Of a DNA stretch of 64,000 nucleotides, positions 1 through 64,000 are shown in pieces. Below the pieces are notes generated by a model. The model saw only the letters and a program-made list of their open reading frames with translations, had not been told where the DNA came from and made no database searches. The translations under genes and the position numbers were made by a program. Each line of letters opens with the position of its first letter. Within the stretch, counting starts at the first letter, position 1. This DNA comes from Candidatus Binatia bacterium (GTDB lineage: Bacteria > Desulfobacterota > Binatia > UBA1149 > CAITLU01), in assembly GCA_036493895.1 (NCBI GenBank), contig DASXOZ010000070.1:226868-290867 (forward strand), read 5' to 3'.

Positions 1-749
1 CACACACGGCAGTTCACTCTTGCGTGAATACAATCAGCCAGCGGCTCACCGCCAAGTCCGCTGCACCCGCCGGGGAACGCACCCGAGGTCACACCACCGG
101 CATCGCATCCAGCGCCAATGGCCGTGGCCAGCCTGGTGGCGAGCTTGCCCAGTTTGCCGTCCGGCGCGCTCTCGGCCGCAATCGAGTGGTGCGCCGTGAC
201 ATCGCTGATACAGCGAACGATGTCGGCAGCCGTCGCTGCCGTGCCGAGCACCGTCTTCTCGCACGAGACAAACGATTTGCGCTCGCCATCGGCAAGTTTC
301 TCCGCCTGCACGAGCACGTTCATCTGACACTTGCACTGGGCCTTGTGGACGCTGCAATCGGGAAGAGCAGCATCGAGATTGCCGCCGAACACGTCACGGA
401 GCATCTCGATCTCGCCCATTTGCGACGCCGAGTTGGTCGCATCGGGTCCCGAGTACCCGAATGCGGGAGTCGGCGAAGTGCAGAACTTGAGATCGTCCGC
501 CGTCGTGTCGGCTTGTTTTGACGACACTTTCCCGCCCGCGTCGGCCGTGAGGCAGGACTGTGCAGTGCCAGGGAGCTTTCCCGCCTGGGCCGCCACGACG
601 CACGCCAACTGATCCTTGCCCTGCGCGAGCGCCACCGCCGCGCCCGACCTGTTCATTGCGGCGACACACGATTGCTGGGTTGTAGTGAGCTGTGCCTCAG
701 CTGAAGCGGCCAGCGACAGCTGCAGCAAAACCATCGCGACTCGCTTCAC
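1..749 (-). CDS. Secreted Cys-rich protein, 3' end cut by window edge
   Basis: The minus-strand frame stays open from a GTG at 749 to the window edge with no stop, so the gene runs out of the window. The first ~20 residues (VKRVAMVLLQLSLAASAEA) form a short signal peptide ending in an A-x-A-type site. The mature part has about 12 cysteines spread along ~225 residues, several in pairs such as CKC and around SCEKTV, which suggests a disulfide-bonded exported protein. GC-rich third positions support coding. An ATG at 734 would remove five residues. I do not recognise the family. Cys-rich exported proteins of this look are, from memory, common in soil deltaproteobacteria-like genomes. Confidence 0.6.
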   Translation of the reverse strand, partial: MKRVAMVLLQLSLAASAEAQLTTTQQSCVAAMNRSGAAVALAQGKDQLACVVAAQAGKLPGTAQSCLTADAGGKVSSKQADTTADDLKFCTSPTPAFGYSGPDATNSASQMGEIEMLRDVFGGNLDAALPDCSVHKAQCKCQMNVLVQAEKLADGERKSFVSCEKTVLGTAATAADIVRCISDVTAHHSIAAESAPDGKLGKLATRLATAIGAGCDAGGVTSGAFPGGCSGLGGEPLADCIHARVNCRV

Positions 750-1171
750 GAAACACCCCCCGTCCGCGGCTTCCCCGGTGTCGCAAAGCCGATGGCAACG
801 AGCCTTATCAACACGTCAGGTTCAATTCTGTCAATACCTGATTGAGCGTCGCTCTACCTCGCGCTGCTCGCCGCCACGCAGATGGGCCTGCGTGCCGGAG
901 GAAGGCCGGAACACCGCGATAGACGGGCCGCTTGTCAGGCCGTCGCGGATGTTCGGGATGATCCCAGTCGGGGGGAGTCAGCACCTTTCCGGAGCCAGGG
1001 GCTTCGGTGAAAGCGTTGCGGCCGCCAGCCCGCCAAGCGGAGTTCCGACGGCTGCATCGCGCGGTTTTCGTGCGCGCCAAGCTCGAATGCGCGGCGTCCG
1101 TTCCGGCCAATCGACGAAAACCCCGACCTCCGGACTCTTTGCGCTGCCGCATCCTCGACGACGGGGCAACT
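750..1171. other. Intergenic stretch, no gene seen
   Basis: About 420 bases between the start of the Cys-rich secreted gene and the end of the DUF6496 gene. Open frames exist on both strands, but they are Arg/Pro/Ser-rich with no recognisable domain and look like GC-driven shadows. I see no convincing hairpin or repeat. It must hold the promoter of the leftward Cys-rich gene near 750-850. Confidence 0.5.
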
Positions 1172-1627
1172 TCAGCCTTTCGACTTTTTCCTCGTACGCG
1201 CCGCCTTGCGGGCTGCCGCAGAACGGTCGCTCTTGCTCCGCGAGGCCGCTGCCGATTTCGCCTGCTTCGATAGCGCCGCCGCGGAGGCGGTCTTTCGCGG
1301 CTCGCGCTGAAGAGCTTTGGTAACCGCACGGGCACGCTTCGGTGAGGCGCTCTTGCCGGCCGCCTTCTGGCCCTTCTCCACATCGCGCTCGGCGTGCTCA
1401 CGAGTGTCTTCCGAGGCTTCACCTGCTTGCGGAGCCGGCAATTTCACTCCCGCGCGCCGCGCTTTCGAAAGGCCGATCGCAATGGCCTGCTTCGCGGATC
1501 GCGCGCCGTGTTTGCCTTCGCGCACATGATGGATTTCCTCGCGTACGAATTCGCCGGCCTGCGTTGACGGGGACTTGCCGCTGGCCTTGTCTTTTCGTGC
1601 GCGCTCGATTGTCTTTTTTTCGGGCAC
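1172..1627 (-). CDS. DUF6496-like small basic protein
   Basis: 151 aa, very Lys/Arg/Ala-rich. Residues ~12-60 contain the conserved stretch KSPSTQAGEFVREEIHHVRE followed by KHGARSAKQAIAIGLSKARRAGV, which I recognise as the DUF6496 signature. The rest is a Lys/Ala/Ser-rich tail with a histone-like composition. The function is unknown; a nucleic-acid-binding role is inference from charge only. I chose the GTG at 1627 over an upstream in-frame GTG at 1651 because a perfect AGGAGG (complement of 1636-1641) sits 8 nt before it. The longer start would place that Shine-Dalgarno inside the gene. A strong hairpin lies just upstream. Confidence 0.75.
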   Translation of the reverse strand: MPEKKTIERARKDKASGKSPSTQAGEFVREEIHHVREGKHGARSAKQAIAIGLSKARRAGVKLPAPQAGEASEDTREHAERDVEKGQKAAGKSASPKRARAVTKALQREPRKTASAAALSKQAKSAAASRSKSDRSAAARKAARTRKKSKG

Positions 1628-1654
1628 GGCTGTGACCTCCTGTAACGTCACGCC

Positions 1655-1684
1655 TGTGTCAGCCCGCGAAGGCGGGCTGACACA
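1655..1684. terminator. Perfect 13-bp hairpin, terminator-like
   Basis: TGTGTCAGCCCGC (1655-1667) is matched exactly by GCGGGCTGACACA (1672-1684) with a 4-nt GAAG loop. On the plus strand a TTTTT run follows about 10 nt later (near 1695-1699), so there is no directly abutting U-tract. It lies between a possible leftward ORF ending at 1712 and the DUF6496 gene start. It could end transcription of the upstream unit or be a cis-regulatory hairpin. Confidence 0.5.
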
Positions 1685-1711
1685 CTTCGCAAAATTTTTG
1701 TCTGGTTGCGG

Positions 1712-2092
1712 TCACCACAGATCCCGCCTCGATTGTGCGACGAAACGTGAGCGGCTTTGTTCGCGGCGCGTGAATTCTCTGAATCGGGACGTTCCCTCTC
1801 CTTGGGGAACGACGCGATTGCGCGCTGGTGGCAGCATGCAACCTTCCGCAACCAGCGCGCTCGCGAGCATCACCTGGTCGATGTCCTGATGGTCGCGCCA
1901 GGTGCGCTGGCGCCGGTGCTCCGCATCGAGCCGGAACGGGACGATCTTGTCGGAAAGTGATGCGTACGCGGACAAAGCAGCCGCACGTTCACAAAACTCC
2001 GCGGGCAGCCTTGCGGCTTTGCCTTGGTCCGCGACAAGCTCGATCTCGGCGAGTCCGATCGCCATGCCGAGCTCAAAAAATTCGAGACGCAT
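1712..2092 (-). CDS. Hypothetical protein
   Basis: 126 aa from ATG 2092, starting MRLEFFELGMAIGLAEIELV. Third codon positions are strongly G/C over most of its length, as in the real genes nearby, which is the main argument for coding. No signal peptide, membrane segment or known motif is visible. No clear ribosome binding site precedes the ATG. The frame stays open upstream, so a start further up (for example a TTG), almost abutting the membrane-protein gene that ends at 2200, is possible. I do not recognise the family. Confidence 0.35.
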   Translation of the reverse strand: MRLEFFELGMAIGLAEIELVADQGKAARLPAEFCERAAALSAYASLSDKIVPFRLDAEHRRQRTWRDHQDIDQVMLASALVAEGCMLPPARNRVVPQGEGTSRFREFTRREQSRSRFVAQSRRDLW

Positions 2093-2199
2093 CGACGCAG
2101 GTCGCAGAAGTCGTCCCGACGCGAGAAGCGCGCGAGGCCTGCAGTCGCCGCGCGGCAGAGCTTCGCTCAACGACGACTCGAGGACACCAGGCTGCCGAG

Positions 2200-2808
2200 T
2201 CAGTCGTGCCGCGGAAACATCCGGCTGAGCATCCAGTGCGTCGGCCAGTATACGAACACCGGAAGTACCACCATCACGACAACGAGATAGGCAGCCGGTG
2301 AAAGTGCATGCTGCGGCCTGGCTCCGGGACCGAACGCCCAGTTGATGTTCTTGTCCGGATCCGTGAACAGCCACGTGACGACGAGCACGATCCATGCGAG
2401 CACGATCTGCAGCGGCAGCGCGCGGCGGTCATAGCCGAGCACCGCAAGCACCCACAGGAGCGTTGCCGGCATGCCGACGTGGAAGATCGCCGACAGCCAT
2501 TTCACGCGCCGTGTCGTTTCCGGATCCGTCATGTACGCCGCCAGCCCGATCGGATCGGAGCCGATCAGCAGCCGGCAGAGGAGGCTCACCAGCCACGCGA
2601 ACTCGAGCATCAGCACCGCCACCGACATCGTGCTCGCCAGCAGGCTGCTCTCGAGCCACAGTGCAGGCACCGTCGCCAGCAGCGCGATGTCCGAGAACCA
2701 CAGGAAGTTCGCCGGGCCATTGTCGATCCACCAGATGGGGACGAGCACGACGACGAACGCCGTGTAGAGAAGCTTGAGCCAGATCGGCAGGAGATCCGGA
2801 CCGGTCAT
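2200..2808 (-). CDS. Multi-pass membrane protein of unknown function
   Basis: 202 aa with about six hydrophobic segments: roughly residues 8-28, 36-55, 60-80, 105-125, 133-150 and 172-192. Short charged loops and Trp-rich segment ends separate them. There is no signal peptide, no catalytic motif and no nucleotide-binding site. It is probably an inner-membrane protein. Neither neighbour gives a functional hint. I do not recognise the family. Confidence 0.65.
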   Translation of the reverse strand: MTGPDLLPIWLKLLYTAFVVVLVPIWWIDNGPANFLWFSDIALLATVPALWLESSLLASTMSVAVLMLEFAWLVSLLCRLLIGSDPIGLAAYMTDPETTRRVKWLSAIFHVGMPATLLWVLAVLGYDRRALPLQIVLAWIVLVVTWLFTDPDKNINWAFGPGARPQHALSPAAYLVVVMVVLPVFVYWPTHWMLSRMFPRHD

Positions 2809-3195
2809 CGCCCTTACGATCTATCCGGCCGGGCAGTACGGGAACAAGGACAGCAGCGGATCAACGAGACGCGGGCCTCGAAATCGCGGGCGAACCCGGC
2901 GGCACATCGATCGTTTTCCGAAAAATGGATTTTCCATGCACCTGATCGGGTGCGATCCCACAAGACTCCGGCCGGCCAGCCAGACCTTGCCACACGGCCT
3001 GTGCCTTGACCGAGGCTCTGCTGTGATGTCGAGCACCGGGCGCGCTCGCCCTTGCCCTTCGCGTCATCGAGTTCCTCTTTCACTGGAATCCGAACGGACA
3101 GAAAGAGACTGCTTCGCCGTGCAAACCGCGAAGAGCCCTGCCCGCTTGACTTTATCGGACCGCCCCAGCGATCGGAGTGCCTTGTCCGACTCGAG
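2809..3195. other. Intergenic stretch with one copy of a short repeat
   Basis: About 390 bases without a credible gene; base composition is more AT-rich than the flanks. It contains one copy (3005-3050) of an imperfect ~46-nt sequence that recurs at 3671-3716. Nothing else is recognised. Confidence 0.5.
3005..3050. repeat. Imperfect intergenic repeat, copy A
   Basis: Begins CTTGACC, contains GTGATGT then GAGCA and CGGGCGC, and aligns to 3671-3716 at roughly 80 percent with one 1-nt gap. Both copies lie in non-coding DNA flanking the small lipoprotein gene. The role is unknown; it could be a remnant of a mobile or duplicated element. Confidence 0.45.
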
Positions 3196-3585
3196 CTATT
3201 CCGCCGCCGCGCACTGCGAAGCGTCGGGAATCGCGATGCTCAGCGTCGTTGGCTCCAGCGTATACGCACCGGCAGATGCCAGGCCGACGGCCGGCAGCAG
3301 GAACGTCGCGGCTCCGACGATGTCCGCGATGCCGGCGCCCGACAATCTCTTGCCGAAGGCGCCGCTACCCGCGGAGTTGCCACAGCGTGCGATGACCGTG
3401 TGGCTGTGTCGATTGGACAGGCGAAGGTGCTGAGGGGCCTTGCCCACGGGCTCGCCGTCCACCACGAGCTCGGCGCCTTCGTGTGACGCCGTGATGGTCA
3501 CGTCGGTGTAGCCCTTGGCGGCCAGCGAGCATCCGTGGGCGAAGAGCAGCAGCGCGGCCATCGATGCGCATCGCAGGCTTTTCAT
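3196..3585 (-). CDS. Small PEGA-like putative lipoprotein
   Basis: 129 aa. The N-terminus MKSLRCASMAALLLFAHGC looks like a lipoprotein signal ending at Cys19, although the His at -2 departs from the usual lipobox. Residues ~25-65 (VTITASHEGAELVVDGEPVG and on) resemble a PEGA surface-associated beta module with the typical VDGEPVGKAP turn. A glycine/alanine-rich hydrophobic stretch follows at ~85-110. The start at 3585 is preceded by GGAGGAAGGG, a strong Shine-Dalgarno, so the longer open frame upstream is not used. Probably periplasmic-facing and membrane-anchored; function unknown. Confidence 0.65.
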   Translation of the reverse strand: MKSLRCASMAALLLFAHGCSLAAKGYTDVTITASHEGAELVVDGEPVGKAPQHLRLSNRHSHTVIARCGNSAGSGAFGKRLSGAGIADIVGAATFLLPAVGLASAGAYTLEPTTLSIAIPDASQCAAAE

Positions 3586-3670
3586 CGTGTCCCTTCCTCC
3601 GATGGTACGTAACTTGCCATCCCCAACAGTTCCCCGCTGGCCGATGGAGCATTTGTCATACAGCCCCGTT

Positions 3671-3716
3671 CTTGACCAAGCTCCCCCAGTGATGTTGAGC
3701 AACGGGCGCTCTGCCA
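3671..3716. repeat. Imperfect intergenic repeat, copy B
   Basis: Second copy of the element at 3005-3050. It sits between the lipoprotein gene (start 3585) and the beta-helix gene (start 3869), in the same orientation as copy A. Confidence 0.45.
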
Positions 3717-3868
3717 CGTTTTCGCTGCGCCGAATTTTGGCACACGGAGGGGGCGGCGGCTGCTTCAAGGCCCTTTCTCTTCAAACGTTTGCTCTAGACT
3801 GACGCTCGGCAAGCCACTACAAACCAGGGAATCGCCGAGCGACGAGAGCCTGGCCCGGAGGGACCCTT

Positions 3869-5683
3869 TTGAAGCATCCCACGATGAACACCTGGCTGCT
3901 GGCTGCCATGTTGATTGCCCCTGTATGGACGGCCTCGGTCGCCATGGCGCAGAGTACCTGCGTTGTCGACACCACCCTCGATACGGACGCGGGCACTCCG
4001 CCAGCCGCCGGCTCGCTTCGTTTCTGTATGGTGAGCGTCCGGTCCGGTGACACCGTCGCCTTCGACTCCACGGTCTTCGCCGTCGCGAATGCGGACGCAG
4101 ACACGGTCATCAACGTGCTGGGTGAGCTCCCGGCGCTCGACCAGGGAAACGTGACGATCGATGCCTCCGAACGCAGGGTGACCGTCAACGGTTCTGGTGC
4201 CGGTTCGTCAGCGGGTCTGGTAATCGCATCGGACGGAAATCGGATCATGGGCCTCAGCCTGACGGACTTTGCCGGGGATGGCATCCGCATCGACAGCGGT
4301 ATGGCGAATGTCATCGGCGGCCCTCGTTCGACAGGCGCAGGCTCAGGACCGAATGGACAGGGACTGCGTCTTTCCGGCAACGGCTCCTTCGGCCTCGAGA
4401 TCACGGGTGCGGCCAGCAGCAGCAATGTCATCAAGGGCTGCTGGATCGGAGTGGACGCATCCGGATCGGCACCGCAGCCAAACCTTGCGGGCGTGATCAT
4501 CCAAGGTGGCTCGCACGGGAACACGATCGGCGGCGTAACCGCGGGCGAGGCCAACATGATCGGCGGCAACACGCTCGACGGCATAACCGTCGCCGATACC
4601 GGCAGCGACGACAACATGATCATAGGGAACGTCGTCGGAGGGGCAGCGGAAGAGGATGGCCTTGGCGGCCGGTCGTCCGTCGGCAACGGCAGCGCCGGCA
4701 TCTTCTTGTCACGTGGCACGAACAATACGCAGGTGGGCGGGGATACTCCCGGCTCGGCGAACTTCATCGGGTTCAACGGCTCGAATGGAGTGGAGATTCG
4801 TACAACGACGAGCAAATCCAATTCGGTGCGAGGCAACAAGATCAGTAAGAATAAAAAGGGCGGAATCGCGCTCTTCGACGGCAGCAACAACGGCATCGTC
4901 GCGCCGACGATCACCAAGGTGCAGGACCTCGGACCGAGTTCGTCGGGGATGGGAACGACGCTTCGGATCGATGGTGTTTCGCCGCAGGACGGCGGCATCG
5001 AACTTTTCACGGATCCCGAGAATCAGGGCGCGACGATTCTCGGCCGCAAAGTGGTGACTGCCGGAGCCTGGACGGCGGATCTGGACGTCAGCGACATTCT
5101 CGATCTGTCGGCGACATTGACGGACGCTCTCGGCGATACTTCCCGGTTCGGCGTCTTCGGACTCACGGCGGACGATACGGACGGCGATGGAGTGTCGGAC
5201 GTCATCGAAGGTCTCGCCGGAACGGATCCGGCCGATCCGCTAGCTACCCCGGATTTCGCCGGAGCGATCACTCCGAGCAAGACTTTCATCAAGCTGAATT
5301 TCGCGATCCCCGACAACGACTCCATCAAGCTGAAGACGAACGTGATCGTGCCGCCCGGCTTTAGTCCTGACGGCTCGACTCTCGGCGTCTACGTCGCGGG
5401 GTATGCCGAAAAGTTCACTCTGGATTCGAACGGAAAATCCTCTTCGGCGACCAGCTCGGTCGCGTTGAAATCGTCGGCCAGCAAGGGACTTCTCGTGACG
5501 TTCGTCATCAAAGGCGCTGCGTTGCAGGCGACTCTGGCGACGAGCGGGCTGACGGACAAGACCACGGCGACTGGTGAGCGGTGGGTCCTTCCGATCGCAA
5601 TCACGACGGGAAGCTCCGTTTCTTTCGCCACGGTCTCGGTGCAGTACAAGGCGAAGAAAGGAAAAACCGGGATCGCCAGATAA
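3869..5683 (+). CDS. Secreted parallel beta-helix repeat protein
   Basis: 604 aa. A signal peptide (MNTWLLAAMLIAPVWTASVAMAQ, from residue 6) precedes Gly/Asn/Ser-rich repeats of PbH1/NosD type, with recurring N-x-I-x-G-N turns from ~100 to 340, as in right-handed beta-helix exoproteins. At ~435-455 lies DDTDGDGVSDVIEGLAGTDP, a thrombospondin type 3-like Ca2+-binding motif. A ~140-residue beta-rich C-terminal domain follows. The TTG at 3869 is 6 nt after GGAGGG and is the best-supported start; ATG 3884 would leave a cleaner signal peptide but has poorer spacing. Likely extracellular or surface-bound, possibly acting on or binding polysaccharide, and a candidate cargo of the T2SS encoded later. 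No catalytic residues can be named. Confidence 0.8.
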   Translation: MKHPTMNTWLLAAMLIAPVWTASVAMAQSTCVVDTTLDTDAGTPPAAGSLRFCMVSVRSGDTVAFDSTVFAVANADADTVINVLGELPALDQGNVTIDASERRVTVNGSGAGSSAGLVIASDGNRIMGLSLTDFAGDGIRIDSGMANVIGGPRSTGAGSGPNGQGLRLSGNGSFGLEITGAASSSNVIKGCWIGVDASGSAPQPNLAGVIIQGGSHGNTIGGVTAGEANMIGGNTLDGITVADTGSDDNMIIGNVVGGAAEEDGLGGRSSVGNGSAGIFLSRGTNNTQVGGDTPGSANFIGFNGSNGVEIRTTTSKSNSVRGNKISKNKKGGIALFDGSNNGIVAPTITKVQDLGPSSSGMGTTLRIDGVSPQDGGIELFTDPENQGATILGRKVVTAGAWTADLDVSDILDLSATLTDALGDTSRFGVFGLTADDTDGDGVSDVIEGLAGTDPADPLATPDFAGAITPSKTFIKLNFAIPDNDSIKLKTNVIVPPGFSPDGSTLGVYVAGYAEKFTLDSNGKSSSATSSVALKSSASKGLLVTFVIKGAALQATLATSGLTDKTTATGERWVLPIAITTGSSVSFATVSVQYKAKKGKTGIAR

Positions 5684-5734
5684 CCGGCAGTGTCTCACTT
5701 TGAAACCGCCTGGCCGCGGTGACGTTCCCCCGGT

Positions 5735-5881
5735 GCCAAAACTCTGCCGAACGAATCGGGGAGGCATTTCGACGGAGCACCGATCCCGAAGAGACCTTCG
5801 CGTCCTACCCGCCTGGCCGCCGGAGCCGGGAGGCATTGCTGGACGTTGGAGAGTCGCAACCGCCGGCCGCGAAGATGCTCG
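5735..5881 (-). mobile_element. Internally deleted insertion-sequence relic (copy 1)
   Basis: 5780-5881 matches 15603-15705 at roughly 85 percent with one 1-nt gap. Read on the minus strand it encodes GRRLRLSNVQQC...GREGLFGIG, the N-terminal part of an integrase-core transposase. It then jumps to 5735-5753 (GCCAAAACTCTGCCGAACG), which is 18/19 identical to 15030-15048, the sequence just past the transposase stop of the other copy. This is therefore an N-terminal piece joined to one end, with the catalytic core deleted. Its reading frame through the matching part is intact. Confidence 0.75.
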
Positions 5882-5927
5882 GCGATGGGGCACATCGAGG
5901 CCCCCGCGAGCCGGGGCCGGGCATTTT

Positions 5928-5943
5928 TGTGCTGATCAGCACA
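5928..5943. promoter_or_regulatory. 16-bp perfect palindrome, possible operator
   Basis: TGTGCTGATCAGCACA is a perfect inverted repeat about 85-100 bases upstream of the histidine kinase gene. It is a plausible dimeric-regulator binding site, but no factor can be named and chance occurrence is possible. Confidence 0.3.
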
Positions 5944-6025
5944 TGGGCTCACCCCGCCTCGATGCGGCGCCACCCGGCAGAATAATTGCCATGGTACTGG
6001 TCAGCGGGCGCAAGTTGTTGTCTGA

Positions 6026-7963
6026 TTGGGGCTCGGCATGGGGATGCCAGTCATCCGTAGAGGCGACGACCAGAACGGCGCCGGGAGCTCGCTTTTCCTG
6101 CGGCTGGCGCTGCCGTTCCTGCTGGCGCTGATCTGCCTCGTGGGTTTCGCGGTGGCCGGCATGAGCGTGCTGTCGGCGGTCCGCTCCTATGTGGGCGGTG
6201 AGGGGCTCTGGTCGAAGGCTCAGAAAGAAGCCGTCTACCACGTCTTTCGATATGCCTCGTCGCGGGATCCGGACGAGTTCGACGCGTACCGTGCCGCGTT
6301 GTCCGTCCCGGAGGGCGACCGGATCGCGCGCGAGGAGCTCGAGAAGAGGAATCCCGATTACCGGATCGCCCGCGACGGTTTCCTCAAGGGTCGCAACGAC
6401 TCGGCCGACATCGACGGCATGATCGATCTGTTCCGGCGCTTTCGCAGTGTCGAGCTCGTCGATCGATCGATCGCCATCTGGGCGGAAGCGGACACCCACA
6501 TCGCGAAGCTCTCGAGCCTGGGCGATCAGCTGCACGCCGAGATCGACAGGGATCCGCCACAACAAACCAGGATCGATGCGGCGCTTGCCGCGATCGATCG
6601 CGAAGCGGGGATCCTCACTCCGCTCGAAGACGCGTTTTCCTATTCTTTCGGACAGGCTGCACGCGAGATCTGTCGATGGCTGATCGAGCTGCTGTTCGTG
6701 GCAACGGCAGTGCTGACGACATGCGTGGTATGGTTCGGGCGCGTCGTGCTGCGCGAACGCGAGCAGCACCAGAACGAGCTGAGCGAGAGCGAAAATCGTT
6801 ACCGGACGTTCTTCGAGACCAGTCTCGACGCCGTGATCCTCGTCCGACAGGACGGCGAGTTCGAAGCGGTCAACCCTGCAGCCTGTACCGCGTTCGGCTA
6901 CGAGGAGTCCGAACTGAAAAAGCCCAACGGCGATGCGGCGCGCGCGCAGCTGGACTGCTTCCACCGCGCCATCAAGGAGACGTACCTGACCGGGAATTTC
7001 CAGGGCCATCTTCCGTTCCAGCGCAAGGACGGCAGTGTGTTCACCGGAGAAGTTTCCGCGTCGATGTTCAGCGACTCTTCCGGTGAGCGGAAGACGAGCA
7101 TCATCATCCGCGACGTCAGTGCCAGGATTCGCGCCGAGGCCGAGATCCGTGACCTCAACGCTTCTCTCGAAGAGCGCGTCGTCGCTCGAACCGCCGAGCT
7201 GGAAACCGCGAACCGCGAGCTGTCGCTGTTCAATCGCGAGCTCGAATCCTTCTGTTATACCGTCTCTCACGACTTACGCCTGCCGCTGCGTTCCATGAAC
7301 GGGTTCAGTGAGATCCTGCTCTCCGACTACGCCGAGATGCTCGACGGCCGGGCTCAGGACTACCTCCATCGCGTCCAGCACGCGTGTCACCGTATGGGCA
7401 GGCTGATCGACGATCTGCTGAGCCTTACGCGCTACACTCGGCAGAAACTGGTATGGAAAGAAGTCGACGTCGGCGTGATCGCGGCACAGGTCATCGAAGA
7501 GCTGCGCGCCGCACATCCGGGGAATGGCGTCGCGGTGGACATTGTCGCGCACCCCCCCGCTGCAACCTCGCTCGGCGACCCGTTCCTGATTCGCGTCCTG
7601 CTGCAGCACCTGCTGGCGAACGCGTGGAAGTTCTCAATTCGGGCTGCGCATCCGCAGATCGAATTCGGAAGCACGACGGGAAGCGACGGAACCGTCTATT
7701 TTGTTCGCGACAACGGCTGCGGCTTCGACATAGTCTACGCGGACAAGCTTTTCGGCGTCTTCAATCGCCTGCACACACCCGACGAGTTCGACGGGACCGG
7801 AATCGGCCTTGCGATCGTTCAGCGCATCGTGATGCGGCACGGCGGGCGAATCTGGGCCGACAGTGCGCCGCAGGAAGGAGCGACGTTCTATTTCACGCTC
7901 CCCGGCCCGGCGAAGGTCGGATCGGCGTCGGACGCGACCAGGCAACTGTCCGCCTCGGCCTGA
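6026..7963 (+). CDS. PAS-domain sensor histidine kinase, two membrane segments
   Basis: 645 aa. TM1 at ~28-50 and TM2 at ~220-240 flank a ~165-residue mostly helical periplasmic sensor. A PAS domain follows (~255-375, beginning ENRYRTFFETSLDAVILV), then a coiled coil (~375-405). The HisKA domain has the phospho-acceptor in VSHDLRLPLRSM (His ~415). The HATPase domain has N-box LLANAWKFS, DNGCGFD and GTGIGLAIV. The H-box and lack of a classical F-box recall phytochrome-type kinases. No response regulator gene is adjacent, so this is an orphan kinase here. The start is TTG 6026 or ATG 6038; neither has a clear Shine-Dalgarno. A 16-bp palindrome lies upstream. Confidence 0.88.
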   Translation: MGLGMGMPVIRRGDDQNGAGSSLFLRLALPFLLALICLVGFAVAGMSVLSAVRSYVGGEGLWSKAQKEAVYHVFRYASSRDPDEFDAYRAALSVPEGDRIAREELEKRNPDYRIARDGFLKGRNDSADIDGMIDLFRRFRSVELVDRSIAIWAEADTHIAKLSSLGDQLHAEIDRDPPQQTRIDAALAAIDREAGILTPLEDAFSYSFGQAAREICRWLIELLFVATAVLTTCVVWFGRVVLREREQHQNELSESENRYRTFFETSLDAVILVRQDGEFEAVNPAACTAFGYEESELKKPNGDAARAQLDCFHRAIKETYLTGNFQGHLPFQRKDGSVFTGEVSASMFSDSSGERKTSIIIRDVSARIRAEAEIRDLNASLEERVVARTAELETANRELSLFNRELESFCYTVSHDLRLPLRSMNGFSEILLSDYAEMLDGRAQDYLHRVQHACHRMGRLIDDLLSLTRYTRQKLVWKEVDVGVIAAQVIEELRAAHPGNGVAVDIVAHPPAATSLGDPFLIRVLLQHLLANAWKFSIRAAHPQIEFGSTTGSDGTVYFVRDNGCGFDIVYADKLFGVFNRLHTPDEFDGTGIGLAIVQRIVMRHGGRIWADSAPQEGATFYFTLPGPAKVGSASDATRQLSASA

Positions 7964-7972
7964 TGGGCCCTT

Positions 7973-8209
7973 TCAACCCGCGAGAGTCCTCACGGCTGCC
8001 GCGGCGACGCGAAGCGCATCGCTGTCGCCGGATCCTGGCGGAAGGGTCGCCAGAAGATCGTCGAGCATCGCAGCCGCTTCGGCGAGTGCCTCGGTGCGGG
8101 TGAGCGATCGAATCGGAAGTTTCCAGCGGTTGGCAGCCCGGTAGGAGCCGCACACGTGACAGTAAGACCTTCGCTGCGAATGGGCCTCAGTATGTTCGCA
8201 GTCGGTCAT
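7973..8209 (-). CDS. Small protein with possible Cys/His metal site
   Basis: 78 aa from ATG 8209, which follows GGGGGA. Residues 4-20 carry CEHTEAHSQRRSYCHVC, a Cys/His cluster that could bind zinc. The rest is an Ala/Leu-rich helical tail. It converges with the histidine kinase gene, 9 nt apart. No family recognised. Confidence 0.5.
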   Translation of the reverse strand: MTDCEHTEAHSQRRSYCHVCGSYRAANRWKLPIRSLTRTEALAEAAAMLDDLLATLPPGSGDSDALRVAAAAVRTLAG

Positions 8210-8349
8210 GTTCGCGTCCCCCGGCCTCGAGACTGGCCGGGGCGTTTGCCTCGGGCTCGAGCGAGCCACCTCTAGTGGACTGGTACTGCCGAGTCCAGAC
8301 CGGTCATCGAACCGTGGATCATCCTGCTCAGGCGCGTCGCAGCGCAGGC

Positions 8350-8604
8350 ATGACGCCCGTCCTCGAGGCCTACGACGGCTCGTTCGGCTGCGACTTCGTC
8401 GTCTCCAAGGTCCTCCAAGGCCCGAGCGATGGGCTGAACCGTGTCTCTACCATCACGTTCCCCGATCGCGCGACGCGGGTGCGGTTCTTCGCCGACGCGC
8501 ACTATCGCGAAGTGCGCGCGGCTCACTTCGACGGGGCGGTTGCGAAAGCCGTCGTCCTCGCGGAATTCGTCGAGGATCCCAGCCGCACCTGTGGGCGCGT
8601 GTGA
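8350..8604 (+). CDS. DUF1330-like small protein
   Basis: 84 aa from ATG 8350. The segment TITFPDRATRVRFFADAHYR, followed by EVRAAHFDGAVAKAVVLAEF, resembles the dimeric alpha-beta barrel DUF1330 fold (F-P-s-r ... f-f-a-D-p-x-Y ... R). The family is usually ~95 aa, so the N-terminus may be eroded. The frame stays open upstream without homologous-looking sequence. Likely cytoplasmic; function unknown. Confidence 0.45.
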   Translation: MTPVLEAYDGSFGCDFVVSKVLQGPSDGLNRVSTITFPDRATRVRFFADAHYREVRAAHFDGAVAKAVVLAEFVEDPSRTCGRV

Positions 8605-8852
8605 CCCGACTCAAGACGTGCGTACCTCACTGCTCGAAGTGATCCTTCACGCCGCTCAAGCGCTCTGTGAGGCACGCCGCTGAGCTTCTGCGGCGGTGAA
8701 ACGAACACCTGAAGAATCATCAGCAGACGTGAAGTCATTCCTGACTTCGCCCATCTGCAGCTCCGCACCGCCGCGCGCCCTCTCTCCGGACCCTCGAGAC
8801 AGGGATGCGCAGAGGCTCGGGGCGGTGCGGCTGTCGCACCATTACCGGCCAC

Positions 8853-9281
8853 TCAGGCCGCTGTTGCTGCCGACGCCGGCCCCTTGCGGAGTGCGCGCGC
8901 CAGGACGGCCGTATCGGTGAAGGCCCGAAGGTGCTGCAGATGCCCGTCGCGAACCGTCCATACGTGCGCAAACGGAACATCGACATGCACACCGTGCTCG
9001 CGTGTCCTGCCGTCGATGCGTCCGATCGCGACTACCTGGTCCCCGGCGGCGACGAACTCGTCGGCGACGAACCGGACATCAAACGCGCCGTAGAAGCTGG
9101 TAAGGAACCGCTCGAGCACGTCCTCGAGACCCTCGAAGTGGCCACAGCCTACCGGCATTCCCTCGGGCTGATCGTAGACCACCCTCGGCGCCTGCAGACC
9201 CCGTAGTGCCTCACGATGTCCGGGCACGGTGGCGTCGTAGAAAGCTCGAACTCGCGTCTCGTTGTCTTTCGTCTCGTCCAT
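8853..9281 (-). CDS. SnoaL/NTF2-like protein
   Basis: 142 aa, the normal length for a SnoaL-like ester-cyclase/NTF2 fold. An N-terminal helix (NETRVRAFYDATVPG) is followed by GLQAPRVVYDQPEGMPVGCG, FEGLEDVLERFLTSFYGAF and the strand pattern ADEFVAAGDQVVAIGRIDGR ending in HVWTVRDGHLQHLRAFTDT. Cone-shaped pocket proteins of this family range from isomerases to binding proteins, so no reaction can be assigned. ATG 9281 is preceded by AAAGGAG with 8-nt spacing. A two-unit 12-bp tandem repeat sits just upstream. Confidence 0.75.
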   Translation of the reverse strand: MDETKDNETRVRAFYDATVPGHREALRGLQAPRVVYDQPEGMPVGCGHFEGLEDVLERFLTSFYGAFDVRFVADEFVAAGDQVVAIGRIDGRTREHGVHVDVPFAHVWTVRDGHLQHLRAFTDTAVLARALRKGPASAATAA

Positions 9282-9302
9282 GGCTCGTGCTCCTTTGTTC
9301 CA

Positions 9303-9326
9303 GTCGCAGTTCCGGTCGCAGTTCCG
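9303..9326. repeat. 12-bp unit repeated twice
   Basis: GTCGCAGTTCCG occurs twice back to back, between the end of the UBP zinc-finger gene and the SnoaL-like gene's ribosome binding site. It is short enough to have arisen by slippage. Confidence 0.6.
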
Positions 9327-9332
9327 GTGGCA

Positions 9333-9602
9333 TCAATACTCGGCAAACGCGTCGTCGGGGTAGCAGTACAGCCAGCGTTCCGCCGGCTCGGCCGACGCGA
9401 TCACCGGATGGCCGGTGGCTTTCGCGTGAGCGGTCGCGTGCCGGCCCGGCGAATCGTCGCAGCACCTCGTCGCTCCACATTCCTGGCAGATTCGCAGGTG
9501 CACCCACTCGCTGCCCGTCTTGACGCATTCGTCGCATTGTCGTCGTTTCGGATGTTTGACCGTCGTGATCGCGGAGATGTGCTGGCAGGCTGTTTCCGTC
9601 AT
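9333..9602 (-). CDS. UBP-type zinc-finger protein
   Basis: 89 aa from ATG 9602. The pattern CDECVKTGSEWVHLRICQEC, then CCDDSPGRHATAHAKATGHP, carries the Cys and His spacing of the Zf-UBP domain, known in eukaryotic ubiquitin-binding proteins and as small stand-alone proteins in bacteria. The C-terminus ...ERWLYCYPDDAFAEY is typical of the bacterial versions. It lies 10 nt downstream of the thioredoxin-reductase-like gene, so the two are probably one operon. From memory this pairing recurs in many bacteria, suggesting joint function in redox or signalling. No ubiquitin system is visible here. Confidence 0.8.
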   Translation of the reverse strand: MTETACQHISAITTVKHPKRRQCDECVKTGSEWVHLRICQECGATRCCDDSPGRHATAHAKATGHPVIASAEPAERWLYCYPDDAFAEY

Positions 9603-9612
9603 CGCTCGACTC

Positions 9613-11442
9613 CTAGTCGTGCAGCGCGCGGTGGACGAACGAGATTGCGATCGATCCTTCGCCGACGGCCGATGCAACCCGTTTGATATTGCCCGAGCGC
9701 ACGTCACCGACGGCGAACACGCCTGGGCGACTCGTCTCCAGCAGATAGGGCGCTCTCGTGAGCGGCCAGTGGGCGGTGGCGAGATCTTCCTCGGACAGAT
9801 CGGGGCCGGTTTTGACGAATCCGTGGGCATCGAGCGCGACGCAGCCCGTGATCCAGCCGGTTGCCGGGACGGCGCCGGTCATCATGAACACGTGCCGGAT
9901 GGGGCGGGTCTCGACGTCACCACCAGGATGATTGCGCCACTGCACCTTTTCGAGATGGTCGTTGCCTTCGAGCGCGACGATCTCGGTGTGGGTTCGCAGA
10001 GTGATCGTCGGACTCTGCTCGATGCGGCGCACGAGGTAGCGCGACATCGTCTCGGCGAGACTGCCGGAGCGTACCAGCATGTGCACGTGCTTGGCCGTCT
10101 GGGCAAGAAACACCGCCGCCTGGCCGGCGGAGTTGCCACCGCCGATCACGGCGATTTCTTCGCCCGGACAAAGTTGGGCTTCCATGAACGTCGCGCCGTA
10201 GTAGACCCCGGCGTTCTCGAACCGCGCCAGGTTCTCGATCTCCGGTCGTCGATAACTCGCGCCAGTGGCGATCACGATGGTTCGGGCTTGCAGGAGCTCA
10301 CCGGCATCGATCTCGACCGCGTAAGGTTGACGATCGCATGCGAGCCGTACTGCCGAGTTCGCGATCATCACGCTGGCCCCGAACTTCTGCGCCTGCGTGT
10401 ACGCCCGTCCTGCCAGCGCCTGGCCCGAGATGCCCGTGGGGAAGCCAAGGTAGTTCTCGATCTTCGAGCTGGAACCCGCCTGTCCGCCAGGCGCACTGGT
10501 CTCGACCACGAGCACGTCGAGACCTTCCGAGGCCGCGTATACGGCAGCGGCCAGTCCGGCAGGACCCGCACCGACGACGATCAGCTGGCGCATCTGGAGG
10601 TGATCAATGGATTCGTTCAATCCCAGACATTCGGCGATCTGGCGGTTGGTGGGATTGCGAAGCACCGACTCGTTGCGACAGATCAGTACAGGCACATCGG
10701 CGGCGCTGAGCTTGAAACGGTCGAGCAGTTGCTGCACGTCGGCGTCGCGGTCCAGATCGATGTAAGAGTAGGGATGACCGTTGCGGCTCAGGAATTCCTT
10801 GACCCTGATGGTCCCCGAGCAGTGATCCGAACCGACCAGCACGACGTCGCCGATCCCGCTCGCGATCAGCTCGACGCGACGCACGATGAACGCGCGCATG
10901 ATCAATTCGCCGACCTCGCTGTCGATCTGCACGAGCGCCAGCATCTGATCGCGATCGAGCTCGACGACCTCGCCGGAATCGATCGCGCGGATTCGAACCA
11001 GCGACGGCCGCCCCGAAAGCATGGAGACCTCGCCGGTAAATTGTGCCGGCCCATGAACGGTCACGGGGGTCTCGCCGACGCCGGTGCTCCGAACGACTTC
11101 GAGGTGTCCCGCCTGGATGACGAAGAACGGTACGACTCGCTGGCCGGCTTCGACCAGAATTTCTCCCGGTTGAAACGAGCGAACCGTTCCGCGAGTTGCG
11201 ATGCGTTCGATCTGCGCGTGCGTAAGCGTCGGGAACATCCGGTCGACCCCTGGAGTAGAAGTCGTCCGCGGATCGGGAGGATGCGCTGCTGCCGGCGCTG
11301 CAGCGATCGACGTCTTTTCTCCGGCCGGTGCCATCGAAGATACGACCTGCTGGAAAATTGGCTCAGATCGTCGTCGAGAGCGAAACGTCGTGCCACCCGG
11401 ATGCGCATGGTCAAGCTTCGGCCGAAGGAGCGAACGGTTCAC
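9613..11442 (-). CDS. cNMP-binding / glutaredoxin-like / thioredoxin-reductase-like fusion
   Basis: 609 aa in three parts. A cyclic-nucleotide-binding domain (~70-185) contains RGTVRSFQPGEILVEAGQ and GEVSMLSGRPSLVRIRA. A thioredoxin-fold domain (~200-285; GSDHCSGTIRVKEFL) has SDHC-SGT where a glutaredoxin has CxxC. An FAD/NAD(P) reductase domain follows (~290-609; VVGAGPAGLAAAVYAASEGL, GGGNSAGQAAVFLAQ, VFAVGDVRSG). The catalytic CxxC of true thioredoxin reductases is absent: GVYYGATFMEAQLC occupies that place. Probably a cNMP-sensing flavin oxidoreductase rather than TrxB. GTG 11442 overlaps the glmU stop (GTGA), but internal ATGs at residues ~37 and ~69 are possible starts, since the first 60 residues are low-complexity. 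Confidence 0.85.
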   Translation of the reverse strand: MNRSLLRPKLDHAHPGGTTFRSRRRSEPIFQQVVSSMAPAGEKTSIAAAPAAAHPPDPRTTSTPGVDRMFPTLTHAQIERIATRGTVRSFQPGEILVEAGQRVVPFFVIQAGHLEVVRSTGVGETPVTVHGPAQFTGEVSMLSGRPSLVRIRAIDSGEVVELDRDQMLALVQIDSEVGELIMRAFIVRRVELIASGIGDVVLVGSDHCSGTIRVKEFLSRNGHPYSYIDLDRDADVQQLLDRFKLSAADVPVLICRNESVLRNPTNRQIAECLGLNESIDHLQMRQLIVVGAGPAGLAAAVYAASEGLDVLVVETSAPGGQAGSSSKIENYLGFPTGISGQALAGRAYTQAQKFGASVMIANSAVRLACDRQPYAVEIDAGELLQARTIVIATGASYRRPEIENLARFENAGVYYGATFMEAQLCPGEEIAVIGGGNSAGQAAVFLAQTAKHVHMLVRSGSLAETMSRYLVRRIEQSPTITLRTHTEIVALEGNDHLEKVQWRNHPGGDVETRPIRHVFMMTGAVPATGWITGCVALDAHGFVKTGPDLSEEDLATAHWPLTRAPYLLETSRPGVFAVGDVRSGNIKRVASAVGEGSIAISFVHRALHD

Positions 11443-12758
11443 CGACTCTCCTTCTTGCGGGAGATGCGAAACGCGGCCGCCCGGCCTGCTTTCTGTTCCT
11501 GGCGGGCGCGGCCGAAGGCCATGGCGTCGGGCATCACGTCCTCGGTGATCACGCTGCCCGCGGTCACCATCGCGCGGTCGCCGATTGTGACCGGTGCCAC
11601 GAGAATGGAATCCGAACCGAGGAAAACATTGTCGCCGATGGTGGTGTGATGCTTGGTGAAGCCGTCGTAGTTACAGGTGATGGTTCCGGCACCGACGTTG
11701 CTGCCCGCACCGATAGAGCAATCTCCGAGAAACGCGAGATGATTGGCGGCCGCTCCTTCGCCCATCGTCGTCGCCTTGATCTCCACGAAATTGCCGACCC
11801 GGGCGCCTGCACCCACATCGGTGCCGGAGCGCAGTCGTGCGAAAGGCCCGATGGTCGCGCCCCGACGCACCGTACAGCCTTCGAGATGGCTGAAGGCGCG
11901 GATCTCGACATCGCGCTCGACCGTGACACCGGGGCCAAACACGACGTGGGGTTCAATGATCACGTCTGCTTCCAGATGCGTGTCGGTGCAGAGGAACACG
12001 GTTGCGGGGGCTGTCATCGTCACACCCGCCTCCATCGCGGCCGTCCGCAGCCGGTCCTGAACACTTGCCTCGGCGACGGCAAGATCCGCGCGGGAGTTCA
12101 CGGGTCGCAGATCGGCCTCCGGCGCCTCCACGGCGGCGACGCGCAGACCTTCGGCACGGGCGAGCGCGACGACCTCGCCAAGGAAAAGCTCGCGCCTGGT
12201 GCTTCGGTCGCGGGCTCTGCTCAGCCAGCCGCGCATGCGCGCTGCACCCGCGCACAGTACGCCAGCGTAGCAGAGGTTGTCTCGAGGTTCGGGGGCAGTC
12301 GCCTGCTCCGGGGCTTCGATCCGGTCGACGAACCCGTCGCGCTCAACCACGCGACCATGTCGTTGCGGATCGGCAGGGCGGACGGCGAGCAGGGAAAGGC
12401 CGACATCCTTGACGCTGAAGCAATCGAGCAGTCGCCGAAGCGTGTCGGGTCGTATCAGCGGAGTGTCGGCGAAGAGCACGGCGACATCGCCGTCGCCGAA
12501 AAGGGCTTCCGCCTGCAAAGCGGCATGGGCGGGTCCGAGGCCCTCGTGCTGGATCACGCTCCCGTGGGGCAGGGCCGCATCGGAGACAGCCTGCATATCG
12601 ACGCCGACGACAACGACGATGCGACTGAACACTTTCTCGCAAGTGGCCAGCAGGTGTTGGAGCATCGGACGTCCGGCAATCATGTGTAGCGGCCCAGTCC
12701 GGCTGGATTTCATTCCATGGTTGTAGTCTGCGGCGAGAACGACGGCGGTGGCTGCCAT
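11439..12758 (-). CDS. glmU: GlmU-like protein with degenerate uridylyltransferase site
   Basis: 439 aa, near the usual ~455. The C-terminal left-handed beta-helix acetyltransferase keeps its key features: IGPFARLRSGT, VGNFVEIKA, NHLAFLGD and NVGAGTITCNYDG. The N-terminal nucleotidyltransferase should begin LAAGxGTRM...PK; here it reads LAADYNHGMKSSRTGPLHMI, so the phosphate-binding glycines, the Arg and the Lys are lost. EQLGTGHA is GLGPAHA, and the Asn of the NTGI segment is replaced (CYAGVL). The acetyltransferase half is likely active. The UDP-GlcNAc pyrophosphorylase half is probably impaired or repurposed, unless another glmU exists. Overlaps the next gene by GTGA. Confidence 0.82.
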   Translation of the reverse strand: MAATAVVLAADYNHGMKSSRTGPLHMIAGRPMLQHLLATCEKVFSRIVVVVGVDMQAVSDAALPHGSVIQHEGLGPAHAALQAEALFGDGDVAVLFADTPLIRPDTLRRLLDCFSVKDVGLSLLAVRPADPQRHGRVVERDGFVDRIEAPEQATAPEPRDNLCYAGVLCAGAARMRGWLSRARDRSTRRELFLGEVVALARAEGLRVAAVEAPEADLRPVNSRADLAVAEASVQDRLRTAAMEAGVTMTAPATVFLCTDTHLEADVIIEPHVVFGPGVTVERDVEIRAFSHLEGCTVRRGATIGPFARLRSGTDVGAGARVGNFVEIKATTMGEGAAANHLAFLGDCSIGAGSNVGAGTITCNYDGFTKHHTTIGDNVFLGSDSILVAPVTIGDRAMVTAGSVITEDVMPDAMAFGRARQEQKAGRAAAFRISRKKESR

Positions 12759-13277
12759 GATGCGAGTAGTAGCGGTGTGGGGACTCCGCTGTCAAAAAGG
12801 AAGGATCCCTTACGGGCACTTCGCACGACCGTCGGACAGGTCCCGAGAGATCGAAACCTTCATCGGCTGTCGAGGCCGACGAATTCCGTCTATTGGGAAT
12901 GGCGCAATCGATCGCAGGACTGGGGTTCGTGACGCAAGTGTGAAGGCCCGGTATCGCGTCGTTACAGAGCAGCGACGATCAGAGGTCCACAACGGCCGCG
13001 TTCATGAATTCTTCATTCCGTCGTCCGTTGGAGAAGCGACCTTTCCATGAGCCCGATCTCCGCTTCGGGAGTGGCACAAACAAAGAGCATCTTGTACGCA
13101 ATGGTATCCCTTCCACCCGAAGGACGAACGGTACGACGCGAGAAGCTCGAATCGAAGATCATCAGTGCGTAACGAAGATCCGCAACGCTCGAATACTTGC
13201 CTGGCCGAATCGGGAGGCGTTTCGTAGCGCCCGCTCGACGGGAACACGTCCAGAACTGGAACAAACGGAGAGCGATG
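12759..13277. other. Intergenic region, divergent promoters expected
   Basis: About 520 bases between the divergently transcribed glmU-like and glycosyltransferase genes. Base composition dips towards AT around 12880-13170, consistent with promoters. Small open frames on both strands lack GC-rich third positions and recognisable motifs. No repeat or hairpin stood out. Confidence 0.5.
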
Positions 13278-14171
13278 ATGCCCAATACGATCCCTGCGGC
13301 GTCCTGTGAGACGATGCACTACCCGCAGCCAGACACCGCGAAGGCCGGGTATTTTCACGACTGCCCTCCAGATCCCGCCTGCCGGCACTGTACCGATCGA
13401 TCTGCCGTGCCCGACAGCTTCGACTGGTCGTTTCTCGACGGCGTCTATTGCATCTCACTGCAGGAACGGCCGGAGCGTACCAGCGCGGTGGCCGCCCAAC
13501 TGCATCGCGTCGGTCTCTGTCGCCATGTCCGGTTCTACCGGCCCGCCAGGGACGACGACGATCCGGTAAGCGGGATTTGGCGATCGCACCGGGAAGTCGC
13601 CCGGCACGCGCTCTCGAAAGGGCAGTCGCGCGTGCTGACGCTCGAGGACGACGTCATCTTCTCGAGGTGGGCGAGCCCTCGCCGCGTGCGGAGCGTAGCG
13701 GATGCGATCGGATCGCTTCCCGACGGATGGTGGATCTTCTATCTCGGTCACTGGCCGTTGAAGGTGCGCCGGATCAGGCGTCATATCATCGCCACTACGT
13801 CGGCCTGCACGCACGCTTACGTCGCCAGCCCGCCGCTGCTGACCTGGCTCAGTCAGAGTGAGCCCCAGCGAATCAAGACCAAAGGCCGCTGGTCGGGAAT
13901 CCTCGGCGGCGGTATCGATGCCGCCTTCACGCAACTGCCAGGAACGTACGCCCTATTCCCAATGATGGTCTTACAGAACACCAGCCCTAGCGACCACCTG
14001 CGTCGCGACAAGCGGGGCAGAGTCCGCCGACTGCGCCACCTGATCGGGCGAACGTGGGTGCGGGAGTATCTTCAGTCCTGGATGATGCGTCCCAACGAGT
14101 TCCTCGTCTTCGCCCTCTCACGCTTGCGCTCCATCGTGGATTACGTCTCCACGCCGCTTGTGGGAACCTGA
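13278..14171 (+). CDS. Glycosyltransferase family 25-like protein
   Basis: 297 aa. The core matches GT25 logic: FLDGVYCISLQERPERTSAV (family start yvInL-x-R-x-R), a conserved RSHREVARHAL and LTLEDDVIF, the metal/nucleotide-sugar site of this family. GGGIDAAF lies further on. GT25 enzymes transfer galactose or similar sugars to lipooligosaccharide or protein. An N-terminal extension (~1-50) holds CPPDPACRHC and an upstream Cys, a possible metal site not typical of the family. Of ATG 13275 and ATG 13278, the second has better spacing (7 nt) from GGAG. It is convergent with the PIG-L deacetylase gene. The sugar and acceptor cannot be told. Confidence 0.7.
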   Translation: MPNTIPAASCETMHYPQPDTAKAGYFHDCPPDPACRHCTDRSAVPDSFDWSFLDGVYCISLQERPERTSAVAAQLHRVGLCRHVRFYRPARDDDDPVSGIWRSHREVARHALSKGQSRVLTLEDDVIFSRWASPRRVRSVADAIGSLPDGWWIFYLGHWPLKVRRIRRHIIATTSACTHAYVASPPLLTWLSQSEPQRIKTKGRWSGILGGGIDAAFTQLPGTYALFPMMVLQNTSPSDHLRRDKRGRVRRLRHLIGRTWVREYLQSWMMRPNEFLVFALSRLRSIVDYVSTPLVGT

Positions 14172-14267
14172 TCTGAGACGCGACCGCGCGCGGCTGATCG
14201 AAGAGATCCGGTGCCTCCCGACGCGCGGGCACCGTCACGCACTTTCCGCACTTCCGTCCCGCAGGGA

Positions 14268-14933
14268 TCAGGGGCGGTGCAGGCGCAGGACTTCGAAGCG
14301 TTCGGCCGCGGGGAATCCGGCCTCGGATCCCGCCCCCCTGCTGTACTCTCGAATATGCTCGGGGCTCAATGCCCCGGTGCGGTGCTGCGAGGCGTACATC
14401 CTGCAGATCTCAATCTTCCGGTCGAGCTGGGCTTCGATGTTCTCGTAGACGTGCGGCGTCAGGCGCATCTGCGGCGGGTTCCAGGCGTACACCGGCGTCT
14501 CATACACGTACACCTCGCGAGGCATGCGCTCGCGCGTCGGCCGCATCGCCGCCAGGCAGGCCTCCCAGACTCGCCGATGATCCTGATGGAACGACGGGCC
14601 GGGTATGTACCAGGCATCTGCCTGTACGACGTCCTGGACATTCTCGATCGCATTCACGACGGCGACCGTCGGCACCGTGTCGAGCCGCGACTCCTCGTGG
14701 AACGGCAGCACCTCTCCGCGACAGCCATAAGCGGCCAGGACGGTCTCGAACTCCACCACGCGCGTGGATCGCGGAATGGATAAGTTGCTGTTATGTTCGA
14801 ATCGCACGTCGCCGGCAACGACGGCGACGACGTACACGGCGACGCCTGCCTCGGTAAGTTTTAGAATCGTACCGCCAAGTCCGAACGACTCGTCGTCGCA
14901 GTGCGGGGCGATCACAAGCACTTTCTCGCTCAA
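14268..14933 (-). CDS. PIG-L/LmbE family N-deacetylase
   Basis: 221 aa, the usual length. The metal-binding motif reads IAPHCDDESFGLGG (family consensus PHPDDE, here C for P), and the second motif is FHQDHRRVW. Members remove acetyl groups from GlcNAc-type amino sugars in glycolipids, mycothiol or bacillithiol precursors, and antibiotics. The neighbouring glycosyltransferase suggests a surface-glycan role, but substrate is not predictable. Cytoplasmic, no signal peptide. An insertion-sequence relic begins ~100 bases upstream. Confidence 0.85.
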   Translation of the reverse strand: MSEKVLVIAPHCDDESFGLGGTILKLTEAGVAVYVVAVVAGDVRFEHNSNLSIPRSTRVVEFETVLAAYGCRGEVLPFHEESRLDTVPTVAVVNAIENVQDVVQADAWYIPGPSFHQDHRRVWEACLAAMRPTRERMPREVYVYETPVYAWNPPQMRLTPHVYENIEAQLDRKIEICRMYASQHRTGALSPEHIREYSRGAGSEAGFPAAERFEVLRLHRP

Positions 14934-15029
14934 TCAACCCACGATGCCCCAAACGCCATGACAAGAGCATGACGCTCGCATCTCGATCTGGTCATCCGAT
15001 CGCCGAAGCGGATCGCGAACGCGTATGGC

Positions 15030-15048
15030 GCCAAAACTCAGCCGAACG
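15030..15048. repeat. End sequence of insertion-sequence relic
   Basis: GCCAAAACTCAGCCGAACG directly follows the relic transposase's TAG stop (complement of 15049-15051) and is 18/19 identical to 5735-5753. I take it as one terminus of the element. The matching opposite end was not located. Confidence 0.6.
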
Positions 15049-15800
15049 CTAGGCAGCCTCCCGATCGTAAAATCTCAGCAAGCCGCTGATCAGATGCCGG
15101 GCGTCGCGGAGAAATCCCTCACCGACGTCGGTAAGGTTCCTGGCGATCTGCTTCATCCAGTCGCCGTCCGGCTGCCGCACAATACCTGCGATTTCGACCG
15201 TCCGACTCTTCAGGTCGATGACGAACAGGACGAGATAGCGCACCAGTCCTTTCGGCGTGAGCACCTCGACGCCGAAAAAGTCCGTCGCCGCAATCGCTCC
15301 CCAGTGCGACTTGAGAAACGTCTCCCAAGACAACTTCCGCCCACGCTCGGGAGCCGGCTCGAGTCCGTTGTTCAAGAGAATTCGCTTGATCGTGTTGCGG
15401 CCGTTCTCAGGACCAGGTTGTAGAGCGCCCCGCGGATACGCGTGTAGCCCCAGCCCGGATTCGCCTGAGCCATCGTCACGATGAGCCGCTCGATCTCAGC
15501 GGCGGACTTCGGACGGCCGACTCCGCGAGCCCGGCTGCGTCGTACTTCTGTGCGACCAGATGCCGATACCAACGAAGCAGTGTGTCGGGCGTGACGATGG
15601 TGCCGATCCCGAAGAGCCCTTTGCGCCCTACCCGCGTGGGCCGCCAGAGCCAGGAGGCGTCGCTGGGCGTCGGAGAGTCGCAGCCGCCGGCCGCCAAGTT
15701 GCTCGCGCAGGATCCGGTTCTCGGCCTGAAGGTATTCGATGACGTCCTGCTGGCTGCGGTTCCACGGAGACTTTTCATACCTGGAAAAGTCCGCCGTGAA
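15049..15800 (-). pseudogene. Frameshifted, internally deleted integrase-core transposase (copy 2)
   Basis: Minus-strand fragments in shifting frames rebuild one transposase. First comes a helix-turn-helix region ([32 protein letters not shown]), then [19 protein letters not shown] in another frame, then [18 protein letters not shown] and [15 protein letters not shown]. The core start is [20 protein letters not shown] followed by [25 protein letters not shown] is then joined straight to [10 protein letters not shown] and the stop; from memory, intact relatives have >100 more core residues here, including catalytic acidic residues. An extra G near 15637, compared with copy 1 at 5.8 kb, accounts for one frameshift. 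It cannot encode an active enzyme. The 5' limit is approximate. Confidence 0.85.
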
Positions 15801-15916
15801 GCGTGCCTGACGAAGGACACTTACGGGAGCGGGTCGTAAAGGGCTGCGAATCCACGTCGGCACCACCGGCCCGTCCCGCTTGTCTTCGCGCCGTTCTTTC
15901 CCAACCGTGGTCCCCG

Positions 15917-17194
15917 ATGGCTACGACAAGACGCAACCGGGTCGGCAGCGTCTCGCTCGCGATCTCGGTCGCGGGCGCCGCCGCCTCGCAGGTGGCGCTC
16001 TCCAGCGGCCCGCTCGCCGGCGCGCTGTGGTTGCGCATCGTCGGCGCCGGATTCGAGGCGGCCGTCATCGGGGGTCTTGCAGACTGGTTCGCGGTGACGG
16101 CATTGTTTCGTCATCCCCTTGGAATCCCGATCCCCCACACGGCGATCATTCCCGCGAGGCGAGCCAAGATGATCGAGTCCATCGTCAACATGGTCGAGGA
16201 GGACTGGCTTTCGCCCGAAGTCATCGGGCAGCGCCTGGCGAAACTGTCGCCGAGCGACGCGGTGATCGACTGGCTGCGTGACCCTACTCACGCGGAACGA
16301 CTTTCGGCACCGCTGCGCGACCTGCTGCGCGGAGTGGCGCGCACGCTGGTCGAGCCGGAGTTCGCCCGGTTTGCCGAAAGCACGCTGCGGCGCCAGCTCT
16401 CCGAGCTGCGCGTCGACTCGGCCGCCGGCAGCGCGATGGCCCGCCTGGCGCGAAGTCGCACGGCCGACGCGGCATTCACGGCATTTGCGATCTCGCTCGC
16501 GAACGTCGCCGCACGCCCCACGACCGCCGAACAGCTCCACTGGTGGCTCGAGCGCTCGGCCGATGCCCTTGCGGAGAGCGGGCGCCGCGTCGTGCCGTTC
16601 ATGCTTCGCCGGCGCACGGTGCGCCAGATGATCGTGGAAGCTGCGTGCGAGTTTTCCGCCGCCGAGCTTCGCGCAGCGTCCGAAAGCGAAGAGCATCCGC
16701 TGCGCCGCTTCGTGCTCGAATCCCTGCGGCGTTTCGCCGACCGCCTCGAGAGCGGCGAGAGCGACGCGCTGGCGCGTATCGAGGGCATCCGTTCGACTCT
16801 CGTCGAAAGCCTCGACGCCGGTCCGCTCGTGCGCGACGTGCTGGAGAGGCTGCGCGCGCAGATCGATTCCGACCTTGCCGATCCCGGCGGCACGTTGTCG
16901 CTGCTCGTCGATCGACGAATGCGCGAGGCGATCCTCGATCTTCTCGACGACCAGGGCCGCCGCGCGACCTTCGACAACTGGGTGCGCACGATGGCCACGG
17001 AGCTGCTGCGCCGCCACCACCACCAGATCGGGCTGACGGTGCGCGAGAGCCTGGAGGCGCTGGAAACCGGCGAGCTGGTTCAGAGGATCGAGGACCGCGT
17101 CGGCGCCGACCTCCAGTTCATCCGCTTGAACGGTGCGGTCGTCGGAGGCCTCGTCGGAATGGGACTGGCCGTCGGGCGGATGCTGATGCCGTAG
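15917..17194 (+). CDS. DUF445 family membrane-associated protein
   Basis: 425 aa from ATG 15917. An N-terminal hydrophobic region (~15-60) precedes the family hallmark [20 protein letters not shown], then [20 protein letters not shown]. The long middle is helical and charged (coiled-coil-like, ~90-380). It ends with a hydrophobic C-terminus [19 protein letters not shown]. This is the DUF445 layout: a membrane anchor at each end of an elongated helical body. Function is unsettled. The open frame upstream to 15803 overlaps the transposase relic and is not used. Convergent with the LLM gene. Confidence 0.85.
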
Positions 17195-17230
17195 CGACGC
17201 GTGCCCGCGTTGCCGCCGGCACGCATGCGT

Positions 17231-18094
17231 TCACACCTTCGCGATCACGTCGTCGGCGAACCTGCGCAGGATGTCGATCTTTTCCTGCACGGCCATGGTG
17301 TCGTCGTCGATGTACGGATTGCGGAATCCGACGATGCAGTCGGTCACGCCCTTGTCCTCGAGTTTTTTCACGCCGTCGACGGTGTAGGCATCGAACGAGA
17401 TCACGTGAATCTCGAAAGGCTTCTTCTCGGTGCCGGCCTCGCGGCGCAGTTCGGCCAGTCGCGCAAGAAGCTCGTCCAGGTCTTCGCTGCCGCCTCCGTG
17501 CATCCATCCGTCGTTGCGAGCCGCGCGCGCGAGTGCGGCGTCGGCGTGGCCGCCGACGAGGATCGGCACGGGCGTCTCCGGTACCGGACAGATCTTGATG
17601 CTCGGGATGTCGAAGTGCCTGCCGTGAAACTCGTAGAACCCACCGCCCAGGAGGCCACGAAGGATTTCGATCATCTCGTCGGTACGGACGCCGCGGCCTT
17701 TCCACGGCGTCCCGGTGATCTGGTAATCCTCGGGCCAGGGGCTGGTGCCGACTCCAAATGCGACCCGGCCGCCGGTCATCACGGCGGTCGATGCAAGCTG
17801 CTTGGCAATCAGCACCGGATGGCGGATCGGCAGCTTGACGACGAACGTCGTGAAACGAAGCCGTGTGGTCACCGCGCCCATCGCGGTCATCAGCACGAAC
17901 GGATCGATGAACGGCTTGTTCTCGAGGAAGCGGCGGTCTCCGTCGGGCGTGTACGGATACTTCGAGTCGGACACCTCCGGGTACGCGATGCTGTCGGGGA
18001 TCACGAAAGAGGCCCAGCCCGACTCGTCGCAGGCGCGGGCCAGCGGCACGAAGTGGGACGGATCGCACATGGATTCGGCGTATGTGAATCGCAT
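17231..18094 (-). CDS. LLM-class flavin/F420-dependent oxidoreductase
   Basis: 287 aa luciferase-like TIM barrel. Landmarks: an N-terminal strand (MRFTYAESM), VTTRLRFTTFVVKLPIRHPV, the GGRVAFGVGTSPWPEDY segment and PILVGGHADAALARAARNDG near the C-terminus. The family uses F420 or FMN to oxidise alcohols, aldehydes or hopanoid-like and xenobiotic substrates. It is separated by only 10 nt from the upstream TPP-enzyme gene, which suggests one operon and a shared pathway, possibly breakdown of a 2-keto or CoA compound. Substrate is not inferable. Cytoplasmic. Confidence 0.85.
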   Translation of the reverse strand: MRFTYAESMCDPSHFVPLARACDESGWASFVIPDSIAYPEVSDSKYPYTPDGDRRFLENKPFIDPFVLMTAMGAVTTRLRFTTFVVKLPIRHPVLIAKQLASTAVMTGGRVAFGVGTSPWPEDYQITGTPWKGRGVRTDEMIEILRGLLGGGFYEFHGRHFDIPSIKICPVPETPVPILVGGHADAALARAARNDGWMHGGGSEDLDELLARLAELRREAGTEKKPFEIHVISFDAYTVDGVKKLEDKGVTDCIVGFRNPYIDDDTMAVQEKIDILRRFADDVIAKV

Positions 18095-18104
18095 CTGACT
18101 TTTC

Positions 18105-19808
18105 CTAGTTCGGTCCTGCGTAGACTTCCATGAAGCGCAGGATCATGTCCTGGGGCAGCATCAGGTTGGCGTCGCGGTCGCTGCGGATGCAGACAACCGA
18201 GGGCCCCACGGCCGCTTTCGCGCGCGCCAGCGCAGGGGCCAGGTCGCCGAGCTTTTCGACGTAGGCGGACTCGCAGCCGAGGCCCTCGCCGACTTTGTCC
18301 CAGCGCACGGTGCCCATCGCGGTGCCGAAGGTGCGGCCGTAGAGCATTCTCTCGTTGGGCTCTTCCATCGTCCACGAGCCTTCGGCGAAGACGATCGTCG
18401 TCACCTTGAGACCCTCGCGCGCGGCGCTCTGCATCTCCATGAAGTGGAAGCCCGCAGCGCCGTCGCCGGTCACGCAGACGACGTCGCGATCGGGCGCACC
18501 GAGCTTGGCACCAATTGCGGACGGCACCCCGGTGCCGAGCATGCCGAGCTCGAGAATGTTGTGGTACGAGCGCGGTTTCGTCGCCGGCAGGGCGCCGTGC
18601 GCCCACAAAGAAGTGTTGCCGCCGTCGGTAACGTACACGGCGTCCGGTCCGAACACCTCGCCGATGACCGCCATCGCATGGGCGGGGTGAATGCCCGCTC
18701 CGTTCCAGCCGGCAATGGCTTCGAGCTGGGGTTTCTGCCACTCGCGCTGGGCTTCGCAGTAACGCTCGACATCGCGGGGGTTGGAGGCTTTTGCACCGCT
18801 TTCGCCGAGCAGGGCGGCCAGGCGCGGCGCGGCAGTTGCCAGGTCGGCAACGATGCCGAGAGTCAGCGGGCGCGTGACGCCCATGTTGCGTGCATCGACG
18901 TCGATGTGAACGAGCTTCTGCGCGGCGCCGTCGCCCCAGTACTTGTCGTACGGGACGTCGAGGTTGCCGAGCCGCGTGCCGAGCGCGAGAACCACGTCGG
19001 CTTCGCAGCGAGCCAGGTCGGCTCCGGGACCGTAACCGTGAAGCCGGCGCGGATGATCGGCGGGAAACGCCGAACGCCCGGCCATCGTCGAGATCACGGG
19101 ACATCCGAGAATCTCGGCAAGTTGGGCGACGGCAGCGTTGGCTCCCGCGCGGTCGACGCCGGAGCCGACCACCATCAATGGATGACGCGCCGAGGCCAGC
19201 AGCGTTGCCGCTTCGCGCAGGTCGGCATCGGCGGCGCGCGGTGCGGCGACGCGGTACGCCGAAGGCGCAGCGATGCGAACTTTCGCATCGTCGATGACGC
19301 TGTAGAGCACCGGTGCCGGAATCTCGAGCTGCACCGGCCCCGGGCGTCCGAGCCACATCTCGCGAAACGCGAGCGCGGTGATTTCCGCGATGCGGGTGAC
19401 ATCGAAGATCGGTGCTCCCCACTTGACGGCCGGACGGAAGACGTCGAGCTGGTCCTGGCCCTGGAACGTCGACGGCGGCGACGGGTAGACGATGCCGAGC
19501 CGGTGCTGGGCAGTGATCACGACGACGGGGACGCCCTCGTGACGCGCGGTGATCACGCCGGGAAGGAGGTTGGCCGAGCCCGGGCCGGGGTTGCCGAGCA
19601 CGGCAGCCACCTGCCCGGTCGTCTTGTAGAGCCCTTCGGCCATGTGCACGGCGGCCGCTTCGTGGCGGATCGGAACGAGCCGGATGTCGTGGGCATCGAG
19701 GCTCGCGAGAATCGGATCGACTTCGGGACACGGCAGTCCGAAGACGAAACGGATCCCCTCGTTGGCCAGGCAGCGGACGAGAACTTCACCGCCGGTAATT
19801 TCGCTCAT
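18105..19808 (-). CDS. Thiamine-diphosphate enzyme, acetolactate-synthase-like
   Basis: 567 aa with the three-domain ThDP fold. The PYR domain has catalytic Glu50 in RHEAAAVHMAEG. The central domain is at ~190-330. The PP domain has GDG at 448-450. The usual Asn-Asn closing the ThDP motif is Ala475-Glu476 (IVFAEGSW), as in some ALS-like enzymes with an acidic residue there. The family includes acetolactate synthase, oxalyl-CoA decarboxylase, benzoylformate decarboxylase and sulfoacetaldehyde acetyltransferase. No small regulatory subunit or other ilv gene is nearby, so a branched-chain amino-acid role is doubtful. Operon with the LLM oxidoreductase. Confidence 0.82.
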   Translation of the reverse strand: MSEITGGEVLVRCLANEGIRFVFGLPCPEVDPILASLDAHDIRLVPIRHEAAAVHMAEGLYKTTGQVAAVLGNPGPGSANLLPGVITARHEGVPVVVITAQHRLGIVYPSPPSTFQGQDQLDVFRPAVKWGAPIFDVTRIAEITALAFREMWLGRPGPVQLEIPAPVLYSVIDDAKVRIAAPSAYRVAAPRAADADLREAATLLASARHPLMVVGSGVDRAGANAAVAQLAEILGCPVISTMAGRSAFPADHPRRLHGYGPGADLARCEADVVLALGTRLGNLDVPYDKYWGDGAAQKLVHIDVDARNMGVTRPLTLGIVADLATAAPRLAALLGESGAKASNPRDVERYCEAQREWQKPQLEAIAGWNGAGIHPAHAMAVIGEVFGPDAVYVTDGGNTSLWAHGALPATKPRSYHNILELGMLGTGVPSAIGAKLGAPDRDVVCVTGDGAAGFHFMEMQSAAREGLKVTTIVFAEGSWTMEEPNERMLYGRTFGTAMGTVRWDKVGEGLGCESAYVEKLGDLAPALARAKAAVGPSVVCIRSDRDANLMLPQDMILRFMEVYAGPN

Positions 19809-19861
19809 GATGTTTTCCCTCGCGCGCTTCGCGGTTGCCTTCCCCGGCGCTCACGTTGCGG

Positions 19862-20998
19862 TCAGGTTGCGATCGGATAGCTCCCGAGGACGCGCACCGA
19901 CAGCGCGATCTTCTCGAGGGAAGCAAGTGCCTTTGCGACGGGGTCCGAGCTGGAGTGGCCCGTGACGTCGACGAAGAACCGGTATTCCCACGAGCGGCCG
20001 AGCAGGGGCCGCGACTCGATCATCGAAAGGTTCACCTTGTTGCGCGCGAACTGGCGGATGATCCGTTCGAGAATGCCGACCTGGTCCTTGACGGTGACGA
20101 CGAGCGAGGTGCGGTCGTGACCGCTCGGCCGCGTCTTCTGGTCCGGCCCGATCACGAGGAAACGCGTGACGTTGGCCGCGTTGTCCTGGATGGAGCGTGC
20201 GACCAGATCGAGCTTGTAGAGCTGCATCGCGATGCGGCTTCCGATCGCGGCCGTTGCCTTCTCGCTGGACGCCAGCTTGGCGGCCGCGACCGTGCTGGCC
20301 GTCGGAAGGAGCTCGACGCCCGGAAAATTCTCGGCGAGGTAGCGCTTGCACTGCGCCAGCGGCTGGGGATGCGAAGCAATGCGGCGGATTTTCCTGCGGT
20401 CGCCGTCCTGCGCCATCAGGCAGTGATCGATCCTCAGCACGCGCTCGGCGAGGATCACGGCGGTCGTCTCTGCCAGCGAGTCCAGCGTAGGCGTCACCGC
20501 TCCTTCGGTGGTGTTCTCGACCGGAACGATGCCGAAGGTCGCCCTTTCGGTTTCCACGGCAGTGAACACTTCGGGAATGGAATCGCAGGCCTCGAGCAGC
20601 GCGCTGCTGCCGAACTGCGCGACGGCTGCTTCGTGCGTGTACGTGCCCTGGGGACCGAAGAACGCGACCGTCGTCGGCCGCTGCACCGCGCGGCAGCCGG
20701 AAATGATCTCGCGGAAAATGGCCTCGACCGCCTCGTCGCGCAGCGGGCCGGGGTTGGCCTTGCGGATCGCGCCGAGCACCTGCTTCTCGCGAGCGGCGTC
20801 CAGGATGCCGATCTCGCTCGTGGCCTTGGCCTCGCCGACCGCCTTGCAAAGCGCGGCCCGACGCGTGACCAGCTCGAGCAGGCGCCGGTCGAGATCGTCG
20901 ATCGCGGCCCTCAGCTCGGGAAGCCCTTTTTTGCCCCTGGTTGCCAATTCGCCCTCTAGCCTGCTGGTCTTTGCTGCGCCCGCGAGCCGGCCGCTCAC
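19862..20998 (-). CDS. pheA: Chorismate mutase / prephenate dehydratase (P-protein)
   Basis: 378 aa. The AroQ chorismate mutase domain (~25-105; LPELRAAIDDLDRRLLELV) is followed by prephenate dehydratase (~112-290) with VAFFGPQGTYTHEAA, VPVENTTEGAVTPTLD and NVTRFLVIG. An ACT domain (~300-375) has the Phe-binding ESRP motif, so feedback inhibition by phenylalanine is expected. It makes phenylpyruvate from chorismate. GTG 20998 is 15 nt after miaA; a TTG at 20947, just after AGAGGG, would cut 17 non-conserved residues. The fused arrangement is standard for proteobacteria. Confidence 0.92.
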   Translation of the reverse strand: MSGRLAGAAKTSRLEGELATRGKKGLPELRAAIDDLDRRLLELVTRRAALCKAVGEAKATSEIGILDAAREKQVLGAIRKANPGPLRDEAVEAIFREIISGCRAVQRPTTVAFFGPQGTYTHEAAVAQFGSSALLEACDSIPEVFTAVETERATFGIVPVENTTEGAVTPTLDSLAETTAVILAERVLRIDHCLMAQDGDRRKIRRIASHPQPLAQCKRYLAENFPGVELLPTASTVAAAKLASSEKATAAIGSRIAMQLYKLDLVARSIQDNAANVTRFLVIGPDQKTRPSGHDRTSLVVTVKDQVGILERIIRQFARNKVNLSMIESRPLLGRSWEYRFFVDVTGHSSSDPVAKALASLEKIALSVRVLGSYPIAT

Positions 20999-21013
20999 GC
21001 CGGCGCGAAAACA

Positions 21014-21958
21014 TCAGGAAAAGAAATCTCCCGCAAGGCGAAGCGCGGCCGAGTCCGATCCGGCCGCGACCTGCGTCGTCTCGAGCTGACCGCGCAGCCA
21101 CGTCCTCTGGCGCTTGGCGTACTGGACCGTCGCGACGCTGATCGCATCGGCCAGGTGGTCCGGCGCCAGGCGCCCGGCCAGACAGTCCGCAGCCTGGCGG
21201 TAGCCGATCGCATCGAAAGCGCGAGTATTGGCAGGATAACGCCGGTGCAGCGCGGCGAGCTCGTCGACGATGCCTGCGTCGACCATCGCGCGGCTGCGCG
21301 CGACGATCCGCTCGCGCAGGATCTCGCGCTCGATCTCCACTTCGAGCGTGAGCATGTCGAAAGGCCTTTCGGAAAGGACATGCTCGGCGAGCCACGCCGA
21401 AAGCGGCCGGCCGGTCAGCTCGTGCACTTCGAGAGCACGCACCGTGCGCACGAGGTCGTTGGCGTGGATACGGCGGGCGGACGCAGCGTCCAGTTCGCAC
21501 AGCCGCCGGTGAAGCGCTCCCGGCGATTGGCGCTCTTCGCGTTGGAGGCGCTCGCGAACCGCTGGATCGGCCGCCGGACCCGCGAACAGACCGCGTCCGA
21601 GGCTTCGAAGGTAGAGCCCGGTGCCGCCGCAGACGATGGCGCGGCAGCCGCGAGAGTGAATCGCCGCCAGCGCACTCAGCGCTGCGCTGCGCCACGCTGC
21701 CACGTCGTAGTCTTCGTCCGGATCGACGATGTCGACGAGGTGATGCGCCGCGCGGGCACGCTGCTCCTGCGTCGGCTTGGCCGTTCCGACGTCCATGAAG
21801 CGATAGACCTGGCGCGAATCGGCGCCGACGATCTCCGCGTCGAGCTTCTCCGCGAGAAGGACCGCCAGCTCGCTCTTGCCGCAGGCAGTGGATCCGGCGA
21901 TGACGAGGACGCGCGGCGGCAGCCGCAGCACGCCTTCGGATCTCGCAGCGGTGACCAA
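21014..21958 (-). CDS. miaA: tRNA dimethylallyltransferase
   Basis: 314 aa, normal length. P-loop GSTACGKS at ~23-30, then GADSRQVYRFMDVGTAKPT and HHLVDIVDPDEDY, GGTGLYLRSL, and the tRNA-binding FDAIGYRQ and TVQYAKRQRTWLRG. It transfers dimethylallyl to N6 of A37 in tRNAs reading UNN codons. Fifteen nt separate its stop from the pheA start and 15 nt its start from the cytochrome gene. mutL-miaA linkage is classic; the cytochrome gene interrupts it here. Confidence 0.95.
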   Translation of the reverse strand: MVTAARSEGVLRLPPRVLVIAGSTACGKSELAVLLAEKLDAEIVGADSRQVYRFMDVGTAKPTQEQRARAAHHLVDIVDPDEDYDVAAWRSAALSALAAIHSRGCRAIVCGGTGLYLRSLGRGLFAGPAADPAVRERLQREERQSPGALHRRLCELDAASARRIHANDLVRTVRALEVHELTGRPLSAWLAEHVLSERPFDMLTLEVEIEREILRERIVARSRAMVDAGIVDELAALHRRYPANTRAFDAIGYRQAADCLAGRLAPDHLADAISVATVQYAKRQRTWLRGQLETTQVAAGSDSAALRLAGDFFS

Positions 21959-21973
21959 TCGAAAGTCCAGCCT

Positions 21974-22471
21974 TCAGCGAAAAGCGTCCGGCACGCCGGG
22001 AGAATCGGGCCGGAAACGCGAGTGGCAGTCGCGGCAGGCAGCGCCGAGGCGCTTTCTCGAGATCTCGACGGCGTCCGCGTCGTCGCGTGCAGCAGCCTCT
22101 TCGAGCTCCCCTGCCCGGTCGGCCAAGCTGCGCGCGAGTACCGCAAATCGCGCGCGGTCGGGAATTTCGAGCTTGCCGGGAGGATGACCCGACAATGCGA
22201 TGGCCGACTGCTTCAGCGACTGCGCTGCGTCGGCGATTTTCGCGAACGTTCCCTCCCAGCGGTCGTGCACGTCGACCTGGTCCGGCACCTTCTTGCGCAC
22301 CGATTCGTCGAACCCTCTCATGACGCTCTCGAGCTGGTCGGAGCGCAGCGAGTGAACCGCTGCATCCTGTTTCGACGAGGAGGACTGCGTCGACGTCGAG
22401 CAGGAAACTGCCAGAAGCGCGAGAAGCGCGGCAGCGGCACGAGTACGGAAATGGGAATTCGCCATTTTCAT
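21974..22471 (-). CDS. Lipoprotein cytochrome c (c'/c556-like)
   Basis: 165 aa. The signal sequence ends in a lipobox, LLAVSC (Cys24), followed by a Ser/Thr-rich linker, so the protein should be lipid-anchored on the periplasmic side. The body is a predicted four-helix bundle, and a single C-terminal haem site CRDCH lies at ~147-151, as in class II cytochromes. SELECTED residues give no partner. It sits 6 nt after mutL and 15 nt before miaA, so it is probably co-transcribed with DNA-repair and tRNA-modification genes, an unexpected context. Confidence 0.75.
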   Translation of the reverse strand: MKMANSHFRTRAAAALLALLAVSCSTSTQSSSSKQDAAVHSLRSDQLESVMRGFDESVRKKVPDQVDVHDRWEGTFAKIADAAQSLKQSAIALSGHPPGKLEIPDRARFAVLARSLADRAGELEEAAARDDADAVEISRKRLGAACRDCHSRFRPDSPGVPDAFR

Positions 22472-22477
22472 CGGCCC

Positions 22478-24382
22478 TCAACGGCCGAACATTTTCTCGA
22501 TCTGCCCTCGCGCCAGCTTGCGCGCAACCGGACGACCGTGAGGACACGTCGAATGGTACGATACCGACGACATTTCGCGCAGCAGAGCGCGGGCAGCGCC
22601 GCGGTCCAGCCTCTTGCCGACCCGAACGGCCGAATGGCAGGCCACGGTCGCCATGATCTTTTCGGCCAGGCGCGTGGCAGCGCGCGCACGGCCGACTTCG
22701 ACGAGATCAGCCGCGACGGCTTCGACCAGCACGCGGCTGTCGGCGCCGGCGGCCATCGCCGGCATCGCGCGAACGACGACGTCTTCGTCACCGAACGCCT
22801 CGACCTCCCAGCCGAGTGCCGCAAGCTCGCCGGCCGCCGCGACGCACGCTTCCACTCCTTCGGGTCCGACGTGCACGCGCTCGGGAAGCAGCAGCGCCTG
22901 GCGCGCGACGTCCCTTTCACCGAACGCTTTCATCAGCCGCTCGAACAGCACGCGCTCGTGCGCGGCATGCTGATCGACGAGCAGGACTTCCCCGTCGCCT
23001 TCGCAGACGAAGTACCCGTCGAAAATCTGGCCGACGACCTCGAAGCGACCGAGCGCCTCGACCGCCTGCGAAGGACCGAGATCGATCGCGATCTGCTCTT
23101 CGAGCGCGGCACCGTCGGCGACCAGTTCGGAAGGCGCGTAACCAGGAATCGGCGGGTATGGCTGCTCGTCGGCCAGCTGGCCGGAGCCCGGCGCGAGAGC
23201 CCGGCCTTCCCGGACTTGCGCCCGCGCGGGCGAAGCGTGTGTGCTTTGCTGCGCCGGCTGCAGCGTCCCGGCCGTTGTCGGCACCGCGCGACGGCGCAGC
23301 GCTTCGCCGGCATCGAGGCCCCAGCGCCCGAGCGGGCTGGACGAGCGCCGAAGAGCGTCGCGCACGGCTTCGGCGACGAAGCGGCGCACGCCGTCGGCAT
23401 CCGAGAAGCGCACTTCGAGCTTGGCCGGATGCACGTTGACGTCGATGTCGCCCGCCTGGCAATCGAGGAAAAGGGCAACGGCAGGAAAGCGGCCTTTGAG
23501 CAGGTGGGTCTGGTAGCCTTCGAGAATCGACTGGAACAGCACGCGGTCCCTCACCCACCTCGATCCGACGAACACGGCCATGCGACGCGAGCTGCCGTAG
23601 GAAACTCCCGGTGCGCTGACGAAACCGCCGAGGTGAAGGTTGCCGAAGCGCGCATCGACCTCGACGAGCGACGCGGCGACCTGCTTGCCGAACACCTGGT
23701 GCACGCGCTCGCGAAGCCCCGACACCGGGGCGAGGTCGAGGGTCGTGCGACCGCCGACAACCAGCGTCGCGTGAAGCTGCGGCGTTGCCATCGCCAGGCG
23801 CTGCACTACGTCGGAGACGTAAGCCGTTTCGGTAGCGGCGCTCCTCAGAAACTTGCGACGCGCCGGTACCGCGGCGAACAGGTCCTGCACGTCGATCCGC
23901 GTGCCGCGCCGCGCCGGCGACGGTGCACGCTCGATGATGCGGCCGGCGCGCACGACGACGCGGCTGCCGGATGCGGCAGCGGCGGTCGCCGTCACCAGTT
24001 CGAGGTCGCTTGCCGCCGCGATTGCAGCAAGCGCTTCGCCGCGAAAGCCGAACGTGAGCGCACCATCGAGGTCCTCGATTCGGCGGATCTTGCTCGTCGC
24101 ATGCCGCATCAGCGCAAGATCGATCTCGGACTCCTCGATGCCGCTGCCGTCGTCGGTGACGACGATGCGCAGCCCGCTGCGATCGTCGAGCTCGACGCGC
24201 ACCTCGCGTGCGCCTGCATCAATGGAATTCTCGACCAGCTCCTTGACCGCCGATGCCGGGCGTTCGACCACCTCGCCGGCTGCGATCCGCGCGATCGTGC
24301 CCTCGTCGAGCAGCGCGATGCGACCGGCCGCCGCGCCGTGCTCGCGCGGGCGTTGTGCGGTCGAGACGAGGCGTTCAGCCAA
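22478..24382 (-). CDS. mutL: DNA mismatch repair protein MutL
   Basis: 634 aa. The N-terminal GHKL ATPase has IARIAAGEVVERPASAVKEL (catalytic Glu48, Asn52), DDGSGI and TFGFRGEAL. A Pro/Ala-rich linker (~350-420) leads to a C-terminal dimerisation/endonuclease domain with DQHAAHERVLFE, the metal-binding motif of MutL nucleases in organisms lacking MutH, and HSTCPHGRPV near the end. It should therefore nick DNA itself. The start is TTG 24382, about 8 nt after a GAGGA, and overlaps a possible small upstream ORF. Confidence 0.93.
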   Translation of the reverse strand: MAERLVSTAQRPREHGAAAGRIALLDEGTIARIAAGEVVERPASAVKELVENSIDAGAREVRVELDDRSGLRIVVTDDGSGIEESEIDLALMRHATSKIRRIEDLDGALTFGFRGEALAAIAAASDLELVTATAAAASGSRVVVRAGRIIERAPSPARRGTRIDVQDLFAAVPARRKFLRSAATETAYVSDVVQRLAMATPQLHATLVVGGRTTLDLAPVSGLRERVHQVFGKQVAASLVEVDARFGNLHLGGFVSAPGVSYGSSRRMAVFVGSRWVRDRVLFQSILEGYQTHLLKGRFPAVALFLDCQAGDIDVNVHPAKLEVRFSDADGVRRFVAEAVRDALRRSSSPLGRWGLDAGEALRRRAVPTTAGTLQPAQQSTHASPARAQVREGRALAPGSGQLADEQPYPPIPGYAPSELVADGAALEEQIAIDLGPSQAVEALGRFEVVGQIFDGYFVCEGDGEVLLVDQHAAHERVLFERLMKAFGERDVARQALLLPERVHVGPEGVEACVAAAGELAALGWEVEAFGDEDVVVRAMPAMAAGADSRVLVEAVAADLVEVGRARAATRLAEKIMATVACHSAVRVGKRLDRGAARALLREMSSVSYHSTCPHGRPVARKLARGQIEKMFGR

Positions 24383-24512
24383 CGACGAGGTCCTCGCGGG
24401 CGAGCACCGTCTTCACGCGCTCGGCCTGCTTCTGGCAACCCTTGCGCCCCGCCATGCCGAAGGTGGGGTGCTTGCCGACGATGAGGTTCGGCCTGAGTGC
24501 GGGCCGGGGCAT
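24375..24512 (-). CDS. Possible 45-aa basic ORF overlapping mutL start
   Basis: Begins ATG 24512, contains NLIVGKHPTFGMAGRKG then CQKQAERVKTVLARED, and ends at TGA 24375, overlapping the mutL TTG start by 8 nt. Nearly every codon ends in G or C (over 90 percent), as in the true genes here. There is no clear Shine-Dalgarno and no family I recognise. It could be a coupled leader peptide, a small basic protein or chance. Confidence 0.3.
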   Translation of the reverse strand: MPRPALRPNLIVGKHPTFGMAGRKGCQKQAERVKTVLAREDLVVG

Positions 24513-24714
24513 CGAGGAGGTTGGCACCGGCCGCCGATAACAAAGCGCAGGGGCCGGTTCCAGCGGTTGCCTGGGCTTTGGGCCGCCGAACGAGCAGCCC
24601 GCCTTTTTCCCGGTGGAACGCGACCCCGGCAGACCGGGCGCGCCTGCGCCTCGCCGTTTGCCCACCACCATCGCCCGTGTTATCTGCGGCGGCTCGGTTT
24701 CGGAGGAATGCGCT
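24383..24714. other. Divergent mutL / rpmB promoter region
   Basis: About 330 bases between divergently oriented mutL and rpmB. Apart from the possible small ORF (24375-24512) and a weak rpmB promoter candidate, nothing is recognised. Confidence 0.5.
24658..24685 (+). promoter_or_regulatory. Weak sigma70-like promoter candidate for rpmB
   Basis: TTGCCC (24658-24663), a 16-bp spacer and TTATCT (24680-24685), about 30 bases before the rpmB start. The match is modest; placement is the main support. Confidence 0.25.
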
Positions 24715-24906
24715 GTGGCCCGTATCTGTGAGATCTGCGACAAGCGTCGAGGCGTCGGCAACAACGTCTCGCACGCGAACAACAAGACGAAACGGACCTG
24801 GCAGCCGAACCTGCAGACCGTCCACGTCGTCGTCGGCGCCACGCGCAAGACGATCAAGGCCTGCACCCGCTGCATCCGCAGCGGCAAGGTCACCAAAGCC
24901 GCCTAG
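24715..24906 (+). CDS. rpmB: 50S ribosomal protein L28
   Basis: 63 aa, the typical short bacterial L28: [20 protein letters not shown], the [12 protein letters not shown] segment and a C-terminal [10 protein letters not shown]. Two CxxC pairs make this the zinc-binding (C+) form. The start is GTG 24715, 8 nt after GGAGG; the ATG at 24708 is out of frame. The stop TAG (24904-24906) directly abuts the stop of convergent ridA, leaving no terminator space. Confidence 0.95.
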
Positions 24907-25299
24907 CTAGTCCTTCCCTCCCTTTATCGCGATCATGTCGATCTCCACTCTCGCGCCCCGCGGGAGTGCGGCGACCTCGACAGTCGCGCGCGCCGGGTAC
25001 GGTTCGACCAGCACCGAAGAGAAGATCTCGTTCAGCCTGGCGAAATCGGCGAGGTCGACCAGGTAGACGGTGAGCCTGACGGCATCGGCCATCGTCATGC
25101 CGGCGCCGACTGCCACCGCCTGCAGGTTGACGAGCACGCGGCGCGCCTCGGCTTCGAACCCTCCTTGCACCAACTCGCCGGTTGCCGGATCCAGCCCGAT
25201 CTGGCCGCTCGCGTAGAGGACCCCGCCCGCGAGCACGGCCTGGGAATACGGACCGATGGCTTTCGGGGCCTGGCCGGTTCGAATGACTTCCTTCGGCAT
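24907..25299 (-). CDS. ridA: RidA family enamine/imine deaminase
   Basis: 130 aa, the standard size. Motifs: APKAIGPYSQAVLAGGVLYA, SGQIGLDPATGELV, the catalytic Arg in EPYPARATVEVAALPRGARV, and C-terminal EIDMIAIKG. It hydrolyses reactive 2-aminoacrylate-type enamines produced by PLP enzymes. ATG 25299 follows GAGAG; an alternative ATG at 25314 overlaps the stop of the upstream (p)ppGpp gene as ATGA, adding five residues. It is last in the gmk-rel-ridA operon. Convergent stop-to-stop with rpmB. Confidence 0.92.
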   Translation of the reverse strand: MPKEVIRTGQAPKAIGPYSQAVLAGGVLYASGQIGLDPATGELVQGGFEAEARRVLVNLQAVAVGAGMTMADAVRLTVYLVDLADFARLNEIFSSVLVEPYPARATVEVAALPRGARVEIDMIAIKGGKD

Positions 25300-25310
25300 G
25301 CTTTGGGCTC

Positions 25311-27449
25311 TCATCCGATCAGTCGCCTCACTTCCTTGACGCCGGCGATGCGGCGCAGGTTGCGCATCACGCGGTCGAGGTCCTCGATGCTCGACAGCGT
25401 CACCTCGAACAGGTTCATCGCCTTGGTTCCGATGGTGCGCACGTGGGCGCGCTCGATGTTGACGCTTGCCGCAGCGATCGCCTGCGTCATGTCGGCGAGC
25501 AGGCGCGGGCGGTCCCTCGAGACGACTTCCAGGCGCGTCACGCGCGGCGCGCTGGCGCCCTTCTGCCAGTTGACCGACACGAGGCGGTCGCGCTCGACGT
25601 CGGCAAGGCGCGGGCAGGCCTTCGAATGCACGGTGACGCCGCGCCCGCGCGTGAGGAAACCGACGATCTCCTCGCCGGCAAGCGGCTCGCAGCACTTGGC
25701 AAAACGCACCATCGACTCGTCGAGGTTCTCGGCCATCACGAGCGGCCTCGGCGTGCGATCGAGGAGCCCGAACAGCGTGCGCAGGCTGCGCCGCGGCCTC
25801 TCGAGCTCGATCGTCTCGCCCGGCAACAGGAAGCCGAGCACCTGCTTGCCGGTGATGCGCCCGTAGCCGACCGACTCGAGCAGAGCCTCTTCGTCCTTGC
25901 GCTGGAAATGCGCGAGCACGGTGGCGAAGCGCTCGTCGGCCTGCAGCGTGGCCAGGTCGAGGTCGTAACGCGCCAGATCGCGTTCGAGAAGCTCGCGCCC
26001 GAGCGCAACGGCCTTCTTCTTCTCCTCGCCGCGGATGTACGACACGATTCGCTCGCGGGCGCGAGGCGAGCGCACGAACTTGAGCCAGTCGCGCGACGGT
26101 GTGCCGCCCTCGGTCGTGATCACCTCGACGGTGTCGCCTTGCTGCATCACGTAGCGCAGCGGCACGACGCGTCCGTTGACCCGCGCGCCGGCGGCGTGGT
26201 TGCCGACTTCCGAGTGAATGCGGTACGCAAAATCGAGCGTCGTGTCGCCCTTGCGAAACGTGAGGCCTTCGCCCTTCGGCGTGAACACGTAGACGTCCTT
26301 GCCGAACAGGTCGTCCTTGATCGACGAGAGAAACTCGCGCGGATCGTCGAAGTGCTGCTGCCATTCGAGGATCTGCCTGAGCCACGCGTAGCGCGCCGAT
26401 TCGGTCTGCTCGCTGTCGTCGGCACTCTTGTAGCGCCAGTGCGCCGCGACGCCGTATTCGGCCACGCCGTGCATCTCGTGGGTGCGAAACTGCACTTCGA
26501 GGCGTTCGCCGTAGGACCCGATCAGCGTCGTGTGCAGGGACTGGTAGCCGTTGGCCTTCGGCAGCGCGACGTAGTCGCGAAAACGGCCGGGCACCGGCCG
26601 CCAGTACATGTGCAGCACTCCGAGCGCGTCGTAGCACTCGCGGTCGCTGCTGACGAGGGCGCGAAACGCGACGACGTCGTAGATGTCGTCCACGCGAAGA
26701 CCCTGGTCGCTCATCTTGCGATAGACCGAGTAGGTGCCCTTGGTGCGCCCCGTCACCGACGCTTCGATCCCCGCTGCCTCCAGGCGCTTGGAGATCAGCG
26801 TCTCGACTTCCTTCACGTAACCTTCGCGCTCGAGCTTCTGCAGCGACAGCCTCTGGCGGATCTCCTCGTAGTCGCCGGGGTGCAGGATGTGGAACGACTG
26901 GTCCTCCAGCTCCTGCTTGATCCAGTTGATGCCGAGGCGGTTGGCCAGCGGCGCATAAAGGTCGAGCGTCTCGGCGGCGATGCGCGTGCGCTTCTCTTCG
27001 GACAGGTGCTGCAGCGTGCGGATGTTGTGCGTACGGTCGGCCAGCTTGACCAGCAGCACGCGCACGTCCTTGGCGCTGGCCACCAGCATCTTGCGAAGGT
27101 TCTCGGCCTGGGTGGTCTCGTAAGGCTCCGACTCCAGGCGCGTGATCTTGGTGACGCCGTCGACGAGGGCCGCAACTTCGCCGCCGAAACCGTTGCGGAT
27201 GTCGTCGAGGGTGGCCGAGGTGTCCTCGACCGCGTCGTGCAGCAGCCCGGTGACGACCGTCGGCACGTCCAGGCGCATGTCGGCGATGATCGCGGCCACG
27301 GCCAGCGGATGCGTGACGTAGGCTTCGCCCGAGGCGCGCCGCTGTCCCTCGTGCATGCTCGCCGAGAAGCGGTAGGCCTCTCCGACCATCGCGACGTCCG
27401 CGCCCGGATCGTATTCCTTGATGCGCGTGATGAGGTCCTGGATGTTCAC
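25311..27449 (-). CDS. rel: Bifunctional (p)ppGpp synthetase/hydrolase (RelA/SpoT)
   Basis: 712 aa from GTG 27449, which overlaps the gmk stop as GTGA and has GGAGG 10 nt upstream. The hydrolase domain retains the HD pair in LLHDAVEDT plus KLADRTHNIRTLQHL. The synthetase domain has GRTKGTYSVYRKM and the MHGVAEYGVAAHW motif. TGS (DVYVFTPKGEGLTFRKGDT), a helical/zinc-finger region and a C-terminal ACT (VNIERAHVRTIGTKAMNLFE) follow. Because the HD residues are intact it should both make and degrade (p)ppGpp, the central stringent-response alarmone. The gmk-rel-ridA order is a common bacterial operon. Confidence 0.95.
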   Translation of the reverse strand: MNIQDLITRIKEYDPGADVAMVGEAYRFSASMHEGQRRASGEAYVTHPLAVAAIIADMRLDVPTVVTGLLHDAVEDTSATLDDIRNGFGGEVAALVDGVTKITRLESEPYETTQAENLRKMLVASAKDVRVLLVKLADRTHNIRTLQHLSEEKRTRIAAETLDLYAPLANRLGINWIKQELEDQSFHILHPGDYEEIRQRLSLQKLEREGYVKEVETLISKRLEAAGIEASVTGRTKGTYSVYRKMSDQGLRVDDIYDVVAFRALVSSDRECYDALGVLHMYWRPVPGRFRDYVALPKANGYQSLHTTLIGSYGERLEVQFRTHEMHGVAEYGVAAHWRYKSADDSEQTESARYAWLRQILEWQQHFDDPREFLSSIKDDLFGKDVYVFTPKGEGLTFRKGDTTLDFAYRIHSEVGNHAAGARVNGRVVPLRYVMQQGDTVEVITTEGGTPSRDWLKFVRSPRARERIVSYIRGEEKKKAVALGRELLERDLARYDLDLATLQADERFATVLAHFQRKDEEALLESVGYGRITGKQVLGFLLPGETIELERPRRSLRTLFGLLDRTPRPLVMAENLDESMVRFAKCCEPLAGEEIVGFLTRGRGVTVHSKACPRLADVERDRLVSVNWQKGASAPRVTRLEVVSRDRPRLLADMTQAIAAASVNIERAHVRTIGTKAMNLFEVTLSSIEDLDRVMRNLRRIAGVKEVRRLIG

Positions 27450-28117
27450 GCCGCCGGCGCCTCCACCTGGAACCTGCCGAGGAAGCTCGCCAGCGCCGCC
27501 TCGCTCATGCCGGCGCGATGTCGCGGCATCGCGGCCGCACCGAGACGATGCGTGTCTCGCAGGATCGCTTCGAATTCGGCGATGGCCTCCTCGCGGCTGC
27601 GGTTGATGATCACGTGGTGGTACTCGCCGGCCCTCGCGATCTCCCGGCAGGCATTTTCGAGGCGTCGCCGCACGACTGCCTCGAGCTCGGTACCGCGGGA
27701 GCGAAGGCGCGATTCCATCGTGGATCGGTCCGGCGGAAGAACGAAGACCGTGACCGCCCCCGGGTAGAGAGCCCTCAACTGGGAGGCTCCCTGCACGTCG
27801 ATGTCGAGCAGCACGTCCTGGCCGCGCTCCAGCGCTCGTTCGATCGGCGCGCGCGGCGTGCCGTAGTGATGACCGTGCACCTGCGCCCACTCGGCCAGCT
27901 CGTTGCGCCGGATCATCGATGCGAAGCGGTCCTTGTCGACGAACAGGTATTCGATTCCGTCGCGCTCACCCGCACGGGGCCTGCGCGTCGTGGCCGACAC
28001 GGACATGATCAGGTTCGGAAACGCGCGCAGCGCGGCGCCCGAGATCGTCGTTTTGCCGGCTCCCGACGGCCCCGAAACGATGAAAAGAAGTCCCCGGCCT
28101 GCCTCGTCGCTGGTCAC
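27446..28117 (-). CDS. gmk: Guanylate kinase
   Basis: 223 aa from GTG 28117. P-loop IVSGPSGAGKTTI, then SVSATTRRPRAGERDGIEYL (GMP site), EWAQVHGHHYGTP and DVLLDIDVQGASQLR. It phosphorylates GMP to GDP, and its linkage to rel ties GTP pools to (p)ppGpp. A 15-25-residue C-terminal tail extends beyond the usual ~205 aa. An in-frame start at 28174 would add 19 residues without homology. Confidence 0.94.
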   Translation of the reverse strand: MTSDEAGRGLLFIVSGPSGAGKTTISGAALRAFPNLIMSVSATTRRPRAGERDGIEYLFVDKDRFASMIRRNELAEWAQVHGHHYGTPRAPIERALERGQDVLLDIDVQGASQLRALYPGAVTVFVLPPDRSTMESRLRSRGTELEAVVRRRLENACREIARAGEYHHVIINRSREEAIAEFEAILRDTHRLGAAAMPRHRAGMSEAALASFLGRFQVEAPAA

Positions 28118-28275
28118 GCACGCAGCGTAGCGCGAAAGCCCCCCTAACGCACGGTGACCTCGAGCGCGGCGCACTGCGCTCAGGCTCTTGCGGTGACGCG
28201 GCGTCGCGCGACAGTCGCGAACCCGTCCGGCCGTACCCCTTGACGGATTGCGTCGCTCCGGGCGATAGAGGTGAC

Positions 28276-29433
28276 GTGCAATCGCACCTTCTCCGGTTCG
28301 TCGCGGCGGCCGCCTGCTGCGCCTTCTCGGTTCGGCCCGCCGCCGCCGCTTTTCCCGGTAGCAACGGGCTGATCACGTTCACGCGCGATACGATCGGCGA
28401 CACGACGGGTCAGGTGGCCGTCGCTGCGGCTACCCACGATGCCGAAGTCACGCTGCTGACGTCGGGACCGGCAACCAACGGCCTGTCGGCATGGTCGGCC
28501 GACGGAGGATGCCTCACTTTTTACTCCGACCGCGATGGCGGGGACGCCGAGCTGTACGTGATGGGCGCGACCGGATCCGCTCAGACGCGACTGACGCTCT
28601 ATCCCGGGTTCGACTACGACGGCGTTTTTTCCCCCGACGGCACCAGGCTCGCGTTCACTTCCGATCGCGACGGCGACTCCGAGATCTACGAGTACGCACT
28701 TGCCGATGGAAGCATGGCACAGCTCACGCACAACACCGACATCGAGATCAGCCCGGCATGGTCTCCCGACGGCTCGAAAATCGCTTTCGTGTCGCGTCGC
28801 GACGGCAACTTCGAGATCTACACGATGAACAGCGACGGGACCGACCAGACGCGCCTGACCGACAACACGGGCGACGACCTGTATCCGAACTGGTCGCCCG
28901 ACGGCAAGCACATCGCGTTCGCGACCGTGCGCCCGGGAACGATCGATCGCGACATCTGGACGATGGACGACGACGGTGGGAACCCGAAGTCGCTGCTCGC
29001 GCGCGCGGGCAACGATTCGGAGCCCGCGTGGTCACCGGACGGCACGTTGATCGCATTCTCCGGCAACGCAGGCACGGCCGCGGGACACATCTACGTCGTC
29101 AGTGCCAGCGACGGATCCGGCCTCGTGCAGGTCACGACGTCGGAGACGGTTGACGATCGCCAGCCGGACTGGCAGAGCGTCGATTCGCAGGCCCCGGTGG
29201 CCCTGTGCCCCACCGTCACACCGGTTCTTTGCGGCGATGCGACTTACGACAGCGCGATCAAAGCGGGCGATGCCCAGGCAATCCTGCGCGCCGCGGTCGG
29301 CCAGGGCGTCGTCTGCCCGCTGATCCGCTGCGACGTCGACGACAACAAGGTCATCGTTGCGTCGGATGCGCTGCGCACGCTGCAGTTCGCCGTAGGAATC
29401 GCGGTGACGCTGGATTGTCCGCCACCGACCTGA
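28276..29433 (+). CDS. Secreted TolB-like beta-propeller with dockerin-like C-terminus
   Basis: 385 aa from GTG 28276, five nt after GAGG. Signal peptide ~1-25 (LLRFVAAAACCAFSVRPAAA). Residues ~30-300 hold PD40/TolB propeller blades, each with a W/F-SPDG-x-x-I/L-A-F core followed by SxRDG(D/N)xEIY. The last ~70 residues contain two dockerin type I-like repeats: CGDATYDSAIKAGDAQAIL, then CDVDDNKVIVASDALRTL. These Ca2+-loop repeats imply attachment to, or assembly with, another exported protein. It is a candidate T2SS substrate. Confidence 0.85.
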   Translation: MQSHLLRFVAAAACCAFSVRPAAAAFPGSNGLITFTRDTIGDTTGQVAVAAATHDAEVTLLTSGPATNGLSAWSADGGCLTFYSDRDGGDAELYVMGATGSAQTRLTLYPGFDYDGVFSPDGTRLAFTSDRDGDSEIYEYALADGSMAQLTHNTDIEISPAWSPDGSKIAFVSRRDGNFEIYTMNSDGTDQTRLTDNTGDDLYPNWSPDGKHIAFATVRPGTIDRDIWTMDDDGGNPKSLLARAGNDSEPAWSPDGTLIAFSGNAGTAAGHIYVVSASDGSGLVQVTTSETVDDRQPDWQSVDSQAPVALCPTVTPVLCGDATYDSAIKAGDAQAILRAAVGQGVVCPLIRCDVDDNKVIVASDALRTLQFAVGIAVTLDCPPPT

Positions 29434-29524
29434 TCGCCGTACACGCGCCCGGCGCGCTCGTGCAGATCGGCGCGGTTTTTTCGAACGCACGGCGCCCCGA
29501 TGAGGCGGCGCGCGGCGGTCGCGA

Positions 29525-30376
29525 TCAGCGCCGCAGCACGAAGACGACGCGCTTTCCGGACAGACCCTTCAGCTCGTGCTCCCCGTGCACCTCGAATTCG
29601 AGTCCGGAGCCGTCGAGAAGATCGTGCGTCGTCGACGAGACGAGCACTTGTCCTGCGCCGGCCAGCGACGAGACGCGCGCCGCCGTGTGCACCGCGACGC
29701 CGCGAGCCTGCCCGCTGACGATCTCGAGTTCACCGGTGTGCAGGCCGACGCGAAGACGAAACCCGAGGTCGCCGACCGCCGAGTCCATCGCTTCGGCAGC
29801 GCGCACCGCGCGCGCCGCACCGTCGAACAGCGCGAGGAAACCGTCGCCGAGCGTGGCCATCTCGCGTCCGCGGAAGCGGTCGATCACGGCGCGGATGCGA
29901 CCGTTGTGCTCCTCGAGCAGCGTGGCCCACGCGCGATCGCCCACTCTCTCGAGCATCACCGTCGAATCGACGATGTCGCTGAACAGGATCGTGGCGAGCG
30001 TCCTTTCGCCGAGCTCGTACGGCGAGACGGCGTAGGTACGCCCGCTCGTGAACTCGACCGAGTCCCACGCTTCGTCGCCTTCGACCCACGCGTCGTGGCC
30101 CGGCGGGATCTCGTAGGCGTCGCCGGGCAGGATCAGCATCTCGGTGCCGTCGTCCATGTGCACGCGCAGGCTTCCGGAGATCGTGTAGCCGACGTGACGG
30201 TGCTGGCAGGTACGGGTTCCCGCGATCGGCGCGACGTCGTTCGCCCAGCGCCAGCCGGGCTGGAACAGGAAGCGCGCGACGACCATCTCGCCGAGCTGCA
30301 CGAGATCGACTTTGCCGTTGGGGAAAGCGCGCGCCTGGTCGGGCTGCGCGAACCCCTTGCGCTGGAGCTGGGGCAT
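29525..30376 (-). CDS. Cupin / class III adenylate-guanylate cyclase fusion
   Basis: 283 aa. Residues ~15-110 form a cupin: CQHRHVGYTISGSLRVHMDD and ILPGDAYEIPPGHDAWVEGD carry the HxH...E and G-x5-PxGxxH type motifs. Residues ~120-283 are a class III nucleotide cyclase catalytic domain: ATILFSDIVDSTVMLERVGD (metal Asp pair), MATLGDGFLALFDG, HTGELEIVSGQARGVAVHTA. The cupin probably senses a small ligand and gates cNMP synthesis. The only cNMP-binding protein seen here is the thioredoxin-reductase-like fusion at 9.6-11.4 kb. Cytoplasmic. It stands alone between the propeller gene and yicC. Confidence 0.85.
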   Translation of the reverse strand: MPQLQRKGFAQPDQARAFPNGKVDLVQLGEMVVARFLFQPGWRWANDVAPIAGTRTCQHRHVGYTISGSLRVHMDDGTEMLILPGDAYEIPPGHDAWVEGDEAWDSVEFTSGRTYAVSPYELGERTLATILFSDIVDSTVMLERVGDRAWATLLEEHNGRIRAVIDRFRGREMATLGDGFLALFDGAARAVRAAEAMDSAVGDLGFRLRVGLHTGELEIVSGQARGVAVHTAARVSSLAGAGQVLVSSTTHDLLDGSGLEFEVHGEHELKGLSGKRVVFVLRR

Positions 30377-30440
30377 GGCCGCGCATCATGCGCGACGCGT
30401 CAGCGCGCTGCAAGACCCTCCCGGGGGGAGCCGCAGGCGT

Positions 30441-31313
30441 CTACTCGACGTTCTGGATCTGCTCGCGCAGCTTTTCGACGTCGGCCTTGCCGTCGACGAC
30501 GAGGTTGGTGACGGTAAGGTCGGAGGCCTTCGAGCCGATCGTGTTCAGCTCGCGGTTGACCTCCTGCAGGACGAAGTCGATGCGCTTGGCCACCGGCTGC
30601 TCCGATCGCACCAGCTCGTCGAGCGCTCCGAGATGGCTGGCCAGGCGCACGAGCTCCTCGTTGACGTCGCAGCGGTCGGCCAGGATCGCCGTTTCCTGCA
30701 CGAGGCGGCCGGGATCGACCGTCGCGCCGCCGAGCAGCTCGGCCAGGCGCTTGTCGAGCTTGGCCTTCAGGCGCGGCGCGACGCGAGCAGCGGCTTTCTC
30801 GAGCGCTTTCCACGTCGCCCTCAGCCGCTTGATGCGCTCCTGCATGTCCTTGCGAAGATGCGCCCCTTCCCTTTCGCGCTCCTTGGCATGGGCGGCCAGC
30901 GCCTTGCCGAGCAGCTTTTCGACTTCGCCGATCTCCGCGGCCGCATCGGCCGCGGGCTCGACGGCGACGAACAGATCGCTGCGCCCCGCCAGCAGCGACA
31001 GCTCGAGACTGCCGGAAAGACCGAATTCCTTCTGCAGCTGCTTCCAGCCTTTGATGTACGCCGAGGCGACGTCCTTCTGCAGCGCAATGCCGGCGCTGCG
31101 CGGAGGAAGGGTGCGTGAGACGTGCACTTCGACGCGGCCCCGCTCGATCGCAGAGGACACGATGCGGCGAAGGTCGGGTTCATAGGGACCGTACTCGCGC
31201 GGAACGTTCAGCTTGAGATCGAGGAAGCGCTGGTTGACCGAGCGCACCTCGACGCTGATCCGGCAAGTTCCGGCGTGCCCGGAGGCCGCTCCGTATCCCG
31301 TCATGCTCTTCAT
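30441..31313 (-). CDS. yicC: YicC family protein (endoribonuclease-like)
   Basis: 290 aa. Begins MKSMTGYGAASGHAG, the family's opening motif, followed by SVNQRFLDLKLNVPREYG. It ends DVEKLREQIQNVE, near the conserved C-terminal K-x-x-x-E-x-x-REQ-x-QN(V/I)E signature. YicC/DUF1732 proteins are RNases or RNase adaptors. In many bacteria yicC precedes gmk; here two genes on opposite strands (cyclase and propeller) intervene. Confidence 0.92.
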   Translation of the reverse strand: MKSMTGYGAASGHAGTCRISVEVRSVNQRFLDLKLNVPREYGPYEPDLRRIVSSAIERGRVEVHVSRTLPPRSAGIALQKDVASAYIKGWKQLQKEFGLSGSLELSLLAGRSDLFVAVEPAADAAAEIGEVEKLLGKALAAHAKEREREGAHLRKDMQERIKRLRATWKALEKAAARVAPRLKAKLDKRLAELLGGATVDPGRLVQETAILADRCDVNEELVRLASHLGALDELVRSEQPVAKRIDFVLQEVNRELNTIGSKASDLTVTNLVVDGKADVEKLREQIQNVE

Positions 31314-31340
31314 CGACAGCCGTCCATCGCAAAGTGCATC

Positions 31341-32066
31341 CTATCGCGTGTAGCCACGCTCGAGCCAGCGCCTCTCCGATTCGTCCAGGTCGCGACCCTT
31401 GGCCGCAGTCAGCTTCTTCAGCGAGCGCCAGAACCGGTCGCGGCCCTTCTCGCCGAGGCGCCAGCTGCCTGGCGCGCCTAACGTTGCCCGGTCGAAGTCG
31501 ATGATGGCGATCTCGCCGTCGGCGTCGATCAGCAGGTTGTGCCCGTTCAGATCGGGATGGTAGACGCCGGCGTCGTGCAAGGCGCGGATCGCGGCGCCCG
31601 CGGCCGCCAGCAGCGCGGCGCGTTCGGCCTCGTCCGCTTCGAGCAGCGCGTCGATGTACGCGCGCGCGCCTTCGATTGCGGACGTGACGATCCAGCCGCG
31701 GTAGAAGGGTCCGCTCTCCTCGACACCGACCGCATGCACGATCGGAACGCGGCAGCCGGCCGCGCGCGCCGACTCGGTGGCTTCGAGCTCGCGGATCGGC
31801 CGCGGCGGCCTCAACAGGAATCGATCGCGCACGAAGTGGCGCACCATGCCGCCGCGCAGGTAGTGGCGCACGAACACGACCTTGCCCCCGCGCAGCACGA
31901 CGCGCCGTGCGCCGCCGCGGCCCGACGCGACGTCCTCGCCCGGGCTCGCGCCGCCGCGAACGGCATCGAGCAGCGCCGTCATTTCCGCAAGCTCGATGCG
32001 CGCTGCGACAACGCGCCAGCGTCCGCGGTCGAGGTCGACGTAGCCTTCGGGAAGCTTGAGGAACAC
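31341..32066 (-). CDS. kdkA: Kdo kinase-like LPS core kinase
   Basis: 241 aa, matching the KdkA/WaaP-type kinase fold. GGMVRHFVRDRFLLRPPRPI corresponds to the glycine-rich/Arg segment, HPDLNGHNLLI is the catalytic loop and IAIIDFDRATLG is the DFG equivalent. It would phosphorylate Kdo or a core heptose of LPS on the cytoplasmic face, stabilising the outer membrane through added negative charge. It lies 19 nt downstream of the Trm112-like gene at the end of the lipid A cluster. Confidence 0.82.
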   Translation of the reverse strand: MFLKLPEGYVDLDRGRWRVVAARIELAEMTALLDAVRGGASPGEDVASGRGGARRVVLRGGKVVFVRHYLRGGMVRHFVRDRFLLRPPRPIRELEATESARAAGCRVPIVHAVGVEESGPFYRGWIVTSAIEGARAYIDALLEADEAERAALLAAAGAAIRALHDAGVYHPDLNGHNLLIDADGEIAIIDFDRATLGAPGSWRLGEKGRDRFWRSLKKLTAAKGRDLDESERRWLERGYTR

Positions 32067-32085
32067 GCCGTGCGCGCGGCGCCTT

Positions 32086-32304
32086 TCAGGAGCGCAGCCG
32101 CTCGGCCTGATCGACGAGCATCACCGGGATGCCTTCGGTAATCGGGTAGCGAAGCCGGCACGCGTGGCAGTCCAGCGCGACCATCGGCGCGGCAGCGGCG
32201 CCGCCGGTCGCAGGCTCGCCGGCCGGCTTCCAGTGCACTTCGGTGAGCGGTCCCTTGCATGCCGGGCACACCAGAAGGTCGACGAGGCTTCGTTGGATCG
32301 TCAC
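32086..32304 (-). CDS. Trm112/YcaR-like small zinc protein
   Basis: 72 aa from GTG 32304, overlapping the epimerase stop as GTGA. VDLLVCPACKGPL and DCHACRLRYPITEGIPVML give the four Cys ligands and the C-terminal I-P-x-M-L of the Trm112 family. An Ala/Gly-rich insertion of ~15 residues separates the two CxxC pairs. In proteobacteria such genes often follow lpxK, as here with the epimerase in between. A role as methyltransferase partner is known for eukaryotic Trm112; the bacterial role is unclear. Confidence 0.85.
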   Translation of the reverse strand: MTIQRSLVDLLVCPACKGPLTEVHWKPAGEPATGGAAAAPMVALDCHACRLRYPITEGIPVMLVDQAERLRS

Positions 32305-33248
32305 AGCGTCCTCCCGAGCTCTTTCTGCCACGCTACCTGGCGCGCAAGGCCTTCGTCGAGGTCGACGACGGGAGCGAATCCGATCTCTGCGCGAGCGGCG
32401 CTGGTGTCGGCCGACGTGTGTCGCACGTCGCCCTTCTGCATCGGACGGTGGTCGACGCGCGGCTCGCGCCCGACCAGGCGACCGATGCAGGCGATGACGT
32501 CGTTTACCGTCGTGCGGCTGCCGCCGCCGAGGTTGTACACTCTTCCCGAAGCTTCGGACTCGGCCGCCGAGACGTTGGCGGCGACGATGTCCCCGACGTA
32601 CGTGAAATCGCGCGACTGCTCGCCGTCGCCGAACAGCACGATCGGCCTGTCGTCCATCACCGAGAAAATGAAACGGTGGAAGGCCATGTCCGGCCTCTGG
32701 CGAGGCCCGTAGACGGTGAAATAGCGCAGCGAGACCGTCGGGACCGCGAAGTTCTTCCAGTAGAGCCACACCAGGTGCTCGGCCGCGAGCTTGCTGACTC
32801 CGTACGGAGAGACGGGCCGGGGCATGCTCGTCTCGCGCATCGGCAGGTCCGTCGTGTCGCCGTAGACCGACGAAGAGGACGCGTAGACGAACTTCTTCAG
32901 CGCCACGGCGCGGCACGCTTCGAGCAGCCGCTGCGTCGCGTAGACGTTGTTGTCGCTGTAGATGCGGAAGTCTTCGCCCCAGCTCGAGCGCACGCCGGCC
33001 TGGGCGGCCTGGTGAAAGACCCAGTCGACGCCGTCGACGACGGGGCCGAGGTCGGCGTCGACCAGGCTGGCCTCGAGGAAGCGGAAGCGGCGATTTTCGC
33101 GGATCGCGGCAAGGTTCCCTTCCTTGGCCGCGCGCGGGTAGTAATCGAGGAAACAGTCGATCCCGACCACCTCGTGTCCCGCGGCAAGCAGCGACTCGGC
33201 AAGCGTGGAGCCGATGAAGCCGGCCGCGCCGGTGACGAGCGCCCTCAC
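32301..33248 (-). CDS. NAD-dependent sugar epimerase/dehydratase (SDR)
   Basis: 315 aa from GTG 33248. Extended SDR: Rossmann motif VTGAAGFIGSTLAE, catalytic SSSSVYGD and YGVSK (Y-x3-K), RYFTVYGPRQRPDMAF and DGEQSRDFTYVGD. The segment DCFLDYY near residue 35 resembles UDP-glucuronate 4-epimerases, though UDP-glucose 4-epimerase or dehydratase activity is possible. It likely supplies a nucleotide sugar for LPS core or O-antigen, given its place between lpxK and the Kdo kinase. The upstream open frame beyond 33248 is an unused GC artefact. Confidence 0.87.
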   Translation of the reverse strand: MRALVTGAAGFIGSTLAESLLAAGHEVVGIDCFLDYYPRAAKEGNLAAIRENRRFRFLEASLVDADLGPVVDGVDWVFHQAAQAGVRSSWGEDFRIYSDNNVYATQRLLEACRAVALKKFVYASSSSVYGDTTDLPMRETSMPRPVSPYGVSKLAAEHLVWLYWKNFAVPTVSLRYFTVYGPRQRPDMAFHRFIFSVMDDRPIVLFGDGEQSRDFTYVGDIVAANVSAAESEASGRVYNLGGGSRTTVNDVIACIGRLVGREPRVDHRPMQKGDVRHTSADTSAARAEIGFAPVVDLDEGLARQVAWQKELGRTL

Positions 33249-33360
33249 GGCGCAGACCTGCCAGAGCTGTTCGGGATCGCGGGCGGCATCAGGGAAGGTC
33301 CTCCGGCGGGACGCGCCGAAGCGCGGGAGCCGGCGATGATGCGTGGGGGCACGCGAGTGG

Positions 33361-34458
33361 TCAAGCGCCGCGGCCGGCGGCCGCGATGGTCTCGACGATG
33401 CGGTCGACGAGGGCATTTTCCTCGTCGAGCTCCATGGCGATGCGCAGCGCGACGAGCGGGCGAGCTCCCCGCGTGGGGCCCTCGCCGCCCGGCGGGGCGC
33501 CGAGCTTGACGAGGTCTTTTTCGGTCGTGACGACGAGGTCGGCCCCCGCCGACGCCTCTTCGATCTCCCGCCGGTCCGCGTCACCAAAGCGATAGTGGTC
33601 GCGGCGCAGCACCGTGTGCACGATCTCGGCGCCGCTCGTGCGCAGGCACGCCAGGAAGCGCGCCGGTCGCGCGATCGCAGCCACCGCGACGACGCGGCGC
33701 CCGCGCAGCGACGAAACGTCGTCGCCGCCCGGTGCAGCGACATCCGAGACCAGCGACACCGGCCTCGTGCGGGCGCGCGCCCTCGCAGCTGTCGTTGCCT
33801 GCCCGCGCGGCCCCGATCCGTCTTCGACCTGGATCACGACCGATGCCCGCGCCAGGGCTGCAACGCTCTCGCGCAGCGGACCGGCCGGGAGCAGGCGCTC
33901 GGAGGCTTCGTTCCCCGTAACGAGGACGATGTCGATGTCCCTGGCCAGCGCGCGGTGCTGGAAGCCGTCGTCGAGCACGAAGACGTCGAGAGGAAACGAG
34001 CGGGCCGCAAGCCGGCAGGCCGCAAGGCGATTGCTCCCGACGGCGACGGGCACGCCGGTGCGCAGCGCAAGCATCGTCGCCTCGTCACCGGCCCTTGCCG
34101 CCGCCTGCGGCGCGCACGCCGACTGCCTGTCCAGGACGAACGGCTGCGCCGATGAAGCATCCGATGCGTAGCCTCGCGTGACGATGCACGGCGCGAGCGA
34201 CCGCGCGTGCAGCGCGGCGACGAGCCACGCGACGAACGGAGTCTTGCCGGCGCCTCCGACACGCAGGCTCCCGACGCTGACGACCGGCGCCGGAGCCCGC
34301 TCCGGCCGCGCGAGACCGAGGCGCCAGGCCGCATCGCGAAGACCAGCGGCGCCAGCGAACAGCAGCGAGGCCGGTGCCAATGCAGCCCTTGCGGCCCGTG
34401 CCAGGGGGGCGTGCGAGTACCAGAGCCTCTCGGCGAAATCGGCGTGCTCTTCGTTCAT
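33361..34458 (-). CDS. lpxK: Tetraacyldisaccharide 4'-kinase
   Basis: 365 aa from ATG 34458 (ATGA overlap with waaA). An N-terminal hydrophobic segment (~25-45) precedes VVSVGSLRVGGAGKTPFVAW (P-loop), IVTRGYASD, LDVFVLDDGFQHRALARDID (conserved DDGFQ) and TTEKDLVKL near the C-terminus. It phosphorylates the 4' position of the lipid A disaccharide on the inner-membrane cytoplasmic face. About 110 bases separate it from the epimerase gene, the largest gap in this operon. Confidence 0.94.
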   Translation of the reverse strand: MNEEHADFAERLWYSHAPLARAARAALAPASLLFAGAAGLRDAAWRLGLARPERAPAPVVSVGSLRVGGAGKTPFVAWLVAALHARSLAPCIVTRGYASDASSAQPFVLDRQSACAPQAAARAGDEATMLALRTGVPVAVGSNRLAACRLAARSFPLDVFVLDDGFQHRALARDIDIVLVTGNEASERLLPAGPLRESVAALARASVVIQVEDGSGPRGQATTAARARARTRPVSLVSDVAAPGGDDVSSLRGRRVVAVAAIARPARFLACLRTSGAEIVHTVLRRDHYRFGDADRREIEEASAGADLVVTTEKDLVKLGAPPGGEGPTRGARPLVALRIAMELDEENALVDRIVETIAAAGRGA

Positions 34459-35750
34459 CGCCGCCGGCCTTCGAGCACCGGAGCCAGCGCTGTGACCGTC
34501 CGGGCGAGGGCGCCGCGGGCTTCGCGCAAAATGCGTGTGGCGGCAGCCAGTCGCTGCCGCATATCTTCTGATTTTTCGGCCGCTTCCGTCCAGAACTTCG
34601 CCAGTTCCTCGACGTTGCGGACGATGCGCAGGGCGCCGGCCGCACGAAGCATCGCGGCCTGGTCTTCGACATTGGAGATCAGCGGCCCCGTCGCGACCGG
34701 GCAACCGGCGACGACGGGCTCGAGAAGGTTGTGCCCCCCGGGACCGGCCGTGATGCTCCCGCCGACGAAGCAAGCATCGGCGCCTGCGTATGCCGCCCGC
34801 AGCAGGCCGAGGCGGTCGAGCACGACGATGTCCGCGCCGCCTGCGTCGGCCCTGCCTTGGCAGTCACTCCATTGGAAGACACCCGACGAGCGCGTGCGCG
34901 CAAGCGCCGCGACGTCTGCCGCCCTTTCGGGATGGCGCGGTGCGACGATCAGGCGCGCGCCGGGCACCTGCCCGCGCAGCATGTGGAACGCATCGAGCGC
35001 GAGTTGCTCTTCGCCGTCGTGCGTGGACGCGGCGAGGAACACGGGCCGCGCGGAATCACGCACGAGCAGAGGAGAAAGCGCCGAAGCGTCGGCGGGAAGG
35101 GCAAGGTCGAACTTGATGTTGCCCGTGACCTCGACGGCCGACTCGCGTGCGCCGAGAGCCTTCCAGCGGCCGGCAGCTTCGTCGTCCCTGGCGCAGATCT
35201 TCGCGACGCCGTCGAGCAGCGGCCCGACCAAGGGCGCAAGACGCCGGTACCGCGGGAAGCTGCGCTCGGAGATCCTCGCGTTGGCGACCGCGACCGGAAC
35301 GCCGCGACGAGCGAGGATGCGAAGCGTCTCGGGCCAGATTTCCGTCTCGACGATGACGAGGGCGCGCGGCGCGCCGGCCTCGAGAATCCTGTTGAGATAC
35401 GGAGCGTAATCGAGCGGGAAGTAATGGGCTTCGACACTTTGATTTGCAGTGGCGCGCGCGCGACCCGTCGCAGTCGTCGCCGTCATCACGACCGAGGCGC
35501 CGCCAAGATGCGGGGCCAGCGCCGAGGCCAGCGCCAGGCCGATCTCCGTCTCCCCGTACGATGCCGCATGAATCCACAGCCAGGCGCTTCCCGCCTGCCG
35601 CCGCCAGATCCACTCGCCTCTTCGCTCGGCGCCGCGCAGCGCCTTTTCGCCGCGGGCAAACGGTTGCGAAGCTGCGCACGCTGCGCCGGCAACGGCGACT
35701 GCCGCCGTCCACGCGGCACGCATCCAGGCGCCGGCCAGGCGACTGCTCAC
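34455..35750 (-). CDS. waaA: 3-deoxy-D-manno-octulosonic acid transferase
   Basis: 431 aa GT-B enzyme. N-terminal hydrophobic anchor (~8-28), then LWIHAASYGETEIGLALASA, IVETEIWPETLRILARRGVP, ARISERSFPRYRRL, and the C-terminal donor-binding GGSITAGPGGHNLLEPVVAG. It adds Kdo to lipid IVA. One copy is present, as usual; the number of Kdo residues transferred cannot be read from sequence. GTG 35750 overlaps the acyltransferase stop as GTGA. Confidence 0.94.
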   Translation of the reverse strand: MSSRLAGAWMRAAWTAAVAVAGAACAASQPFARGEKALRGAERRGEWIWRRQAGSAWLWIHAASYGETEIGLALASALAPHLGGASVVMTATTATGRARATANQSVEAHYFPLDYAPYLNRILEAGAPRALVIVETEIWPETLRILARRGVPVAVANARISERSFPRYRRLAPLVGPLLDGVAKICARDDEAAGRWKALGARESAVEVTGNIKFDLALPADASALSPLLVRDSARPVFLAASTHDGEEQLALDAFHMLRGQVPGARLIVAPRHPERAADVAALARTRSSGVFQWSDCQGRADAGGADIVVLDRLGLLRAAYAGADACFVGGSITAGPGGHNLLEPVVAGCPVATGPLISNVEDQAAMLRAAGALRIVRNVEELAKFWTEAAEKSEDMRQRLAAATRILREARGALARTVTALAPVLEGRRR

Positions 35751-36478
35751 GTCTCTTCGACCTCGCGGCGGCCGGCAAGGCGGTCGGCTTCGGCGGTGAT
35801 GCGCCGCAGCGTGCTTTCGAGCCGGCTGCGGATCTCCTCGCGCTCGTCGCCTCGACTTGCCCGTCCCGCCGCGCCGGCCTGCAGCGGCTCGCCGACGACG
35901 AGGACCATGCGTGCGAAAGGATACGGCAGCAGCATCCGGTCCCAGGTCGGCAGGCGCCAGCCGTGCGAGCAGCTGACCGCCATCGGGAACAACGGGGCTC
36001 CGGTAGCGATGGCGAGCTCGGCCGCGCCACCCTTGGCGATGCCTGCCGGGCCGCGCGGGCCGTCGGGGATCAGTGCGACGTCGCGGCCTCGCCGGCTCGC
36101 ACGCACGAGACCGAGCACTCCGGCGACGGCGCCGCGGCTCGAAGATCCGCGCGTCGACTCGATGCCGAAGCGAGCGAGCGCGCGCGAGATGATCTCGCCG
36201 TCGCGGTGCGTGCTGTTCATGATCGACGCGCCGCGACCCCGGTACGCGAGCGGAAGCATGATCGAGCGGCCGTGCCAGAACGCCATCAGCACCGGCTCTC
36301 CGGCGCTCCAGCGGCGTTCGAGGTCGGCGGACCCACGCCGCGTCCAGCGCAGCGTGGCGCCGAGCAGCGCGAGCACGAGCCAGATTGCGAACGAAGCCGC
36401 TGCGATCTCGGCGCGCGCCAGCAGATCGAAACGGCGCAGCCCTCTTGCCGCGCGCGAGTCGCTCACGCGGCGGCTCAC
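35747..36478 (-). CDS. DUF374 lysophospholipid acyltransferase-like protein
   Basis: 243 aa from GTG 36478, overlapping the msbA stop as GTGA. One membrane segment (~20-42), then FWHGRSIMLPLAY, STHRDGEIISRALARFGIES, RGSSSRG, IPDGPRGPAGIAKGG and FPMAVSCSHGW. DUF374 members sit in lipid A operons and are thought to be late acyltransferases or related enzymes; the active His lies in FWHGR rather than HxxxxD. The substrate is unknown, but its place between msbA and waaA argues for lipid A or core assembly. Confidence 0.85.
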   Translation of the reverse strand: MSRRVSDSRAARGLRRFDLLARAEIAAASFAIWLVLALLGATLRWTRRGSADLERRWSAGEPVLMAFWHGRSIMLPLAYRGRGASIMNSTHRDGEIISRALARFGIESTRGSSSRGAVAGVLGLVRASRRGRDVALIPDGPRGPAGIAKGGAAELAIATGAPLFPMAVSCSHGWRLPTWDRMLLPYPFARMVLVVGEPLQAGAAGRASRGDEREEIRSRLESTLRRITAEADRLAGRREVEET

Positions 36479-38220
36479 GCAGGGCTCTCGCCGAGCAGCT
36501 GAAGCTCGTGAAGGCGCTTGTACAACGAGCCTTTCTCGAGAAGCTCGCCGTGGGTTCCGGATCCGACGATGCGGCCGTCCTCGACGACGAGGATGCGGTC
36601 GGCGCGGCGAACGGTAGAAAGCCTGTGCGCGATGACCAGTGTCGTGCGGCCCGTCATCAGACTCTCGACGGCGGCCTGCACCGCATGCTCGGATTCCGAG
36701 TCCAGCGCGCTCGTCGCCTCGTCGAGGATCAGCACCGGCGCGTCCTTCAAAAGAGCCCGCGCAATCGCGAGGCGCTGGCGCTGCCCTCCCGACAGCTGCA
36801 CGCCCATCTCGCCGATCACCGTGTCGTAGCCCGCGGGAAGCTTCTCGATGAACTCGTGCGCGAACGCAGCCTTGGCCGCTTCGATGATCCCGGCATCGTC
36901 CGCCTCGCTGCTTCCGTACGCAATATTGGCGCGCACCGTGTCGTTGAATAGGTACGTCTGCTGGGTGACGACCGAGACGAGAGCGCGAAGCGCCGCCAGG
37001 TCGAGGTCGCGAAGGTCGACTCCGTCGAGCGTGACGCGGCCGCCTGTCACTTCGTAGAAGCGCGGGATCAGGTCGGCGATCGTCGACTTTCCTCCGCCAC
37101 TCGGCCCAACGAGAGCAACGGCTTCGCCGGCACGGATCTCGAACTCGACGTCGTGCAGCACCTCGATGCTCTGGTACGCGAAGGACACTGCCTCGAAACG
37201 GATCGCCTCGCGAAGCGCCGTCACTTTGAGGCCGCTGCCGGCGCTGCCGTCGTCCTCCTCGGCCTCGTCGAGCAGCGCGAAGATGCGTTCGGCGGCGCCG
37301 AGCCCGGCCTGCACGATGTTGTTGGTGCGCGCGAGCTTCTTGAAGGGATCGTAGATCAGCACGAGCGTCGTCATGAACGCGAGAAAGCCGCCGGCCGTGC
37401 GCCCGCCGGCGAACACCGAGCCGCCGCCGAACCAGAGCGCCCCTGCAATGCCGAACGCCGCCAGCACCTCGGTCATCGGCGCCGTGAACGCGCCGATGCG
37501 CGCAGCTTTCAGGTGCAGGCGCCGCAGCCGCCGGTTCTCGCCTTCGAAGCGGCGTGTCTCGTAAGCCTGCATGCCGAACGACTTGACGACGCGGGAAGCC
37601 TGCACCGTCTCCAGCAGCAGCGCCGAGACGTCGCCGAGAGTGTCCAGGCCGCGGCGCGACAGCGTGCGCATGCGTCGCGACAATCTCTGGATCGGAAGGA
37701 CGATCACCGGCAGGACGACGAACGCAATGACCGAGAGCGCCGCGTCCAGGTGGAACGCGACTGCGATGAGCACGAGCATCGTCGTAAGGTCGCGGATCAG
37801 CGAAGCGGCACCTTCGGTCAGCGCCTGGCGCACGGCCAGCACGTCGCTCGTCATGCGCGAGACGATCTGCGCGGAGGTCGTGCGGTCGAAGAACGAGATC
37901 GGAAGGCGCTGGACCTTCTCCTGCAGTCGCGCGCGAATGTCGTAGACGATGCTCTCGCCCACCCAGTCTCCGAGGTAGGACTGGCCGAAATTCATTCCCG
38001 CCCGCGCGAGGAAGACGACGATGATCAGCGCAGGCAACAGGGCGAGCATGTGCTCGTCGCGGCGGCTGAAGACGTCGTCGATCAGGCCGCGCACGAGCCA
38101 CGGCACCAGGCCCGACATGCCGCTGTAGGCGATCATGCACGCCAGCGCCGCGGCGAAATGCGGCCACAGGTAAGGCCGCAGGTACGCGACGAGCCGACCG
38201 ATGGTGGCGCGCGTGCTCAG
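36475..38220 (-). CDS. msbA: Lipid A export ABC transporter (MsbA-type)
   Basis: 581 aa, matching MsbA's ~582. Six transmembrane helices (~10-300), then the ATPase: Walker A GPSGGGKST, Q-loop VTQQTYLFNDT, signature LSGGQRQRLAIARALL, Walker B VLILDEATSALD, and H-switch IAHRLST. It flips core-lipid A across the inner membrane. No ATG, GTG or TTG lies near the start; CTG 38220 overlaps the lpxB stop as CTGA with GGAG 8 nt upstream and gives the family length, so I infer a CTG start. The much longer open frame above it is antisense-type noise over lpxB. Confidence 0.9.
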   Translation of the reverse strand: MSTRATIGRLVAYLRPYLWPHFAAALACMIAYSGMSGLVPWLVRGLIDDVFSRRDEHMLALLPALIIVVFLARAGMNFGQSYLGDWVGESIVYDIRARLQEKVQRLPISFFDRTTSAQIVSRMTSDVLAVRQALTEGAASLIRDLTTMLVLIAVAFHLDAALSVIAFVVLPVIVLPIQRLSRRMRTLSRRGLDTLGDVSALLLETVQASRVVKSFGMQAYETRRFEGENRRLRRLHLKAARIGAFTAPMTEVLAAFGIAGALWFGGGSVFAGGRTAGGFLAFMTTLVLIYDPFKKLARTNNIVQAGLGAAERIFALLDEAEEDDGSAGSGLKVTALREAIRFEAVSFAYQSIEVLHDVEFEIRAGEAVALVGPSGGGKSTIADLIPRFYEVTGGRVTLDGVDLRDLDLAALRALVSVVTQQTYLFNDTVRANIAYGSSEADDAGIIEAAKAAFAHEFIEKLPAGYDTVIGEMGVQLSGGQRQRLAIARALLKDAPVLILDEATSALDSESEHAVQAAVESLMTGRTTLVIAHRLSTVRRADRILVVEDGRIVGSGTHGELLEKGSLYKRLHELQLLGESPA

Positions 38221-39374
38221 GCGACGAGCTCCAGGGCGAGCGCCGCGGCGCGGTCGGCGGCGCCGGGGCGGACGAGCAACGCGCGGATCTCGGCAAAGTC
38301 GGCCCGCATGCGCTCGCGCAGCGGCGCGTCTTCGAGGATTCGCGACAATTCTTCGCGCATTGCCTGAGGTTCGGCTTCGTCCTGGACGAGCTCGCAGACG
38401 ACGCGGCGGCCGAGCAGCAGGTTCGGCATCGCGATGAACGGCACGCGCACGAGGCGGCGCGCCACGGAGTAGCTGAGCGCAGACATCCGGTAGGCCACGA
38501 CCATCGGGCAGCCGACCAGCGCGCATTCGAGCGTTGCGGTACCGGAGGTCACCAGCGCCGCGTCGGCCGCCGCCAGCAGATTGTAGGTGTCGCCGCGCCG
38601 GCACGCGACATGGGCGGCTGCGGCCGGGTTGCGCGCTTTCCAGGCGTCGACGATGCCGGAAACGAGGCCGGAAGCGAGCGCCGGAGCTTCGGCGATCACG
38701 GCCGAGACGCTTCCGAGGCCGCTGGTCGCGTCGAGCATCCGCGGCAGCATCGCCTCGATCTCGCGGCGGCGGCTGCCCGGAAGAAGCGCAACGAGACGAC
38801 GGCCTTCGGCGATCCCGAGTTCGCGGCGCGTCTCGTCTCGAGGACGACTGGGCGCGACGGCTTCGGCCAGAGGATGGCCGACGAAGTGCGCGTCGATGCC
38901 GTGCGACCGGTAGATGTCGGCCTCGAACGGGAAGAGCACGAGCATGCGTCGCACGCTTTTGGCAATGGCGTCGATGCGCCCCTGCCTCCACGCCCAGACT
39001 TGCGGACTGACGTAGTAGAACACCGGCACTCCCGCGCGCGAAGCCGTCTTGCAGAGCGGGAGGTTGAAATCGGGAAAGTCGATCGGGATGAACAGGTCGG
39101 GGGCGCCGTCCGCCCCGCCGCCGCGAAGCTCGCGGCGAAGCCGGCGATGCGCGCCGACGACGCGAACGATCTCGCGCCCGAGCTCCGAAAAACCCATGAC
39201 GCTCAGCTCGGCGGTGTCGATGATGGTCTCGACGCCTGCTTCGCGCATCGCGGCACCGCCGGCACCGTAGAGGTGCAATCCGGGATCGGCGCGAAGCAAC
39301 GATGCTGCGAGCGCGCCGCCGAGTGCGTCTCCCGACGCCTCGCCGGCGACCATGAGTATGCGGCGGCGCTTCAT
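38217..39374 (-). CDS. lpxB: Lipid-A-disaccharide synthase
   Basis: 385 aa. Opens ILMVAGEASGDALGGALAAS, the hallmark of LpxB. Further landmarks: YVSPQVWAWRQGRIDAIAKS, FPFEADIYRSHGIDAHFVGHP, LLPGSRRREIEAMLPRML and VTSGTATLECALVGCPMVV. It condenses UDP-2,3-diacyl-GlcN with 2,3-diacyl-GlcN-1-P. ATG 39374 overlaps the preceding dehydrogenase stop as ATGA. Peripheral inner-membrane enzyme. Confidence 0.95.
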   Translation of the reverse strand: MKRRRILMVAGEASGDALGGALAASLLRADPGLHLYGAGGAAMREAGVETIIDTAELSVMGFSELGREIVRVVGAHRRLRRELRGGGADGAPDLFIPIDFPDFNLPLCKTASRAGVPVFYYVSPQVWAWRQGRIDAIAKSVRRMLVLFPFEADIYRSHGIDAHFVGHPLAEAVAPSRPRDETRRELGIAEGRRLVALLPGSRRREIEAMLPRMLDATSGLGSVSAVIAEAPALASGLVSGIVDAWKARNPAAAAHVACRRGDTYNLLAAADAALVTSGTATLECALVGCPMVVAYRMSALSYSVARRLVRVPFIAMPNLLLGRRVVCELVQDEAEPQAMREELSRILEDAPLRERMRADFAEIRALLVRPGAADRAAALALELVA

Positions 39375-40411
39375 GGCACCGGGTCGGCACCCGGCGCCGC
39401 GCCCGGATCATGTGCCGCCGCTTCGGCCGCCACGGCGCTGCGCACCCGTTCGGCCATGGCGAGCGCCACCAGCGCGTCGCGGCCGCTGACCGCCGCGTCA
39501 CTGCGCGACGACCGGCTTTGCGCGACGCCGGAGCCCGGCGCGATCGCCCGCACCGCGTCGACGAAGGCGCGGATTTCGTCGCGGAGCGGATCGGCATCTT
39601 CGGCGAAGCTGCGCTCCTCGACCTCAATCGCATCCATCGGTGCCGCCGGGTCGATCGCCGCGCCGGGCCTTCTTTTGACGATGCGCAGGCTTCGCGCATC
39701 GAAATCGACGGCGACGTATGCGTCCTCCTGGAAGATGCGCAGCCTTCGTTCCCTTTTGAGCGACACACGGCTGGCGGTCACGTTGGCAATCGCCCCGCCT
39801 TCGAAGCGGAGCCTCGCGTTGGCGATGTCGGCATGGTCGCTGAGCACGGGGACACCGATCGCTTCGACGTGGACGAGCGGCCGACCGACGACGAAGGCAA
39901 TCAGGTCGAGATCGTGGATCATCACGTCGAACACGACGTCGGTGTCCGACCCGCGGCCCGCGAACGGTGACAGGCGGTGGCATTCGATGAAGCGCGGGTG
40001 GCCGGCGATCTGCGGAAGATCCGCGAAGGCGGGGTTGAAACGCTCGAGGTGCCCGACCTGCAGCAGCACGCCCGCCTTCTCGGCCGCATCGACGATCGCG
40101 CGCGCGCCGTCGAACGTCGCGGCCAGTGGTTTTTCGACCAGTACGTGGACGCCGTGGTCGATCGCGACGCGCGCGACTTCCGCGTGCGTGGCCGTCGTCG
40201 TCGCGATGCTCGCGCAGTCGGCCTGGCCGAGAAGGGCATCGAGCGATTCCCACGCGCGGCAGCCGAGGCGCGCGGCAACTCCGGCCGCGCGCGCCGAATC
40301 GATGTCGTGGACGCCGACGAGCTCGACTCCGGCCGCCTCCGCGTATTTCGCAGCGTGAAGGCTGCCCAGGTGCCCGGCGCCGATGACTGCGGCGCGCACG
40401 CGATCAGTCAT
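39371..40411 (-). CDS. Gfo/Idh/MocA dehydrogenase in lipid A cluster (GnnA-like?)
   Basis: 346 aa. N-terminal Rossmann AVIGAGHLGSLHAAKY, cofactor-proximal VHVLVEKPLA (EKP motif), LERFNPAF, and VFDVMIHDLDLIAFV with the catalytic HD. Placed between lpxI and lpxB with overlaps on both sides (8 nt and ATGA). In Acidithiobacillus a relative, GnnA, oxidises UDP-GlcNAc at C3 so that GnnB can aminate it, giving amide-linked lipid A. No gnnB-type aminotransferase is present here. The role is therefore probable sugar oxidation in lipid A synthesis, unproven. Low-complexity Ala-rich C-terminus. Confidence 0.82.
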   Translation of the reverse strand: MTDRVRAAVIGAGHLGSLHAAKYAEAAGVELVGVHDIDSARAAGVAARLGCRAWESLDALLGQADCASIATTTATHAEVARVAIDHGVHVLVEKPLAATFDGARAIVDAAEKAGVLLQVGHLERFNPAFADLPQIAGHPRFIECHRLSPFAGRGSDTDVVFDVMIHDLDLIAFVVGRPLVHVEAIGVPVLSDHADIANARLRFEGGAIANVTASRVSLKRERRLRIFQEDAYVAVDFDARSLRIVKRRPGAAIDPAAPMDAIEVEERSFAEDADPLRDEIRAFVDAVRAIAPGSGVAQSRSSRSDAAVSGRDALVALAMAERVRSAVAAEAAAHDPGAAPGADPVP

Positions 40412-41294
40412 CGCTCAGGCCTGCGACTGCGCCGCTTCTCGTGCAGCCCAGCACTGCAATGCCGGCCTGGGACGCGGCTGTGGCGAGCGCTTCGCGCTCG
40501 AGCAGCAGCGTCGCGCCGGCTTCGATCGCCAGCACCGCGGCACGGGCTTCGACCATCGTCGCGATCGTGGCGGGGCCAACCGCCGGAACGTCAAAGCGCA
40601 TGTCCTGGCCGTGCTTGGACATCTTGATGACGGCGGCTCCCCCGCGTCCGAGCTTTCCCGCGCGTTTCACCGCCTCGTCGGTACCTTCGACGGCCTCGAC
40701 CGCGAGCACGACGCCGCGCTCGACGATGACGCTCTGGCCGACGTCCACCGAGCCGATGGCTTCGAGGACGCGGCAACCGGTGCGCACGTCGGCCAGGGCC
40801 TGGGACGACGGTTTCGGCCCGGCAAGGCGTCCGGGCGTTGCCAGCAGGCGTTCTAGGAACAGCGTGGAAGGAACCACTTCGATTCGTTCTTTTTCCAGCT
40901 CTGTCGCAAGCGCTCTCAGCAGGGCGTCGTCGCCGTGGCCACCGGCGCGGATCGCGCGGCGCAGGAACAGCATCCCGCGAAGATCGGGACGGATCTGCGA
41001 CAGCGAGCGGATCTTGTCGATGCCGCCGGCCATCACGGCGCGCGAGGCGCCTGCCTTGCGCAGCGCGCGGATCAGGTGGCCGAGCTGGCCGACGCGCACC
41101 CAGACGAGCTCGTCGACTTCGCCCTCGATGGCCTCGTCCGTCTCTCCGCGGTGCGCGACGGCCGCGACGCGAAGCCCGCGCGCCCGCGCCTCGCGAGCGA
41201 ACATCAGCGGAAAGCTGCCGTTGCCGGCAATGAGCCCGATCGTCTCGGGCGCACCCGGACTGCCGGGTGCGCCGGCTTCGCGCGGGCCGCTCAT
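40404..41294 (-). CDS. lpxI: UDP-2,3-diacylglucosamine pyrophosphatase LpxI
   Basis: 296 aa from ATG 41294 (ATGA overlap with lpxA). Features: IGLIAGNGSFPLMFAREARA near the N-terminus, VGQLGHLIRALRKAGASRAV with MAGGI, a central DDALLRALATELEKE, and C-terminal MRFDVPAVGPATI and GATLLLEREAL. LpxI (DUF1009) replaces LpxH in many alpha- and deltaproteobacteria, hydrolysing UDP-2,3-diacyl-GlcN to the 1-phosphate. No LpxH is seen in the window. Confidence 0.93.
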   Translation of the reverse strand: MSGPREAGAPGSPGAPETIGLIAGNGSFPLMFAREARARGLRVAAVAHRGETDEAIEGEVDELVWVRVGQLGHLIRALRKAGASRAVMAGGIDKIRSLSQIRPDLRGMLFLRRAIRAGGHGDDALLRALATELEKERIEVVPSTLFLERLLATPGRLAGPKPSSQALADVRTGCRVLEAIGSVDVGQSVIVERGVVLAVEAVEGTDEAVKRAGKLGRGGAAVIKMSKHGQDMRFDVPAVGPATIATMVEARAAVLAIEAGATLLLEREALATAASQAGIAVLGCTRSGAVAGLSDD

Positions 41295-42070
41295 CGGCAG
41301 ATTCCGCGCTGGGACTGCTCGATGAAGCGCACGAGGCTGGCCACGCACGGCTCGCTGTCGGCTTCGGCCCTGAGCTCCTCGAGCGCGTCCGCAAGCCGCA
41401 TGCCCGAGCGGAAGATGGTGCGGTACGCCGAGCGCAGCGCCGCGATCGTCGCGGCCGAAAAGCCGCGGCGACGAAGCCCGATCACGTTGAGCCCGTGCAG
41501 CACGGCGCGGTCGCCCGCCGCCATGCAGTACGGTGCGATGTCGAGCGTGACCATCGCGCCTCCGCCGAGGATCGCCGACTCGCCGATGCGCACGAACTGG
41601 TGGATCGCCACCAGCCCGCCGACGATCGCATGGTCTTCGATCGTCACGTGGCCTGCCAGCGTCGCGCCGTTGGCCATCACCACGTGGTCACCGACCAGGC
41701 AGTCGTGGGCAACGTGCGAGTACGCCATGTAGATGCCGCGGCTGCCGACGCGGGTGACGCCGCCTCCGTGTTCGGTCGCGCGGTTCATCGTGACGAACTC
41801 GCGGATGATGTTCTCGTCGCCGATCTCCAGGCGCGTCGGGCTGCCCTGGTACTTGAGATCCTGGGGAGGGCTGCCGATCGAGGCCTGGCCGATGATGCGG
41901 TTGCGCGCACCGATCGTGACCAGGCCGTCGATGACGACGTGCGGGCCGATCTCGGTGTCGGCGCCGACGTCGGCTCCGCCGCCGATCACGCAGTAGGGAC
42001 CGACGGTGACGCCGTCGCCGAGCCTGGCAGCAGGATCGACGACGGCGGTGGGATGAATGCGGGCGCTCAC
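41291..42070 (-). CDS. lpxA: UDP-N-acetylglucosamine acyltransferase
   Basis: 259 aa left-handed beta-helix. Starts SARIHPTAVVDPAARLGDGV with hexapeptide repeats through ~190, catalytic His in YSHVAHDCLVGDHV, and a C-terminal helical domain with GLNVIGLRRRGFS. It adds the first 3-hydroxyacyl chain to UDP-GlcNAc. The usual upstream neighbours lpxD and fabZ are absent: only 28 bp separate lpxA from skp. Confidence 0.95.
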   Translation of the reverse strand: MSARIHPTAVVDPAARLGDGVTVGPYCVIGGGADVGADTEIGPHVVIDGLVTIGARNRIIGQASIGSPPQDLKYQGSPTRLEIGDENIIREFVTMNRATEHGGGVTRVGSRGIYMAYSHVAHDCLVGDHVVMANGATLAGHVTIEDHAIVGGLVAIHQFVRIGESAILGGGAMVTLDIAPYCMAAGDRAVLHGLNVIGLRRRGFSAATIAALRSAYRTIFRSGMRLADALEELRAEADSEPCVASLVRFIEQSQRGICR

Positions 42071-42098
42071 AGCGGGGCGACCACCGCCCGGGTTCCCG

Positions 42099-42620
42099 TC
42101 AGAGGGACTTGTCCGCGAGCTGGATCACTTCGTCGGTGATGTCGGCCTTGTGCGAGATGTACAGCAGCGTGCCGGCATCCAGGACGAGGTCGTAGTTGTT
42201 GTCCTTGGCGAACTTCTCGATGACGGTGCGGAACTTGGTCATCATGTCGCCCTCGATCTGCTGGCGCGTCTTGTCGAAGTCCTGCTGGGCGTCTTCCTTC
42301 ATGCGCTTGGCGTCGGTCAGCTGCTTGTCGTACTCCTCGCTCAGCTTGGCCTTCTCTTCGTCGTTGAGCACGGCCATCCGCTTCTGGATGTCCTCCTGCA
42401 GCTTCTTCACATCGTCGGCTTTCTTCTGCAGCGACTTCTCGGCGGCGTCGGCCTTGGCCTTGAGCTTGGCGCTGGCCTCTTTTCCCAGCTTGCTCTCGGA
42501 AAGCAGCTTCGGCGTGACGATGTAGCCGATCTTCAGGTCGGCGGCCGAGGCCGGCCGCGCACCTGCGAGCATCGCGGCGGCCAGCACCGCGACGGTCGAA
42601 ATCACAATCCTCTTCTTCAT
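42099..42620 (-). CDS. skp: OmpH/Skp periplasmic chaperone
   Basis: 173 aa. Signal peptide (ISTVAVLAAAMLAGARPASA), LKIGYIVTPKLLSES, then a long charged coiled coil (~50-130; rich in KLKAKADAAEKSLQKKADD) and a compact C-terminal strand (YDLVLDAGTLLYI) as in Skp/OmpH trimers. It holds unfolded outer-membrane proteins for the BAM complex encoded immediately upstream (bamA, 23 nt away). Confidence 0.92.
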   Translation of the reverse strand: MKKRIVISTVAVLAAAMLAGARPASAADLKIGYIVTPKLLSESKLGKEASAKLKAKADAAEKSLQKKADDVKKLQEDIQKRMAVLNDEEKAKLSEEYDKQLTDAKRMKEDAQQDFDKTRQQIEGDMMTKFRTVIEKFAKDNNYDLVLDAGTLLYISHKADITDEVIQLADKSL

Positions 42621-42643
42621 GGGTTCTCCTGTGGGCAGTTGGA

Positions 42644-45187
42644 TCAGTACGGGGTGCCGAACGAGAACAGCACCAGCTGCGTCTGGTCGTTCGACTTGGA
42701 GTTGAGAGGGAAGCCGATTTCGATGCGCAGCGGCCCGAAGGGCGACAGCCAGCGAAGACCGAGTCCAGCCGCCAGGCGCAGCTCGCCGAGATCGATGCCG
42801 GAGTTGTTGGACCAGGCGTTGCCGGCGTCGAAGAACACGACGCCCTTGACCCCGGCGTCAGGGATGATCGGGAAGATGATCTCGTTGTTGAGGATGAGCT
42901 GGCTGCTGCCGCCGATCGCGCTGGAGATGCATTTGTTGCCGCCCTGCGTCCCGGGTCCGCCCTGCCCGTCCGTCGGGTCGCACCAGGATTCGCGGGGACC
43001 GAGCGTTCGCGTCTCGAAGCCTCGTACCGTGTTGATGCCGCCGGGGAAGTAGCGCTCGGAAAGCGGCAACTCCTCGCCGGAGGTGCCGCCGTTGCCCCAG
43101 CCCCATCCGAAGCTGCCGGCCACCGAGTAGACCAGCTTCCATCCGGCCTCCGACTTGTAGACGGGGAAGTACCAGCGCGATGTCACGTCGCCCTTGGTGA
43201 ACTTGTTCTCGCCGCCGAGGCCCGCGAACTCGCCCGAGATCGTGTTGATCGAACCCTCGGTCGGATCGAACGGCTGGTCGATGGTGTTGCGTACGATGGA
43301 CGGGCGGATGCTGCTCGTCAGCTTGGTGCCTTCCTCGATCGTCACGCTCGGCGGCGCATGGATGGAGACGCCGTCGATGACCGTGTTCTCGAGGCGGTAC
43401 TCGACGCCGGCGCGGATGTCGTCGAGCGAGGCGCCGAGCAGGCTGCGCAGCCCGAGCTCCCACAGCGGGTAGCTCGCGCGCAGCGACATGCCGGTGCCGC
43501 CGCGTCGGAAATCGCTGAACTCGTAGCTCCAGTTGAACGCGTCGATGCCGAGCGACAGCGGGATGTCGAAGGCCCACGGCTCCTCGAACCCGAGGCGGTA
43601 GTTTCGCCGCCGCGAGCCGAAGTCGACGTTGGCAGTGGCCGTCTGGTCGCGGCCGAACAGGTTGCGCTCGGTGATGCGCGCGTTGGCCAGCAGCGCGTCT
43701 TCGGAGCTGAAACCCGCGCCGGCCGAGAAGGTGCCGGTGCGGCCTTCCTTGACGTCGACGGCGAGGTTGACCTGGTCGGGCTTGTCGGTCTTCGTGCTCT
43801 CGACCTTGACGTCGTCGAAGATCCCGAGACGCTTGACGCGCGCCGTGCCCTGGCGCAGACCCTTGCCGCTGAACTGCTGCCCTTCCTGCTGGCGGAGCTC
43901 GCGGCGCACGACTTCATCGCGCGTCTTGGTGTTGCCGCGCACCTCGATGCGATTGACCGACACGACCGGCCCGGCCGTCATCTTGAAGCCGATGTCGACG
44001 GTCTTGCTGTCCTCGTGCACGTCGGTCAGCGGAATCGCCTCGGCAAAAGCGCGGCCGAGGTCGCCGTAGGCCTCCGTCACGTTGAAGATCGATTCGCGAA
44101 GACGACTCGGCTTGAAGATCTCGCCGGTGTTCAGCCCCGACGCCTTGATGAGCTTGGCCTGGTCCTCGAGCACCTCGCCTTCGAAGTGGACCTTGCCGAC
44201 GCGGTACTGGGCGCCTTCCTCGATGCGAACGGTCAGGAACAGGTCGTCGTCCTTGCGCGTGACGTCGATGTCGTCGACGCGCACCTGGATGTAGCCGCTG
44301 TCGTAGTACAGCGCGGTCAGGCGGTCGACGTCGGTGCGCAGCTCCTCTTCCTTGAGGATGCCGGAACCGGTGAACCACGAGAGGATCCACTTGCGACGCG
44401 ACGTCATCACGCGCCGCAGCTTGGCGTGCGTGAACTCGTGGACACCTTCGAACTGGACGTCCTTGATCAGGACCTTTTTCTTCTCGTCGATGCCGTAGTG
44501 GACGGTGACGGTGCCGTCGGGCTGCGTGACGAGGTCGTAGTGGATCTCGGCGTCGGGATAGCCCTTGCCGGCGTAAACCTTCTTGGCCTCGCGAAGCCCT
44601 TCCCAGGCCTTCTGCGGATCGAACACCGTTCGCGGGCGGATGCCGATCACGGCCTCGAGGTCGGCCTTCTCGACGTGGTCGTTGCCCTCGTACTCGACCT
44701 TGCCGACGTAGGGCCTTTCCTGCACGTGGTAGACCAGCGTGACGCCGCCCGGGGACGGCTCGGTCGTGACCCAGACGTTCTCGAAGAAGCCCATCCGGTA
44801 AATGGCCTTGACGTCGAGATCGGTGGCGGTTTCGTCGAGCTCGACACCGACCGGATGCGTGATGTGGATGCGGATCGCCGATTCGTCGACGCGCTTGAAG
44901 CCCTCGACGTGAACGCCCTTGACGATGGGGCGCGCCGCCGGGGGCGGAGCCTTGACCGCGGGCTTGGCCGGGCCGGGCCGAGCCGCCGGCTTGGCAGCAG
45001 CCGGCTTCGCCGATGGCTTCGGCGCGGGCTTGCCCGCGGGCGCCGCGGCGGGCGCAGCAGGTTTGGATGCGGCCGGGGCCGGAGCGACGGCCGCTGCACC
45101 ACCTTCCTCGCCGACGGCTCCTGCCGGCAACGCTGCGAGCAGGATCACGGCGGCCGCGAGGGCAGCGCTTCGAATCGTGGGAAGCAT
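42644..45187 (-). CDS. bamA: Outer membrane protein assembly factor BamA
   Basis: 847 aa from ATG 45187 (TGATG overlap with lolD; GTG 45196 is an alternative). Signal peptide ~1-25, then an unusual ~55-residue Ala/Pro/Lys-rich linker (PAPAASKPAAPAAAP and on), then POTRA repeats (~85-440) and the 16-stranded barrel (~470-847), including the VRGFE motif and the loop GPRESWCD. It ends in LVLFSFGTPY; the last residue is Tyr rather than the more common Phe/Trp. It inserts beta-barrel proteins into the outer membrane. The linker is absent from classical BamA. Confidence 0.95.
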   Translation of the reverse strand: MLPTIRSAALAAAVILLAALPAGAVGEEGGAAAVAPAPAASKPAAPAAAPAGKPAPKPSAKPAAAKPAARPGPAKPAVKAPPPAARPIVKGVHVEGFKRVDESAIRIHITHPVGVELDETATDLDVKAIYRMGFFENVWVTTEPSPGGVTLVYHVQERPYVGKVEYEGNDHVEKADLEAVIGIRPRTVFDPQKAWEGLREAKKVYAGKGYPDAEIHYDLVTQPDGTVTVHYGIDEKKKVLIKDVQFEGVHEFTHAKLRRVMTSRRKWILSWFTGSGILKEEELRTDVDRLTALYYDSGYIQVRVDDIDVTRKDDDLFLTVRIEEGAQYRVGKVHFEGEVLEDQAKLIKASGLNTGEIFKPSRLRESIFNVTEAYGDLGRAFAEAIPLTDVHEDSKTVDIGFKMTAGPVVSVNRIEVRGNTKTRDEVVRRELRQQEGQQFSGKGLRQGTARVKRLGIFDDVKVESTKTDKPDQVNLAVDVKEGRTGTFSAGAGFSSEDALLANARITERNLFGRDQTATANVDFGSRRRNYRLGFEEPWAFDIPLSLGIDAFNWSYEFSDFRRGGTGMSLRASYPLWELGLRSLLGASLDDIRAGVEYRLENTVIDGVSIHAPPSVTIEEGTKLTSSIRPSIVRNTIDQPFDPTEGSINTISGEFAGLGGENKFTKGDVTSRWYFPVYKSEAGWKLVYSVAGSFGWGWGNGGTSGEELPLSERYFPGGINTVRGFETRTLGPRESWCDPTDGQGGPGTQGGNKCISSAIGGSSQLILNNEIIFPIIPDAGVKGVVFFDAGNAWSNNSGIDLGELRLAAGLGLRWLSPFGPLRIEIGFPLNSKSNDQTQLVLFSFGTPY

Positions 45188-45897
45188 CAGGACCACCGGC
45201 CCTCCTTCAACACGCCATTCTCCATTCGTAGCGTCCGGTCGAGCATCCCGGCCAGAGTGGAGTTGTGCGTAGCCACGATCAGCGCCGCGCCTTCTTCCTT
45301 CTGAACGTCGCGCAGCAGGCGGTGCACTTCTTCGGCCGTCCCGGGATCGAGGTTGCCGGTCGGCTCGTCGGCAAGCACCACCGAAGGATGCGCAGCCAGA
45401 GCCCTGGCCACCGCCACCCGCTGCTGCTCGCCTCCCGAAAGCTCGCCCGGCCTGTGGTCGAGGCGGTGCCCGAGCCCCACCCTTTCCAGGATGGCCAGCG
45501 CCCGCTTGCGCGCGGCCGAACGGGAAGAGCCGGTGACGAGCAGCGGCATCATCACGTTTTCGAGGGCATCAAAGTCGCCGAGCAAATGATGAAACTGGAA
45601 CACGAACCCGATGTCCTTTCCTCGCAGCGCGGTGCGTTCCCGCGCTGCGAGCCCGTACAGGTCGATCCCTCCGACCTTGACTGTGCCGCCGTCCGGCCTG
45701 TCGAGCCCTCCGAGCAGGTGCAGCAGCGTGCTCTTGCCCGTTCCCGACTCGCCGATCACCGCGAGCGATTCCCCCGCAGCCACGGCCAGGCAGACGCCCT
45801 TCAGCACCTCGATGACCTTGCGCTTGTCATCGTAGCGGCGCTCCAGGCCATCGGCCTCGATGGCCGGGACCGACTTGGCGGCGGCGGCGTCACTCAT
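45187..45897 (-). CDS. lolD: Lipoprotein-release ABC transporter ATPase
   Basis: 236 aa from ATG 45897, overlapping lolC by 8 nt. Walker [11 protein letters not shown]-loop [12 protein letters not shown], signature [19 protein letters not shown], Walker [14 protein letters not shown]-loop VATHNS. This is the MacB/LolD ATPase pattern, which together with LolC extracts lipoproteins from the inner membrane for LolA. Next to skp-bamA it completes an outer-membrane biogenesis block. Confidence 0.94.
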
Positions 45898-47134
45898 AGC
45901 GCAGCACGTCCACCGGCACGACCCGCGACGCCTTCCAGGCCGGGAAAAGGCACGCACCGAGGCAGATGACCATCGACGCGCCGACGACCATCGCGAAGTT
46001 CATCGGCTCCATCCGGATCGGCAGCGTCTTTACGTAAAATACGCCCTCCGGCAGATGGATGAACTCGTAGTGGCTGAGCGCGAGGCAGCCCAGCCATCCG
46101 AACAGGGCCCCGAGCCCGGTCCCGACCCCGCCGATCAGCAGGCCCTTCATGACGAAAATGCGGGCGATACTGGCGTCGTCGGCACCCATCGTCTTCAGCA
46201 CCGCGATGTCGCGCCGCTTCTCCATGACGACCATGTACAGCGTCGAGACGATCGTGAACGCGGCGACCAGGATGATCAGCAGCAGCACCAGGAAGTAGGC
46301 GGTCTTCTCGAGCTTGAGGGCCGCGAACACGTTTCGGTGGGCTTCGGTCCACGGCTCGACCCAGTACGGAGCCCCGATCGTGCGGTTGAGGTCTTCGGCC
46401 ACCTCGGGCGCCTTGTTCGGGTCCTTGAGGCGCGCTTCGACGCCGGTGGCGATCTGCCCGACGCCGAACAGCGCCCGCGCGTCGTCGATGCCGAGGAAGA
46501 CCAGGGCCGCGTCGTACTCGACCATGCCCGAATCGAACAGGGCCGTGACGACGACGCGGCGGCTGCGCGGCAGTGCCCCCATCGGACTGGCCGAGAAGCG
46601 CGGCGACATCAGCCGGATCGTGTCGCCCCTTTCGACCAGCAGCTTGCTCGCCAGCTCGCGCCCGATCATGACCGTCGGAAGATCGGCGTCTTCGACGGTG
46701 ACGTGCTTGCCGACATCATCGAGAGAGCCCTCGACGACGTATTTCTCGATGCCGGCTGTGCTGCTCTTGGACTTGGGATCGATGCCTCGCGCGAACACGC
46801 CGAGCAGGGTGTCGCCCACTGTCACCAGCATCTGCGACTGCACGACGGCGGCCGCATCCTCGACGCGCGGATCGTTCTTGAGCGCCGCGACGATGTCGTC
46901 GGGCTTGTCGATGATGCCGCTGCCGAGGTGGCTGCTGACGCGAAGGTGCGGATGCAGCCCGAGGATGCGCGCACGAAGGTCTTCCTCGAAGCCCGTCATG
47001 ATTGCCAGCGTCATCGTCAGCACCATGACGCCGAGCAGCACGCCGAGCGTCGAGATCAGCGTGATGACCGAGACGAACGCTTCGCTTCGGCGCGAGCGAA
47101 GGTAACGCAGGCCGACGAACAGCTCCCACGACAT
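45890..47134 (-). CDS. lolC: Lipoprotein-releasing system permease LolC/E
   Basis: 414 aa. N-terminal ELFVGLRYLRSRRSEAFVSV, four TM segments (~20-45, 270-295, 318-345, 370-395) with a large periplasmic domain between the first two, and the FtsX-type C-terminus VLKTMGADDASIARIFVMKG. A single permease suggests a LolC/E hybrid (LolF-like) homodimer rather than a LolCE pair. Just downstream of lysS (38 nt). Confidence 0.92.
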   Translation of the reverse strand: MSWELFVGLRYLRSRRSEAFVSVITLISTLGVLLGVMVLTMTLAIMTGFEEDLRARILGLHPHLRVSSHLGSGIIDKPDDIVAALKNDPRVEDAAAVVQSQMLVTVGDTLLGVFARGIDPKSKSSTAGIEKYVVEGSLDDVGKHVTVEDADLPTVMIGRELASKLLVERGDTIRLMSPRFSASPMGALPRSRRVVVTALFDSGMVEYDAALVFLGIDDARALFGVGQIATGVEARLKDPNKAPEVAEDLNRTIGAPYWVEPWTEAHRNVFAALKLEKTAYFLVLLLIILVAAFTIVSTLYMVVMEKRRDIAVLKTMGADDASIARIFVMKGLLIGGVGTGLGALFGWLGCLALSHYEFIHLPEGVFYVKTLPIRMEPMNFAMVVGASMVICLGACLFPAWKASRVVPVDVLRYE

Positions 47135-47172
47135 CGCGCGTCTCCGCCTGCCGGTGATGGGCCGGGCTCCGG

Positions 47173-48729
47173 CTACTCGGCCGGTCGGCCGCGGCCCTCT
47201 TGCCGCTGGGACGTTTCGTGGCGAAGGTGTGGAAAGAACAGCACGTCGCGGATCGACGGCGAATCGGTCAGCAGCATCACCAGGCGGTCGATGCCGATGC
47301 CCTCTCCAGCCGTCGGAGGAAGTCCGACCTCCAGGGCGCGAACGTAGTCCTCGTCGAAGTCGCTCGCCTCCTCGTCGCCGGCCTCGCGCCGGCGAAGCTG
47401 GTCGAGGAACCTCTGGTGCTGGTCCTCGGGGTCGTTCAGCTCGGAAAAACCATTGGCGATCTCGCGCCCTGCCACGTACAGCTCGAAGCGGTCGACGAAG
47501 CGAGGGTCGCGGTCGCTGCGGCGCGCCAGCGGCGAGATCTCGATCGGAAAGCCGGTGATGAACGTCGGCTGGATGAGATCCTTCTCACAGGTGGCTTCGA
47601 ACACGTCGGCGAGAAGACCGAGGCCGGGCTGCCTCTTCTTCGCGTCGATGCCGAGACGGTCGGCGGCGGCCTCCAGCACGTTTCGTTCCAACGCCTGCTC
47701 GCGCGATACGCCGAGCGCGCCGGCAACGGCGTCGGTCATGTCGATGCGGCGCATCGGCGCCGAGAAATCGAGGACCTCTCCGCAGTAGGAAACCTTCTCG
47801 CTCCCCGTCACCTCGACGGCGAGGCTCGAAAGCATCCGCTCGGTCAGCGCAATCAGGTCCTCGTACGTGGCCCACGCCTGGTAGAACTCGCACATCGTGA
47901 ACTCGGGGTTGTGCTGCAGCGAAATCCCCTCGTTGCGGAACATGCGCCCGAGCTCGAAGACGCGCTCCATGCCGCCGACGACGAGCCGCTTCAGGTACAG
48001 CTCCGGCGCGATGCGCATGTACAGGTCCATCGACAGCGCGTTGTGGTGCGTGACGAACGGACGCGCCGCCGCGCCGCCGGCGATCGGCTGCAGCAGCGGC
48101 GTCTCGACTTCGAGGTAACCCTCGTCGCCGAGGAAGCGGCGCAGCGCAGCGATGATCTGCGCGCGGCGGCGGAACGTGCGCCGCACGTCGTCGTTGACGA
48201 TCAGGTCGAGGTAGCGCTGGCGGTAGCGCGCCTCCTTGTCGACCAGGCCGTGCCACTTCTCCGGAAGCGGCCTCAGCGACTTGACGAGCAGCCTCAAGCT
48301 GTCGAGGCGAAGCGTCAGCTCTCCGGTGCGGGTGCGGAACAGCCGACCGCAGGCACCGACGATGTCCCCGGCGTCCAGGCGCCTGGCGACGTCGTAACCT
48401 TCCTCACCGAGCTCGGCGCGGCTGACGAAGAGCTGGAGGGAGCCGGAGCCGTCCTGGAGCTTCAAGAACTTGGTCTTGCCGAAATCGCGGATCGCGACGA
48501 TGCGGCCGCCGAGGCGGTAGACGCCGCTTCGCGCTTCGACCTGCTCTCCCGCAAGGTCGCCGAACCCGGCAATGAGCGACTCGCAGCTGGCATCGGGCTT
48601 GAAATCGTTGGGGAAGGCGCTGCCGCCGGCGCGAAGCTCGGCCAGTTTCGCCCGGCGCACCCGCACCTGCTCGCTCTGGCGAGCGGCCGTCTGGGCATCG
48701 CTTGGGGCTGCTGCGTTTTCGTCCGACAT
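47173..48729 (-). CDS. lysS: Lysyl-tRNA synthetase, class II
   Basis: 518 aa from ATG 48729. An OB-fold anticodon domain (~60-170) precedes the class II core: EKWHGLVDKEARYRQRYLDL, motif 2 FRNEGISLQHNPEFTMCEFY and motif 3 GIGIDRLVMLLTDSPSIRDV. The usual lysS-lolC-lolD order is kept. Divergent from the T2SS operon across ~160 bases. An open frame reaching 48804 adds residues with no homology. Confidence 0.95.
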   Translation of the reverse strand: MSDENAAAPSDAQTAARQSEQVRVRRAKLAELRAGGSAFPNDFKPDASCESLIAGFGDLAGEQVEARSGVYRLGGRIVAIRDFGKTKFLKLQDGSGSLQLFVSRAELGEEGYDVARRLDAGDIVGACGRLFRTRTGELTLRLDSLRLLVKSLRPLPEKWHGLVDKEARYRQRYLDLIVNDDVRRTFRRRAQIIAALRRFLGDEGYLEVETPLLQPIAGGAAARPFVTHHNALSMDLYMRIAPELYLKRLVVGGMERVFELGRMFRNEGISLQHNPEFTMCEFYQAWATYEDLIALTERMLSSLAVEVTGSEKVSYCGEVLDFSAPMRRIDMTDAVAGALGVSREQALERNVLEAAADRLGIDAKKRQPGLGLLADVFEATCEKDLIQPTFITGFPIEISPLARRSDRDPRFVDRFELYVAGREIANGFSELNDPEDQHQRFLDQLRRREAGDEEASDFDEDYVRALEVGLPPTAGEGIGIDRLVMLLTDSPSIRDVLFFPHLRHETSQRQEGRGRPAE

Positions 48730-48887
48730 GGCCCGCAGACCGAAGAAAAAGCGCGGATCCCGGCCCGAAGAGCGGCAGGAGGCGCGCAGGGCCGTATCGT
48801 GCAAGCCCCGGGCAGAGTCAACTGCATGGACTGTGCAAGTGCGCGCAAAACTTGAACTTCTGCACGGGCTTCTCTACGCTCCGCGCG
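48730..48887. other. lysS / gspC divergent intergenic region
   Basis: About 160 bases that should hold both promoters. No clear consensus boxes, hairpin or repeat beyond two TGCAAG occurrences about 40 bases apart. Confidence 0.4.
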
Positions 48888-49844
48888 GTGTTGCGCCGCG
48901 CGGGCCTGGGTCAGGCACTGAAGGCCCTCCATTACTGCCTGATCGTGCTGGCAGCGTGGGCGGCTGCTGTCGTGGTCGTCAAGCTGGCGACCATCGACCT
49001 GCATCCCCGGCTGGCGGCTACGCAGAAGGCGGAGGATCCTCTTGCGGGCCAGCCCCACACCAGGCGTGGCGCCGACGATGCGGAGATCCTCAAACGCAAC
49101 ATTTTCGGCGCCGCCGACGTCGACGTGGCTTCCGACGACGGTCAGGCCGCCGGCGCTGGCAGCGTCGACTTGAGACTTCGCGGAGTCGCCTCTTCCCACG
49201 GCTCGTGGTTCGCAGTGTTCGAGAACACGGGCAGCGGAGAGCAGAATGTCTTCGCGATCGGTGAGAAGGTGTTCGAGGGACCGAAGCTGGTCTCGGTGGA
49301 CACCGGCGGTGCCGACGTGCTCCAGAAGGGCAAGAAGCGGCGCTACGAGATCATCGAGGACCAGGACGAGGCGGCCGCCGACTCTGCGAAGGATTCGAAG
49401 AAGGGCGCCCACCAGGCCATGAAGCATGCCGGTCCCGAAAGGCCGAAGGACCTCAAGGGCAAGGGCAAGGAAAAAGACAAGGGCGGTCACAAGGACGACA
49501 CGGCCGGTGTCAAGAAGACCGGCGAGGGCGCCTACCTCGTCGATCGACGCGAGATCGAGCACGTCGTGTCGAACCTGAACGAGGTGATCACCGAAGTGCG
49601 CGCCGTGCCCGTGCTCGACGGCGGCAAGAGCTCGGGTTTCAAGCTCTTCAACATTCGCCGCGGCTCGATCTTCGACAAGATCGGGTTGCTGGATGGAGAC
49701 ATCGTGCAACGAGTCAATGACACCGAGCTTACCGATCCGTCCAAGGCCGTCGGCCTGCTCGAGGACGTCCAGTCGATGAGCCAGATCCGCGTCGGATTCG
49801 TCCGCGGCGGAAAGCTGCACACCCAGACGTACACCATCCGATGA
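48888..49844 (+). CDS. gspC: T2SS inner-membrane clamp protein GspC
   Basis: 318 aa from GTG 48888 (TTG 48891 or starts further up possible; no clear Shine-Dalgarno). One TM (~14-32; LIVLAAWAAAVVVVKLA), then the homology region (~55-130; ILKRNIFGA...LRLRGVASSHGSWFAVFEN). An unusual ~50-residue Lys/Gly/Asp-rich segment (PKDLKGKGKEKDKGGHK) follows, then a C-terminal PDZ (~220-318; GFKLFNIRRGSIFDKIGLLD). GspC links the secretin GspD to the inner-membrane platform. First gene of gspCDEFGHIJKLMN; its stop overlaps gspD as ATGA. Confidence 0.88.
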   Translation: MLRRAGLGQALKALHYCLIVLAAWAAAVVVVKLATIDLHPRLAATQKAEDPLAGQPHTRRGADDAEILKRNIFGAADVDVASDDGQAAGAGSVDLRLRGVASSHGSWFAVFENTGSGEQNVFAIGEKVFEGPKLVSVDTGGADVLQKGKKRRYEIIEDQDEAAADSAKDSKKGAHQAMKHAGPERPKDLKGKGKEKDKGGHKDDTAGVKKTGEGAYLVDRREIEHVVSNLNEVITEVRAVPVLDGGKSSGFKLFNIRRGSIFDKIGLLDGDIVQRVNDTELTDPSKAVGLLEDVQSMSQIRVGFVRGGKLHTQTYTIR

Positions 49845-52173
49845 GAGCCAGGGCCGCCGCATTCGCGCTCGCCCTTGCCTGCACGCTGGTGCCGGCTGCG
49901 CTCGCGCTCGCCCAGTCGACCGACGCGGAGCTTCCCGTCCCCACCGACAAGAACGCCATCGTGATGAACTTCGAGAACGTCGACCTGACGGCGTTCATCC
50001 GCTTCATCAGCAAGGTCACCGGACGCAACATCGTCTTCGGCGACAAGATCGAGGGCACGGTCTCGGTGGTCTCGCCGACACCGGTCAACTCCGAACAGGC
50101 CTTCGCGATGTTCCAGTCGGTGCTGGCCACGCAGGGCCTGACGACGGTCGACGAAGGCGCCGTGATGCGCATCGTGTCGATCAAGGAAGCGCGCACGTCG
50201 GGCTCGTCGGTCGAGAACCCCGAGCGGCCCGCGGCAGGCTTTACGACCAAGCTGATCCCGCTTCGCTACGTCAACTCGGGCGACATCGCGCACGTGCTGG
50301 CTCCGCAGATCTCCAAGGACGGCTCCATCGTTCCCTACGAGGGCACCAACACCGTCATCGTCAGCGACACCGCGAGCAACCTGGCGCGCATCACCGAGAT
50401 GATCCGCGTGATGGACATCCCCGGCCACGAGCAGGTGATCGCGGTGATTCCGCTCAAGCACGCCGAGTCGGTGCGCACCGCCGAGCAGATCATCGACCTG
50501 CTGATCGGACCGAGCGGAGGTGGCGGCGGCGGCGGCCGGCGCCGCGGCGGCAGCAGCAGCAGCAACAGCAGCAACAAGGAAGAGAAGGAGTCGAACAGCT
50601 CCACGCCGACCTCGCAGCTCGGCTTCAAGATCACGCCGGACGAACGCACGAACTCTCTGGTCGTCATGGCGCCGCCCGCCGAGATGGCGCGCATCAAGGC
50701 GCTGGCGGCGGGGCTGGACCAGGAGATCCGTCCCGGCGAGGAACGGGTTCACGTCTACTATTCGAAGAACGCCGACGCCGAGAACCTGGTCGAGGTGGTC
50801 TCCGGAATGCTGCTCGGCTCGAAGAAGGGCGGCGGACGCGCGCAGAAGGGATCGTCGAACAAGAAGGACGACCTGACGTCGTGGCCGACGTCAAATAACT
50901 CGTCGAACTCGAGCATGCTTCAGACGAGCATGTCGCAGAACCCCGCATCCTCCACTCCCCCGTCGGCCTCCGACGAGAACGTCTCGATCACCGCCGACCT
51001 CGCGACCAACGCCGTCATCGTCAACGGCCCGAACAACGAGTGGAGGACGATCCTGTCGCTGCTCGAGAAGCTCGACATCCCGCGTCCGCAGGTGTTCATC
51101 GAGGCGATCATCATCGAGGCCTCGGCGACCAAGGCCAAGGCCCTCGGCTTCGACTACCAGTCGGTGATCAGCGCCGGCAGCGGCAACATCCTGCTGCGCT
51201 CGAACATCGCCGACCTCGCCTCCGCGTTCATCAACCCGCTCGCGCTCGGCGGCCTGGTCGCCGCTGCCGCGAGCGACAAGCAGGTGCAGCTGCCCGACGG
51301 AACCGAGATCCCGGCCAACTACGCGCTGCTGCAGGCACTGAACCAGACCGACAACGTCGAAGTGCTGTCGGCCCCCACTCTGCTGACCCTCGACAACCAG
51401 GAAGCCGAGATCGTCGTCGGCCAGAACATCCCGTTCGTCACCGGCCGCGCCTCCGACCTGGCCAAGATCGAGAACGTCTTCACGCAGGTCGAGAGGCAGA
51501 ACGTCGGCGTCAAGCTGCGCGTCAAGCCCCAGGTCGCCGAAGGCGACATCGTCGTGCTCGACGTGCAGCAGGAAGTCTCGGCAGTGGTCCACACGCCCCA
51601 GACCGACTCCCAGGCCACGAGCGTCGGGCCCACGACGACGATCCGCTCGGCGACGACCACGGTGAGCGTCGGCGACGGCCGCACCATCGTGATCGGCGGC
51701 CTGATCAGCAATCGCGACGAGAGCGCCGACAACCGCCTGCCGCTGCTCGGCGACATTCCGTGGATCGGGCGCCTGTTCCAGCAGAAGTCCAAGCAGAACG
51801 AGAAGGTGAACCTGATCATCTTCCTGACGCCGCACGTGATCCGCAGCCCTCGCGATCTCGATTTCGTCAGCCGCGACCGCCGCGACCTGTTCCGCGCGCA
51901 GATGCAGCACCCCGAGACCCCGCTTCCCGGCGACCAGCCGCACGCCGGCGTCGACGCCACCGAAGTCTCCGACATCACCAGCCGCGAAGAGCGGAACAAC
52001 GAGCACGAGCTCGAAGCGGCCCATCACCGCGCGGCGGCGCCCGCTGCGGCGCAGGCTTCCGACCGGGCCGCCACGAAGACCACGACCAAATCGACGACGG
52101 TCACGAAGACGACCGCGACGGCGAAGCCCGCTGAGGCGCCGCCCGCGCCGCCTCCGGATCCTCCACTTCAGCA

Positions 52174-52177
<4 letters not shown>
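49841..52177 (+). CDS. gspD: T2SS secretin GspD
   Basis: 778 aa. Signal peptide ~1-25, N0 domain (IVMNFENVDLTAFIRFISKV), N1-N3 domains to ~420, and the secretin beta-barrel (~430-680) with the signature VSVGDGRTIVIGGLI. Two low-complexity insertions break the N-domains: a Gly/Arg/Ser stretch at ~226-250 and an Asn/Ser-rich one at ~345-380. The ~90-residue tail is Ala/Thr/Pro-rich, where an S-domain for pilotin binding would sit. It forms the outer-membrane channel of the T2SS. Overlaps gspE as ATGA. Confidence 0.95.
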
Positions 52178-53757
<1,580 letters not shown>

Positions 53758-53761
53758 CCTC

Positions 53762-54970
53762 GTGCCGTCGTTCCGCTACAGCGGCGTCTCCGCAAGCGGG
53801 CGCAGCGTCGGCGGCGTCGTCGAGGCCGACAACCCGCGCAGCGCGCGCGCGACGCTCCGCGAGCGCAACGTCTTTGCGACCAGCGTCACCGAGGTCAAGG
53901 CGGAAGCGGGTGCGCGCGGCTGGACGCTGCGCCGCGGAGTCAGCACCTCCGAGCTCGCGCAGGCGCTGCGCCAGCTCGCGACGCTCCTGCGTGCAGGTGT
54001 TCCTCTCGACGAAGCAGTCGATGCGCTCCGGCGCCGGCGCGGAGGCGCCGCGCTCGGCGAAGCGCTCGAGGCCGTGCGCACGCGCATCCGCGAAGGCGCG
54101 TCGCTGGCGGCGGCGATGGCCGATCATCCGACGGTCTTTCCGTCGATCTACACCGGCATGGTCGAGGCCGGCGAGGCCAGCGGCGCCCTGGACGCCGTGC
54201 TCGAGCGCATCGCCGCACACGCCGAGGCCCAGTCGCGGCTGCGCTCGCGTCTGATCGGCGCGATGACCTACCCGGCGCTGCTTTCGTCGGTCGGTGCGGC
54301 GATCGTCATTTTCCTGCTGGCCTACGTCGTTCCCCAGGTGACGCGCATCTTCGCCGAGCGAAAGCAGACGCTGCCGCTGCCGACCCGCATGCTGATGGGG
54401 ATCGGCGATTTCCTTGCCCACTACGGGTTGCTGCTGATCCCGCTCGGTGTGCTTCTCGCGCTCGGCCTTCGCCGCGCGCTGACGAGGCCGCAATCCAGGC
54501 AGCGCCTGGAGACGCTCTTCTACCGCGTGCCGGTTCTCGGGACCGCTGCCCGCGACATCGCGGTCGCACGCTTCGCGCAGACGCTCGCTACGCTCGTCGG
54601 AGGCGGACTTCCCCTCGTCGAGAGCCTGCGGGTAGCGCGCGGGTCTTCGGGCAGCCTGGTGCTGTCGGAGACGCTGGCTGCGGCCGAGACTTCGGTCTTC
54701 GAAGGGGGCTCGCTGGCGTCGTGCATGGCGGCCAGCCCGCTGTTCGACCCCGTTGTCGTGGACATGGTCGCGGTGGGCGAGCGCAGCGGAGACCTCGACG
54801 GCATGCTCACGCACGCTGCCGCCGCCATTGAAGAACAGGTGCGACTGCGCGTCGATCGGATGGCCGACATGCTGGGCCCGATCACGACGCTCGCGATGGC
54901 GGGCGTGGTGCTGTTCGTGATGCTCGCCATCATGCTGCCGATCTTTGATATGAATCGCCTCGTGCACTAG
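53762..54970 (+). CDS. gspF: T2SS inner-membrane platform protein GspF
   Basis: 402 aa from GTG 53762. Two cytoplasmic GspF domains (about 60-190 and 270-390), each with the conserved F-A-x-x-L-A-T-L and G-E-x-S-G signature (MVEAGEASGALD and MVAVGERSGDLDGML), and three TM segments (~165-200, 218-240, 370-395). Couples GspE rotation to pseudopilin extrusion. 48 bases separate it from gspG. Confidence 0.95.
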   Translation: MPSFRYSGVSASGRSVGGVVEADNPRSARATLRERNVFATSVTEVKAEAGARGWTLRRGVSTSELAQALRQLATLLRAGVPLDEAVDALRRRRGGAALGEALEAVRTRIREGASLAAAMADHPTVFPSIYTGMVEAGEASGALDAVLERIAAHAEAQSRLRSRLIGAMTYPALLSSVGAAIVIFLLAYVVPQVTRIFAERKQTLPLPTRMLMGIGDFLAHYGLLLIPLGVLLALGLRRALTRPQSRQRLETLFYRVPVLGTAARDIAVARFAQTLATLVGGGLPLVESLRVARGSSGSLVLSETLAAAETSVFEGGSLASCMAASPLFDPVVVDMVAVGERSGDLDGMLTHAAAAIEEQVRLRVDRMADMLGPITTLAMAGVVLFVMLAIMLPIFDMNRLVH

Positions 54971-55018
54971 CCGGATGCCGGCGAACGACGAGCACGGCGA
55001 AGGCCGGGAGACACCCCA

Positions 55019-55444
55019 TTGAAAAAGGCGAACCGACAGAAGGGCTTCACACTGATCGAGATCCTCGTGGTCGTACTGATCCTCGGCCTGCTGATCTCCA
55101 TCGCAGCGCCGAAGCTGATCGGACGTACCGACGACGCAAAGGTGGTCAAGGCGCGGGCCGACATCGCGGCGATCTCGCAGGCTCTCAACCTCTACAAGCT
55201 CGACTCGGGCAACTACCCGAACTCCGACCAGGGCCTGGACGCCCTGGCCGAGAAGCCTTCCCGCGGCGACGTGCCCCGCAACTGGCGCGAAGGCGGCTAC
55301 CTCGACAAGGTGCCGGTCGATCCCTGGGACGGGCCGTATCTGTACGCGAGCGACGGTCGCACTTTCGTGCTGCGGAGCCTCGGCGCCGACGGCAAGGAAG
55401 GCGGCGACGGCTACGACGCCGACATCGATTCGCGCGACAACTGA
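55019..55444 (+). CDS. gspG: T2SS major pseudopilin GspG
   Basis: 141 aa from TTG 55019, with GGGAG ~10 nt upstream. Prepilin cleavage site KG9/F10TLIE with Glu at +5, hydrophobic helix to ~30, and the conserved calcium-loop C-terminal region SLGADGKEGGDGYDADI. Main subunit of the periplasmic pseudopilus. It needs a GspO/PilD prepilin peptidase, not encoded in the window. Confidence 0.96.
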   Translation: MKKANRQKGFTLIEILVVVLILGLLISIAAPKLIGRTDDAKVVKARADIAAISQALNLYKLDSGNYPNSDQGLDALAEKPSRGDVPRNWREGGYLDKVPVDPWDGPYLYASDGRTFVLRSLGADGKEGGDGYDADIDSRDN

Positions 55445-55479
55445 CGAATCCGGGTGATCGGATACGGATTTTCCGCGGG

Positions 55480-56112
55480 ATGTCGCTTAGCAGGTCACAG
55501 GTACCGGGACTGCGCGGGAAGTCGGGAGAGGTACAGGCGGCGCGCGATACCTGCTGCGATTCGCGTAACGTAGCTGCAGCGAAAGTCGAGCCCGTTCCCT
55601 CCGGGTTCACGCTGCTCGAGGTCACGCTGGTACTTCTGATCATGGCGATGCTCGTGACGGTGGCGGTTCCGCTGCTGCCGAGCGTAGGGCGCACCCGCCT
55701 CGAAGCCGCCGCCGACCGGCTCGCGACGACGATGACGTACCTTGCCGACGAAGCCTCCCTGAGCGGCCGCATCTATCGCCTCACCATCGACATCGACGAT
55801 TCGCACTGGGACGTTGCCGCGCTGGCGCCGTATGCGGCCACGGACGGCACGGCCGCACTCCCCGAGTTCCACGAGGATCCGGACGATCCCCTGGCAAAAT
55901 CGACCGACCTTCCGCCCGACGTGACCATCGACGCGGTGATCGACACCAACGGAGAGACCTCGGCCGGCAGCCGCGCGATCTGGTTCCTGCCCGAAGGCCT
56001 TCCCGAAAGCGTGCGCGTTCGCTTCGGCGAAAGCGGCGGCGCGACGACGACGGTGCTGCTCGATGCGACGCGCGAGGCCGCCTGGCGCGAAGAGACGGAG
56101 GAGCCCCAATGA
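55480..56112 (+). CDS. gspH: T2SS minor pseudopilin GspH
   Basis: 210 aa. Cleavage site PSG42/F43TLLEVTLVLLIM with Glu47 at +5. The 42-residue leader is far longer than the usual 5-10 and contains two adjacent Cys, yet I see no in-frame alternative start close to the site, so either the leader is genuine or a rare start codon is used. The C-terminal beta domain fits GspH. Overlaps gspI as ATGA. Confidence 0.88.
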   Translation: MSLSRSQVPGLRGKSGEVQAARDTCCDSRNVAAAKVEPVPSGFTLLEVTLVLLIMAMLVTVAVPLLPSVGRTRLEAAADRLATTMTYLADEASLSGRIYRLTIDIDDSHWDVAALAPYAATDGTAALPEFHEDPDDPLAKSTDLPPDVTIDAVIDTNGETSAGSRAIWFLPEGLPESVRVRFGESGGATTTVLLDATREAAWREETEEPQ

Positions 56113-56534
56113 CGCGGCCCCGCCAGCGCGGCTTCACGCTGCTCGAGGTGCTGATCGCGACCGCGATCCTCGGCATCGCGATCGTCACGCTGCTCGGCCT
56201 GCACGCGCGCAACCTCGCGCTCGCCGCCGAAGCCGAGCAGTTGACGGTGGCCGGCACCCTGGCCAGCGATGTGCTCGCGCTGGCCCAGCTCGATCCTGAA
56301 ATCGAGGAAGGCACGCTGCGCGGGACGTTCGCGCCCACGCGCGAGCAGTCGGACGGACAGGCGGTGATCTACGGCGGCGCGATGTCGGACCGTTACGTGT
56401 GGACGCGCGACGTGACGCCGACCGCGCTCGAGACACTCAAGCAGGTGCGCGTGCGCGTCTCGCTCGCCGGCGACGAGGACCACTCGCTCGCCGAGCTCTG
56501 GGCGGCTCTGCACGTGCAGGTGCAGCCGCAGTGA
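56109..56534 (+). CDS. gspI: T2SS minor pseudopilin GspI
   Basis: 141 aa. Short basic leader with cleavage at RG8/F9TLLEVLIATAIL and Glu13 at +5. The C-terminal domain is short with late strand VRVRVSLAGDEDHSLAEL. Part of the GspH-I-J-K tip complex. Stop overlaps the gspJ GTG start (GTGA). Confidence 0.92.
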   Translation: MTRPRQRGFTLLEVLIATAILGIAIVTLLGLHARNLALAAEAEQLTVAGTLASDVLALAQLDPEIEEGTLRGTFAPTREQSDGQAVIYGGAMSDRYVWTRDVTPTALETLKQVRVRVSLAGDEDHSLAELWAALHVQVQPQ

Positions 56535-57346
56535 CGCCCGTTCCGGTGCATGCGGCGGCGAGCCCCGCCTCGCACGAGCCGCAACGCGGCATGACGCTGC
56601 TCGAGCTTCTCGTCGCGCTGGCGATCTTCGCGATCGTCGGCGCCGCGCTCTTCCCGGTGATCAACGGGACGCTGTCGAGCCGCCGCGACGCCGTCGCGCG
56701 GCTGTCGCTCGACAACCAGGCGCGCGTGCTGGTCGACCGGCTCGAGCACGACATGGCCGGCAACTGGGACGACGGCATCCGCGGCCCGCTTCCTCCGCGC
56801 TTCCTCGCGCCGGAATCGGGCGGTCGCGACGTGCGCAGCGAGCGCACTTTGCTGGAGACGACGACGCTGATCGCGCGCGGAGTGACGCCCGTCGATGCGT
56901 TCATCGCCGGCGAGGACGTCGCGACGCTTTTCGTGGACCGCGGCGACCAGGCCGACGTGCTGTGGAGCTATGATTCGTCGGGACGGCTGCTGCGCCAGGA
57001 AGTGCGCCCACCCCAGGCGCTGCCGGTGGACTGGACGACGGTACCCGCCGAGGTGATGAGCGAAGGAGCCGACGTCGTGCTCGAGTTCTACGAAGTGGGC
57101 ACCTGGCTCGACTTCTGGGATTCCACCGAGACCGGACCTCATCACAACAAGGCGCCGGTCGCCGTAAGGACGACGGTGACGCTGGACGCGACGGGGCCGG
57201 CCACGGCGCCGCTCGAGCTCGTCTCGACGATCGTTCTTCCCGTGGTCGCGTCGGCGCCCGATTTCCAGCAGGCAAGCAGCAACCCGAACAACAATCCCGC
57301 CGGAGCGCACAAGACCACCGGCACCTCCACGGGCACGAAGAAATGA
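56531..57346 (+). CDS. gspJ: T2SS minor pseudopilin GspJ
   Basis: 271 aa from GTG 56531. Leader of 20 residues, cleavage RG20/M21TLLELLVALAIF with Glu25 at +5. A long beta-rich body and an Asn/Thr/Gly-rich tail (SSNPNNNPAGAHKTTG) extend past the usual ~200 aa. Tip-complex subunit. ATGA overlap with gspK. Confidence 0.92.
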   Translation: MTPVPVHAAASPASHEPQRGMTLLELLVALAIFAIVGAALFPVINGTLSSRRDAVARLSLDNQARVLVDRLEHDMAGNWDDGIRGPLPPRFLAPESGGRDVRSERTLLETTTLIARGVTPVDAFIAGEDVATLFVDRGDQADVLWSYDSSGRLLRQEVRPPQALPVDWTTVPAEVMSEGADVVLEFYEVGTWLDFWDSTETGPHHNKAPVAVRTTVTLDATGPATAPLELVSTIVLPVVASAPDFQQASSNPNNNPAGAHKTTGTSTGTKK

Positions 57347-58416
57347 CGCGGGCATCGCACATGGGAGCTCGCGGCCGCCGAGGCGAGCGCGGCGTCGCGC
57401 TGCTGCTGGCGCTGCTGACGATGGTGCTGATGACGGTCGTCGTCATCGAGTTCACGACGTCGAGCCAGGTCGAATACCGGCGCTCGGCGATGTGGGTTGC
57501 CGGCCGGCGCGCGGCGGCCGTCGCCGACAGTGGAGTGATGCTGGCCGGGGAAGTGCTGCATGCCGACTTCCAGCTCGGTATGACCGACTCGTTCCAGGAC
57601 ATCTGGGCCCGCGAGCTTCCGCCGATCGAAACCGGGGCCGGCCTGCTGACCGTGCGCATCGAGGACGAGCAGGGCAAGATCAACCTGAACAACCTCGGCG
57701 CCGGCACCAGGACGCGGGTTCGCGACCAGATCGAATCGCTGTTCGACAAGCTCGGCCTCGACCGCACGCTGGTCTCTCCGCTGGCCGACTGGATCGACTC
57801 GAACCACGAGCCGGAGTCGGGGCCTCTCGGCGCGGAAGACGCGTGGTACGCGAGCGTGAAGCCTCCGTACGCACCACGCAACGGACCGCTGCGAAGCTAC
57901 GCGGAGCTGGCGCTGGTGCGCGGCTTCACGCCGGCGATCCTGACCAAGCTGCGCCATTTCGTCTCGGTGCTGCCCGAGACGACGACCAAGGTGAACGTGA
58001 ACACGGCTTCCGCGGAAGTGCTGAGGTCGATCGACCCGAAGATGGACGACGAGTCGCTGGTCGAAAAGCTGATCGCGGCCCGCACGGCCGTCCCTTTCAC
58101 GAGCTCGGACGGGCTGAGGACGACGGGCGGGCTCGAAGCGATTCCGAAAGCGGACCTCGACCGCCTGTTCAGTTTCTCGAGCGACTGGTTCCGGGTGAGG
58201 AGCACCGGCGCCGCCGGCGACGCCATGCGTTCGAGCGAAGCGCTACTGCACCGCGACAACGGCGTTTCGACCATCGTCTATTTGCTCCCGCGCCGCGGAC
58301 CGAACATCGTCGGTGTCGACGGCTCGGCCCCGACCGGCATTACCGATGCCGCGCTGGCGGGCCAGGGCCCCGGCGGCTCACAGAACCTCACCGGGCAAGG
58401 CCCGGGCTTGCGATAA
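57343..58416 (+). CDS. gspK: T2SS minor pseudopilin GspK
   Basis: 357 aa. Leader ending RG17/V18ALLLALLTMVLM; Glu at +5 is absent, the known mark of GspK as cap of the pseudopilus. EDEQGKINLNNLG and the two helix-hairpin-like segments (KVNVNTASAEVLRSID) match the family. C-terminus is Gly-rich. TAATG overlap with gspL. Confidence 0.94.
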   Translation: MTRASHMGARGRRGERGVALLLALLTMVLMTVVVIEFTTSSQVEYRRSAMWVAGRRAAAVADSGVMLAGEVLHADFQLGMTDSFQDIWARELPPIETGAGLLTVRIEDEQGKINLNNLGAGTRTRVRDQIESLFDKLGLDRTLVSPLADWIDSNHEPESGPLGAEDAWYASVKPPYAPRNGPLRSYAELALVRGFTPAILTKLRHFVSVLPETTTKVNVNTASAEVLRSIDPKMDDESLVEKLIAARTAVPFTSSDGLRTTGGLEAIPKADLDRLFSFSSDWFRVRSTGAAGDAMRSSEALLHRDNGVSTIVYLLPRRGPNIVGVDGSAPTGITDAALAGQGPGGSQNLTGQGPGLR

Positions 58417-59819
58417 TGAGCAGCACGACCCTGACCATCTCGATCCACTCCGGTCGTGCCACCGGCGCCGTCATCGAGTCGAGCATCGGCTCGATGCACG
58501 TGGGCGAAGTGTTCGACGTGGCGTTCGAGGACGGGGAAACGCCGGTACTGCCGGTGGCCGGCCCGTTCGACCGCGTCGTTGCGACCATCGAGGCGGAAGC
58601 CGCGGCGTTCCGCGTGCTGACACTCCCTTTCCGCGACCGCCGCCGCGCTGCCCAGGCCGTCGGCCCCGCGCTCGAAGAGCACGTCCCTTACGATCTCGAC
58701 GACGGGGTCCTCGCGTGGGATTTCGCCGGCCCGGCGCCGGGCTCCGCCGCAGGTGCGACGGTGCTTGCCGCGATCGTCGACAGCGCGCGCATCGAGCAGG
58801 CCCGGCAGCGGCTTGCCGGCGCCGGCATCGAGGCCGCGCCCGAGCGCCTGCTGTGGGCTCCTTCGGTGATTCTTGCGGCGTACCGCCGCGCCGTCGGAGA
58901 GGACGCGACGTTCACCGCGGTCGACGCCGGTCCGGGCGGCGCAGTCATCGCGAGCTTCGATGCGGGGCGCCTCTGCGCTCTTCGCGTCGTCGCGCCCTGC
59001 GACGAGGAGCTGCTCTCGCGCAACATCTCGTGGTCGCTGGCAACGATCGGCGCCGACGAGGCGCGCATCGTGGTCGGCGGCACTTCGGCATCGCGCGTTT
59101 CGCGCTCCCTTGCCGCACGCCACGCAGGCGCGCACATCGAGGAGCTCCCGGCAAATTGCCCGGTCGAAGGCCTCGGTGCCCGAGACTGGCGAAGCGACAC
59201 CACGCTCGTCGGCCTGCTGCTGACGGCCAGCGGCGAAGGAATCGCGCCGCTTCTCGATTTTGCCGCGGAGGCATCTTCGCTGTTCGGCCTCGCGATCGTT
59301 CGCGACCTCCAGGACGAGGCACGGCCGCTCGTTCGATGGGCAGCGGCCGCGCTGGTGCTCGGCATCGTCGCCATCGGCATCGACTACGTGCAGCTGTTCG
59401 CCGAGCGAAGGGAGCTTGCCGCGCGCGCCGAGCAGATCTACTCGGCGGCGATGCCGTCGCCGAGCGGCGGAAGCGCGCGCAAGCTCAAGATGGAGATGCG
59501 CCTGAAGGAGCTCAACGCGAAGGCCGAGGCGGCTGCCCACGGCGGTGCCGCATCGCCGCTGACGCTGCTTTCGGCTCTTTCGCGCGACGTGCCGAAAGAC
59601 CTCGACGTCGTCGTCGATTCGGTGGACCACGCTCCGGCTGCGTCCAAGGTCACCGGCCACGCCGGCTCCTTTGAAAGCGTCACCAAGATGCAGGAGGCCC
59701 TGCAGAAGGGCGGCGCGTTCTCGCGCGTCGAGGTCAAGGACGTGCACGCGGCCGTGACCGGCGGCGGCGTCGATTTCCTGCTCGAGCTCGGCAGCACGGC
59801 GCGGGAGGGCGGCACGTGA
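58416..59819 (+). CDS. gspL: T2SS protein GspL
   Basis: 467 aa from ATG 58416. Actin-like cytoplasmic domain (~1-300), TM at ~305-327 (AAALVLGIVAIGIDYVQLF), then a periplasmic ferredoxin-like domain (~400-467). Recruits GspE to the membrane and pairs with GspM. The upstream open frame overlapping gspK is an artefact. GTGA overlap with gspM. Confidence 0.93.
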   Translation: MSSTTLTISIHSGRATGAVIESSIGSMHVGEVFDVAFEDGETPVLPVAGPFDRVVATIEAEAAAFRVLTLPFRDRRRAAQAVGPALEEHVPYDLDDGVLAWDFAGPAPGSAAGATVLAAIVDSARIEQARQRLAGAGIEAAPERLLWAPSVILAAYRRAVGEDATFTAVDAGPGGAVIASFDAGRLCALRVVAPCDEELLSRNISWSLATIGADEARIVVGGTSASRVSRSLAARHAGAHIEELPANCPVEGLGARDWRSDTTLVGLLLTASGEGIAPLLDFAAEASSLFGLAIVRDLQDEARPLVRWAAAALVLGIVAIGIDYVQLFAERRELAARAEQIYSAAMPSPSGGSARKLKMEMRLKELNAKAEAAAHGGAASPLTLLSALSRDVPKDLDVVVDSVDHAPAASKVTGHAGSFESVTKMQEALQKGGAFSRVEVKDVHAAVTGGGVDFLLELGSTAREGGT

Positions 59820-60370
59820 GCTCCGTGCCGCACCAGGCCCAGCTCCTTCTGGCGCGCCTGAGCCCTCGCGAGCAGAGGCTCGTCGCGATCTTCGGCAGCC
59901 TTCTCGCCGTCGTCATGGCCTGGTCGTTCGTCGTCTCCCCGTTCCTCGGCGGGCGCGATTCGGTGCGCCGCGACATCGCGACTCTTCGCGGCGAGCTCGG
60001 CGATCTCGAAACGCTGGCGCGGCAGATCCATGCAAGCGAGACCGATATGCCGAAGACCGGCGCGCCGGCAGCGGCAGCGGCCGATTTCTCGGTATTGGCG
60101 TTCGTGCAGAAGGCCACCGGTGCCACGCTGCGCGCGGAGTCGGTTGCATCGATGAGCCCGGCGCGGCGCGCTCTCGATCCCGGTCACCAGGAGAGCAGCG
60201 TCGAGTTGAAGCTCTCGTCGGTCACGCTCGGGGAGATCGTCGCGCTGCTGCGCGCGATCGAAGGGGAGCAGAGCCCGGTCTACGTCAAGCAGTTCTCGGT
60301 CAAGAAGCGCTATGACGACGCCTCCCACTTCGACGCGAGCCTGACCGCAGCCGCCGTGCTCCCGTCCTGA
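59816..60370 (+). CDS. gspM: T2SS protein GspM
   Basis: 184 aa from GTG 59816. Short cytoplasmic N-terminus with LSPREQRLVAIFG, TM ~23-43, coiled segment (~50-70) and a ferredoxin-like periplasmic domain. Partner of GspL. Eleven nt before gspN. Confidence 0.9.
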   Translation: MSSVPHQAQLLLARLSPREQRLVAIFGSLLAVVMAWSFVVSPFLGGRDSVRRDIATLRGELGDLETLARQIHASETDMPKTGAPAAAAADFSVLAFVQKATGATLRAESVASMSPARRALDPGHQESSVELKLSSVTLGEIVALLRAIEGEQSPVYVKQFSVKKRYDDASHFDASLTAAAVLPS

Positions 60371-60381
60371 ATCCACCTGCG

Positions 60382-61191
60382 ATGCGGTTTCTGCTGTTCG
60401 TCATCGCTTTCGCCATCGGCGTGTTGCTGATGGCGCCGCTCGACCGCTGGCTGCTGCCGCTGCTCAGGACTCCACTGGCTGCCGGCGGCGTCGATCTTCG
60501 CGTCGACACGCTGCGATTCGCGCTTCCTTTCGGGGTCAAGGCCACCGGCGTCGGCCTCGAAATGGACCTGGGAAGCCTCGACCTCGACTGGCTGTACTTC
60601 GGGATCACGCGCAGCTTCGAGGCCGAAGGCTGCGGCGGCCACATCGGCGGCAGCGTCGACGGCAGCTCGATTGCGGTGAACGTCTCGGGCGTGGATCTTT
60701 CGCGCTGCCTGCACATCGGCAAGCTCGAGGTCCAGAGCACGGTGGACGGCTCGGTCGAAGTGGAAGGATTCGATCCGCTGCGGCCTCTTCTCGGCGCGAC
60801 CACCGGCGCGAAGATCGACCTCACGTCGGGCGCCGGCGTCTTTCGCGGAACGCTGGTGCACGCTGCGGCCGACGGCAGCGACCTTCCGCTCGGCGAATGG
60901 GAATTCAGCGACCTCGTGCTGCGCGCGTCGTTCAGCAAGGGCGCCCTGACCGTGCAGGAGGGACATGCGAAGGCGAGCGGCGTCCAATGGGAGCTTCTCG
61001 GCGCCAACCTCCAGCATCCGGACGCCAAGGGCGGCCTGCGCGTCGATCTTCGCGCGCGAGCAGTCGAGGACAACCCGCGCTCGCGAGCGATGATTTCGAT
61101 GATGCCGAGGAGCCGCGCCGACGCCGACGGTTGGCACAACTACCGGGTCGTCGGAACGCTCTCTCAGCCGCGCGTGATCGGGCTGGAGTAA
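60382..61191 (+). CDS. gspN: T2SS protein GspN
   Basis: 269 aa. N-terminal TM (FLLFVIAFAIGVLLMAPL), then a beta-rich periplasmic domain resembling AsmA/GspN proteins. Last gene of the operon; its final 28 bases overlap the 3' end of the convergent lpxC fusion gene. GspN is non-essential in some systems. Confidence 0.85.
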   Translation: MRFLLFVIAFAIGVLLMAPLDRWLLPLLRTPLAAGGVDLRVDTLRFALPFGVKATGVGLEMDLGSLDLDWLYFGITRSFEAEGCGGHIGGSVDGSSIAVNVSGVDLSRCLHIGKLEVQSTVDGSVEVEGFDPLRPLLGATTGAKIDLTSGAGVFRGTLVHAAADGSDLPLGEWEFSDLVLRASFSKGALTVQEGHAKASGVQWELLGANLQHPDAKGGLRVDLRARAVEDNPRSRAMISMMPRSRADADGWHNYRVVGTLSQPRVIGLE

Positions 61192-62477
61192 CGCCCTCCG
61201 GCCTTCATCAGCTCGCGTATCCGCTTCACCATCGCGACGTTGTGCGAGTGCCCGGTCTTGCGCGCATGGATCTCGGCGCGCAGCGGCGCGCCGAGCAGGT
61301 AGAAGTCGCCGAGAATGTCGAGGATCTTGTGGCGTGCGAGCTCCTCGGGAAAACGCAGCGTCGTGTTCACGACGCCCTGCTCGCCGATCAGGATGAAGTT
61401 GCCGAGCTGCCCACCCTGCCCCAGCCCCGCACTCTCGAGCGCACGGATCTCGTCGACGAAGCCGAAGGTGCGGGCCGGGGCGATCTCGTGGCGGAAGTCC
61501 AGCGCATCGCGCATCGTGAAGACGTACGTCTGGTCGCCGATCGGCGGCGGATACGAAAGCTCGTACGTGACTCGCAAGCCGTCGTAAGGCCGCACCGACA
61601 GGAACTGGCCCGGCGCCGGGTCCATGCGCAGCTCGTCGGCCAGCTCGATCGACGTGATCGTCGCGTCCTGCTCGTCGATGCCGGCCTGCTCGAGCAGCTC
61701 GCACAGCTCGACCGCCGAGCCGTCGAGGATCGGAACTTCGCCTTCGATCTTCACGAGCAGGTTCGTGATTCCGTACGCGTGTAGCGTTGCCATCAAGTGC
61801 TCGACCGTGCGCACCGCCAGGCCCTTCTTGAAGAGCGTCGTGGCATAGCCCGTCGACTCGACGTTGCCGACGTCGGCCTCGACCTCGCCGGCCCCCGAGA
61901 CGCTGCTGAAGACGATGCCGCTGCCCGGCGGCAACGGCTGCAGGATGATCCCGGTGCGCGCACCGCTGTGAAGACCGAGCCCCGCGCCGACGACGGCGCG
62001 CGCCACCGTGCGCTGGCGCACTTCGCGGCCGGCCAGGATCGAGCCGGCGCTGCCGCGAAAGCGCGCGTCGCCCGAAGCGGCGTCGCTCTCGGCAGCTCCC
62101 GCCTCGCCGGGCCTCGCGCGGTGCAGGGCCCCGGAGATGGCCTCGAGCAGGCCCTCGATCGAGAACGGTTTTTCCATGAAGCCGATGGCGCCGAGCTTGG
62201 TGGCGCGCACGGCGGTCTCGATGTTTCCGTGCCCGGAGATCACGATGACCGGAAGATCCGCGTGGCCCTGGCGCAAGTGTTCGAGCACCTGGATGCCGTC
62301 CATTCCGGGAAGCCAGACGTCGAGAAGAACGAGGTCGGGCCTTTCTTCGCCGGCGCGCACCAGGGCCTCGTCCCCGTCGGCCGCGTAGCGCACGCGAAAC
62401 CCTTCGTCGCGCAGCACGGCGCCGATGCTGTCGCGCACGCCGGAGTCGTCGTCGACGATGAGGATGCTTTCGTCCAT
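61164..62477 (-). CDS. lpxC: Receiver domain - LpxC deacetylase fusion
   Basis: 437 aa. Residues 1-120 are an NtrX-like receiver: acidic pocket Asp9-11, phospho-acceptor Asp53 (LLDVWLPGMDG), Ser81 and Lys103 (EKPF). A ~30-residue Ala/Gly/Ser linker leads to a complete LpxC (~150-437): GLGLHSG at 166-172, Glu226-His227 (VEHLMATLHA), His383 and Asp387 (HKILDILGD), and His410 (KTGHSHN). These are the zinc ligands and general base of UDP-3-O-acyl-GlcNAc deacetylase, the committed lipid A step. LpxC is normally ~300 aa and stand-alone. No AAA+ or DNA-binding domain is present. ATG 62477 lies 2 nt after the NtrY-like kinase stop. Confidence 0.95.
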   Translation of the reverse strand: MDESILIVDDDSGVRDSIGAVLRDEGFRVRYAADGDEALVRAGEERPDLVLLDVWLPGMDGIQVLEHLRQGHADLPVIVISGHGNIETAVRATKLGAIGFMEKPFSIEGLLEAISGALHRARPGEAGAAESDAASGDARFRGSAGSILAGREVRQRTVARAVVGAGLGLHSGARTGIILQPLPPGSGIVFSSVSGAGEVEADVGNVESTGYATTLFKKGLAVRTVEHLMATLHAYGITNLLVKIEGEVPILDGSAVELCELLEQAGIDEQDATITSIELADELRMDPAPGQFLSVRPYDGLRVTYELSYPPPIGDQTYVFTMRDALDFRHEIAPARTFGFVDEIRALESAGLGQGGQLGNFILIGEQGVVNTTLRFPEELARHKILDILGDFYLLGAPLRAEIHARKTGHSHNVAMVKRIRELMKAGGRYSSPITRG

Positions 62478-62479
62478 GG

Positions 62480-64000
62480 TCAGGCGCGATGCTGCGCGTG
62501 CGTCGCAGGAAACTCAATCACGAAGCGGGTGCCGCGCGGATCGTTGGCGCGAACCCTGAGGTAGGCGTGATGGTCGGCGGCCATCGACGCGACAATGGCC
62601 AGACCGAGGCCGGTCCCCTCGGGCTTGGTCGAGAAATACGGCTCGAAGATGCGCGCCCTCACTTCGCGCGAGATGCCGGCCCCGGTGTCGGCCACCTCGA
62701 GGATCACGCGCGAGAGCGTCGGGTCGAAGCGCGTCGACACGTCGATGCGGCGCGGCTCGTCGGGCATCGCGCGCACGGCGGCGATCGCGTTCTCGACGAG
62801 GTTGGTCAGCGCACGTCGCACGGCGTCGCGATCCAGTCGCGCGGGCGGCAGGGAATCGGCCGCGTGGAATTGCACGGGGATGTCGGGATGCGACTGGCGG
62901 TACAGCGGCAGCGCTTCTTCGACGATGGGATTCAAGTCCTGCGGCGCCTTGTCGCCGCCGCCCATGCGCGCAAACTGCGAGAACTCGTTGACGAGCCTCT
63001 TGAGCCCGTCGACCTCGGCAACGATCGTCGAGACCGATTCGCGCACGACGTCGGCTTCGCCGCCGGAGAGCCGCCCGGAAAGCCGCCGCTCCAGGCGCTG
63101 CGCCGAAAGCTGAATCGGCGTCAGTGGATTCTTGATCTCGTGGGCAATGCGGCGCGCGACCTCGTGCCAGGCTTCCATGCGCTGTACCTGCTGGATCTGC
63201 GAGACGTCCTCGAAGAACAGCACGGTGCCGGAGACCGTATTGCCGCGGCGCAGGTTCGTCGCGGTCACGACCAGCGTGCGATCCTCGTCGCGACGAAAGT
63301 TGACGCCGCTGCCGGCCTCGCGCTGTCCGGCGCGCACGTCGCGCAGCAAGGAGACGACCTCGGGGATGCGCGCTTCTTCGAACACCGTCTCGGCGACGCG
63401 GCCGATCACGGCTTCCTCGCGCAGCCCCAGCATCGCCAGCGCCGCGGGATTGATCGTGCCGACGCGGCCGTCGGCGCCGATCGAGACGACGCCGGCGCCG
63501 ATGTTCGCGAGCACGTTCTCGATGTACGCGCGCCGCTCGTCGAGGGCTTCGCGGCCGCGCGCGAGCTGGGCGATCATCGTGTTGAAACCTCGCACCAGCG
63601 TGGCGACCTCGTCGCCGCCCTCCTCCGGCAGCGCGACGTCGAGGCGACCGGAGGCGACGTCGCGGGTGGCCTCGGCCAGGCGCCCGATCGGCTCGGTGAC
63701 GCCGCGGGCAAGGTACAGGCCCAGCCACGTCGCGGAAAACACGACGACGAAGGACGCCAGCAGCAGCGTGACGAGGTAGAGGTTCTTGAACGGCTGCTTG
63801 CTCAGCGTCAGGCGGCGAAATTCGCGGAAGGAATTGAGGATCTGGGAGCTCCAGGCGCGCGGGCTCTCGGCCACCGTCGTGTCGACGATCACGATCGCCG
63901 CGATCTTGCCGTCGCGGCTCGGCACGCTGGCGGCCCCGCGGATCACGTCGGTCGCGCCTTCGGTGTCCACGCGGGTCGGCGACTGCCCGTGGCGCACCGA
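62480..64000 (-). CDS. NtrY-like membrane histidine kinase, N-terminus beyond window
   Basis: At least 505 aa visible; an in-frame Met at 63997 may be internal, and NtrY kinases usually have a longer N-terminal sensor, so I treat it as cut by the edge. TM at ~75-95 of the visible part, HAMP (GVTEPIGRLAEATRDVASGR), PAS (~145-260), HisKA with phospho-acceptor in RIAHEIKNPLTPIQLSAQRL, and HATPase with NLVENAIAAV, DTGAGI and EGTGLGLAIV. This is the NtrY architecture, but the partner directly downstream is not NtrX but the receiver-LpxC fusion. Confidence 0.9.
   Translation of the reverse strand, partial: SVRHGQSPTRVDTEGATDVIRGAASVPSRDGKIAAIVIVDTTVAESPRAWSSQILNSFREFRRLTLSKQPFKNLYLVTLLLASFVVVFSATWLGLYLARGVTEPIGRLAEATRDVASGRLDVALPEEGGDEVATLVRGFNTMIAQLARGREALDERRAYIENVLANIGAGVVSIGADGRVGTINPAALAMLGLREEAVIGRVAETVFEEARIPEVVSLLRDVRAGQREAGSGVNFRRDEDRTLVVTATNLRRGNTVSGTVLFFEDVSQIQQVQRMEAWHEVARRIAHEIKNPLTPIQLSAQRLERRLSGRLSGGEADVVRESVSTIVAEVDGLKRLVNEFSQFARMGGGDKAPQDLNPIVEEALPLYRQSHPDIPVQFHAADSLPPARLDRDAVRRALTNLVENAIAAVRAMPDEPRRIDVSTRFDPTLSRVILEVADTGAGISREVRARIFEPYFSTKPEGTGLGLAIVASMAADHHAYLRVRANDPRGTRFVIEFPATHAQHRA

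Follow-up and report, generated by a model that had tools for sequence, protein, structure and literature searches.

An NtrX-like receiver fused to LpxC in Binatia, Nitrospinota and other lineages: a probable move of two-component control from the lpxC promoter to the enzyme

Introduction

Why does the LpxC of a Candidatus Binatia bacterium carry a phospho-receiver domain at its N-terminus? LpxC catalyzes the step that commits a cell to lipid A synthesis and that is kept in tight balance. The enzyme is an antibiotic target, and its known controls differ between lineages. In enteric bacteria it is controlled by proteolysis: the C-terminal tail of the E. coli enzyme bears an FtsH degron, and LapB both delivers and inhibits LpxC (PMC12444477). 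A review on how lipid A is regulated, published in 2025, placed two-component control of LpxC at the level of transcription only. The fusion lies near one end of a stretch of 64,000 nucleotides (GCA_036493895.1, contig DASXOZ010000070.1, positions 226,868 to 290,867), referred to here as the window. The original prediction, made from the letters alone, proposed that the receiver would let a histidine kinase set LpxC activity or stability directly, without transcription. Here, the reality of the fused gene, its distribution, its probable origin and its likely function are considered together.

The fusion gene and its surroundings

The fusion is encoded by one uninterrupted open reading frame of 437 amino acids with an ATG start (Table 1). 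The Pfam search identified a Response_reg domain (E 1.5e-31) and a complete LpxC domain (PF03331, E 2.7e-79, 266.9 bits against a cut-off of 27), and the NCBIfam lpxC model TIGR00325 scored 227.6 bits against its cut-off of 187.25, so the receiver and LpxC do share one chain, as predicted. PRK13188 (LpxC-FabZ) matched the LpxC part only. The AlphaFold model (mean pLDDT 86.7) contains two well-folded domains separated by residues 122-137, where confidence is low, and all 50 PDB matches listed for it were LpxC structures, with TM-scores by target of 0.81-0.93. Among the fused proteins the linker is poorly conserved and ranges from 21 to 65 residues, a variability that makes a rigid relay less likely and favors effects exerted through contact or dimerization.

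Table 1. Features of the window relevant to the fusion (coordinates in the window).
Feature	Coordinates	Strand	Basis
lpxB, downstream step of lipid A pathway	38217..39374	-	
lpxI, lipid A pathway	40404..41348	-	
lpxA, step before LpxC	41291..42070	-	
REC-LpxC fusion gene, sole lpxC of the genome	61164..62477	-	ORF, Pfam and genome search
LpxC deacetylase domain (residues 155-420); catalytic residues complete, C-terminal tail short	61218..62015	-	
Linker at residues ~120-150; disorder predicted at 122-137, sequence varies among relatives	62028..62120	-	
Receiver at residues 5-114, best matched by the NtrX receiver	62136..62465	-	Pfam and NCBIfam
Codon of phospho-acceptor D53 in the receiver	62319-62321	-	
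NtrY-family membrane histidine kinase, 772 aa, start beyond the window end	62480..64000	-	Domains NtrY_N-HAMP-PAS-HisKA-HATPase_c

Based on alignment to E. coli LpxC, residues E226, H227, T337, H383, K384, D387, D391 and H410 of the fusion correspond to E78, H79, T191, H238, K239, D242, D246 and H265. All of these were invariant in 66 of 66 fused LpxCs, apart from position 337, which is Thr or Ser. The receiver of the window protein has the pocket residues D9, D10, D53, S81 and K103; D9, D10, D53, K103 and P104 were invariant in all 65 fused receivers, which come from several phyla, and position 81 is Ser, Thr or Cys. Judged from these residues, the fused receiver looks phosphorylation-competent, and every residue named in the original prediction (D53, S81, K103, H227, H383, D387 and H410) was found as stated. 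Five positions of the LpxC domain (K243, T238, C259, E257 and Y309) separate fused from standalone enzymes, Lys243 being Glu/Asp in the latter. These signature residues are candidates for a surface contacting the receiver; no receiver-LpxC interface could be placed from them.

The fused enzymes also differ in their C-terminal tails: 14-33 residues (median 16) follow the last catalytic histidine, against 30-65 (median 47) in standalone LpxC, and the same alignment indicated that the window protein is without the E. coli-type LA..AVLA degron. A shorter tail fits a shift in control, and it is to be read as one or a few evolutionary events and not as a statistical sample, since the fused forms share one origin. 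The LapB zinc-ribbon profile also matches RadA-type zinc ribbons; it gave matches in Bacillus and other controls and does not tell LapB from RadA.

The genome is 98.9% complete, and a search of it for a second LpxC found none. The possibility raised with the prediction, that an ordinary second LpxC does the work, is thereby ruled out for this genome. As the only LpxC, encoded in the same window as lpxA, lpxI and lpxB, the fusion is very probably a working deacetylase. Between lpxI and lpxB lies a GFO/IDH/MocA oxidoreductase gene (39371-40411, minus strand), a spot occupied in some bacteria by GnnA, which belongs to diamino-sugar lipid A. The gene skp/ompH is followed directly by lpxA (41291-42620, minus strand), and lpxD and fabZ, which often sit between these two, are absent there. 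Type II secretion genes (gspJ/K/L-like, gspM and a Leptospira-type gspN; 56399-61191, plus strand) run towards the fusion gene, and gspN, on the opposite strand, overlaps the 3' end of that gene by 28 bp.

On its other side, the stop codon of the kinase gene is located 2 nt before the fusion ATG. The complete kinase, read past the window end, has an NtrY_N domain scoring over its cut-off, and the upstream order is ruvC-ruvA-ruvB-kinase-REC-LpxC (the ruv names come from inspection of translations only). A histidine kinase gene was found just upstream of the fusion in 30 of 30 loci read from the window's class. Outside this pattern, several relatives have the fusion without a kinase gene within a few kb (e.g., L128, L130-L135, L037 and L038).

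Distribution of the fusion

The search for proteins with Response_reg and LpxC domains that the original prediction had proposed was carried out across genomes, and the fusion was mapped to the window's class, its wider phylum, Nitrospinota, Nitrospirota and a small phylum represented by locus L033. Of the 148 genomes in the window's class, 140 gave a match to the profile of the full-length fusion; the protein is full-length in 133 of these and cut by contig ends in the remaining seven (four checked at the locus, three judged from coordinates). One class genome (G136) has a standalone LpxC as well, on a contig of 3 kb. Sampling 297 genomes across the phylum showed REC-LpxC in ~40 genomes outside the class, and longer forms of roughly 630-820 aa in 14. 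In Nitrospinota, the phylum to which the genome with locus L037 belongs, 65 of 77 genomes encode LpxC, each in a single copy. The open frame spans 460-797 aa in 62 of them, well above the length of a standalone LpxC. Short or partial frames account for the remaining three; of these, G508 (locus L164) was read, and a contig end truncates it. All 10 of the 65 Nitrospinota loci that were read (L159-L168, with L164 cut) are fused. The fusion is thus class-wide in the window's class and nearly phylum-wide in Nitrospinota. It was further found in 4 of 5 genomes of the L033 phylum and in 10 of 246 Nitrospirota genomes, where horizontal transfer is likely.

Beside the fusion, a second, ordinary LpxC occurs only in some Nitrospirota (the two genomes tested) and in a few members of the window's phylum (among the loci with both forms are L035, L036 and L136/L137), which raises the question of whether one cell may hold two differently controlled deacetylases. 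In one phylum member (L127:1226-2653, minus strand), a gene for a single-domain receiver of ~124 aa immediately precedes a standalone lpxC, and this pair may represent a receiver-LpxC link that arose independently.

An assembly or frameshift artefact joining two genes had been named as the outcome that would undo the prediction. Nothing in the window points to one, and its probability is practically nil given that 133 genomes of the class, and members of other phyla besides, have the fusion at full length; these many independent genomes rule it out, and the partial class members stop at contig ends. A sign of the kind was seen in one relative (L112:818-3061, minus strand), where a stop codon splits the receiver from AAA-LpxC; the close relative L113 is intact, and the split is possibly a sequencing error or real.

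Relationship of the fused receiver to NtrX

The best receiver model for the fusion was that of NtrX (NF051870, 136 bits over residues 4-122), followed by FixJ (102) and NtrC (87). Based on Pfam, the window protein has neither the AAA+ domain with its GAFTGA loop nor the Fis-type HTH of NtrX. In Methylomirabilota, Desulfuromonas, Smithella, Acidobacteria and others, lpxC, an NtrY-like kinase gene and a full NtrX gene (REC-AAA-HTH) are separate neighbors. Intermediate fused forms are also found: Nitrospinota hold REC-AAA-HTH-LpxC, REC-AAA-LpxC (L161), REC-HTH-LpxC (L163) and REC-LpxC (L162), and other lineages hold intermediates too. A remnant of the NtrX HTH precedes LpxC in 13 of 16 long forms (E 1e-10 to 1e-17, while shuffled sequences reached no better than 3e-3). 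Among REC-AAA-LpxC proteins, 16 of 16 have lost the sigma54-contacting GAFTGA loop as well as the Walker B glutamate and the Arg finger, and Walker A is kept; the long forms of Nitrospinota are likewise decayed at the AAA motifs.

Phylogenetic analysis of the LpxC domain placed the fused enzymes and 28 standalone ones on the two sides of a branch with 100/100 support. Rooting on E. coli gathered the fused enzymes into a single clade (SH-aLRT 100). The standalone sequences used had been chosen for their similarity to the query or drawn from the phylum sample, and some branches are long. The receiver tree was poorly resolved. The simplest history suggested by these comparisons would be one fusion of a whole NtrX to LpxC, followed by repeated loss of the DNA-acting domains, and the receiver of the window protein is, on this sequence evidence, what remains of NtrX. 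The original prediction was right about the fusion and about a receiver that looks competent, and had missed the NtrX origin, the spread across the class and nearly all of Nitrospinota, and the REC-AAA-HTH-LpxC forms.

Sigma54 control of unfused lpxC

A strict sigma54 -24/-12 site was scanned for in the 250 bp upstream of each LpxC gene. Such a site precedes 18 of 27 standalone lpxC genes, at a distance of 40-117 bp from the domain, where 0.04 were expected, and none of the 65 fused genes. Nor was it found at any of 71 ntrX genes or 33 kinase genes adjoining lpxC, and a search for a sigma54 promoter across the window and a 10-kb stretch reaching about 7 kb beyond it gave no match. The sigma54 gene rpoN is encoded in this genome and in 38 of 39 genomes searched, which rules out genome-level loss of sigma54 as the reason for the change. 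Unfused lpxC is probably driven by sigma54, and the fused lineage lost the promoter together with the contact loop. In unfused relatives, lpxC is thus probably turned on through sigma54 and the adjacent NtrX, whose role as the activator at these promoters we infer from gene order and family. For the proposal of control without transcription, the presence of the promoter at unfused lpxC genes, its absence at fused ones and the loss of the contact loop in the intermediates offer strong indirect support.

Proposed mechanism and alternative explanations

It is likely, in our assessment, that an NtrX-derived receiver sets LpxC output according to whether it is phosphorylated; it would take its signal from the NtrY-like kinase encoded upstream, in a circuit descended from sigma54 control. 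In the ancestor, lpxC, ntrY and ntrX would have been neighbors, with lpxC under a sigma54 promoter and NtrYX probably switching the gene on. An in-frame fusion of ntrX to lpxC would have come next, and the promoter and the sigma54-contact loop would then have been lost; in the window's lineage the AAA+ and HTH domains would have gone too, leaving REC-LpxC. At present, the NtrY-like kinase would sense an envelope signal and phosphorylate D53, most likely raising or unlocking LpxC activity, either directly or via receiver dimerization, much as phosphorylated NtrX would formerly have increased expression of lpxC. Activation or relief of inhibition seems likelier than repression, given that sigma54 activators, NtrX among them, switch their targets on. 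The sign could nevertheless be the opposite one: in Rhodobacter sphaeroides without NtrYX, lpxC transcripts were up 8.8-fold, indirectly (PMC7240162), an effect opposite to the proposed activation. Three further observations weigh against the mechanism, namely that the disordered linker gives no sign of a rigid relay, that some fusions are without a kinase gene nearby, and that two Nitrospirota genomes carry a fused and an ordinary LpxC together.

The receiver could instead steer the amount or place of LpxC and leave catalysis alone, through a protease (FtsH, Lon or ClpXP) or through docking to the membrane or the kinase, much as RssB-type receivers steer proteolysis. A flexible linker would suit a delivery tag, a new handle would be useful where the long degron-bearing tail is gone, and proteolysis of LpxC, with LapB as both deliverer and inhibitor, is established in enterics (PMC12444477). 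No protease tag or adaptor was identified, and the loss of the tail may be a single historical event; we consider this explanation unlikely, while giving it more credence than the two that follow. That the receiver is a structural leftover, kept for dimerization or solubility on a constitutive LpxC, would agree with the unconserved linker and with the fused lineages whose kinase gene is not adjacent. A vestigial receiver is hard to reconcile with a phospho-site (D9, D10, D53 and K103) kept in every fused receiver while the adjoining AAA domain eroded at motifs needed for its function, or with the kinase gene upstream at every class locus read, and it appears improbable. Less probable still is that the receiver mainly serves the kinase, as a phosphate sink or by letting the substrate state of LpxC tune NtrY signaling to other regulators. 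In its favor, the NtrY kinase sits in the membrane, at the envelope, and other members of the phylum keep unfused copies of the system; against this, the fusion-profile search of the window's genome gave one match, with no second close NtrX-like receiver and hence no other obvious partner. Direct phospho-control through D53 is accordingly the explanation we prefer.

Relation to known systems and implications

The fusion shares its LpxC domain, catalytic residues and fold with the enzymes of E. coli, P. aeruginosa and Aquifex. It differs from E. coli-type LpxC, otherwise described as stand-alone, in its added N-terminal receiver and in its short tail. With NtrX of the NtrYX system it has in common the closest receiver and an NtrY-family kinase upstream, whereas NtrX acts on DNA through its AAA+ and HTH domains and the output of the fusion is an enzyme. 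LpxC-FabZ (PRK13188) is also a two-domain protein, but its partner is a second enzyme at the C-terminus and not a signaling domain. Among response regulators with enzymatic output, such as CheB and those with RpfG-type HD-GYP or PleD/WspR-type GGDEF domains, the phosphorylated receiver sets the attached enzyme, as proposed for the fusion; their outputs act in signaling or chemotaxis, whereas that of the fusion is the committed enzyme of an essential biosynthesis. A two-component link to lpxC was reported in Desulfovibrio vulgaris, where lpxC is the single mapped target of the response regulator DVU2934 (PMC3333781). This resembles the proposed circuit, but DVU2934 is a separate protein acting at the lpxC promoter. 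In the open literature searched, which included few subscription journals and no bioRxiv preprints, a REC-LpxC or NtrX-LpxC fusion was not described. Receiver-driven enzymes are a known kind, and LpxC as the output is new as far as this literature goes; a prior mention, for example as a database domain architecture, is possible.

More broadly, and with slightly more reserve than for the mechanism itself, we regard it as probable that a transcription factor became joined to the enzyme whose gene it had controlled and then lost the domains that act on DNA, so that sigma54-dependent transcription gave way to direct phospho-control of LpxC in Nitrospinota and in a large deltaproteobacteria-like group. 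If this is true, the NtrY-like kinase would be, as far as the literature searched shows, the first to act on LpxC itself. The living intermediates would show a regulatory link moving from promoter to protein, and control of outer-membrane growth would become testable in marine nitrite oxidizers (Nitrospina).
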